From Streptomyces coffeae (GTDB lineage: Bacteria; Actinomycetota; Actinomycetes; Streptomycetales; Streptomycetaceae), in the NCBI RefSeq assembly GCF_016741875.1, contig NZ_JAERRF010000007.1:1-64000 (forward strand): a stretch of DNA of 64,000 nt, read 5' to 3'. Every line of letters starts with the position of its first letter. Within the stretch, counting starts at the first letter, position 1. The notes under the pieces are model-generated. The model ran no database searches. It was not told the DNA's origin and saw only the letters and a program-made list of their open reading frames with translations. Shown here piece after piece: positions 1 to 64,000 of this stretch. Made by a program: the position numbers and the translations under genes.

Positions 1-1
1 C

Positions 2-25875
<25,874 letters not shown>

Positions 25876-25940
25876 ACCGAGACCAGTCCAGACCAGTTGA
25901 TTCCCTCGTTTCGCCACTTGAGCACAAGGGACGCCCCCTC

Positions 25941-27191
25941 ATGACTGACTCCACGAAGCCCTACACCTCCGGCACCGAGACAGCCGAGGCCGACCTGTTG
26001 AACTGGGACTTCATCCAGGACCCGTACCTGACCTACCAGGAGATGCGCGCCGGGACGGGTCCTCGGCGGCTCGTCATCAAGACATTGAGCACAGGTCTGC
26101 GTTCGTGGCTGGTCACCGAATACAGCGATGTGCGTCGGCTGCTGGCCGATCCCAGACTCTCGAAGGCGGCCGGGGGTGCCGCACCGATCATCGCCAAGCA
26201 CAGCACGGAGGAGGTCTCGGGCGCGTCGATCACGTCGGACAGCATGCTATTCAGCGATCCGCCGCAACACTCGCGGTTGCGGCGGATGTTCAGTAGGGTT
26301 TTCACGATGCGCCGGACACTGAATCTGCGGCCGCGCATCGAGGAACTCACCGACGAGCTACTTGATTCGATCCCGGCGGGAACCGAGATCGACCTGGTGG
26401 AGTCGGTGGCGATGGCCATCCCCATTGCGGTGATCGGCGAGTTGCTCGGCGTACCTCGCGCCGCCCACCACGATCTTCGTCGGTGGAACCGCGCGCTGAC
26501 CAGCGTCGACTCGGAGCCGTCGGAGAAGTATCAGGCCTACATGGCGTCGCTCGACCACTTCCGGACCCTGGTTGCCCAGAAAGCGAGCAGTCATGACGGC
26601 GCAGACGACCTGATCAACGCGATGATCGATCCCGACAACGAGGAGCGGTTCGAAGAGTCCGAGCTGCTTTCCACCATCTTCCTGATGATGAACGCGGGGT
26701 ACGAGACCACCGCGAACTTGATCAGCAGCTCGGTCTACGCTCTGCTGAAGCATCCCGAACAGTTGGAGCTATTGCGCGGGGATGCCACCCTCATACCCAA
26801 CGCAGTGGAGGAATTCCTGCGCTATGAAAGCCCGTTGAACCTTTCTACACTGCGCTACACCACCGAACCGGTGGAGGTCGGCGATACTGTTATCCCCGCC
26901 GGCGAAGTGGTGTTTCTGGCGCTGTCCTCGGCGAATCGAGACCCGGATCGGTTCGCGGAGCCGGACCGGCTGGACATTCGCCGTAATGCTGCTACGCACC
27001 TGGCCTTCGGTCACGGTATCCATCATTGTGTCGGCGCGCCGCTGGCACGACTGGAGGGCGAAATCGTGCTGGCCCGGCTGTTGGACAGGTTCCCGCAGTG
27101 GGAGGCGGCCGAGCCACTGGAACGACTCACCTGGCGTTACACCTTGCAGTTCCGTGGTTTGGAGCGGCTACCGGTCAGGCTGCACGCATGA
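25941..27191 (+). CDS. Cytochrome P450 monooxygenase (tailoring)
   Basis: Haem-thiolate monooxygenase of 416 aa, a typical length for soluble actinobacterial P450s. The I-helix reads NAGYETT (the oxygen-activating A/G-G-x-D/E-T-T). The K-helix ExxR is in EEFLRYE. The haem loop is FGHGIHHCVG with ligand Cys363. The start at 25941 is preferred over the in-frame GTG at 25872 (which overlaps the PKS stop) because AAGGGA lies 9 bases upstream and the N-terminus then fits the family. It lies directly downstream of the PKS on the same strand, so it probably oxidises the polyketide in the same transcript. Electron partners are not visible nearby. The exact carbon oxidised cannot be read from the sequence. 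Confidence 0.95.
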   Translation: MTDSTKPYTSGTETAEADLLNWDFIQDPYLTYQEMRAGTGPRRLVIKTLSTGLRSWLVTEYSDVRRLLADPRLSKAAGGAAPIIAKHSTEEVSGASITSDSMLFSDPPQHSRLRRMFSRVFTMRRTLNLRPRIEELTDELLDSIPAGTEIDLVESVAMAIPIAVIGELLGVPRAAHHDLRRWNRALTSVDSEPSEKYQAYMASLDHFRTLVAQKASSHDGADDLINAMIDPDNEERFEESELLSTIFLMMNAGYETTANLISSSVYALLKHPEQLELLRGDATLIPNAVEEFLRYESPLNLSTLRYTTEPVEVGDTVIPAGEVVFLALSSANRDPDRFAEPDRLDIRRNAATHLAFGHGIHHCVGAPLARLEGEIVLARLLDRFPQWEAAEPLERLTWRYTLQFRGLERLPVRLHA

Positions 27192-27229
27192 TTCATGAAC
27201 ACCGTCAACGACGAGAACGGAGCGGACCC

Positions 27230-27589
27230 ATGTCAGCAGAAGTGATCGACCGATTCTTCAAGAGCTCGGGTGCCGGCGACATCGAGACCGCCGTCGAATG
27301 TTTTGCCGATGACGGGCAGTGGATCACGCCCGACGGAGACGGACTCGGGACGGTCCACACCAAGGATCAGATCGGCGATCTGATCACCAGTATGAACGCG
27401 ATGCGCGAAAAGATGGTCGCCTCTGGGGTCGACGGGAAGTTCGAATCGCCGATCATGTTCGGCGAGAACATGGGGCTGGTTCGGTGGACCGTGGAGACCG
27501 ATGACGGAAAGGTGGTCAATCGTGGTGTTGACCTCTTCATCCTGAGCGACGGGAAGATCGTGCTCAAAGACGTCTACCGCAAGGCCTGA
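27230..27589 (+). CDS. NTF2-like / SnoaL-type small protein (119 aa)
   Basis: The protein has the cone-shaped NTF2-like pattern: an N-terminal helix pair with FFKSSGAGDIETAVECFADD, a G-rich turn, and strands ending in LKDVYRK. The family includes SnoaL-type cyclases, limonene-epoxide-hydrolase-like enzymes and ketosteroid isomerases; in polyketide clusters members act as cyclases, epoxide hydrolases or dehydratases. The ATG at 27230 has GGAG 7 bases upstream. It sits 38 bases after the P450 and 28 bases before the beta-barrel gene, in a clear operon. Acting on the product of the preceding P450 (for example an epoxide) is an inference from position only. Confidence 0.75.
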   Translation: MSAEVIDRFFKSSGAGDIETAVECFADDGQWITPDGDGLGTVHTKDQIGDLITSMNAMREKMVASGVDGKFESPIMFGENMGLVRWTVETDDGKVVNRGVDLFILSDGKIVLKDVYRKA

Positions 27590-27617
27590 AAAACTCAATC
27601 AAGAAGGGGTCGAAGCC

Positions 27618-28040
27618 ATGATCAACAGCTACGAGGAACTGGTCGAGACAACGATCAGTGCCACCACTGACATCGAGGACTTTCAGAACATCCAGGTTGG
27701 CCAGGGTGGTAGCTACGAGCACGCCCTGTTCACCAAGTCCGGTGAAAAAGTGGCCACCACCTCAGGTGGCTACAAGATTCTCTATCAGCGAGAATCCGAC
27801 AAGCAGTTCATGGCCTATCTGACCAACGAAGTCGTCTTCGAGGACGGGTCCGGAACGATCCGGGTTGCCGGTTGGATCGATCTCGGCTCACTCCTGTCAG
27901 GGGACTGGGCCTACTACCCGAGTGTGGGTACCAGTGGCCGGTACCTCGGCCAAACAGGTTTCATGGCTTGGCGCCCTTACGATCTGGGCAAGGTGGAAGG
28001 AGCCGACGTGAAACTGATTATGTTTGCCTCTGCTGAGTGA
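27618..28040 (+). CDS. Putative AbyU/Tsn15-like beta-barrel pericyclase (allene-oxide-cyclase-like fold)
   Basis: This 140-aa protein has no signal peptide and consists mainly of predicted beta strands. The mid region reads TSGGYKILYQ and the second half carries WAYYPSVGTSGRYLGQTGF followed by AWR. This W..YP..G.SGRYLG.TGF..WR pattern matches what I recall of AbyU, the spirotetronate [4+2] cyclase, and its relatives, which belong to the allene-oxide-cyclase/dirigent-like barrels. AbyU is about 140 aa, so the length fits. SD AGAAGGGG lies 9-10 bases upstream. It is flanked by two NTF2-like genes, and the preceding PKS is predicted to make a conjugated diene, which supports a cyclisation role. 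The precise reaction is unknown. Confidence 0.68.
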   Translation: MINSYEELVETTISATTDIEDFQNIQVGQGGSYEHALFTKSGEKVATTSGGYKILYQRESDKQFMAYLTNEVVFEDGSGTIRVAGWIDLGSLLSGDWAYYPSVGTSGRYLGQTGFMAWRPYDLGKVEGADVKLIMFASAE

Positions 28041-28148
28041 ACGATCCCGCGGTGCCGCGATGAGGCGAGGGTACTCAAGGTTCAATATTCAGGGTATTTC
28101 TTTCGCCGCGAATTTGACACCCCTGTTTTCTGACGTGGAGGTTGAGAA

Positions 28149-28991
28149 ATGAGCCGGGTCGCCGGGAAAGTCGCATTGGTTACTGGCGCTGCGCGTGGAA
28201 TGGGACGTTCGCATGCGGTGCGACTTGCCCAAGAAGGGGCAGACATCGTAGCTGTTGACCTGTGCACAGACCTCGAAACCGCGCCGTATCCAGGAGCGAA
28301 CGGTCAAGATCTTGCCTCGACGACGCAACTCGTCGAACAGCTGGGCCGACGGATCCTTGCACGCCGGGCGGATACGCGCAACTTCAACGAATTGCAGGGT
28401 GTCGTCGATGAGGCGATAGCTGAGTTCGGTCATATCGACGTCGTGTGCGCAAATGCTGGAATGTCCAGCTTCGGGTTCTCGTGGGAACTTACCGATGAAG
28501 CCTGGCAAGAAATTATCGACGTCAATCTGACAGGATCGTGGAAAACCGTAAAAGCGGTGATTCCCCACATGATCGAACGGAATGAAGGCGGATCACTGGT
28601 CTTCATCAGCTCGACAGCGGGGTTGATCGGCGTGCCGACCATGGCGCACTACACCGCATCCAAGCACGGCGTGGTCGGGTTGATGCGTGCCTTGGCAGCA
28701 GAGCTGGCACCACACAACATACGCGTGAATTCGGTCAATCCCGGAAATGTCGACACGCCGATGGTCAACAATGCTCCGATGCGAAAAATCTACCTGCCCG
28801 AAGTCTCCGATCCGACACCGGAGGACGCAAACGAAGTGATGAAAGACATGAGCGCGTTGCCCACCGGCTGGCTGGACTCGCAAGGGGTCAGCGACGCCGT
28901 GGTCTATCTGGCGTCGGAAGAGGCACGTCACATTACTGGAATCACTCTTCCCGTGGACGCTGGAATGATGCTTCCCAATAAAATGCGATAG
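28149..28991 (+). CDS. Short-chain dehydrogenase/reductase, mycofactocin-coupled type
   Basis: This is a classical SDR of 280 aa. It has the TGAARGMGRSHA nucleotide-binding loop, the VDLC acidic residue favouring NAD, CANAG, catalytic Ser in ISSTAG and YTASK (Tyr-x3-Lys). The N-terminal GRSHAVRLAQEGAD, the long insert before LGRRI and the C-terminal TGITLPVDAGM are the marks of the mycofactocin-coupled SDR subfamily, whose tightly bound NAD is re-oxidised by mycofactocin. SD GGAGG lies 7 bases before ATG. Within this operon it probably oxidises an alcohol left by the PKS or installed by a P450. No mycofactocin genes are in the window. Confidence 0.88.
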   Translation: MSRVAGKVALVTGAARGMGRSHAVRLAQEGADIVAVDLCTDLETAPYPGANGQDLASTTQLVEQLGRRILARRADTRNFNELQGVVDEAIAEFGHIDVVCANAGMSSFGFSWELTDEAWQEIIDVNLTGSWKTVKAVIPHMIERNEGGSLVFISSTAGLIGVPTMAHYTASKHGVVGLMRALAAELAPHNIRVNSVNPGNVDTPMVNNAPMRKIYLPEVSDPTPEDANEVMKDMSALPTGWLDSQGVSDAVVYLASEEARHITGITLPVDAGMMLPNKMR

Positions 28992-29087
28992 GAGCTGGTG
29001 CCGATCCACGAATAAGACGTCGCTCATTGGTCAACCGAAATCCTGTCAGCGTCTCAGGCGCGCGAACAAGTTACCGGAGGCTTTCTC

Positions 29088-29564
29088 ATGATGACGGAGA
29101 ACGCATTCTCTCTCATGGTCGATCGACTCGATATCATTGAGTTGACGGCCAAATATGCTTATCGACTCGATACTCGCCAGTTCGATTCTTTGATGGAGCT
29201 GTGGAGCGACGACAGCCCGGTTTTCGACGAAGAAGGCTTCGGGCTGGGAAAGTTCACGGGGAAGGACGAGATCCGGCATCACTTCGAAGTCGATATCTAC
29301 GGACAGATGGAGAATCTTTGCCACATGACGGTCAACCATGTCATCAACGAGATTCTCGAATCCCGAGCGTCTGGTAACTGCCATGTCTTCGCCCAGGGTG
29401 ATGTGCGGGCCGGCGGGACTTCTCGGGCTACCGCGTACTACAAGGATGAATACGTTCGCGAGGATGGGGTCTGGAAGTTCTCCAGTCGCAAAGTGATCCC
29501 GTTGACCAGACCGGAAGTCGGCACCTTCGAATTTCCGGCAGGGCAGAACCCATTCGATCAGTAG
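29088..29564 (+). CDS. SnoaL-like / NTF2-fold polyketide tailoring protein
   Basis: This 158-aa protein resembles the SnoaL_4-type NTF2-like group (dehydratases, isomerases and ring-hydroxylating beta-subunit relatives): helix LTAKYAYRLDTRQFDSLMELW, then D-x-D-rich and strand regions, then HMTVNHVINEI. His in HMTVNH and the Asp residues near residue 40 could be catalytic, as in dehydratases of this fold. SD GGAGG lies about 8 bases upstream; ATG at 29088 and 29091 are both possible. It is the second NTF2-like gene flanking the barrel cyclase and SDR. Base composition is clearly lower in GC than the PKS. Function beyond a lyase, isomerase or cyclase is not determined. Confidence 0.78.
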   Translation: MMTENAFSLMVDRLDIIELTAKYAYRLDTRQFDSLMELWSDDSPVFDEEGFGLGKFTGKDEIRHHFEVDIYGQMENLCHMTVNHVINEILESRASGNCHVFAQGDVRAGGTSRATAYYKDEYVREDGVWKFSSRKVIPLTRPEVGTFEFPAGQNPFDQ

Positions 29565-29718
29565 ACTGGACAGCCACGGTCTGAGGCTGCCGTCGCGTGT
29601 CGGATCGCAGGACTCCCCGCGGCCGGTGCTGACCACGTGGTCGTGCATCGATTGCTCTAGATTCCAATTCTCGGCGATCAGAAGTATTGCCGGTCGCGTG
29701 GCCTGAGAAAGAAGGAAC

Positions 29719-30540
29719 GTGCACGCATCAACCACGAGTGGCGGATCATGGATCAGGCCGCTGCGAAGCTCACCTCAGCGCGGTCAAGTACACCTCATTT
29801 GCTTTCCGTTCGCGGGCGGTTCCGCCGGGTATTTCCGCTCGCTGGCAAACTCGCTCGAACCGGACATATCGGTGCTCGGAGTCCAGTATCCAGGGCGACA
29901 GGACCGGCGTCACGAGCCTTTGATCGAGGACATTGGTCGGCTCGCCGATGAGATTTGTGAGGCGTTGATCCCGTGGGAAACGCAGCCACTCGCATTCTTC
30001 GGTCACAGCATGGGTTCGGTGGTGGCGTTCGAGGTAGCGCGTCGCTTCCAGCGAGATCATCGACGCGCGCCGCTCGCATTGTTCGCGTCTGGGCGCCGCG
30101 CCCCGTCGTGTCATCGTGATGAGGATTTTCATGCGGCCGATGATGACAGTATCATTGCCGATCTTCGATCGCTGGGTGGAACCGACCCGGCTCTTCTCGA
30201 CGATGACGAGATGAGACGCGTGATCCTTCCCGTTATCCGTGGCGATTATCGGGCCGTCGAGGCTTATCGTGCGCCAACAACAGAGACGATGTTGAACGTG
30301 CCGATCACGGCAATAACCGGCGATCGCGATCCGAGCGTGTCGCTCGAGGAAGCGAGTGCTTGGCGAGGACATGCAGCGGGATCATTCGAGATAGAGGTCC
30401 TGACCGGAGGTCACTTCTTCATACACGAGCACGTCGCCGAGATAGCCGACTGTGTGAGGCGTGTGCTCTTCGGCTTCCGTTCCGAACGCACTCGACCGCT
30501 GCGCGTCGATGTGGCATCCCAGAGTCGAGGTCATTCATGA
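29719..30540 (+). CDS. Type II thioesterase (editing thioesterase of the PKS)
   Basis: Discrete alpha/beta-hydrolase thioesterase of 273 aa. These proteins remove wrong or stalled acyl groups from ACPs. The conserved N-terminal block LICFPFAGGSAGYF, the PGRQDR motif, nucleophile Ser97 in GHSMG, an Asp at 202 or 204 (TGDRDP) and His232 in GGHFF give a complete catalytic triad. The GTG at 29719 is very close to the AAGGA ribosome site, so the exact start is uncertain. It is co-directional with the tailoring genes; about 150 bases upstream hold no gene. It does not replace the missing terminal TE of the PKS. Confidence 0.93.
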   Translation: MHASTTSGGSWIRPLRSSPQRGQVHLICFPFAGGSAGYFRSLANSLEPDISVLGVQYPGRQDRRHEPLIEDIGRLADEICEALIPWETQPLAFFGHSMGSVVAFEVARRFQRDHRRAPLALFASGRRAPSCHRDEDFHAADDDSIIADLRSLGGTDPALLDDDEMRRVILPVIRGDYRAVEAYRAPTTETMLNVPITAITGDRDPSVSLEEASAWRGHAAGSFEIEVLTGGHFFIHEHVAEIADCVRRVLFGFRSERTRPLRVDVASQSRGHS

Positions 30541-30597
30541 GGCGTCACGGCGGAACGCCAGGGTCTGTTCAGCGACGAACCGGAAGAGGGTGCGGCC

Positions 30598-30789
30598 ATG
30601 GACGTCGGACTTGAAGTGAGCTGCCCGATGTGCGGAGGTCTCATCGAGGCGACTGACAAAGATGAGCTCATCCGCTTGTCCCAGCTACACACGATTGATG
30701 CCCACCGCTATAACGTTCCCGATGAACACGTGTTGGCCGCAATGACGCCCGGTGGTATCGATCCCCATCAGGGAGAGGACGCGCAATGA
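30598..30789 (+). CDS. Small CxxC protein, DUF1059-like, coupled to P450
   Basis: This 63-aa protein has CPMCGGLIEA followed by LSQLHTIDAH, a Cys-x2-Cys plus two-His arrangement that could bind a metal. It loosely resembles the DUF1059 small-protein pattern (CxxC followed by H-x3-4-H) but is not confidently assigned. GAAGAGGG precedes the ATG. Its TGA overlaps the ATG of the next P450 (ATGA), so the two are made together. It lacks the three or four Cys ligands of a 3Fe-4S or 4Fe-4S ferredoxin, so it is unlikely to be the P450's ferredoxin in the usual sense. The function is unknown. Confidence 0.7.
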   Translation: MDVGLEVSCPMCGGLIEATDKDELIRLSQLHTIDAHRYNVPDEHVLAAMTPGGIDPHQGEDAQ

Positions 30790-32012
30790 ACTCTGCAGCG
30801 GCGGAATGTCCCACCGTGGACTTGAACATGCTTGATCCTGACTTCGTGCAGGACCCCTATGAGACCATGGCTGCATGGCGAGCCTTGGGGCCGGTTGTCT
30901 ATAACTCTCATCACGATCAGTACATGATCACGTCGCATCACAACTGCGCGCGAGTGCTTGGTGACATCCGCCATTTCAACTCTGCAAACGTGCTCCCGGA
31001 GATGGAGAAAGCGTTCGGCGGACCGACTTTTCTCGGCACTGATGGTGCACGGCATCAGACGGTCCGCAGAATTTGGGAGCCAGGATTCGAGCGCAGGGCT
31101 GTCGAAGCCGACTGGGCGGCGCGGATAGAGCGCGTTGTGGACGTATACGTGGATAAATTCGTTGAACGCCTTCGCTCCGGCGAATCTCTCGACGCTCTCG
31201 CGGAGATGACGCGAATTATCCCCACTGTTGTCACTGCCCAATTGATGGGCGCCGAAGAGGATGTGTACGAAGACTTCATCAAATGGAGTGACGCAACGGC
31301 GGCGGTTCTCGGCGCACGGCTGGACCCGACTCCGAGGGGTCAAGAGATTATGGCCGACGGCGCTGCGGCAGCAGTTGCTCTGAACTCGTACATCGCCGGC
31401 CTCATCGAAAAGCACCGTGCGCTGGGGGTGAGTGATGGATCGCTGATGGCCCAGATGGTGTTCGACGATTTCGCGCCGTCCATGCCTGATCGGGAAATAT
31501 TGGCAAACGGGACGATGCTGACGGTTGCGGCGAATGAGAGTACGGCGCAGGTGATGGCGATGATGCTGTATGCGCTGGGACGCCATCCTGACCAACGTCG
31601 CGCGCTGGTCGCCGACAGGTCGCTTGTTCCGGCCGCGCTCGAGGAGGTCCACCGCTGGTCGACTCTCACGCAGTCGGTTTTGCGCTTTGCCTGTAGCGAC
31701 GAGTCGCAGGTCGAGGGTTTTACGATCCCCGAGGGTTCCGCAGTCGTGGCTCTTCTGGGTTGCGCGAATCGCGATCCCGCTCGCTGGGACAACCCACACT
31801 CCTTCGACATCTTCCGTCTCCGTAAAGCACATATTGGCTTTGGTTTCGGGCCTCACATCTGCCTTGGAATTCATATGGCTCGGATGGAGATGCGCATCTG
31901 GTTGAATCGGCTGCTGGACAAGTTGCCGGATTACGAGATCGCGGGCGAAATAGAATTCGGCCCTGACTTCACGCTGCGGGGCCTTCGGGGGATCCCGATC
32001 AAAGCGGCATGA
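30786..32012 (+). CDS. Cytochrome P450 monooxygenase (second tailoring P450)
   Basis: 408 aa with the haem loop FGFGPHICLG and ligand Cys359, and ExxR within EEVHRW. The I-helix reads VAANEST: the acidic residue is kept but the usual Gly and Thr of A-G-x-E-T-T are Ala and Ser, a change that can alter oxygen activation or mark atypical chemistry. The start codon overlaps the stop of the small CxxC gene. It is the last gene of the tailoring operon; the next 285 bases hold no gene. It probably acts late on the polyketide. It is distinct in sequence from the first P450. Confidence 0.94.
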   Translation: MNSAAAECPTVDLNMLDPDFVQDPYETMAAWRALGPVVYNSHHDQYMITSHHNCARVLGDIRHFNSANVLPEMEKAFGGPTFLGTDGARHQTVRRIWEPGFERRAVEADWAARIERVVDVYVDKFVERLRSGESLDALAEMTRIIPTVVTAQLMGAEEDVYEDFIKWSDATAAVLGARLDPTPRGQEIMADGAAAAVALNSYIAGLIEKHRALGVSDGSLMAQMVFDDFAPSMPDREILANGTMLTVAANESTAQVMAMMLYALGRHPDQRRALVADRSLVPAALEEVHRWSTLTQSVLRFACSDESQVEGFTIPEGSAVVALLGCANRDPARWDNPHSFDIFRLRKAHIGFGFGPHICLGIHMARMEMRIWLNRLLDKLPDYEIAGEIEFGPDFTLRGLRGIPIKAA

Positions 32013-32149
32013 TTGATCTTCAGAGAGCGGCAATCTGTCTCATTGGTTGGCGAGGTGCACCTCCTTCCAGTACTCCAGCCGCAAGTTTCCGCTTCACTTG
32101 CCCGCTGACCAGCTTTCCAGACGCCCTCTAGCCTCGAGCTTGCATGGGG

Positions 32150-32171
32150 GTCTGTCAGCTTGCTGACGGAC
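32150..32171. terminator. Inverted repeat after the tailoring operon
   Basis: GTCTGTCAGC and GCTGACGGAC form a 10-bp stem with one mismatch around two central bases, 138 bases after the P450 stop. It could be a factor-dependent terminator or an operator; there is no T-run. The rest of 32013-32297 holds nothing I recognise. Confidence 0.35.
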
Positions 32172-32297
32172 ACTCACCGCTTGTCCAGAGCGGAGAATCC
32201 GCTTGCGGGCAGGTTGATGGCCCGGCTGTCGCGTCGGGTGGGCGTCGGGTTCCACGGCTCCGAGGTGGTGCTGCTCGTAGGGGCGGGACACTGCTGG

Positions 32298-33668
32298 TCA
32301 GCCAGGGTTTGGGAGGGCATCGAGCCGGGCGAGGGCGTTGGTGATGACGTCGGTCCAGGGCCGGTGCTGTGCCAGGCGGAGGATGCGGCGGCGGCCGGTG
32401 GTGACGAGCTGAGCGGCGGCGGAGAACAGCCGCAGGCGCAGTCGGCGGGGCTCCCACCGGCGGGCGGTGCCGGTGAGGGCAAGCATCGGCATCCAGGCCA
32501 GCAGGTCCAGAGCGATCTGGACGATCTCCAGCCAGAGCTGGTTCTGCGCGGCGTCGTGCAGGGGAAAGTTGCGCGGGCCGGTGGCCCGTGCGGCGCGTAT
32601 GCAACCCTCGGCTCTGGCCCGCTGGCGGTGCCGCAGCTCCAGAGCCGCGGTCGTAACGTTGTTGGTGTTGGTGGCAGAGCAGGTCAGCCGCATGCCGTCG
32701 GCATCGGTGAAGCGGAGTTGGGCGCCGGGGTGCGGCCGTTCCTTGCGCACGATCAGCCGCAGCCCTTTCGGCCAGCCCGTCAAGCAGTCGCCGGCGAGTT
32801 CGGCGACCCAGGCGCCGTCGTGGATGTCGCCGTCGGGTTCCACGGCCGGTGTCCACGCCGAGGCCGGGACCTTCAGGACGGTCTGGTGGATGGCGTCGGT
32901 GATGGTCATGCCGACCGAGTACGACAGCCACCTTCCGCGCTGGGCGAGCCAGGCGACGAACTCGTGGGTGCCGCCGCCGGAGTCGGTGCGGATGAGTGTC
33001 TGCCGGCCGCGCCGCAACCGCTTCGGCAGCTGGGCCAGGGCCGGCTTGGTGGCCTCGATGTGGTCCGCGGCGGTGTTGGATCCCGCGTTGCCGGGTCGCA
33101 GCATGCCCACGACCGGTTCGCCGGACCCGCCGCGGCCGTGGTCGACGAACCCCATCAGTGGGTGGTGCCCGAACGTCTTCTTCCAGGTCGCGGCGGCGTC
33201 CTGCTTCTCGGAGTGCGCCAGGACGAGGACGCCGTCGATGTCCACGATCACCTGCCCGCCCGCGTCCGGTGCCGCTTCACCGGCCAACCGCCATACGTGT
33301 TCGCGTACTTCAGCACGGGCGGTGCGCAGCGCGGCCAGGACCCGCTGTCCGCCCGACGCCAGCTTGCTGATCAGCCGGGAGACCGTGGGGTCGGAGGCCA
33401 CCGGCCCGAACACGGCCGGCTCGGCCCGCAACATGCCCACATCGGCCAGGCAGTCCCCACCCAGCGCCACCGCCAGGGCGACATCCAGCAGGATCTTGCC
33501 CGGATCGTGTACTGCACGCGGCTTGCGCCACGGCGCCAACGCCGCCGATATCGCCACGTCCAGGAGCCCGCGGACCTGGCCGCGACGATGCTCGGGCTGT
33601 TGGGCGGCTTCACGATCTCCCAAGGGCTCTGTGTGGTCGCCACGACGCTGCAGACCAGCTCCGTCCAC
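32298..33668 (-). mobile_element. IS1380-family transposase
   Basis: The frame encodes up to 456 aa. From residue about 45 it matches IS1380 DDE transposases: ALAPWRKPRAVHDPGKIL, GDCLADVGMLRAEP, FGPVASDPTVSRL, VIVDIDG (first acidic residue), AHSEKQDAAATWKKTFG, GFVDHG, LPKRLRRGRQTLIRTDSGG (second acidic motif) and the C-terminal NQLWLEIVQIALDLLAW. The first 40 residues read poorly, so the true N-terminus may be altered or begin later. It lies between the polyketide tailoring operon and a second set of biosynthetic genes, and probably marks a rearrangement. Terminal inverted repeats were not identified. Confidence 0.85.
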
Positions 33669-33757
33669 GTCGGGCCTGCCGGCCCCTGCATGTCGAGTCC
33701 CGCCGCCAGGTCGGGCATGGGGAGGGTGACCCAGAGACCCCAGAGATGCCTTGTGAC

Positions 33758-33800
33758 AACTAGGGGATGGTTCACCGGGAAAACTAGGGGATGGCTCGCC
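33758..33800. repeat. Two 19-bp direct repeats, 24-bp period
   Basis: AACTAGGGGATGG followed by TTCACC (33758-33776) and by CTCGCC (33782-33800): two copies with 17 of 19 bases identical, just upstream of the transposase start and 50 bases before the P450 remnant. They could be part of the IS end or a protein binding site. Confidence 0.6.
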
Positions 33801-33850
33801 GAGTCGCAGAGCCTACCGTGGGGCGCACGCAGCTTTCCGGAGGCTAATTC

Positions 33851-34150
33851 ATGGTTCACGCCGACCAAGCGCCAGTCTTGACCCCTTTTCCGCCCGCGCC
33901 GTCACTCTTCCATCCCCCGCCGGAGCTGAACGAGCTGCAACGAGACCGTCCGGTCACCCGGTTCCGGCTCGCTGACGGCAAGACCGGTTGGCTGGTCACG
34001 CGCTACGAGGACGTGCGCCAGGTGCCGACCGACTCGCCCGAGCACACCCGTCCGCGCTGGCTCATCGCCGGCGCATTCACCGCCCGTCGTGTGGAAGCGC
34101 TGCGGCCGCGAGTGACTGATGTGGACGCCGACCTTGTGGAGAACTTGTGA
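33851..34150 (+). pseudogene. Cytochrome P450 remnant (N-terminal, internal deletion)
   Basis: This 99-aa frame begins like a P450 (TRFRLADGKTGWLVTRYEDVRQV) and then jumps in frame to SPEHTRPRWLIAGAFTARRVEALRP, the B'/C-helix region. About 35 residues between are missing, as are the I-helix, ExxR and haem loop. ATG is preceded by GGAGG. Its stop overlaps the start of the luciferase-like gene (GTGA), so translation of the remnant could still drive the next gene. It cannot be an active P450. Confidence 0.85.
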
Positions 34151-35328
34151 CTAGTCTGCGCTTCGGTGCGTTCCTGCCCCCGATCCACCCGCTGGGGGAG
34201 AGCCCGACATGGTGGCTGCGCCACGACCTGGACTTCATGGCGCACCTCGACCGGCTGGGCTTCGACGAGGCGTGGATCGGGGAGCACCACTCGACCGGTC
34301 GGGACCTCATCGCCTCGCCCGAGATCTTCATCGCGGCGGCAGCGGAGCGCACCACCCGGATCCGCCTCGGGACCGGCATGACCTCGCTTCCGTACCACCA
34401 TCCGCTGTGGGTGGCCGACCGGATGGTGATGCTCGACCACCTCACGCAGGGCCGGGTGATGCTCGGGGTCGGTCCCGGCTCCCTGCCCTCCGACGTCGCC
34501 ATGATCGGCATGACCCCCACCGAGAGCCGCGAGCTCCTCGAGACCCATCTCGACGTCATCCAGCGGCTGCTGGCCGGTGAGTCGGTCACCACGACGGTCG
34601 GGAGCCACACGCTGGTCGACGCGACGCTGCAGCTGCGCCCGTTCACCGAGCCGTGCTTCGAGATCGCGGTGGCCGCGACGGCGTCGCCGACCGGCGCGCG
34701 CCTGGCCGGCAGCCGCGGTGTGAGCCTGATCTCGCTCGGGGCGACCATGAGCCAGGACGGATTCGACGCGCTGGCGTACCACTGGGGGATCGCCACCGAG
34801 CGCGCCGCCCACGCGGGACGGCCGGCGCCCGACCGCGCGACCTGGCGGCTGGTCACGAACGTGCACGTCGCCGAGACCCGGGAGCAGGCATACCGCGACG
34901 TCGAGTTCGGGCTGCGGGACTGGGTGAGGCACCTGAACGACAACGCGGCCACGCCTGGGCTCGCGCTGCCCGACGGCAGCACGCGGGAGCTGATCGAGTT
35001 CGTCAACGAATCGGGCCTGGGCGCGATTGGCACGGCCGACGACGTCCGCCGCCAGATCCAGCGCATGGTCGACCAGTCCGGCGGGTTCGGCACCGTGCTG
35101 CTGCTGGCGCACGACTGGGCCGGCCCGACGGCGAAGTGGCGCTCGTGGGAACTCGTCGCCCGTCAGGTCGCCCCGCACTTCCAGGGATCAGGGACGACCC
35201 ACGCCCAGGCGTCCCACGACGCCCGGGCCCGGATTCTCGCGCGGCGCGAGGAGGCGAGCATCGCAGCCGGCGCGGCGCTCGAGCACATGAACCGCAAGTA
35301 CGCCGACGAGGTGGCCGGGGGAGCCTGA
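34147..35328 (+). CDS. Luciferase-like (LLM-class) flavin-dependent monooxygenase
   Basis: 393 aa with a bacterial-luciferase TIM barrel: LRFGAFLPPIHPLGESP at the N-terminus, FDEAWIGEHH, RLGTGMTSLPYHHPL, DHLTQGRVMLGVGPG and LLLAHDWAGP near the end. It most resembles the limonene-monooxygenase-like branch that uses reduced FMN (or F420) to oxidise a substrate; which cofactor cannot be decided here. GTG at 34147 overlaps the stop of the P450 remnant. Downstream lies an IS1380 fragment. Its product could belong to the polyketide pathway or to another one; the neighbourhood is rearranged. Confidence 0.88.
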   Translation: MTSLRFGAFLPPIHPLGESPTWWLRHDLDFMAHLDRLGFDEAWIGEHHSTGRDLIASPEIFIAAAAERTTRIRLGTGMTSLPYHHPLWVADRMVMLDHLTQGRVMLGVGPGSLPSDVAMIGMTPTESRELLETHLDVIQRLLAGESVTTTVGSHTLVDATLQLRPFTEPCFEIAVAATASPTGARLAGSRGVSLISLGATMSQDGFDALAYHWGIATERAAHAGRPAPDRATWRLVTNVHVAETREQAYRDVEFGLRDWVRHLNDNAATPGLALPDGSTRELIEFVNESGLGAIGTADDVRRQIQRMVDQSGGFGTVLLLAHDWAGPTAKWRSWELVARQVAPHFQGSGTTHAQASHDARARILARREEASIAAGAALEHMNRKYADEVAGGA

Positions 35329-35334
35329 CCGTGC

Positions 35335-35665
35335 CGTCGTGACACGCCTGTCCGTGGTCGACGAACGCGGCCAGGGGATCTCGTGGTCCGGGGCTGTGGC
35401 ACCGGCGCATCGCCACACGGTCTTGCGGGCCGCGGCGCTGGCCGGCGCCCCGGAGCGAGGACCCCGCACCGGGTCGCCGGCCAGCGCAGTGAGCAGCCGG
35501 GACACCGTCGGATCGGACGCGACCGGGCCGAACACTTTCCGGGTCCCGCGCAGAACGGCGACGTCGGCCGAACAGCCACCGCCCACCGCGAGCGACACCG
35601 CCAGATCAAGAAGGAACTTCGCCGGACCGTGGACCGCGGTCCGGCAGCGAGCACCGATGCCTGCA
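35335..35665 (-). pseudogene. IS1380-family transposase fragment
   Basis: On the minus strand the frame reads HGPAKFLLDLAVSLAVGGG, then SADVAVLRGTRKVFGPVASD and PTVSRLLTALAGDPVRG, equivalent to the N-terminal third of the intact IS1380 transposase at 32.3-33.7 kb but clearly a different copy. Downstream it shifts frame (DPLAAFVDHGQ) and ends. It sits directly upstream of the SDR gene. Confidence 0.85.
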
Positions 35666-35683
35666 GAAGGAGATGTTTCCGTC

Positions 35684-36517
35684 ATGGCGACATGGTTCAT
35701 CACCGGAGCCGCCCGAGGGCTGGGCGCTGAGATAGGCCGGCACGCCCTGGAGGCGGGACACGACGTCGCCGTCGGCGTGCGGCGTGTCGACGCGTTGCCC
35801 GACGACCTGCGCGGCGCCGAGCGATGCCATCCGGTCACCCTCGATGTCACCGACCAGGCCCAGATCGACCGTGCCGTCGCGCAGGTCGTCGATCGGTTCG
35901 CCACGATCGACGTGCTGGTCAACAACGCGGGTCGCGTGCTGGTGGGTGCACTGGAGGAGGTCACCGACGCCGAGGCCAGGTCGCTGTTCGACGTCAACGT
36001 CTTCGGTTTGATCAACGTGACGCGAGCGGTCCTGCCGACGATGCGTGCTGCCGGCAAAGGCAAGATCGTGCACATCGGCTCCCGGGCGGGGTTCGAGGGC
36101 GAGCCCGGGGTGAGCCTGTACAGCGCCTCGAAGTTCGCGGTCGCCGGCATCAGCGAAGCCCTCGCCGCCGAGCTGGGTCCGTTGGGGATCCAGAGCATGG
36201 TCGTCGAGCCCGGGGCGTTCCGCACCGACCTCTTCGACGCCAGCTCCCTGTCGGTCTCCGGAGCGCGGCTGGCGGCCTACGACGGCACCCCCGCCCACCT
36301 CGTGCGCGACGGGGTCGACGCGGCCAACCACGCCCAGCCCGGGGACCCGGTCAAGGGCGCGGCGCTGATCGTCGAGGTGACCGACGGCGAGACGCTGCCC
36401 TCGCACCTGCTGGTGGGCAGCGACGCTTACGAGCGTCTCGAGGTCAAGAACGCGATGGTTGCGGAGCACATCGCCCCGTGGCGCAGCAAGGCGCTGGCCA
36501 CCGCGCACCGCGACTGA
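35684..36517 (+). CDS. Short-chain dehydrogenase/reductase
   Basis: 277 aa classical SDR: TGAARGLGAEIG cofactor loop, VRRVD after the second strand (an Arg favouring NADPH), NNAG, Ser in IGSRAG, YSASK, and PGAFRTDLF. The start at 35684 is preferred because AAGGAG lies 11 bases upstream; the frame is open further 5' only because of the transposase fragment. It is similar to oxidoreductases of the ketoreductase-like SDR group acting on small or polyketide alcohols; the substrate is unknown. A strong hairpin follows 17 bases after the stop. Confidence 0.9.
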   Translation: MATWFITGAARGLGAEIGRHALEAGHDVAVGVRRVDALPDDLRGAERCHPVTLDVTDQAQIDRAVAQVVDRFATIDVLVNNAGRVLVGALEEVTDAEARSLFDVNVFGLINVTRAVLPTMRAAGKGKIVHIGSRAGFEGEPGVSLYSASKFAVAGISEALAAELGPLGIQSMVVEPGAFRTDLFDASSLSVSGARLAAYDGTPAHLVRDGVDAANHAQPGDPVKGAALIVEVTDGETLPSHLLVGSDAYERLEVKNAMVAEHIAPWRSKALATAHRD

Positions 36518-36534
36518 GCCTGACCGTTTCGCAT

Positions 36535-36573
36535 CGCGCCGCAGGGCCGGGCTCTGCTCGGCCCCACGGCGCG
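36535..36573 (+). terminator. Hairpin terminator after SDR
   Basis: CGCGCCGCAGGGCCG (36535-36549) pairs with CGGCCCCACGGCGCG (36559-36573) over 15 positions with two mismatches and a 9-base loop. It is GC-rich with no U-tract, as usual for actinomycetes. It separates the SDR from the ccr group. Nothing else is recognised in 36574-36764. Confidence 0.7.
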
Positions 36574-36764
36574 AACGTCCCCCGGCCGTGCCGCCCGGGC
36601 CGGCGGGGTGGACGTGGTCGAGTCCGTGATCCGGAAGTCGGGCCTGTGAGCCCGTGAGCAGTGGCAACGGAGGTGTGCACATTTTGGTTCTCAGCGAGCG
36701 AGGTGTGGTCTCGGTGGCGGAACGGCTGCTGGTCGGCACGATCCGGACCGGGGACCGGTGAGCC

Positions 36765-37316
36765 GTGGCCGACGCGCGCGCGGACGCTGAACTCGACGGG
36801 CTTCCCGTTGCACTGCATGCGAAAGTCGCCGCCGCGCAGGCAGCGTGGGCGGTTGCTCGCTGCGCGCGGCACACGGTCGTCCCGGAACACTACTGGCCGC
36901 ACGAAACCGATCTCGCCGCGCTGCGCGCCGGGCGAGCACTGACCGAGCTGGTCTCCCGCTACGTGGAGAGGGCCGTCGTGGCCGCACGGGCCGAGGGGAT
37001 CGGCTGGCCGGTCATCGGCGAGGCGCTCGGGGTCGCCGACCCGGAGGCCGTTCTCGGACCCGCCGTCGCCGGTTGGACCGAAGAGCTGGCGCGCGTCCGC
37101 GCGGGACAGGTGCACCTGGCGGACCAGCCGGCGCTCGAATGGGTCGTCGACACGGCTTGGTGGGCCGAAGCGCTGCGGGAGTGGCTCATCAGGCCCGGTG
37201 ACAACCTCCTCGACTCCGCGGCCGGACGACCGCCGGCGAACGGGAACGGCTGGTGGCACCCGGGTGAGCGTACCGCCGGCGAGGACGACGAGGCCGAGGC
37301 GGGCCTCCTGCCGTGA
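36765..37316 (+). CDS. Hypothetical actinobacterial protein upstream of ccr (183 aa)
   Basis: A GTG start is used. The protein is mostly alpha-helical and Ala/Glu-rich: RAGRALTELVSRYVERAVVAARAEGIGWPVIGEALGVADPEAV resembles the helix-turn-helix-like ending (W-x-x-I-G-x-A-L-G) of a group of small actinobacterial proteins of unknown role. The C-terminal tail is acidic and Gly-rich. Its stop overlaps an upstream in-frame GTG of ccr (GTGA) and the chosen ccr start is 26 bases on, so both are probably co-transcribed. I do not recognise a function; a DNA-binding or accessory role is only a guess. Confidence 0.6.
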   Translation: MADARADAELDGLPVALHAKVAAAQAAWAVARCARHTVVPEHYWPHETDLAALRAGRALTELVSRYVERAVVAARAEGIGWPVIGEALGVADPEAVLGPAVAGWTEELARVRAGQVHLADQPALEWVVDTAWWAEALREWLIRPGDNLLDSAAGRPPANGNGWWHPGERTAGEDDEAEAGLLP

Positions 37317-37342
37317 ACCGGACCAGCGAAGGAAGGAAAGCC

Positions 37343-38707
37343 GTGCCGAACGCAGAGCTCAAGGAGATCCAGCAGGCCGTCGTGGCCGGGGACCCGGGCG
37401 CGCTGGCCGGGCTGCGGGTGCCGGAGAGCTACCGCGGCGTGACCGTGCACGCCGAGGAGACCGAGATGTTCAAGGGCATCGCCAGCGCGGACAAGGACCC
37501 GCGCAAGTCGCTGCACGTGGAGGAGGTCCCGACACCGGAGCTCGGGCCCGGTGAGGCGCTGATCGCGGTAATGGCGAGCGCGATCAACTACAACACGGTC
37601 TGGACCTCGATCTTCGAGCCCTTGCCGACCTTCAAGTTCCTCCGGCGCTACGGGAAGCTGTCCCCGCTGTCGAAGCGGCACGACCTGCCCCACCACGTGG
37701 TCGGCTCGGACGCCTCGGGTGTCGTGCTGCGGACCGGGCCCGGGGTGCACCGCTGGAAGCCCGGCGACGAGGTCGTGGCGCACTGCCTCAGCGTCGAGCT
37801 GGAAGGCCCCGAGGGCCACGACGACACGATGCTCGATCCCGAGCAGCGGATCTGGGGTTTCGAGACCAACTTCGGTGGCCTCGCCGAGATCTCCCTGGTG
37901 AAGGCGAACCAGCTGATGCCCAAACCCGCGCACCTGACGTGGGAGGAGGCGGCAAGCCCCGGGCTGGTCAACTCGACCGCGTACCGGCAGCTGGTGTCGC
38001 GCAACGGTGCGAACATGAAGCAGGGCGACGTGGTCCTGATCTGGGGTGCCTCCGGTGGGCTCGGCTCGTACGCCACGCAATACGTGCTCAACGGCGGCGG
38101 CATCCCGGTGTGCGTCGTGTCCAGTCCGGAGAAGGCGGAGATCTGCCACCGCCTCGGTGCGGAGCTGGTCATCGACCGCAGCGCCGAGGGGTACCGGTTC
38201 TGGCGGGACGAGCACACCCAGGACCCGAAGGAGTGGCAGCGGTTCGGCGCCCGAATCAGGGAGCTGACCGGCGGCGACGACGCGGACATCGTGTTCGAGC
38301 ACCCGGGCCGGGAGACGTTCGGCGCTTCGGTCTACGCGGCCCGCAAGGGCGGCACGATCGTGACCTGCGCGTCCACCTCGGGGTACACGCACCAGTTCGA
38401 CAACCGGTACCTGTGGATGAACCTCAAGCGGATCGTCGGATCGCACTTCGCGAACTACCGGGAGTCGTGGGAAGCCAACCGGCTGATCGACAAGGGGCTC
38501 ATCCACCCGACGCTGTCGAAGTCCTACGCGCTGGAGGACACCGGCCAGGCCGCGCTCGACGTGCACCGCAACGCGCACCACGGCAAGGTCGGCGTGCTGT
38601 GCCTCGCGCCGGAAGAGGGCCTCGGCGTGCGGGACAAGGACAAGCGTGCCCGGCACCTCGGCAGCATCAACGCATTCCGCCAGGTGCACCGGGATTCCGG
38701 CCGGTGA
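37343..38707 (+). CDS. ccr: Crotonyl-CoA carboxylase/reductase
   Basis: 454-aa medium-chain reductase that carboxylates and reduces 2-enoyl-CoAs with NADPH and CO2, giving ethylmalonyl-CoA or longer alkylmalonyl-CoA extenders. Visible features: SAINYNTVW, HHVVGSDASGVV, WGFETNFGGLAE, cofactor loop GASGGLGSYATQ, ADIVFEHPGRETFGASV and SHFANYRE, the set expected for Ccr with the CO2-binding Asn, Phe-Glu and His positions. GTG 37343 is chosen because GGAAGGAAAG lies just upstream. Its stop overlaps the start of a discrete ACP gene. It likely supplies the unusual extender used by a PKS AT such as that of module 4. Confidence 0.97.
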   Translation: MPNAELKEIQQAVVAGDPGALAGLRVPESYRGVTVHAEETEMFKGIASADKDPRKSLHVEEVPTPELGPGEALIAVMASAINYNTVWTSIFEPLPTFKFLRRYGKLSPLSKRHDLPHHVVGSDASGVVLRTGPGVHRWKPGDEVVAHCLSVELEGPEGHDDTMLDPEQRIWGFETNFGGLAEISLVKANQLMPKPAHLTWEEAASPGLVNSTAYRQLVSRNGANMKQGDVVLIWGASGGLGSYATQYVLNGGGIPVCVVSSPEKAEICHRLGAELVIDRSAEGYRFWRDEHTQDPKEWQRFGARIRELTGGDDADIVFEHPGRETFGASVYAARKGGTIVTCASTSGYTHQFDNRYLWMNLKRIVGSHFANYRESWEANRLIDKGLIHPTLSKSYALEDTGQAALDVHRNAHHGKVGVLCLAPEEGLGVRDKDKRARHLGSINAFRQVHRDSGR

Positions 38708-39249
38708 CGCGCGACACTGTGGCGCGTTTCCTGATCGATGTGCTGGCCGAACAGGGTGCCCGGCTCGAGCACATGGATCCCGCCGAGCCGTTGAGCCGGG
38801 CGGGTGTGGACTCGCTGGGCATCGCGGAGGCAGGCGTGGCCGTGAGCGACGAGTTCGGGGTCGAGGTCGGTGAACTGCCCCGGGTGAGGTGGGGACTCGA
38901 TTCCGTGTATGGATTCCGAGGCATGGCACGACCCTCGATGTACCCGCCCGAGCTGCGCAAGCGCGCGGTCCGCATGGTCGCGGAGGTCTGCGACGACTAT
39001 CCGACTGAGACGGCCGCGCTGAACGCGGTGATGGAGAAGCTCGGCATCGGTTCGCGCGAGACGCTGCGCAAGTGGATCCGCCAGGACCAGATCGACACCG
39101 GGCAGCGGCCGGGAACGACGACCGAGGAAGCCGCGCAGGTCAAGGCCCTGAAGAAGGAGATCGCCGAGCTGAAGCGGGCGAACGGGATCCGCAAGGCGGC
39201 CTCGGCCTTTTTCGCGGCCGAGCTCGACCGGCCACACACGCGCTCGTAG
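38704..39249 (+). CDS. Truncated discrete ACP fused in frame to IS3-family OrfA
   Basis: GTG 38704 overlaps the ccr stop. Residues 1-73 are an acyl carrier protein (DTVARFLIDVLAEQ, then AGVDSLGIAEAGVAV with the phosphopantetheine Ser, then EFGVEVGEL), but its last helix stops at VYGFRG. The frame continues without a break into an IS3 OrfA beginning MARPSMYPPELRKRAVRM at 38923, with the helix-turn-helix ETLRKWIRQDQID and the leucine-zipper-like ALKKEIAELKRANGI. The IS end therefore cut the ACP's C-terminus and made an open chimera of 181 aa. Whether the ACP part still folds and is phosphopantetheinylated is uncertain. Confidence 0.85.
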   Translation: MTRDTVARFLIDVLAEQGARLEHMDPAEPLSRAGVDSLGIAEAGVAVSDEFGVEVGELPRVRWGLDSVYGFRGMARPSMYPPELRKRAVRMVAEVCDDYPTETAALNAVMEKLGIGSRETLRKWIRQDQIDTGQRPGTTTEEAAQVKALKKEIAELKRANGIRKAASAFFAAELDRPHTRS

Positions 39250-39390
39250 TGTTCATCGACGAGATTGCGGGACTGCTTCGGCTGCACCGTGCGGGCAGCA
39301 CACGGCATCAGCATCGCCCCCTCCACCTACTACGCAGCCAGGAAACGCGAGTTGGCGCCCTCGCCAGGAACCGTGCGGGACGAAGAACTC

Positions 39391-39426
39391 AAGGAACAGA
39401 TCAAGGAACAGATCAAGGAACAGATC
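39391..39426. repeat. Three tandem copies of a 12-bp unit
   Basis: AAGGAACAGATC is repeated three times exactly, inside the OrfB remnant, and reads as repeated K-E-Q-I in that frame. A TAG follows shortly. It looks like slippage expansion in decaying DNA. Confidence 0.9.
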
Positions 39427-39556
39427 AAGGAGGTCTAGCAGTCCAACTAGAGGCAGAACGTTCGTTATTGACGTTGCGACCCTCCTTGCGCATTCTATTT
39501 GAGAATGAATGTTCTACTCTGTCGGCCTCGCGGGCCCGGCCAGAGTCTTGAAAGGT

Positions 39557-39706
39557 ATGACCACATTGCGCAAGAACCTGCTGCGACTCGGAGTGACGGC
39601 GACTGCCGCCCTCGGTCTGTCCCTCGATGCCGGCACCGCGTTCGCACGTCGAGCTCACCACCGCCAAGTGGGTCGACTGGTACAACCACCGTCGGCTCCA
39701 CGGTGA
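39557..39706 (+). pseudogene. Orphan signal peptide of a lost secreted protein
   Basis: ATG 39557, preceded by GAAAGG, opens MTTLRKNLLRLGVTATAALG and continues to a TAFA site: a positive N-region, a hydrophobic core and an Ala-x-Ala-type cleavage site. Immediately after the cleavage site the sequence turns into the out-of-frame IS3 OrfB end. Only the export signal of the original gene remains. Confidence 0.65.
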
Positions 39707-40012
39707 GATAGGGCAATACCGCCTGTGGCATACGAAGCCAACTACTACCGAGCAACCACGAACCCCCACCTCGCAGCCACCAACTGAGATCGAACCAGGG
39801 GCGGTTCACCATTCTGCCCACAGGTTCAACGGCGTGATCGACTGGGGTGGACATGGGTGTGGCCAATGTCAGCCCTACGGATGGTCGAATCAGTTTTGTG
39901 GCATTGATGTCTAGTCTTAATCGATCGATTTCCGTATTTCCGATCCTTCTTCCGCGCGGTCTGTCGGTGCGTGCGACGTAGGAACCGCTCCATGAGGGAC
40001 AGGGTATCGTGC

Positions 40013-42796
40013 ATGATCGAGCGAGAGTCTGAGCTCGCTGAGCTGGCTGCAGCTTTTGCCGAGTCCGCGGCTGGGGGTGTGCGGGTTGTCGTGCTTCAGG
40101 GGGTTGTCGGGACCGGTAAGACAGCGTTAATCGAGGAGTTCGGCAGCCGGGCTGGTGGGGCGGGGGCGCGACTACTCCGGGCGAGTGGGGCGCCGACCGA
40201 GTGCTCGCTTTCCTTGGGCATCGTGCGTCAGTTGCTTGCTGGTGAGGTTTTCGACCGCGACAGGGCGGCGATCGTGCGTGGTTTGCTCGACCACCAGCTG
40301 CTCGCCGATGCGGAGTGCGACGGGGTCAGTCGCTCTCGGGTGTTGGACGGGTTGGCGACGGCGGTTCTGGAGTTGGCCGAGCAGAGCTCGGTGGTGATCG
40401 CCATTGACGACACACAGTATCTCGACGCGTTTTCCCAGGATTGGCTGATCTATCTGATCCGCCGTGCCGGGCTCGCCCGCATCTTAATCGTCCTTGGCTG
40501 GCGCGACGACGACATCGAGATGTCTCCGAGCAACTCCCGGCTACTGTGTGCCGAACTCTACCAGCAGGCCTACTTGCGGCGGCTGCTGCTGGCTCCACTG
40601 TCGTCGAGCGGCGTCGCGGAGCTCATGACCGAGCGACTCCTCGAGTCCGTTTCGACGGAACTGGCCGCGGAGGCACACCAGTTCACCGGTGGCAATCTGC
40701 TGCTGCTGCATGCGTTGCTGGAGGACAGTCGGGCTGCCACCCGCGGCGATGGCCCGCCGGCCGAGCTGAACACCGGGCCCGAGTTCGAGCGGGCGGTCCA
40801 GCTCGTCCTGCGCCGGTGCGATCCGGTGACGTTGCGGGTCGCGGGTGCGATCTCGGTGATCGGTGAGCCGTCGCGGTTCGCGTACCTCGACCGGCTGGTC
40901 GGCGTCGCGTCGGACCGGGTCGCTGTCGCGATGCAGGTACTGACCCGGACCGGTTTGGTGGAGGCCGGCCGGATGCGGCACCCGATCATGGCCGGCGCCG
41001 TGCTCAACGCCTTCTCGGCCGCGGATCGATCCGAGCTGAGCCGGCGCGCTGTGGATCTGCTCAAGGCGTGCGGTGCGGACTCCTTGACGATCGCGGAGCA
41101 CTTCGTCGCCTCCGGCCGTCTCGACGACCCCTCGGCCGTGCTGAACCTGGTGGAGGGGGCGCAGCAGGCGCTGGAGGAGGGCCACTCGCGGCGGGCCACA
41201 GAGCTGCTGCGGCTGGCGTACCAGGTCGAAACCGACGGCCGGCGTCGGGTGGAGATTCTGGCCTTGCTGCTGCGGGCGGAGTGGCGGGACGATCTGCGAG
41301 CCTCGGTCGGGCATCTGCCCGAGTTGACCGAGGCGATGCTGAGCGGTCGACTTCGGGGTCGGCACGCGACGATGCCCATCATCATGCTGCTGCTCCAGGG
41401 GCGGGTGGAGGATGCTTGCTCCGTGCTCTCCCGGCTGGCGGCCGACGTGCCGCCGGGCTCCCGGCCCTCATGGGAGTTCGAGATGGTACGGATGTGGCTG
41501 GCCGACATGTATCCGGGCATCTTCCGGCGCGTGGCCGGCGAGAGCAGGACGAACGGCACGCCGATCATGCCTCCGGGCGCTATCGGTTATCGATTGCTCG
41601 AACACTTCCAGAGCTCCCACCACCAGGGGGCAACCGCGGAACGCTTGGTCCAAGCCGACGAGGCGCTTTGGCAACAGCCGCTGACCGAGATCAATCTGTT
41701 GCCGCTCATTCTCGCGTTGCACACGATGGTGTATGCCGAGCGATTGGAGGAAGCCGAGCAGCGGTGCCGGGAACTGATGCAGACCTGTCTCGACCTCCAG
41801 GCACCCACCTGGCGTGCGCTGTTTTGCGCGATCGCAGCGGACATCGCCTTGCGCCGGGGCTCGCTCAGCGTCGCGATCTCCCGGGCGACCGCCGCGCTCG
41901 AACTCATCCCGGTCGCCGAATGGGGCGTGCTGGCCGCTGAACCGTTGAGTACCCTGCTGACGGCGCAAACGCTGCAGGGCAAACACGACGAAGCGGCACG
42001 CACGCTCGCCCTGCGAGTGCCGGACGTGATGTTCGAGACGCCGTTCGGCCTGTCCTACCTGCTGGCGCGCGGCCGTCACTACGTCGAGCGCGGTCTCGCC
42101 CAGGTCGCCCTCGACGATTTCCAGGCCGTCGCTGACCTGCTCGACCAGTGGGGGATGGCCCAAACCGAGACACTGCCGTGGCGCACGGAGATGGCCGCCG
42201 CTCACCTGCAACTCGGGGACCACGAAATAGCCGCGCGCTACGCTCGCGAGCAGCTGCGCCGGATCGGCACAGACGGCCACATGCGGGTGCGCGGGCGCAC
42301 CATGCGGCTGCTGGCGGCGACCCGCGAACTGCACCTCCGACCACCTATGCTGTGCGAGGCTGTGGATGTGCTGCACCGAAGCGGGGATAAGTTCGAGTTG
42401 GCGAGTGCGCTCGCCGCCCTGCACGATGCATACACCCAACTTGGTGATGCTGGCCGGGCGCGGTCAGTGGCACGCAAGACCAACAGCATCAGGCAGGCGT
42501 GCTTCGCAGAACAACCCGCTCGGCGGGTTGGCGCGCCGGACGTGCTGGAGGAGACGGAAGTCGACATGCTTGCCCTCAGCGATGCGGAGCGGAAGGTCGC
42601 CAAGGCCGCGGCAAAGGGCCTGACCAACCGGGAGATCGCCGGCAAGCTCTACCTCACGACCAGCACGGTGGAGCAGCACCTGACCCGGACCTACCGCAAA
42701 CTGGGGGTCAGCTCACGAGTACAGCTGCAGTCCCGCCTAGCTAATCCCGGGGCGATACCCAGCACCCCGGTGAACCGCGCCGGGAGCACCTCGTGA
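40013..42796 (+). CDS. LAL-family transcriptional regulator (large ATP-binding LuxR)
   Basis: 927 aa from the ATG at 40013 (in-frame starts at 39971 and 39992 are possible). N-terminal AAA-type ATPase: Walker A GVVGTGKT at residues 30-37 and Walker B VVIAIDDTQYLD. A long helical TPR-like middle follows. The C-terminal LuxR helix-turn-helix is LSDAERKVAKAAAKGLTNRE and STVEQHLTRTYRKLGVSSR. LAL proteins are usually pathway-specific activators of polyketide clusters. Its TGA overlaps the GTG of a CoA-ligase start, so the two were once co-translated. It is the only cluster-type regulator in the window. Confidence 0.93.
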   Translation: MIERESELAELAAAFAESAAGGVRVVVLQGVVGTGKTALIEEFGSRAGGAGARLLRASGAPTECSLSLGIVRQLLAGEVFDRDRAAIVRGLLDHQLLADAECDGVSRSRVLDGLATAVLELAEQSSVVIAIDDTQYLDAFSQDWLIYLIRRAGLARILIVLGWRDDDIEMSPSNSRLLCAELYQQAYLRRLLLAPLSSSGVAELMTERLLESVSTELAAEAHQFTGGNLLLLHALLEDSRAATRGDGPPAELNTGPEFERAVQLVLRRCDPVTLRVAGAISVIGEPSRFAYLDRLVGVASDRVAVAMQVLTRTGLVEAGRMRHPIMAGAVLNAFSAADRSELSRRAVDLLKACGADSLTIAEHFVASGRLDDPSAVLNLVEGAQQALEEGHSRRATELLRLAYQVETDGRRRVEILALLLRAEWRDDLRASVGHLPELTEAMLSGRLRGRHATMPIIMLLLQGRVEDACSVLSRLAADVPPGSRPSWEFEMVRMWLADMYPGIFRRVAGESRTNGTPIMPPGAIGYRLLEHFQSSHHQGATAERLVQADEALWQQPLTEINLLPLILALHTMVYAERLEEAEQRCRELMQTCLDLQAPTWRALFCAIAADIALRRGSLSVAISRATAALELIPVAEWGVLAAEPLSTLLTAQTLQGKHDEAARTLALRVPDVMFETPFGLSYLLARGRHYVERGLAQVALDDFQAVADLLDQWGMAQTETLPWRTEMAAAHLQLGDHEIAARYAREQLRRIGTDGHMRVRGRTMRLLAATRELHLRPPMLCEAVDVLHRSGDKFELASALAALHDAYTQLGDAGRARSVARKTNSIRQACFAEQPARRVGAPDVLEETEVDMLALSDAERKVAKAAAKGLTNREIAGKLYLTTSTVEQHLTRTYRKLGVSSRVQLQSRLANPGAIPSTPVNRAGSTS

Positions 42797-43056
42797 CCGA
42801 GCGCGTCCAGTGCACCGAGGTCAGCACGATGGGCGACCTACTGGTTCGGGCAGCCGTCCGGCACCCGGCGCAAGACGCGCTGGTCTTCCTCCGCTCACGG
42901 CACACCTACGCCGAACTGCACGAGCGCGCCGTGCGGGTGGCGCGCGTCCTGATGGGCCCTCGGTATCGGCCGGGGAAGCCGGGTGCGCTTGCTGGCGTCC
43001 AACACCATCGAATACGTCGAAGGATTCTTCGGCATCACGTTGACCGGCGCCATTGC
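42793..43056 (+). pseudogene. Acyl-CoA ligase (AMP-binding) N-terminal fragment, frameshifted
   Basis: GTG 42793 overlaps the LAL stop. The frame reads GDLLVRAAVRHPAQDALVF and HTYAELHERAVRVARVL, the N-terminus of acyl-CoA synthetases, then shifts near 42960-42985 to VRLLASNTIEYVEGFFGITL in another frame. It ends at about 43056 where an IS5-type fragment begins. All ATP- and CoA-binding motifs are lost. Confidence 0.85.
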
Positions 43057-43250
43057 AGGTCAGCAAGGTGTGGACGGCTTGGACTGCTGTGCTGATGCGG
43101 CGGGTGGAACAGCGGGCTCGCCGCAGGAGCCGCCATGTCTTGAGCTGGGCGAAGGCGCGTTCGCCGGGGGCTCGGAGTCGTGCGTGGTCACGGTTGAACT
43201 GCTGGTACTGCTCGGGTTGTTCGCTGTAGTGGTAGTAGGGCTTTGTTAGG
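43055..43250 (-). pseudogene. IS5-family transposase C-terminal fragment
   Basis: Minus-strand frame: YYHYSEQPEQYQQFNRDHAR, then LRAPGERAFAQLKTWRLLRR and STRRISTAVQAVHTLLTC, the C-terminal E-containing region of IS5-type transposases. It is joined directly to the broken CoA ligase. Confidence 0.75.
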
Positions 43251-43293
43251 TGGCCTTGGTGGTTTCAGACTACGGTGTGATGTCCTGTCGGGT

Positions 43294-43925
43294 GTGACAC
43301 CTCAGGAGATGGACGTGGTGCGCCCGCGTCTGGAGGCGTTCGCTGCGGAGATGCTCGGCTCGCTCAAGCGCCGGGACCAGCGGGCCAAGGGCGAGTTGTA
43401 CGTGCGTGGGCTGATGCTGGACGGCAAGCGCAAGTCGATGCAGCCGATGGCCGAGCGCCTGGGCGTGGACCACCAACAACTGCAACGGTTCGTGTCCTCC
43501 TCGACCTGGGACTACACCGAGGTCCGCCGCCGGGTGGCCCGCTGAGCCGCGGCGCATATCGCTCCGGAGGCGTACGCGATCGACGACGTGGGCTTTCCCC
43601 AGGACGGGTACGACTCGCCGGGGGTGGCCCGGATGTACTGCGGCGTGCTGGGCAAACGCGGCAACTGCCAGATCGCGGTCAGCATCAACCTGGTCAGCGA
43701 CACAGCGTCCTCGGCGGTGGACTGGCGGCTGTTCCTTCCCGAGAGCTGGGACGACGCCAAGAACAACGCTGACGGGCTGCTGGCCGGGGCGATCCGGCGG
43801 CGTCGGGCGAGAACCGGTATCCCCGAGCAGGTGCGGCACCGGGAGCGGTGGCGCCTGGCCCTGGAGATGCTCGACGAAGTCCGCGAGGAGTGGGAACTGC
43901 CCGACCTTGCCCTTGCCGGAAACCT
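43294..43925 (+). pseudogene. IS701-family transposase fragment with in-frame TGA
   Basis: VRPRLEAFAAEMLGSLKRRD, LYVRGLMLDGKRKSMQPMAE, DDVGFPQDGYDSPGVARMYC and SAVDWRLFLPESWDD are IS701-type motifs in one single frame, but a TGA at 43543-43545 interrupts it just before AAAHIAPEAYAIDD, at a position usually Trp in the family. The fragment ends at VREEWELPDLALAG where the next IS begins. Confidence 0.85.
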
Positions 43926-43937
43926 CATCCGTGCAGG

Positions 43938-45035
43938 TTACGCCGCATGTTGGTATTCGTGGAGGATGCCGCCGAGGCGTTCGTGTCGGCGTATGTCGAG
44001 GCGGGCTGACGCGTCGGGATCGTCGATCGGCGGGGGCAAGGGGTGGAGCGGTCTGGCGATTGCGATGCCCTGGTGTGGTCGGTGTCCGTTGTAGAACTGC
44101 TCGAACTCGCGCAGGGTGTGGAGGAGATGTCGCTGGTTCCAGATCAATGTCCGGTCCAGGAGCTCGCGGCGGCAGGTCTGTATCCACCTTTCCGTGATCG
44201 AGTTCATTCGTGGCATCTGGATGCCGCTGAGGACGACTTCGATCCCCGCGTCCTTGAGGACGGCATCGAAGAGGTCGGGGAACTTCCCGTCCCTGTCCCC
44301 GGATCATGAATCGTGCGCGGCAGCCGAGGTCTTCGAGGTCCATGACGAGGTTCTTCGCCGCTTGCGCTACCCAGGATGTGCTCGGATGCGCGGTGGCGCC
44401 CAGGACGCGGATCCGGCGACTGCCGTGTTCGATCACCACGAGCACGTGCATCCGCATCCCCGACAGGGTGACTGTTTCCATGAAGTCGCAGGCCAGCAGG
44501 GCATCAGCCTGGCTGCGAAGGAAGTTGGCCCAGGTACTGGAGTTCCGCTCGGGTGCTGGCTCGATGCCGGCCTCCTTCAAGATCTCCCAGACGGTGGACG
44601 CGCCCACCTTCACCCCCAGCACAAGCAACTCGCCGTGCAGACGCCTGTACCCCCAGCTCGGGTTCTCCTTCGCCAGGCGCAGAACCAGGATGCGAATGGA
44701 GCGCACGATGCGCGGGCATCCCGGGCGTAGGGTCGGCAGGACGCGGCATGGCGACCTGCGACGAGGGTGCGGTGCCAACGCAGCACCGTGTCAGGGCGGA
44801 CGAGCAGCCGTAATCTTCGCAGGACGTGCAGTGGCAGCCGGTGCAGCAGCGCCGCCAGGAACGCCCGATCGCTCGGCGTGAACCGGACCTTGTCCTTGCC
44901 GAGTTGGCGTTCCAACACGGTGATCTGGTGGCGCAGGGCGAGGATCTCCGCGTCCTTGTCCCGGTCGGTCATCGGCAGCAGGCGAAGCATCGCGAACGCG
45001 TTCGACACACCCAGGTAAGCCAGTCGCAGCAGCAC
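43938..45035 (-). pseudogene. IS3/IS481-like integrase-core transposase, several frameshifts
   Basis: Three consecutive minus-strand frames complete one transposase: 45035-44740 (ALRHQITVLERQLGKDKVRF), 44778-44310 (GASTVWEILKEAGIEPAPER, LLACDFMETVTLSG with the first Asp, LGATAHPSTSWVAQAA) and 44216-43938 (MPRMNSITERWIQTCRRELL with the Glu motif, FEQFYNGHRPHQGIA, GGILHEYQHAA). At least two frameshifts separate them, so it is inactive. The + strand frames here are shadows. Confidence 0.85.
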
Positions 45036-45219
45036 GATCGATCATCATGACGTGCCGACGGCAGCTGCGCGAGAGCGCCGGCTCAGACGACCGCGGCCAG
45101 ATTTCGGGAAACCCGATGCACCGGCCCCTACCAGGGCGGATGAGGTTTCTGGCAAGGGCAGAGCTATCCAGCGACCGCGTTACCCGAGATCAGACACAGT
45201 GAAGCCATTCTGGAGCGTT

Positions 45220-45798
45220 ATACGGTTCCCGGGAAGTCGGCCGGCAGCGGTACTTGGAAAACCCGCCCTACGATTGACCGCCCGGCCTGCTCTCAATCGT
45301 TGGCGCGCATCACTAACCACGCGGACAGTGCCAGTACTTGGTGACATCCTGCGCTACCAAGCCCGGGGCCAAGCCTTGCGGAACCACCTGGAAGGCGTGA
45401 TCACGGCGAGTTCCGAGCCGACTGTTGTGATCGGGCACAGCCTGGGCGGCATCGCGCTGGTGGACCTCTGTGCTCTGACGGCCGCCGACGGAAGGCCGCT
45501 GTCATGAGCGTACCTACTGGTCACAGTCGGTTCACAGGCACCGTTTCTACATGAGCTGGGCGCCCTGACCGGACCGCAGTCCGCTGCTGGACTGCCCCTC
45601 CACTTTCCTCGGTGGCTCAACATATTCGACCGTACGAACCTTCTCGCATACCGGGCGCAACCGATCTTCCCGGACGACCCCCGTGTCATACATCACGAGG
45701 TGAGCAGTCGGCAGCCGTTCCCCCTGAGCCACAGCGCGTACGGGAAGCTCGATGCGGCGTATGACCGGATCGTGGAGGAAGTCGAGAAGCCGCAGTGA
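45220..45798 (+). pseudogene. Alpha/beta-hydrolase remnant with in-frame TGA
   Basis: Reads PVLGDILRYQARGQALRNHL and TVVIGHSLGGIALVDL (nucleophile elbow GHSLG), meets a TGA at 45505-45507, then continues in the same frame: YLLVTVGSQAPFLHELGALT, LNIFDRTNLLAYRAQPIFPD and RQPFPLSHSAYGKLDAA with the putative catalytic His. The N-terminus is cut off by the IS upstream. The final TGA overlaps the GTG of the caspase-like fragment. The start coordinate is approximate. Confidence 0.75.
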
Positions 45799-46130
45799 GT
45801 ACTGCCGGGCCCGAAGGGATTGATCCACACCGCGTCTTCGCGCTGGGGGTGGGCATCGAGCCATACGAAATCAGCCACGACTGGGATCTTCCGGGTGCAG
45901 CTCGCGATGCGTTGCAGATCACTGAATGGCTCACCGACATCGCCGGTGTACCAGGCAGCTAGATGAACCTGCTGCTCTCACCCCTTGACCGGAGCCGGCA
46001 GGATGCGCCGGGGCGTCACTATCTCGCACCGACCCAGGAAAATGTCGAGCGCATCCTCTTCAAGGAACTGCTCGCGTGCCCGGCCTGGACTTGGCACGCC
46101 TACAGGCAAGGGGCTCCCGTTGTTCGTTGA
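45795..46130 (+). pseudogene. Caspase-like (EACC1-associated type) peptidase N-terminal remnant with in-frame TAG
   Basis: GTG overlaps the hydrolase stop. The frame reads DPHRVFALGVGIEPYE, WDLPGAARDALQITEWLTD, then a TAG at 45960-45962, then in frame MNLLLSPLDRSRQDAPGRHY and TQENVERILFKELL. This matches the start of actinobacterial caspase-family proteins associated with effector/conflict systems. The catalytic His-Gly and Cys blocks are missing beyond 46110. It is broken by both a stop and a truncation. Confidence 0.65.
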
Positions 46131-46149
46131 AAAGTCCCGTGGGGAGAGG

Positions 46150-46184
46150 GGCCCCGGCCGCCTCGGGTGGTGGCAGCCGGGGCC
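46150..46184. terminator. Hairpin between caspase remnant and MHS transporter
   Basis: GGCCCCGGCCGC (46150-46161) pairs with GCAGCCGGGGCC (46173-46184), one mismatch, 11-base loop. It lies beyond the 3' end of the minus-strand transporter and could terminate both directions. The remaining bases to 46374 hold no gene. Confidence 0.6.
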
Positions 46185-46374
46185 GGGTATCGCTCGGGCA
46201 ACGGTGCTTGAACCGAGCGGAGTTCACGGACTGCGGGCAGGGAATGAATCCCGGTGGGCCGGCATGTGGCTGACGGCACCGACCCCGCGGCGAGTACCGG
46301 GGCTATCGGGGCCCCGTGGTTGGGGTGACCGGGGCAGTGATGAGGACGCCGTCCGCCGTTGGTCTGGCTGGGGC

Positions 46375-47700
46375 CTACTCCAGTGGCTTGGCTCGTGTCT
46401 CGGGGCCGGTGAGGACGACCAGGGCGCCGACGAGCAGCAGAGCGATGTTGTAGCCGGTGAAGTAGTTCTGTGCGTGGTGGCTGGCGAGCCAGGTCTGAAG
46501 GTAGGGGGTGGTTCCTCCGAAGAGTGCCACGGCGATCGCGTAGGGGACGCCGGTGCCGGTGGTACGCACGTGGGTGGGGAACAGTTCGGCGAAGATCGCG
46601 GGCGCGATGGACGCGCACATCGCGGTGAAGAGCAGGGCGATGGTCATGGCCAGGCCGAGCTGCCAGACTTGGCCCGCTCGGGCCAGGAGCAGCAGGGGGT
46701 AGGCGAGCACTGCCATACCCAGAGCGAAGATCAGCATGTTGGGTCGGCGTCCGAGCCGGTCGGACAGTGATCCGCACAGCGGCAGCGCCGCAATGAAGAT
46801 CAAGAGTGCGACCACCTCGGCGAGCAGCACTGCGGTCGAGTCCAGCTTCGTCACGCTGATGGCGTAGGTGGGGGCAGCGGTGGTCCAGGCCTGGTAGGTC
46901 ACCGTGAAGCCTGCGGTCACGCCGATCACCCGCCCGGCAGCGGCACGGTTCTGCCACATGCCGCGCAGCACGGACAGGCGCTGCGGGGCCGCACCGTGGG
47001 AGGTGTGCTCCTTGTTGAAGGCGTGCGTCTCCGTGAGTTTGCGCCGCAGGAACAGGGCGTAGATGCCGAGCAGCCCGCCGATGACGAACGGTACTCGCCA
47101 GCCCCATGCCTCCAGGGCTTCCGTGCCGTACAGGGTCGCGAGGCCGGCGCCCAGCAGGGTGGCGATCAGCATGCCGCAGGCCCCGGAGACGTAGATGGCG
47201 CTGGTCCACCGGCCGCGGCGCTCGGGTGGGGCTATCTCGGCGAGGTAGGTCTGGGAAGAGGGCAGTTCGCCGCCATGTGCCATGCCCTGTATGAGCCTGG
47301 CCAGGAGCAGAATCAGCGAGGCCACGGCGCCGACGCTCGCGTAGGTGGGGGCGAGTCCTATCGCCAGGCTGCCCGCCGACCCCATGCTGATCGAGAGCAG
47401 CATGGCCAGGCGCCGGCCCTTACGGTCAGCGAGCCGGCCGAAGACGAAGGCGCCGATCGGCCGCATCGCGAAGCCCACGGCGAAGATGGCCAGCGTGGAC
47501 AGCAAGGCCGACAGTTCGTTGTCCGGATTGAAGAACTGCTGGGCGAAGAACGGCGCGAAGATGCCGTAGACGTGCCAGTCGTACCACTCGAGCGCGTTGC
47601 CGATGCCGGTGCCGATGAGGGCGCGACGTTGTTCTCGGCCGGAGTGTCTGTGGCCCGGCTCGGTGACGGGCACCGGGCAGGTGGAGGGTGCGGGTGACAA
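46375..47700 (-). CDS. MHS-family MFS transporter (metabolite:H+ symporter)
   Basis: 441 aa with about 12 membrane helices. The signature GNALEWYDWHVYGIFAPFFA near residue 34 and GRLADRKGRRLAML between helices 2 and 3 are typical of the MHS (alpha-ketoglutarate/proline/shikimate permease) family. TTG at 47700 is chosen because AGGAGG lies 5 bases upstream. It starts 30 bases after the M20 hydrolase stop on the same strand, so the pair forms an operon: uptake of an organic acid or amino-acid conjugate followed or preceded by hydrolysis. The substrate is not determined. Confidence 0.93.
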   Translation of the reverse strand: MSPAPSTCPVPVTEPGHRHSGREQRRALIGTGIGNALEWYDWHVYGIFAPFFAQQFFNPDNELSALLSTLAIFAVGFAMRPIGAFVFGRLADRKGRRLAMLLSISMGSAGSLAIGLAPTYASVGAVASLILLLARLIQGMAHGGELPSSQTYLAEIAPPERRGRWTSAIYVSGACGMLIATLLGAGLATLYGTEALEAWGWRVPFVIGGLLGIYALFLRRKLTETHAFNKEHTSHGAAPQRLSVLRGMWQNRAAAGRVIGVTAGFTVTYQAWTTAAPTYAISVTKLDSTAVLLAEVVALLIFIAALPLCGSLSDRLGRRPNMLIFALGMAVLAYPLLLLARAGQVWQLGLAMTIALLFTAMCASIAPAIFAELFPTHVRTTGTGVPYAIAVALFGGTTPYLQTWLASHHAQNYFTGYNIALLLVGALVVLTGPETRAKPLE

Positions 47701-47730
47701 GGGGACCTCCTAGGTGAGCGGCGGGGGCGG

Positions 47731-48957
47731 TCAGCAGGCGAGAGTCGAAGCGAGTCCTCCGGCTGGCTGTGCTGACAGTCGGCGGGTGGCGAGATCGGCG
47801 TAGAGAGCGGCGCCGTCGCACAGCACGCCCTCGTCGAACTCCGCATACGGCGAGTGGTTGTTCGCCACGGTCGAGGGGTCTGCACCGGACGGAGCGGCGC
47901 CCAGCATGACCAGGCTGCCGGGCACCTCGCCCAGGATGCGGGAGAAGTCCTCGGCGCCGGTGAGGGGGTGGGCGAGCGGCCGGAAGCGGTGCTCGCCGAA
48001 GGTCTCGGTGACGGTGGACCGGACGAAGGCGGTCTCGCGCTCGTCGTTGACCGTCACCGGGTAGCGCTTGGTGAACTCGACCTCCGCCCGCAGACCGTGG
48101 GCGGCGGCGATCTGGCGTACGAGGGTCACCACCGCGTCCTGCATCCGGTTCTGCGCCCGGGTGGAGAACGTGCGCACGGTGCCCTCCAGTCGCACCGCTT
48201 CGGGGATCACGTTGCGGCGGGTGCCGGCGTGGAAGGAACCGATGGTCAGGACGACCGGGTCGAAGGGGTCGCAGGTTCGGGAGACCATGGTCTGGAGCGC
48301 GGTGACCATCTCGCATGCCGCGGGCACCGGATCCTTGGCACGGTGCGGCGCCGAGGCGTGTCCGCCGGCCCCGATGACGGTGACATCCACGTCGTTGGTC
48401 GCCGCCATGGTCGCACCGCTGCGCGCCATGAAGATGCCGGTGGGAAAGTCGGTGGTGAACACGTGCAGTGCGTAGGCCGCGACCGGCCGGGGTCCCGCCG
48501 CCTCCAGGATGCCTTCGGCCAGCATCGCGCCGGCTCCGTCGCACCCCTCCTCGCCCGGCTGGAACATCAGCACCACGTCGCCGGTCAGATCCCGCCGCCG
48601 CGCGGCGAGCACATGGGCGGCACCGATCAGCATCGTGGTGTGCAGATCGTGGCCGCAGGCGTGCATGACGCCCGGTGTCGCGGAGGAGAATTCCAGACCG
48701 GTGCGCTCCGTCACCGGCAGGGCGTCCATGTCCGCCCGGAGCAGCACGGCGGGTCCTGGCCGCCCTCCGCGCAGCACTGCCGTAACCGAGGACAGCCGGC
48801 TGCCCGTGGAGATCTCCAGTGGCAGGCCGTCCAGCGCCCCCAGCACTTTCTCCTGGGTGCGCGGCAGGTTCAGCCCCACCTCGGGATCGGTGTGCAGGCT
48901 GCGGCGCAGCCTGACCAGCTCATCGCGCAGCGCAGTCGCATCCTCACAGGTCGCCAT
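47731..48957 (-). CDS. M20-family amidohydrolase (N-acyl-amino-acid/hippurate hydrolase type)
   Basis: 408-aa zinc-dependent peptidase-like amidohydrolase: RADMDALPVTE, MHACGHDLHTTML (metal His), FQPGEEGCDGAGAML (catalytic/metal Glu pair), ASAPHRAKDPV of the lid domain and GAEDFS near the C-terminus. It hydrolyses N-acyl or N-aroyl amino acids in the cytoplasm; the real substrate is unknown. ATG 48957 has GGAGG about 11 bases upstream. It is divergent from the tandem Lrp regulator, with a dyad in the shared 118-base intergenic region, and co-directional with the transporter. Confidence 0.93.
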   Translation of the reverse strand: MATCEDATALRDELVRLRRSLHTDPEVGLNLPRTQEKVLGALDGLPLEISTGSRLSSVTAVLRGGRPGPAVLLRADMDALPVTERTGLEFSSATPGVMHACGHDLHTTMLIGAAHVLAARRRDLTGDVVLMFQPGEEGCDGAGAMLAEGILEAAGPRPVAAYALHVFTTDFPTGIFMARSGATMAATNDVDVTVIGAGGHASAPHRAKDPVPAACEMVTALQTMVSRTCDPFDPVVLTIGSFHAGTRRNVIPEAVRLEGTVRTFSTRAQNRMQDAVVTLVRQIAAAHGLRAEVEFTKRYPVTVNDERETAFVRSTVTETFGEHRFRPLAHPLTGAEDFSRILGEVPGSLVMLGAAPSGADPSTVANNHSPYAEFDEGVLCDGAALYADLATRRLSAQPAGGLASTLAC

Positions 48958-49005
48958 GACAGCGGGTGCACCTCCAGAGACTTGGGCATGGTGCCGAACG
49001 GCGGA

Positions 49006-49022
49006 TGTCCCTAGGGTGGACA
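49006..49022. promoter_or_regulatory. Dyad in the M20/Lrp divergent promoter
   Basis: TGTCC-CTAGGGT-GGACA: perfect 5-bp arms around a 7-base centre that itself contains CCCTAGGG. The position between divergent genes suggests the operator of the Lrp-type regulator. Confidence 0.5.
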
Positions 49023-49075
49023 GGCGCGCGACAGCAGCGCCGAATTAGGCAGGAACGTTCACAGGATGCGATCCA

Positions 49076-50230
49076 ATGCAAGATTCGTTCAGCCTCGACG
49101 AAGATGATCTGTCGCTGATCAATGTGATGCAGATAGCGCCGCGGGCTACCTGGACCGAAGTGGGAAAGGTTCTCGGCCTCCACTCGGCCACCGTGGCGCG
49201 GCGCTGGGAGCGCATGACCGAACAGGGCGTCGTCTGGGTGACCGCCTACCCGAACCTGGCGCTGTGGACCGAACAGTGCTGTCTGGCCTTCATCGAAGTC
49301 GACTGCCAACCCACCGCCCGGAAGCAGGTGGTGGACGTGCTCGCCGGCGTGCCGCAGATCGCCTCGGTCTCCCAGGTCGCCAGCGGCCGCGACCTGTTCC
49401 TTGTGGCCCTGTTCACCGACCTTCAGGCGCTGTCGCGGTTCGTACTGGACTACGTCAGCCAGCTGCCCGGAGTACGCGGCACCCGTACCCGCACCGCAAC
49501 CCGCTTCTACAGCGAAGGCAACAAGTGGCGGCTCCAGGCCCTCTCGCCCGACCAGCGCGCCCACCTGGCCCGCCACAACCCGCAGACCTCTGCAGGAAGC
49601 CGGTCGTCCCACGAAGGGTTCCGCGATCTTCTGCTTCCTCTGTCTTCCGACGGCCGCCGGACAGCCGCCGAACTTGCCGCCCTCACTTCGACAAGCGTGT
49701 CCACCACCCGCCGGCGCCTGGAACGCATGGTCCGAGAGAGCCTGGTGTCCTTCCGCTGCGAAGTGTCCGACATCATCAGCGGCTGGCCCGTGCACGCCTA
49801 CTTCTGGGCTCGCGTCCCCGCCCACGAACTCGACAGGATCGCTCAGACGCTGCTGACCCTGCCGGAAATCAGGATGTGCGCCGCGATCACCGGAACGGAC
49901 AACCTGCTCGTCATCGTCTGGCTGCGCTCCCTTGGCGACAGCCAGCGTCTGGAGACCAGACTCGCCGAACGTTTCCCCACGCTGACACTGACCGAACGCG
50001 CCATCGTCCTGCGCATGAGCAAACGCATGGGCTGGCTACTCGACGGTCACGGTCGAAGTACCAGCCCGGTACCCGTCAATCCCTGGGCGGACATGATGGA
50101 CTCCGCCAACGCCGCACGCCGTTCGCTCGACCCCTCCCACGGTGATGTCGACCGGCAGCTGGGCGGGCTGCCGCCTGGCACCACCACGGCCCAGCGGATG
50201 AGGCCAGCACGAGCACCTCGTGACGCCTAG
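49076..50230 (+). CDS. Tandem-domain Lrp/AsnC-family transcriptional regulator (384 aa)
   Basis: It is about twice the usual Lrp length (150-160 aa). The first half has a helix-turn-helix (DLSLINVMQIAPRATWTEVG, then LHSATVARRWERM) and an effector (RAM) domain. The second half repeats the plan (LPLSSDGRRTAAELAALTST, STTRRRLERMVRESL, then ITGTDNLLVIVWLRSLGDSQ). Such double Lrp proteins occur in actinomycetes and may act as internal dimers. Divergent from the M20-MHS operon, it probably controls it in response to the released amino acid. A hairpin lies 13 bases after its stop. Confidence 0.9.
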   Translation: MQDSFSLDEDDLSLINVMQIAPRATWTEVGKVLGLHSATVARRWERMTEQGVVWVTAYPNLALWTEQCCLAFIEVDCQPTARKQVVDVLAGVPQIASVSQVASGRDLFLVALFTDLQALSRFVLDYVSQLPGVRGTRTRTATRFYSEGNKWRLQALSPDQRAHLARHNPQTSAGSRSSHEGFRDLLLPLSSDGRRTAAELAALTSTSVSTTRRRLERMVRESLVSFRCEVSDIISGWPVHAYFWARVPAHELDRIAQTLLTLPEIRMCAAITGTDNLLVIVWLRSLGDSQRLETRLAERFPTLTLTERAIVLRMSKRMGWLLDGHGRSTSPVPVNPWADMMDSANAARRSLDPSHGDVDRQLGGLPPGTTTAQRMRPARAPRDA

Positions 50231-50242
50231 CAGCGATCAGAA

Positions 50243-50270
50243 GGGAGCCCTCCTGCGAAAGCGAGCTCCC
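50243..50270. terminator. Hairpin between convergent regulators
   Basis: GGGAGC (50243-50248) pairs with GCTCCC (50265-50270) over a 16-base loop, between the 3' ends of the tandem Lrp gene and the minus-strand Lrp pseudogene. A weak but well-placed candidate. Confidence 0.4.
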
Positions 50271-50302
50271 GCCCCGGGCGAGTGCTCTGGACCCCTCCCC
50301 AC

Positions 50303-50817
50303 TCACGACCGCCCATCTTGTGGTCGAGAGGGCTGTGGCGCGGGAAGCGGGAGAGTCAGGCCGGTCTTGATGGTGTCGAACACCAGCAGGGTTTCGTAAC
50401 GCCTGATGTTGTCGTCCGAGTTGAACAGGCGGTTGCCGAGGCGGCTGCATTCGCGCATGCTCCGCGCGGCCAGGACGACCACATAGTCCCACGCTCCCGC
50501 GACCTGGTAACACTGCTGGACCTGCGGGTCGGAGCGCATCCGTTCGGCGAAGGCGCGGTGGTGCCCGAACGATTCCTGGTTGAGGGTCACCAGGACCGCG
50601 GCCAGGACGTGGGGCCGAAGCGGTGCGGGTCGAGGACGGCGACCTGCCTGGTGATGAGGCCGTCCTTGCGGAAGCGGGCGATCCGCCGCTGGACGGCGCT
50701 CGGTGAGGGCCCGACTCGTTCGCCGAGTTCGTGCAGGGTACGTTCGGCGTCGCGCTGGAGGAGATCCAGGAGTTGCGCGTCGATCTCGTCCAGGCGGGAT
50801 GGCTGCGGTTCGGGCAT
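50303..50817 (-). pseudogene. Lrp/AsnC-family regulator with -1 frameshift
   Basis: ATG 50817 opens DEIDAQLLDLLQRDAERTLH, then GPSPSAVQRRIARFRKDG, and AVLDPHRFGP, where the frame is lost near 50615. The next frame continues HVLAAVLVTLNQESFGHHRA and YQVAGAWDYVVVLAARSM to 50303. A single missing base explains it. It is either a real pseudogene or a base-call error; a repaired gene would be a normal-size Lrp divergent from the dehydrogenase gene. Confidence 0.85.
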
Positions 50818-50825
50818 GCAAGATT

Positions 50826-50853
50826 ATTGCGTTTTGGCGCAAAAACTCGCAAT
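50826..50853. promoter_or_regulatory. Dyad upstream of the Lrp gene (possible autoregulatory operator)
   Basis: ATTGCG and CGCAAT are 16 bases apart, with an inner TTTTG-GC-GCAAAA, just before the minus-strand Lrp start. AT-rich dyads like this are typical for Lrp/AsnC sites. Confidence 0.5.
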
Positions 50854-51047
50854 CGAGTCGATCGGGTATTCGACTAGCGTCGGCTGGGTCCGGAATACCC
50901 AGGGTTCCTGCTTGCAGGCCCCGATACCCAGCTCAGGCGGGACCGACATCGCGGTTCCCGCGACACGGACCCGAGCAGTACCGACTCATCGTCACTGACC
51001 CGGACCGGTTTGGGCTAGGACCACCACGCACCATGGAGGTAGACGCA

Positions 51048-51836
51048 GTGAAGCGCATCGGCATCATCGGAGTGGGCGAGATCGGCCGGGCCATCGTGAC
51101 GGGCCTGTGCGACGGGGACGACAAGTCTCCGGAGGTGTTCCTCTCCCCTCGGGGAGCGGGCACGGTCGCGGAACTGTCCGAGCGCTTTGAGAGCGTGCGG
51201 GTGTGCGCCGACAATCAGGAGGTGGTGGACCATTCCGAGATGGTGATCATCGCCGTGAGCCGTCAGGACCGGCACGAAGCACTCGCCGGCTTGCGGGTGG
51301 ACGGCGGCAAACTGGTGGTCAATGTGATGGCCGGCGTCGGCATCGACGATCTGCGCCAGACGCTGGCCACCGATGCCCCGGTGGTACGGGCGATCCCCCT
51401 GCCCGCCGTACGCGAACGCCGCTCCGTCACGGTGACGTACCCGTCGCACTCGGCGGCGAACTCCCTCTTCGAGCGCTTGGGCGGGGTGCTCCCGGCCGAG
51501 GACGAGACGGCCTTCAATGCCTTCTCCGCGCTGACGGGAACGCTGACCACCCACTACGCCTATCTCGCCACCCTCACATCGTGGGCCATCGGCCACGGCA
51601 TCGCCTCCGACAATGCAGACAGCTACGTTCGCGGCCTCTTCCAGGGCGTCGGCCGCGCCCTGGGCGACCAGACCCGCTCCCTGCATCAGCTCGCGGCCGA
51701 CCACGAAACCCCGAACGGAAGCAATGAGCGCATCCGCACCACATGGTTCACCCCGGCCAACTCCGAAGCCCTCGACAAGGCCCTCGACGACCTCCTCGAC
51801 GGCCTTGAGGGACAACGGGACAGCGGTCGGCGGTGA
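51048..51836 (+). CDS. NAD(P)-binding dehydrogenase of the pyrroline-5-carboxylate reductase fold
   Basis: 262 aa. N-terminal Rossmann motif RIGIIGVGEIGRAIVTGL, then MVIIAVSRQDRHEAL, VVNVMAGVGIDDLRQTL and RAIPLPAVRERR (the P5CR-like N-P equivalent region), with a helical C-terminal dimer domain. It is similar to P5C reductases and related F420/NADP-dependent enzymes but not necessarily a proline enzyme. GTG 51048 is chosen over ATG 51033 because GGAGG sits 7 bases before it. It is divergent from the Lrp pseudogene, which may once have regulated it. 51837-52061 holds no gene I can name. Confidence 0.85.
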   Translation: MKRIGIIGVGEIGRAIVTGLCDGDDKSPEVFLSPRGAGTVAELSERFESVRVCADNQEVVDHSEMVIIAVSRQDRHEALAGLRVDGGKLVVNVMAGVGIDDLRQTLATDAPVVRAIPLPAVRERRSVTVTYPSHSAANSLFERLGGVLPAEDETAFNAFSALTGTLTTHYAYLATLTSWAIGHGIASDNADSYVRGLFQGVGRALGDQTRSLHQLAADHETPNGSNERIRTTWFTPANSEALDKALDDLLDGLEGQRDSGRR

Positions 51837-52061
51837 CGGCAGCTCCACTTCGTCTCTCGCAAGGCGGCATTGGACGGGGACAGGGGCAATCCGCACCGCC
51901 CACCTTGATCCGCTGGACGGGTCCTACCTGCTTCGACGGCCAGCCGCCCTGACAGGGGCCGGCCGTCCACGTTGGGGCACGGCAGCGCTGTCATTTTTCC
52001 TCGATCTTCCAGAACCGGTTGATCACCAACTGCCTCCGGAATCCGTCGATAAACGCTGTTC

Positions 52062-52376
52062 CTAGAAATCAACGACGCCAACTGGGCACTTCCCGAGGCC
52101 GGGACGCACCGGGGCGATGCGAGCCTGTCCGCCGTGCTCGGTACAGCAAGAGCTCGACTCCTGCACACCATCGCCGAGACTCCGGGTGCCACCACCGACA
52201 TCGCCCGCCGCATGAGAATCCTGCCTTCCACCGCCAGCCGACAGATTTCGGCTCTCCGGGAAGCCGGTCTGATCGTCAGCCGAAGGTATGGCAACAAGTC
52301 CGCACAGTGTGAACCACACTGGGCGAGGCCGAGCGTGATCGCGGGAATCGGTGCGATGCGCTCGCTGTGTTCTTGA
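52062..52376 (+). pseudogene. ArsR-like HTH regulator C-terminal remnant
   Basis: Frame NDANWALPEAGTHRGDASL, then VLGTARARLLHTIAETPGA and MRILPSTASRQISALREAGL followed by IVSRRYGN matches the C-terminal winged helix of actinobacterial ArsR-like regulators. After RYGN the frame is lost (CEPHWARPSV instead of the usual TTLGEA, which appears in another frame after a TGA). The N-terminal half is absent. Confidence 0.65.
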
Positions 52377-52380
52377 CCCC

Positions 52381-54194
52381 TCACCGTCCGAGCCATTGGA
52401 GTAGGCGGTCGTGGCGGAACTGGTATGCCGTGGAGGCGATGCGCATGATGCCTGCGGTACGCGCCCACCGTAGGAAACGGGCAAGGCGCCAGGGAAGATG
52501 CCCCCTGGTGCACAGGAGCAGGGCCACGTAGCGTCGTGACACAGCCGAGGTGAATCCGGGGCCGGCGGCGAGGAAGGCCGAGGCACCCACGACGACCGCA
52601 AGAGGCAGCGGGACGGACATCCACGACGCGCGCCAGGCCACGATCAACGCGATGACCCCTGTGATCGCTCCCGCGACAACACCCGCCACGACATCGTTGT
52701 GCAGCGCACTGTCGGGAGTCGGGAGCCCGGGTTCATCCTGGTCGGGGAGGCCGCCTCCCCTTCTGCGGGCCAGAGCGATTCCCACATGTACTGCCACAGC
52801 CAGCGCCAGTGCTCCTCCGGCGAGCCCCGCTACCAGGCCGGCGAACGCGCCGAAGCCCTGGAGCGCTGCCCCCGCAGCGGCACCTCCGGCCAGTCCCACG
52901 GCAAGGGCTGCCGACACGGCTGCCTTGAGGTGGATGTCCGAGCGCACGGACACCGCCAGACCGAGACCGAAGACCAGGGCGAATCCCACGCCGTACATCC
53001 AGCCGAACCCGGCAGAGAAGACCGCCGCTGCGTTCACTGCCAGCACTGTCCCCAGCCCTGCCGCGCAGGCGACACGGCCGGCGCCGCGAGCGGTGACGAG
53101 ATTGCCGAGAATGACGCGCCGGGGCTGGGGCCAGTGGCCGAGACTGCTGAGCACAGCGGCCAAGGGTAATAACGACAGCAGCAGAAGAATCCCGGCACCC
53201 GGCTGCGGAAAGAAACTCTGCCGGTCCAGGCACACTCCCAGGGAGATGAAGACCGGGACCCACAGGGCCACCGTGAGCGCAGCGGTGACCACCCGCGGCA
53301 GACGACTTCCTGCAACGGGCCACAGCTCGTGAAGGGTGATCTCCCTGCCGGACATCAGCCGTCCGCCGAAGACGCGCCCGCCCGTCTCCCGCAGGTAGTC
53401 GGCGAGCCGCGACGACCAGCGGTGGACATCACCGTGGTCGTAATGCCGTCCGCCCGGAAGAGCATGCAGCGAGGTGACAGAAGACAGGTAGCGTGAGAGC
53501 AGCTCGCGTTCGAACGCCGAGACAGTGGCCGGCCGCGCCAGTTGATCGAGGAACGGCTGGAGGAAGGCCGTGTCCCTGTCGGCTTCGGCGACGGTGGACA
53601 CCATGGTCAACAGCCAGGGAGTGGTCAGCGTCATGGCCAGTACACCCGACCGCCGCCGATCGATATCGCGCAGCACATCGCGCCATAGCCCGGCGTCGTG
53701 TGCTCGGCCTTCCAGGTACTCACGAGCGTGGTGTGGCGGAACGTCATGAAGCTCGACCGGAGCACAGTCCTGCAGCCAGCAGCGCGACGCTCGCATGGCG
53801 TCGTACGCGTCCCCGCGGCAGGTGAGCACGAGAGCTTCGCCGCGCTCCGCCTGGTTGAGCGCTGTAAGGGCTGCCCGGGAACGTTGGTTCGTGTCATTCT
53901 CATCCACCATCTCGTCCAAACCGTCGAGGACGGGGAGGACCGATCTGTCATGCACGAGCATGGCGGCGAGCGACTGGGGGCATCCCGGCAATCGGGAGAG
54001 CTCTTCCACCAGCCAGTCGGCGAAGGGAACAGCCGTGTCCCAGGTGGCCAGCGAGATTTTGAACGGTACGGGATCCTCGGCCTCGCGGTCCTCCAGCAGT
54101 CGTACGGCCAGCTCGAGCGCCAGCAGGGTCTTCCCCGATCCCGGGGGCCCTGTGACCACCAGGCGCCGGCTGCCACGCGCGGGGATATGGCGAC
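52381..54194 (-). CDS. NACHT-type NTPase with C-terminal membrane helices, 5'-truncated
   Basis: P-loop NTPase: Walker A VVTGPPGSGKTLLAL, Walker B VLPVLDGLDEM and sensor-like VLTCRGDAY, then a helical region (FERELLSRYLSSV) and about 8 hydrophobic segments, ending YQFRHDRLLQWLG, the usual end of actinobacterial NACHT/membrane proteins. These are thought to be conflict or signalling NTPases. No start codon lies near the natural beginning: the frame runs on to 54546 antiparallel to nothing coherent because the N-terminus was replaced by a tyrosine-recombinase fragment in another frame. The N-terminal sensor or effector part is missing, so activity is doubtful. Confidence 0.8.
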
Positions 54195-54650
54195 CCAGTT
54201 CTTGCTGCTGCGTGTCTTCGGTGAGGTGATGACCAGGCGGGCGTTGTTGATGGCTGAGAGGGTGTAACGGACGTAGAGCACCTGTTCGTTGAGGTGCACG
54301 TCGTGCCAGTGGAGGGCGAGGGCTTCTTCTTTGCGCATGCCGGTGCCGATGAGGAGTTCGCACAGGTCGGCGATGAGTGGGTCGGTGTGGTGGCAGTAGC
54401 GCAGGAAGCGGGTTGCTTCCTCGGCTGTCCAGATCCGTCGCTCGGCGGTGGGTGGTCGGGGGAGGACGGCGGGGCGTGCGGGGTTGTGGGTGAGGCGGTG
54501 CTGGCGGACGGCGTCGCCCAGGGCGCTGGAGAGGGTGGCCAGGCACCGGTAGACGGTCACTTGGCCGCGGCCTGCGGCGAGCTGGGTGTGAGCGAATCCG
54601 GCGATGTGTCCATCGAGGGGAGACGGGCTGACCGTAGCTTCCTCAGGCGG
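54180..54650 (-). pseudogene. Tyrosine recombinase (phage/ICE integrase) internal fragment
   Basis: Minus-strand frame: VTVYRCLATLSSALGDAVRQ, LTHNPARPAVLPRPPTAERR, then DLCELLIGTGMRKEEALALH with the first catalytic Arg, and SPKTRSSKNWVAIS. The His-x-x-Arg and Tyr blocks are gone at the junction with the NACHT gene near 54185. A remnant of an integrated element. Confidence 0.85.
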
Positions 54651-54722
54651 GTTCCGGGAGCGGTCGGAGGCGTTCGCTGCCCGTATCGTCGCGCGCACCC
54701 ATGCATGTGACACTCTGGCCGC

Positions 54723-55265
54723 ATGAGGTGGAACGGTGACGAGTACCAGTCGCGGTTTGACCGCATCGCCGCCAGAGGAGGGGACATCCACGGTGAAGCC
54801 GCGCTGGTTCGCTCCTTCGGGCCCACGACGGTCCTCGATGCGGGTTGCGGCACCGGCCGGGTGGCCATCGAGTTGGTCCGTCACGGGATCGAGGTGGCGG
54901 GTGTGGACATCGACGAGTCGATGCTCGCCACTGCCCGGCGGCTGGCCCCGCAGATCCGCTGGTACCAGCAGGATCTGATCAACCTCGACCTGGGGTTGTC
55001 CTTCGATGTCGTGGTGCTGGCGGGCAATGTCCCCCTGTTCACCCCGCCGGGAACGGAACCGGCCCTGGTGGCTGGGGCGGCGGCCCACGTGCGTCCGGCG
55101 GGCCGTCTCGTCGCGGGTTTCGCCCTGGACCGCGGTTACACGCTGGACGACTACGACGCGCACTGCCGTGCGGTGGGACTCACCATGGAAGCCAGGTACG
55201 CGACGTGGTCCCGCGAACCATACACCGACGGGAAGTATGCCGTTTCCGTGCATGGCAAGCCCTGA
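54723..55265 (+). CDS. SAM-dependent class I methyltransferase (180 aa)
   Basis: Starts MRWNGDEYQSRFDRIAARGG. SAM motif I is TVLDAGCGTGRVAIEL, motif II VAGVDIDESMLATAR, then DLGLSFDVVVLAGN (motif IV) and an AHVRPAGRLVAGFAL post-IV strand. The family is the methyltransferase-domain (Methyltransf_25-like) group with diverse small-molecule substrates. No clear ribosome site is seen at ATG 54723. It is isolated among mobile-element debris, so its pathway is unknown. Confidence 0.85.
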   Translation: MRWNGDEYQSRFDRIAARGGDIHGEAALVRSFGPTTVLDAGCGTGRVAIELVRHGIEVAGVDIDESMLATARRLAPQIRWYQQDLINLDLGLSFDVVVLAGNVPLFTPPGTEPALVAGAAAHVRPAGRLVAGFALDRGYTLDDYDAHCRAVGLTMEARYATWSREPYTDGKYAVSVHGKP

Positions 55266-55299
55266 ATGCCCACTACCGGGCCGACGTTCAGCGCTATGC

Positions 55300-55650
55300 G
55301 GGCCGTGAAGGGTGTCAATATTCCGATCAGGCTGCTGAGCTGGGCGTTTTCTGTGGATGGTGAGGCAGCCGGGGTGGCAGGGTGTGGTACTCGTTGAGTA
55401 GTCCGCCAAGTATCTCGCGGCGCCGGCATCGATGTTTGCCTGGAAGCGGCTGTCCGACCACAACAGCCAAGCGGGTGTCGGCGTCGATGACGGCCTGGTC
55501 GTTGGTGGAGTAGCGGTAGCTTTGGATCGTCCGGCGCCGAGGTGATCGATGATGCGGTCGGCAGCGGACTTCGAGAGGCCGGACAGCGCCAGGGGAACGG
55601 GCCGCGTCGCCTGGTCGGTCTCGGACAGTCACAGGTCAAGTTTGAGGGGG
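55300..55650 (-). pseudogene. Fused IS5-type and IS3/IS481-type transposase remnants
   Basis: Minus strand from 55650: LSGLSKSAADRIIDHL, then after a deletion IQSYRYSTNDQAVIDADTRL and AVVVGQPLPGK (IS5-type, DDE second Asp region), then joined to RREILGGLLNEYHTLP, a C-terminal end like that of the IS3/IS481-like copies in this window. Nothing functional. Confidence 0.65.
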
Positions 55651-55797
55651 CGGCTGTCTTCGGCTTCGCTGTAAGGCACGCCGCGCAATTCGCGCACACC
55701 GGGCGGCTCACTCATGCCACTCAACGCCGCCGTGGCAGGGCAGCGTGGTCGGGATGGGGCGTGGTCATCAGATCCCTCAGCGACGGCTCGGTGGCCG

Positions 55798-56355
55798 TCA
55801 TCGGGTCCGCCACTGGTGGCCGGACAGGAAGCGTACGTCGTACCGATCGGGGACAGATGTGAACTTGGCGGCCTCGGGGACGACGGGCTCGTGCGGAAGG
55901 CCGAGCCGCTCGGCCGGCGCGCCGAGGTTCTCGAAGAACCGCTCGAAGGTGCCGCCGGGGCCGGCGGCGACGCCGACGACCTGGCTGTGATGCCGCTCCA
56001 TGCGGTAGGCGTGCGGGCAGTTCTTGGGTACGAAGCCGAAGTCGCCGGGGGTGAGCAGCTTCTCCTGCTGGTTGCCTTCGGTGTCCTCGACGAACAGCCG
56101 CACCGCGCCCTGGGCGACGTAGAAGACCTCGTGGGTGTCAGGGTGCAGATGGGCCGGGATGAGGTCGCCCTTGGGGCCTTCGACCGTGAAGAAATTGAAG
56201 GTGTTCTCGGTCTGCTCGCCGCCGGCGTAGATGGTGATCAGGTCGCCGAAGAGGTGGGCGCGGTCCCCCTCGCCCTTCTCGATGAAGTAGGGCTTGCCCG
56301 GCTCCGCCGGTATGCGTGAGGCGCGGCGGTAGCGGGTGGCGTACTCGATGGTCAT
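55798..56355 (-). CDS. Cupin-domain protein, quercetin 2,3-dioxygenase-like
   Basis: 185 aa with one clear cupin barrel: motif 1 PAHLHPDTHEVFYVAQGAV (HxH...E) and motif 2 GDFGFVPKNCPHAYR (metal His). The length and GGEQTENTFNFFTVEGPKG are like bacterial quercetin-2,3-dioxygenase-family proteins. ATG 56355 is preceded by GAGGAGCT. It is divergent from a MarR regulator, with a 17-base operator between them, so it is probably repressed by MarR and induced by an aromatic or phenolic ligand. Confidence 0.9.
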   Translation of the reverse strand: MTIEYATRYRRASRIPAEPGKPYFIEKGEGDRAHLFGDLITIYAGGEQTENTFNFFTVEGPKGDLIPAHLHPDTHEVFYVAQGAVRLFVEDTEGNQQEKLLTPGDFGFVPKNCPHAYRMERHHSQVVGVAAGPGGTFERFFENLGAPAERLGLPHEPVVPEAAKFTSVPDRYDVRFLSGHQWRTR

Positions 56356-56398
56356 GCGAGCTCCTCGGATCGACTTCCGGCGGGTCAGGCCAGCGGAA

Positions 56399-56415
56399 TG
56401 TCAGGTAGCCTGACA
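56399..56415. promoter_or_regulatory. MarR operator in the cupin/MarR intergenic region
   Basis: TGTCAGG-TAG-CCTGACA: perfect 7-bp arms, 3-base spacer, midway between divergent cupin and MarR genes. Classical size and form for a MarR site. Confidence 0.75.
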
Positions 56416-56485
56416 CGGAAGAGTGAGGGTGAGCAAGCCACGGAGGCGAGCCCGATCCCCCGCCGTCCGCCGTCGTGAGGAACAG

Positions 56486-56938
56486 ATGCACTCCACCCGC
56501 CGCAACCTCCCCCAGCTGCTCGGTGATGCCCGGCGCTGGTTCGACGAAGGGCTGCTGACAGCCCTGGAAGCAGCCGGAGCCGCACCGGTGTCCCCGACGC
56601 AGGTGCAGCTCTTCGCCGTGCTGGACGACCAGGGCAGCACGGTGGCGGAGCTGGCCCGGCACATGGGCGTCACCCGGCAGACCGCGCACCAGGCAGTGCA
56701 CGGCCTGGTCGCCGCCGGCCTGCTCGCACAAGCTCCCCACCCCGCCTCCGCCCGACAGCGGCTGATCCGGCGCACCCGTGAAGGAGAACGCGCACACCGC
56801 CAGGCCAGCACCATCCTCGAGCGACTGGAGGAGCAGCTCGCCGAGCGGATCGGCCGGGAGCAGGTCGACGCCCTGCGTACGACGCTGGAGGCGCCGTGGG
56901 GCCGACCGCCCGGCCCTGGCGACCTGAGTCAGAAGTGA
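56486..56938 (+). CDS. MarR-family transcriptional regulator
   Basis: 150 aa from ATG 56486, which has GAGGA 6-7 bases upstream; an in-frame GTG at 56423 would overlap the operator region. Winged helix: TQVQLFAVLDDQGSTVAELA, MGVTRQTAHQAVHGLVAAGL, then the wing SARQRLIRRTREGERAH. C-terminal dimer helices follow. It likely represses itself and the cupin gene through the dyad at 56399. 56939-57100 holds no gene. Confidence 0.92.
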   Translation: MHSTRRNLPQLLGDARRWFDEGLLTALEAAGAAPVSPTQVQLFAVLDDQGSTVAELARHMGVTRQTAHQAVHGLVAAGLLAQAPHPASARQRLIRRTREGERAHRQASTILERLEEQLAERIGREQVDALRTTLEAPWGRPPGPGDLSQK

Positions 56939-57018
56939 CCTGAGTCGGAAGTTCCCCGGCAGTTCCTTGTCGAGAACACTTGGCAGGGCAACCGGTGCGG
57001 AATCGAGCTCAACTCTCG

Positions 57019-57038
57019 CTGCCTGCCTGCCTGCCTGC
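57019..57038. repeat. CTGC tetranucleotide repeat, five copies
   Basis: Five exact tandem CTGC units in non-coding sequence between MarR and IS debris. Confidence 0.9.
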
Positions 57039-57094
57039 CAACGAGATCTTAGACCGTGGCCTATGCGGTGAGGTGCTCGTCGGGCCGTTCATGG

Positions 57095-57231
57095 GGCGGG
57101 TACGTGAAGTTGGATTGTTCCGGACGGACTGTGGGGGTTCGCGAAGCGGCTGATCCCGCCCTCGCAGGTGCGATCGCAGGGCGGTGGGACACAGGACACG
57201 CCTGGTGAGACGCTGTTCGCGGCCATCATCA
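57095..57231 (+). pseudogene. IS5-family transposase N-terminal fragment
   Basis: Frame WIVPDGLWGFAKRLIPPSQV then GGGTQDTPGETLFAAII is the start of an IS5-type transposase on the + strand. It is cut at 57231 by the 3' end of the IS3-like copy that follows. Confidence 0.75.
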
Positions 57232-58214
57232 AGCGGTGTAGCGGTACTCGTTGAGGGTGCCGCCGAGGACGCGGGTGCGCAAGAGCCTGCGGCTGCCCGG
57301 GTCGTGCACGGTGGCGGGTTGATCCTGGGCATCGGGCGGCCGTTGATTCCGGGACCGATGGGGCCGATGGGTGTTGTAGAGCCGTTGGAAGTCGGCCAGA
57401 ACGTGCCGGGCGTGGGCTTCGTTCATGATCAGGACGTGATCCAGCGCTTCGCGCCGGATGGTGCCGATTACCCGCTCGCAATGTGCGTTCATCCGGGGAG
57501 CCCGGGGTGCGCTGAGTGGTACGTCCATGTCTTCGGCCTGGAAGACGGCGTCGAAGGCCGACCCGTACTTGCCGTCGCGGTCGCGCAGGAGGAACCGCAG
57601 GGACTCGGTGCGGACGCCGAGGTCGGCGGCGACATTCCGTGCCTGCTGCACGGCCCACTCCCGGCTGGGTGGGTCGGTGATGTGCAGGCGTCGGGTGCCG
57701 TGCTCGAGGAACGCCAGGGCGTACAACCGGTGGCCCAGGGCGGTGTCGATGCCGGCTGCATGCAGGATTTCCCATACCGTGGAGGCGGCGATTGGGTGCC
57801 CGGGACGAGCGAGTTCGCCCTGGATCCGCCTGTGGCCACACCTCGTGTTTTCCTGAGCGAGTCGTAGCACGAGGTTCCTTGAGCGCCGCTCTGGTCGGGG
57901 GCGTCCGGTGCGGGCGCGCCGTGTGCTGTAGTCCCACTTGGCTGCGATGAGTCGGCGATGCCAGGTCAGGAGCGTGCCGGGTGTGACGGGGAAGATCGTC
58001 TGCCAGCGGTGACGGTGTATCAGGCTGGACAGCGTCGCCAGCCAGAACCGGTCCGCGGGCTCGTAGTGGACCGGGTTGGCGATCTGGCGGCGCGGTACTG
58101 CGTTCTCGTGCCGGAGCGCGAGTAACTCGGCATCCTTTGCGGTGTCGCGGCGCAGCAGCCCCCGGGGACGGGGAACAGCTTGCGGGCCACCTTGTACAGC
58201 ATTGAAGCGAACAC
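57229..58214 (-). pseudogene. IS3/IS481-like transposase, frameshift and lost first catalytic Asp
   Basis: Begins near 58214 as MFASMLYKVARKLFPVP, shifts frame near 58160 to RGLLRRDTAKDAELLALRHE, and runs to 57229: FPVTPGTLLTWHRRL, STVWEILHAAGI, then DTALGHRLYALAFLEHGTRR, LLRDRDGKYGSAFDAVF (second Asp), MNAHCERVIGTIRREALDH (Glu) and GGTLNEYRYTA. About 25 residues between HAAGI and DTALG, including the first DDE Asp, are missing compared with the related copy at 43.9-45.0 kb. Inactive. Confidence 0.85.
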
Positions 58215-58339
58215 GCGGACATGCTGCCAGCCAAGATCGCCCGACAGTTGCTACCGGCGGCGATGACTTCCGAGCCCGACAGGTCCCCGGGATCACGGGT
58301 CACCATCGAATCTACGTTGTACCAATGAGACGGTTCGCC

Positions 58340-58465
58340 GCTACGTTCTCGTGATCGGGGCTTCTGACCGGGCCGGTATATCGAGTGGCCAAGATGACGG
58401 TGGTGCGCCGCTCGTAGCAGCGGGCGAGCCGGTGGAAGGCGTTCTGCCAGGCGTAACGCCCTCTT
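58340..58465 (-). pseudogene. IS5-family transposase C-terminal fragment
   Basis: Minus strand: RYAWQNAFHRLARCYERRTT then VILATRYTG, the usual C-terminal end of another IS5 subgroup. It directly follows the amidase stop. Confidence 0.6.
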
Positions 58466-59870
58466 ACAGGGTCGGCTTCGGCAGTCCGGGAAGGAGGCGT
58501 TCGGCAGCTTCCCCGATGGCCAGCAGGCGTGCATCCGAGGATGCTGGTCCGACGAGTTCAACGCCTGCAGGCATGCCGGTGCTGGTCAGGTGAGAGGGGA
58601 TGGACAGTGCCGGCAGCCCGGCGTTGCTGGCTGGGTAGCAGTTGCGGATGTACGTGAAGAACGTGTCGACCGTACGGCCGTTGAGGTCGACAGTGCCGTC
58701 GCGACCTGGCTCCTGGTGCAGGCGTGCGGGAGCCGGGGTGGTGGGGATCAGGACAGCTGCGACGTCGTGGTCGGCAAAATACGTTGCGTAGGCCTTCTGC
58801 AGAGCGGGGCGATGGACGACGAGTGCTTCGCGGTAGTCGGCAGCCGAGACGACATCGCGGTCGAGGATCGAGGCGAGGGTTGCACGCTCGGCGGGACCGG
58901 CCATCTGCGTAACCACGTCGCGCACGGTGAATGGTGCACCGTGCTGGTACAGGTACGCTGCCAGTTCCCGCAGCGCTTCGTACAGCACAATCGTGAAGCT
59001 GACCCGCTGGTTGAGCGTGCCGATGTCCGGCAGGTCCTGTTCCACGAGCATGGCACCCGCCGTGGAGAGCTCCGCGAGCGTGCGTTCGGTGGCGGTGCCG
59101 ACCTCGTCGTCGATGTCGTCGTAGAAGTAGTTGCGGGGCACGCCGATCCGCAGGCCGGACAGGTCCACAGCCGTATCGTCCACCGAAGTGGCCGTGCAGA
59201 TCGCGTCGATCAGGCGGATGTCGGTGACAGTCCGGGCAAGAGGCCCGATGGTGTCACGCGTGGAGGAGATGGGGACGACCCCCTGCTGGTCGTAGCGTCC
59301 GTGGCTGGGTCGGAAGCCGACGCAGCCGCAGAGCGCTGCGGGAATGCGAGCCGAACCGCCGGTGTCGGCGCCCAGGCCGACCGGGACGAGTCCGGCGGCG
59401 ATGCCCGCGGCTGTTCCGCCGCTGCTTCCGCCCACCATGAACCGTGGGTGGTAGGGGTTGCCGACGGTTCCGAAGGCCGGGTTGTTGCCGGTGATCCCGA
59501 AGGACAGTTCGCCCAGGGCCTGCTTGCCCATGAGGGTTCCGCCGGCGTCCAGGAGTCTTTGGGCGACCGGGGCATTACGGCCTGGACGCCAGTTTCGAAG
59601 GGCTGGGGTCGCGGCGGTGGTGGGCAGGTCGGCGGTGTCGATCGCGTCCTTGAGGGCGAACGGCAGCCCGAACAACGGCCCGGACGGCCGTGGGTCGCGG
59701 CTCAGTGATTGCCTGACCTGCGCGGGGTCATGGGAGATGTACGTGTTCAAGTACGCGAGACGCTCGGTGCGTTCCAACAGGGCCTCGACATAGTCGGCCA
59801 GGTCCAGCGAGCCGTCACGCAGCCGGGCGACGGCCTCGGCGGCCGAGAGCCAGTGCAACTCTTCCGACAC
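58464..59870 (-). CDS. Amidase-signature family amidohydrolase
   Basis: 468 aa from GTG 59870, chosen because AAGGAGGA lies 5-6 bases upstream; the frame is open to 60047 but without a better start. Amidase signature: Lys in GLPFALKDAIDT, the cis-Ser loop MVGGSSGGTAAGIAAG, and nucleophile Ser in GADTGGSARIPAALCG, so the Ser-cisSer-Lys triad is complete. It hydrolyses carboxamides or related bonds in the cytoplasm; substrate unknown. Convergent to nothing; its promoter faces the LysR gene 88 bases upstream on the same strand. Confidence 0.94.
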   Translation of the reverse strand: MSEELHWLSAAEAVARLRDGSLDLADYVEALLERTERLAYLNTYISHDPAQVRQSLSRDPRPSGPLFGLPFALKDAIDTADLPTTAATPALRNWRPGRNAPVAQRLLDAGGTLMGKQALGELSFGITGNNPAFGTVGNPYHPRFMVGGSSGGTAAGIAAGLVPVGLGADTGGSARIPAALCGCVGFRPSHGRYDQQGVVPISSTRDTIGPLARTVTDIRLIDAICTATSVDDTAVDLSGLRIGVPRNYFYDDIDDEVGTATERTLAELSTAGAMLVEQDLPDIGTLNQRVSFTIVLYEALRELAAYLYQHGAPFTVRDVVTQMAGPAERATLASILDRDVVSAADYREALVVHRPALQKAYATYFADHDVAAVLIPTTPAPARLHQEPGRDGTVDLNGRTVDTFFTYIRNCYPASNAGLPALSIPSHLTSTGMPAGVELVGPASSDARLLAIGEAAERLLPGLPKPTL

Positions 59871-59958
59871 CGGAGTCCTCCTTCGACAGATCGCTTGTTG
59901 GCTCCCTGTCCAGGTGTCGTTCCTCGGGGCGTCCATTGCCTGTTCGGTACTCGTGGAG

Positions 59959-60876
59959 TTACCGCGGCGCAATCGGGGGCGGGAACACCGCGCCCAAGGC
60001 CGCCTGTGCCTGGTCTCGGAGCCAGATGTGGGCAGGGTCGTTGTCATAGCGCTGATGCCAGACCAGATGCAGCGGGATCGGCGGCAATTCCACCGGCAAG
60101 GGCAACGTCAACAGATCCAGCGCTTCCAGGGTGGAGCGGGTGACCGCCTCTGGGACGGCTACCACCAAGTCGGTGGTAGCCGCGAGGTGGAGAGCGGTGG
60201 CTGCCGTCGGCGCCGCCGTGATCACCCGGCGCTCCAGCCCGAGTGCGCCCAGGGCGTCGTCGATCGGGTCGTGCAGACGCCCTCGGCGGGAGACGGTGAT
60301 GTGCTCTGCTTCCGCATAGCGCTCGGCGATGAGCGGTTGGTCGGCCAGGGGGTGGTTGGGGCGCATGGCCGCTACGAGGCGGTCGTGACCGATGAACCGG
60401 TAGCGGCCGTCGGGTGTGGCCGGCTTGGTGGAGCTGGATTCCAGGTCCACTTCACCTCGGCGCAGCTCTGGGGTGTCGGAGCTGGATTCGGCGACGAGGC
60501 GCAGCCGTACACCTGGGGCCCGTTGGTGGACAGCGGCCACCAGGGCAGGGCCACATGCGGTGGCGAGCGCGTCGTGCCAGCGCACGGTGAACACGCGGTC
60601 CAGCCTCGCGAGATCCACGCCTTGTTGACGGGATAGCACCTCGTGGGCTCGGTGCACGAGCGCGTGAACCTCTGCCCGGATGGCTTGGGCGTGGGCGGTG
60701 GGCACCATCGTGCGTCCGGTGCGTACCAGGATCGGGTCTCCGGTGGCGTGGCGGATGCGGCCCAGGGTGCGGCTCATCGCAGGGGCCGTGACGTGCAGGC
60801 GGGCAGCCGCGCCGCCGACGCTGCCCTCCTCGAGGAGGGCATCCAGGGCGGTGAGCAGGTTCAAATCCAATTGCAT
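59959..60876 (-). CDS. LysR-family transcriptional regulator
   Basis: 305 aa from the ATG at 60876 (MQLDLNLLTALDALLEEGSV); the frame is open to 60903 but that start would lie in the dyad. Helix-turn-helix: GGAAARLHVTAPAMSRTLGR followed by TGDPILVRTGR, as in NodD/LinR-like LysR regulators. An effector domain follows. It is divergent from the inositol-monophosphatase-like gene, and upstream of the amidase on the same strand, so it may control both groups. Confidence 0.93.
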   Translation of the reverse strand: MQLDLNLLTALDALLEEGSVGGAAARLHVTAPAMSRTLGRIRHATGDPILVRTGRTMVPTAHAQAIRAEVHALVHRAHEVLSRQQGVDLARLDRVFTVRWHDALATACGPALVAAVHQRAPGVRLRLVAESSSDTPELRRGEVDLESSSTKPATPDGRYRFIGHDRLVAAMRPNHPLADQPLIAERYAEAEHITVSRRGRLHDPIDDALGALGLERRVITAAPTAATALHLAATTDLVVAVPEAVTRSTLEALDLLTLPLPVELPPIPLHLVWHQRYDNDPAHIWLRDQAQAALGAVFPPPIAPR

Positions 60877-60895
60877 GAGAGTAATGCTAAGGGTT

Positions 60896-60911
60896 ACAAG
60901 CATGCACTTGT
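60896..60911. promoter_or_regulatory. LysR-type dyad in divergent promoter
   Basis: ACAAG-CATGCA-CTTGT: perfect 5-bp arms with a palindromic centre, 20 bases upstream of the LysR start and 93 bases from the divergent gene. Fits a LysR T-N11-A type site. Confidence 0.55.
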
Positions 60912-61003
60912 TGTTAACAGTCGCGGCTGGCTACCGTCGGGGCACGGGCGTTGAAGCGCGCCGGACTTCTTCTTCCCATCTTCGATTCCTCGGGAGTACC
61001 CGC

Positions 61004-61816
61004 ATGCCCTCAGCGACGGCATCCAGCCTCGATGACACGGTCCTGTCCCAGGTCACCGCCGCGATTCACGCGGCCGGCGAGCGGTTGCGCGAGCGGTACA
61101 CCCACCACGCTCGCGGCATCAGCAGGGATGAGATCGTCTCGGAGATCTACGCGAACGACGACGCTGTGCTGGACCTGCTCAAAGAGCCGTTGCTCGCGGC
61201 TCGGCCCGGCTCCCGCTGGGCCGAGGATGAACTGGCCGGCGGCTCACTGCCGCCCGGCGAGTGGTGGATCGTCGACCCGGTCGAGGGAAACATCAACCAC
61301 GTCCACGGCATGCCGGACTGGGCCGTGACCGCCACCCTCGTGCGTGACAACCAGCCGGTGCTCACCGTTGTCCACCTCCCGCTGACCGGCGACGACTACA
61401 CCGCACTGGCCGGCAGCGGCGCACGACTCAACGGCGCGCAGCTACGTGTGTCGGCGAAGACCGACCTGAGCGCAGCCTTGATCGGCACCGGTCAGGCCAA
61501 GCCCGGCGAGGACGAGCAGACATTCCGCAGAATCGGCGACTCGGTCACGGCGATGCTGATCAATGGCCTCGTCGTCCGCGTCTCCGTGCCGGCCACCCTG
61601 CAGCTCATCCACGTCGCGGCCGGACGGATGGACGCCTTCTGGCAGTTCTCCGACGTCCGCTCGGGCCTGGTGGCCGGCGCCCTCCTGGTCGCAGAGGCAG
61701 GCGGCACCGTCACCGACGCCCACGGCGAGCCCTGGAGCCTGGCCAGCCGCGACTTCCTGGCAACGACCCCCGGCATCCACGCCGCCGCCGTCAAGACCCT
61801 GTCACCCATCGCCTGA
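61004..61816 (+). CDS. Inositol-monophosphatase-family protein
   Basis: 270 aa. Metal-binding motif WWIVDPVEGNINHVHGMPDW corresponds to W-x-V-D-P-I-D-G-T-x-N-F, but with Glu for the second Asp and Asn for Thr. The second motif FSDVRSGLVAGALLVAEAGG keeps the Asp in the W-D-x-A-x-G position. An upstream acidic motif is AEDELAG. Mg-dependent phosphatase activity on a sugar- or inositol-like phosphate is plausible; the changed motif could alter metals. ATG 61004 has GGAG upstream. It is co-directional with the reductase gene 31 bases on. Confidence 0.85.
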   Translation: MPSATASSLDDTVLSQVTAAIHAAGERLRERYTHHARGISRDEIVSEIYANDDAVLDLLKEPLLAARPGSRWAEDELAGGSLPPGEWWIVDPVEGNINHVHGMPDWAVTATLVRDNQPVLTVVHLPLTGDDYTALAGSGARLNGAQLRVSAKTDLSAALIGTGQAKPGEDEQTFRRIGDSVTAMLINGLVVRVSVPATLQLIHVAAGRMDAFWQFSDVRSGLVAGALLVAEAGGTVTDAHGEPWSLASRDFLATTPGIHAAAVKTLSPIA

Positions 61817-61847
61817 CCAGCCACAACCACCCACGGAGCAGAACACC

Positions 61848-62495
61848 ATGACCACCATCGGCATCATCGGCGCGGGCCGCGTCGGCGCCAACCTCGCCCG
61901 CAAGCTCACCGCGGCCGGGCACGACGTGATTCTCGGCTACCGGCAGCCGTCCCAAGAGACCGCGGTCCGTGAGGCTGGTATCGACGAGTCGATCCGCTTC
62001 GCCGACCAAGGCACCGCCGCCCGCACCGCCGACATCGTGATCAACGCGACGCCCGGAGACACCACCCTGGAGCGCCTGTCGACGTTCCGCGCCGAGCTTG
62101 CGGGCAAGATTCTCATCGACGTCTCGAACGCAACCCACGATGCCGCCGACGGTCTCCCTGAAAAGCAGTGCTACCCAGGCAGCAGCCTGGCCGAACACCT
62201 CCAGCAAGCCCTGCCCGCGACTCGGGTCGTCAAGACCCTCAACACCATGCTCTTCATGGTCATGACCGCCCCCGGCTCCCTGTCAACGCCGCCGACGGTC
62301 TACCTGTCCGGCGACGACGAGCACGCCAAGAAGGTCGTTACCAGCCTCCTCGCCGACCTGGGCTGGCAGCCGGACTGGATCGAGGACCTCGGCGACATCA
62401 CTACTGCCCGCGCCACCGAGGCACTGATCCTGCTGGTCCCACACGTCCTGCGACGTCGCGGATTCCAGCCGTTCGCCGTGTCCCTCGCACGCTGA
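61848..62495 (+). CDS. NADPH-dependent F420 reductase-like oxidoreductase
   Basis: 215 aa. N-terminal Rossmann motif TIGIIGAGRVGANLARKLTA, then VILGYRQPSQ (Arg suggesting NADPH), DIVINATPGDTTLERL, LIDVSNATHDAADGLP and VVKTLNTMLFMVM. These are the marks of the F420:NADPH oxidoreductase (Fno) related group; in actinobacteria many are generic NADP-binding reductases. It is co-transcribed with the phosphatase-like gene. A perfect 16-base palindrome lies 16 bases after the stop. Confidence 0.88.
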   Translation: MTTIGIIGAGRVGANLARKLTAAGHDVILGYRQPSQETAVREAGIDESIRFADQGTAARTADIVINATPGDTTLERLSTFRAELAGKILIDVSNATHDAADGLPEKQCYPGSSLAEHLQQALPATRVVKTLNTMLFMVMTAPGSLSTPPTVYLSGDDEHAKKVVTSLLADLGWQPDWIEDLGDITTARATEALILLVPHVLRRRGFQPFAVSLAR

Positions 62496-62510
62496 CCGCC
62501 GCCACCGTCC

Positions 62511-62526
62511 GGCGTCGGCCGACGCC
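62511..62526 (+). terminator. Palindromic terminator after reductase
   Basis: GGCGTCGGCCGACGCC is a perfect palindrome (6-bp stem, GGCC loop) directly after the two-gene operon. No U-tract. Confidence 0.6.
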
Positions 62527-62630
62527 CAGGGTCCGAACTGCAAGCAGTCGAAGAGCTCATCACAGCGATCGAAAAGCCCCGAAATTCGTCGCAAACCAGT
62601 CCGCTCGGAGGGCTCCCAGGAGGCCAACCC

Positions 62631-63400
62631 ATGAACACAGAGCTCTGGAGCTGGTCGGCGACCACGCTGGTCGGTGCCATGCGCACCGGTCAGGTGGCTG
62701 CCGAGGAGGTCATGGCCGCGGTGCTCGGCCGGATCGAGCAGGTCAATCCCGTGACCAATGCGTTCGTCGAGATGGCTGACGACGCGATGGAGCAGGCTAA
62801 GAGAGCCGATGCGGCGCGACGCGCCGGGCAGGAACTCGGCGCGTTGCACGGGCTGCCGGTCACCTTCAAGATCAACACGAACGTCGTCGGCTACCCCACA
62901 ACGGATGGAGTCGAGGCATACCTGCACAACGCCGCGTCCGAGACCGACCCGCAGGCGCAGAGCTGGCTCGACGCGGGAGCCATCATGGTCGCGCGTTCGA
63001 ACTGTCCACCGACTCGGAGTTCGGCGACGTGGACCTCCGCGAGTTCCTTGGCGGCTATGCGCGCCGAGGGATGCTTCGCCACAAGGTCTCGGTGTTCATG
63101 TCGAAGTTCCCCCTGCTCCTTCTCCCCAACTCCGGCGAGGCGCCCTTCCCGCTCGGAGACGACGTGGCATCCGTGGATCGCACAAGGCAGATCATGGCAC
63201 GCCAGTGGCCCAACATGGCGGTGCCCGTGCTCGGCCTGCCCGGACTCGGAATCGGCGTCCACCGAAACGGTGGCGCTCCCATTGGTGTCCAGATCGTTGG
63301 CCGGGCCTTCCACGAGGACATGGCGCTGGCGGCAGGCGAGGTCATCGAGGCGCGTTCTCAGATCAGGACCCCCATCGATCCAAGCACCGACGTTGGCTGA
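62631..63400 (+). pseudogene. Amidase-family pseudogene with central deletion
   Basis: ATG 62631 opens SATTLVGAMRTGQVAAEEVM, NPVTNAFVEMADDA and LHGLPVTFKINTNV (catalytic Lys), up to ARSNCP at 63005. The sequence then jumps to the C-terminal part in another frame: DLREFLGGYARRGMLRHKVS, PVLGLPGLGIGVH and GGAPIGVQIVGRAFHEDMAL. The middle, with the GGSSGG loop and the nucleophile Ser, is deleted. It is a different gene from the intact amidase at 58.5 kb. 63401-63600 holds nothing recognisable. Confidence 0.85.
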
Positions 63401-63599
63401 TCGCCAACCTCGGATCGTGAGACACGGGGCACCGTCGCTGTGTCCGAGTGGTACGACGGCGATGTGGGTGAGAGACCGCCTCGACGGACTATGGTGCGAA
63501 GAGGACTTCGCCGACTGGTACCCGCGCGACGGGCAAGCCATCGGAAAGTCTGGCAGGCGAGGAGGTAGCTCAGCCGTATCACCACGACCGGCATGCTGC

Positions 63600-64000
63600 C
63601 TCAGAAAGGCTTGCTGCTCCTGAGGTCTGGCAGATCCGAACCAGCAGGTCAGGACGGTTGACACAATTCCCGGCACCCACAGGGTCGCGGCGTCGATCAC
63701 CACGGTGGCATAGCGGTGACGCCGGCGCAGTGCGAAGTGGTCGACTCCGATCGCGCGGGGCACCCGCCCGGTGGGTAACGGGATGCGCAACAGGGTGCGC
63801 AGAGCCGTGTGACGCGAGAGGCCCATCGCGAGTGTCACCAGCAAGCGTGCTCCTGCCCGGCCCGCTAACTCCTTGACCACGGCCTTGACTTGCCTGGCCA
63901 GACGGGCTGTGTGGCGCTGGTAGCGCTCCAGGACTGCGGGCACCTGTTCGCGGAGGGGTGTGGCGGCAGCCGCGCGTGGGACACACCAGACGCCGCACCC
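63600..64000 (-). pseudogene. ISL3-family transposase fragment at the window edge
   Basis: Minus strand: RRLVCPTRGCRHTP, then a +1 shift near 63955 to REQVPAVLERYQRHTARLAR, VVKELAGRAGARLLVTLAMG, LSRHTALRTLLRIPLPTGRV and PRAIGVDHFALRRRHRYATV, typical of ISL3. It stops matching at about 63690. The 5' part continues beyond the window. Confidence 0.85.

Follow-up and report, generated by a model that had tools for sequence, protein, structure and literature searches.

A barrel protein of the AbyU fold beside a CatM orthologue as a candidate [4+2] cyclase in an apparently tetronate-free Streptomyces polyketide cluster

A small barrel protein of Streptomyces coffeae is proposed, at a moderate degree of probability, to be a candidate accelerator of [4+2] cycloaddition within a beta-keto polyketide chain that is not a tetronate. 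The proposal draws on sequence comparison and on a structural model. The barrel gene lies within a stretch of 64,000 nucleotides (contig NZ_JAERRF010000007.1, positions 1 to 64,000; here termed the window), behind a modular polyketide synthase (PKS), a cytochrome P450 and an orthologue of the crystallised protein CatM. Its first nucleotide is also the first of contig C220, so the first PKS gene is cut. The genes considered are as follows.

2-7489, plus strand: C-terminal part of PKS-A, with the rest of module 1 (DH-KR-ACP) and module 2 (KS-AT-KR-ACP); motifs, and Pfam on the S. varsoviensis orthologue
7486-25875, plus strand: PKS-B, with module 3 (KS-AT-ACP), modules 4 and 5 (KS-AT-DH-KR-ACP), module 6 (KS-AT-KR-ACP) and a docking-type C-terminus; Pfam and motifs
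25872-27191, plus strand: cytochrome P450 (P450A), adjoining the SnoaL gene on its 5' side; Pfam p450 6.6e-35
27230-27589, plus strand: SnoaL-like protein (SnoaL_A), CatM orthologue (PDB 9iq5), 119 residues, directly upstream of the barrel gene
27618-28040, plus strand: AOC_like eight-stranded barrel, 140 residues; PF18678 E 1.3e-43, AlphaFold2 pLDDT 88, nearest to AbyU, AbnU and Cyc15b
28149-28991, plus strand: mycofactocin-coupled SDR oxidoreductase; TIGR03971 396.4 bits, cut-off 300; 8 of 8 clusters
29088-29564, plus strand: second SnoaL-like/NTF2-type protein (SnoaL_B), 158 residues; SnoaL_4 2.5e-18; 8 of 8 clusters
29719-30540, plus strand: type II thioesterase; Pfam Thioesterase 2.2e-53; 7 of 8 clusters
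30598-30789, plus strand: ORF of 63 residues with one CxxC motif; no Pfam match above cut-off; 5 of 8 clusters
30786-32012, plus strand: cytochrome P450 (P450B); Pfam p450 5e-30; 6 of 8 clusters
34147-35328, plus strand: luciferase-like monooxygenase; PF00296 1e-40; cluster membership uncertain
37313-38707, plus strand: crotonyl-CoA carboxylase/reductase; TIGR01751 599.5 bits, cut-off 378.55; within 10 kb of 6 of 8 clusters
39971-42796, plus strand: large LuxR-type regulator (AAA and LuxR; PF13191, PF00196), a possible cluster regulator

The barrel is encoded by an ATG-initiated reading frame with AAGAAGGGG a few bases 5' of the start codon. The original prediction had singled out this protein by the pattern W..YP..G.SGRYLG.TGF..WR, which is present from W97 to R119 (W97..Y100P101..G104.S106G107R108Y109L110G111.T113G114F115..W118R119). 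A search with the AbyU family, as had been suggested, gives a match far beyond chance, AOC_like being the sole Pfam family above its cut-off (147.7-148.1 bits; cut-off 25.9); reading frame, pattern and family are thus all real and the observation as a whole is confirmed. The best solved relatives by sequence alone are AbyU (E 4e-21), AbmU (1e-13) and 7dvi, titled AbnU (1e-12). Family membership by itself is no proof of a pericyclase: AOC_like proteins occur commonly, in 97 of 391 genomes, often appear to be secreted (12 of the 18 checked, by a crude rule) and are sometimes found without a PKS. Two strong Pfam scorers (loci L038 and L039; genomes G249 and G171) have no PKS within the stretches read, although their 136.2 and 133.7 bits are near the 147.7 of the window protein. 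The S. coffeae genome itself encodes a second AOC_like protein (locus L002, G000:C187:51013-51321; 33.5 bits), the N-terminus of which looks secretion-like by eye and which has a lone KS gene close by.

An AlphaFold2 model of the barrel built from 26 sequences has a pLDDT of 88.1 and eight strands, the fold that had been predicted from the resemblance to AbyU. Comparison of the model with AbyU by VIA-align gives Z 21.4 and an rmsd of 1.3 over 132 aligned residues. AbyU, AbnU and Cyc15b are the nearest structures, AbyU and AbnU both at Z ~21 with 28-30% identity, and the best 18 VIA entries (Z 21.4 to 16.6) comprise AbyU, AbnU, Cyc15b, LucK, Cyc15, PyrI4, PloI4, AbmU and Tsn15, all of them [4+2] or pericyclic barrels with the exception of LucK, which is known here from the title of its PDB entry alone and resembles the barrel in fold. 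AbnU, AbmU, Cyc15/Cyc15b and LucK (PDB 7dvi, 6le0, 8of7, 9qp8, 9uuv) share the fold at 26-29% identity; AbmU, AbnU and Cyc15 are described as spirotetronate cyclases (PMC10946715). The barrel had been called AbyU/Tsn15-like, of which the AbyU half stands on fold, family and 28-30% identity, whereas the Tsn15 half does not (11% identity, Z 16.6). Pyocyanin demethylase, a protein of other function, also reaches Z 16.6 and is level with Tsn15. Dirigent proteins and plant allene oxide cyclases score 15.1-11.6, the dirigent proteins up to 15.1, and identity with either was rejected in view of the 21.4 for AbyU.

AbyU (PDB 5dyv, 7pxo) has the same PF18678-type barrel, and Glu10, Tyr100, Trp118 and an aromatic residue at 33 are kept in the window protein. 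The two differ in that Tyr76, Arg122 and Met126 of AbyU are replaced by Leu68, Met116 and Pro120, in their neighbouring genes, and in that the genome of the window protein is without an FkbH match. The head pair Glu19-Arg122 of AbyU becomes Glu10/Met116, with the glutamate kept and the salt-bridge arginine replaced by methionine in all eight orthologue rows of alignment A2 (arginine in 18 of 18 AbyU-type rows); this assessment concerns the amino acid at position 116 only, and Glu10 may have another partner. Tyr76, which hydrogen-bonds the lactone carbonyl in AbyU (PMC11268479), corresponds to leucine in the same eight rows and is tyrosine in 18/18 AbyU-type rows. The opposed aromatic pair Trp124/Phe41 of AbyU (PMC10946715) is kept as Trp118/Tyr33. 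In the account of PMC10946715, Tsn15 and Tmn8 have neither salt bridge nor aromatic pair. The barrel resembles Tsn15, from the tetronasin system, in fold and in the missing head salt bridge, and differs from it in possessing the aromatic pair. Assignment to a Tsn15/Tmn8-type barrel was likewise rejected since the pair is present although the arginine is absent; having lost one feature and kept the other, the barrel matches neither the AbyU-type nor the Tsn15/Tmn8 group exactly.

FkbH is a marker of tetronate formation. The absence of tetronate genes from the window, noted in the original prediction, holds and extends genome-wide with this marker: FkbH (TIGR01686) has no match across the S. coffeae draft (252 contigs; completeness 100 by the tool used), in which an FkbH gene inside a gap could escape, whereas all three AbyU-type control genomes have one 1.9 kb away from the barrel gene. 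The result is complicated by S. varsoviensis, which carries an FkbH gene ~7 kb past PKS-D (G391:C1:558648), within a neighbouring gene group that has no match of at least 55% identity on contig C192 of the window strain, and we treat it as a neighbour and not as part of the cluster. The two FkbH genes of S. iranensis are both on contigs separate from its two cluster parts. A plain spirotetronate cyclase was rejected on this control, with none in the window genome against three of three. Classing the barrel as an AbyU-type spirotetronate cyclase is not advisable, because three of the features tested, the salt-bridge Arg122, Tyr76 and tetronate genes with FkbH as their marker, are wanting, although it may well work like one.

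The protein encoded directly upstream of the barrel, SnoaL_A, alters the interpretation of the cluster: it and crystallised CatM (PDB 9iq5), a homologue of AkaM, differ at a single residue of the 118 aligned, and 9iqn, titled CatM-W86A, differs further at residue 86. CatM is a protein already studied by others: the PDB titles are CatM (9iq5), AkaM (9iq3), SacM (9iq7) and MicM (9iqd), and these four entries, some with substrate mimics bound, were released on 2025-07-16. The CatM identity comes from comparison with 9iq5, the AlphaFold2 model of SnoaL_A being poor (pLDDT 47) and its structural scores meaningless. No paper on CatM or on the barrel was found in the open library searched, nor any under 9IQ3/5/7/D/M/N; the product may well be published elsewhere. 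The arrangement after the PKS, a P450 gene directly before an AkaM-family SnoaL gene, is that of the AkaM/CatM type, and the cluster looks akaeolide-like in kind because the corresponding P450-SnoaL pair follows the last PKS of the akaeolide cluster. There, a P450 and a 115-residue SnoaL-like cyclase follow a last PKS of 1322 residues (PMC4306953), and the aldol-type carbon-carbon closure by the SnoaL-like cyclase is put forward in that source as a proposal only. The last PKS has ~1,320-1,350 residues in both systems and is here a single KS-AT-ACP-TE module, and the akaeolide (AkaM), CatM, SacM and MicM proteins share the order of P450 then AkaM-family SnoaL with the window. The akaeolide PKS has eight modules including loading, and the gene table of PMC4306953 names no AOC_like gene. 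Unlike it, the window cluster has ten modules and the extra barrel, SDR and second SnoaL genes; it was not taken for the akaeolide cluster itself on account of the module count, eight in that source against ten.

A SnoaL profile search in three overlapping samples of 383, 394 and 392 genomes, each including the window genome, returned four close copies (window genome, G059, G068 and G997) and six divergent relatives. All six divergent loci have a P450A homologue, 51-56% identical, directly upstream, and five, all but G007, also show a PKS match within the stretch. An AOC_like gene lies directly downstream of the SnoaL gene in two (G869 and G649), while the other four (G249, G007, G557 and G925) have no barrel gene within the stretch read. 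The barrels of G869 and G649 share 40-41% identity with the window protein, compared with 30-33% for the four AbyU-type rows in the same alignment. They retain the arginine (GFRQWRP) but carry Ile and Leu in place of Tyr76; the CatM-linked barrels therefore have the loss of Tyr76 in common, and the arginine is missing only from the type in the window.

The assembly line is a composite of the window, contig C192 of the same strain, which carries the start of PKS-A and the whole of PKS-C and PKS-D, and S. varsoviensis, the sole source for the loading AT-ACP and for the module 1 KS and AT. On the S. varsoviensis contig PKS-A and PKS-B are followed by the tailoring genes, and PKS-C and PKS-D are divergent; its PKS-B (L073, G391:C1, ~612000) appears as two overlapping ORFs split in the module-6 AT, a frameshift or sequencing error. 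In total there are a loading module (KSQ-AT-ACP) and nine extension modules with a terminal thioesterase. The first, truncated module in the window has DH-KR; module 2 has KR, module 3 no reduction, modules 4 and 5 DH-KR, module 6 KR, module 7 DH-ER-KR and module 8 DH-KR, and module 9 is KS-AT-ACP-TE. The order would be A-B-C-D because KSQ is in A, the thioesterase in D and the ends are of the docking type. Pfam agrees with the prediction that modules 4 (10606-15975) and 5 (15976-21105) both carry DH and KR, and hence give a diene. The catalytic His and Asp of DH are kept, for module 4 in the five clusters covered (of eight) and for module 5 in all eight, and the motif Gly is Asp/Glu in both modules; from the sequences the two domains are likely to be active. 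The AT motifs are HAFH in the loading module and modules 1, 3, 5, 6 and 9, YASH in module 8 and, more unusually, YGSH, YPTH and VAGH in modules 2, 4 and 7. The motifs are read in their usual sense for PKS modules. The crotonyl-CoA carboxylase/reductase may possibly fit the supply of an unusual extender to this PKS. A PNPOx-like ORF (L080, 1667-2368, minus strand), 85% identical to its S. varsoviensis match, lies between the divergent PKS-A and PKS-C, and a methyltransferase gene (L080, 18193-19425) follows PKS-D in the window strain. Behind PKS-D, S. pyxinicus, S. olivaceus and NEAU-Y11 have 89-93% identical methyltransferase matches; that of each of the remaining three genomes spans only 94-99 residues. 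The polyketide repertoire of the strain is very large, with 144 KS C-terminal domain matches in 9.9 Mb.

A genome scan with two short peptide patterns, which would miss more distant relatives, returned 26 loci, of which seven are orthologues (87-99% identical) and 19 are AbyU-like relatives (35-40%); plasmids gave no match. The orthologues are carried by Streptomyces sp. NEAU-Y11, S. pyxinicus, S. varsoviensis, S. sp. 8L, S. olivaceus NRRL B-3009, S. iranensis and Saccharothrix coeruleofusca. The order PKS-B, P450A, SnoaL_A, barrel, SDR, SnoaL_B is kept in all eight orthologous clusters, the window included; so constant a mycofactocin-coupled SDR was judged unusual for a polyketide cluster. 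Identical residues occupy 115 of the 140 barrel positions across the eight (25 vary), and dN/dS is 0.05, 0.13 and 0.12 for the three pairs computed. The eight orthologues form their own clade (97/97), apart from the AbyU-type proteins (100/98), in a tree. Alignment A2 took 25 of the 26 scan loci (L054 was left out). Searching 31 loci with the A2 profile gave a barrel in 18; four of these duplicated rows already present and were dropped, and the 13 loci without one do not appear in the trees. In a second tree, without four long-branch rows, the G249 and G171 AOC_like proteins sit within the CatM-linked group, where their branch is long and weakly supported (89/79), so the CatM-linked barrels are not shown as a single clade. 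The GC content falls from ~0.72 to 0.58 at the tailoring genes (24001-32000), and third-position GC of the barrel gene is 0.71 in the window and 0.91 in S. varsoviensis; the low GC of this block suggests a different recent history. ORFs resembling transposase or integrase pieces by eye lie at 43938-45035 on the minus strand, and the S. varsoviensis cluster is flanked by a 931-residue ORF whose N-terminus, viewed unaligned, is like that of the LuxR-type regulator.

The PKS would produce a C20 chain with a C1 acid, a C3 ketone, a C4=C5 enone with a C4 methyl (module 8), a C9 hydroxyl, a diene C10=C11-C12=C13 (modules 5 and 4), a C15 ketone, a C17 hydroxyl, a C18=C19 alkene and a C20 methyl. The diene most likely would react with the module-8 enone, which is encoded outside the window, across a four-atom tether to give a decalin with bonds C5-C10 and C4-C13, and the lumen of the barrel would hold the chain folded for cycloaddition, as in AbyU. 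The module-1 alkene, previously suggested as the dienophile, is probably not the partner, since the module-8 enone would be better activated and would also give a six-membered ring; C18=C19 could form such a ring too, but would be unactivated unless C20 is oxidised. On balance the original interpretation is partly supported. By analogy with the akaeolide proposal, the C20 and C2 ends are the most likely sites of action of P450A and the CatM-like protein, in which case cycloaddition could come either before or after closure of the carbocycle. The analysis shows the reading frame with its family, predicted fold and neighbours, the PKS domains and the missing FkbH match, and from these we infer chain structure, reaction and timing. 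A fuller version, which we put forward only tentatively and hold to be rather unlikely as a whole, is that there is a CatM-linked AbyU-fold subfamily acting transannularly, in which the CatM-like protein and the P450 would close a 19-membered carbocycle (C2-C20), the barrel would form a decalin-containing polycycle by [4+2] cycloaddition, possibly followed by a hetero-[4+2], and the barrel would be a modular add-on in some akaeolide-type clusters. Nargenicin, FR182877, hexacyclinic acid and cochleamycin were considered as possible product types for this cluster.

The [4+2] reading is preferred because family and fold fit and the best 18 VIA entries are pericyclic barrels or LucK; because the barrel stands behind the PKS in all eight clusters and behind the P450-SnoaL pair in two of six divergent loci, with low dN/dS; and because the PKS would give a diene and an activated enone and the aromatic pair is kept. 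A tetronate acceptor is disfavoured because FkbH is unmatched in the genome with three positive controls and a thioesterase ends PKS-D. Against the [4+2] reading stand the loss of Arg122 and Tyr76, a fold common to enzymes of other function, the changed DH motif Gly in modules 4 and 5, the occurrence of AOC_like proteins without a PKS, and two SnoaL-like proteins in the same operon as rival cyclase candidates. If the latter perform the cyclisation, the barrel would be a non-pericyclic helper, such as an oxa-cyclase, an isomerase or a dirigent-like binder shielding a reactive enone. The putative indane cyclase IdmH (PMC6830212) is of the SnoaL/NTF2 type, as is the aldol cyclase proposed for akaeolide (PMC4306953), two AOC_like genes have no PKS around them in the stretches read, and dirigent proteins and pyocyanin demethylase have the same fold; yet Diels-Alderases are the nearest solved relatives, and with four of six divergent SnoaL loci lacking a barrel in the stretch read, the barrel has to contribute something in the loci that retain it, which leaves the helper role unlikely.

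Hardly more probable, and if anything slightly less so, is a Tsn15-like hetero-Diels-Alder reaction or other rearrangement, in which an enone or alkylidene beta-keto oxadiene would be turned into a pyran by the barrel. A SnoaL-made alkylidene at C2 would be such an oxadiene and the head salt bridge is absent, as it is from Tsn15 and Tmn8 in PMC10946715, but the aromatic pair lost from those two proteins is kept here and identity to Tsn15 is only 11%. Clusters may also hold genes that are not needed for the product, and the barrel gene could be cryptic or vestigial; with dN/dS at 0.05-0.13 in three pairs, 115/140 positions invariant and the gene in every one of the eight clusters, we regard this as very improbable. 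The least probable of all is an ordinary AbyU-type spirotetronate cyclase, to which the common fold and the 28-30% identity to AbyU and AbnU would point, but which is opposed by the lack of any FkbH match in the genome (1.9 kb away in the three controls), the thioesterase end of PKS-D, the replacement of Tyr76 and Arg122, and the separate clade (97/97 vs 100/98).

The barrel cyclases in the papers cited act on tetronates or related spiro-forming acceptors. If the [4+2] reading is true, the AbyU scaffold would not be tied to a tetronate acceptor, as this barrel is without Tyr76 and is found in a genome without an FkbH match, and the protein would be a natural starting point for decalin-forming biocatalysts. 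Its pairing with the crystallised SnoaL protein CatM would make the order of the two cyclisation steps directly testable.
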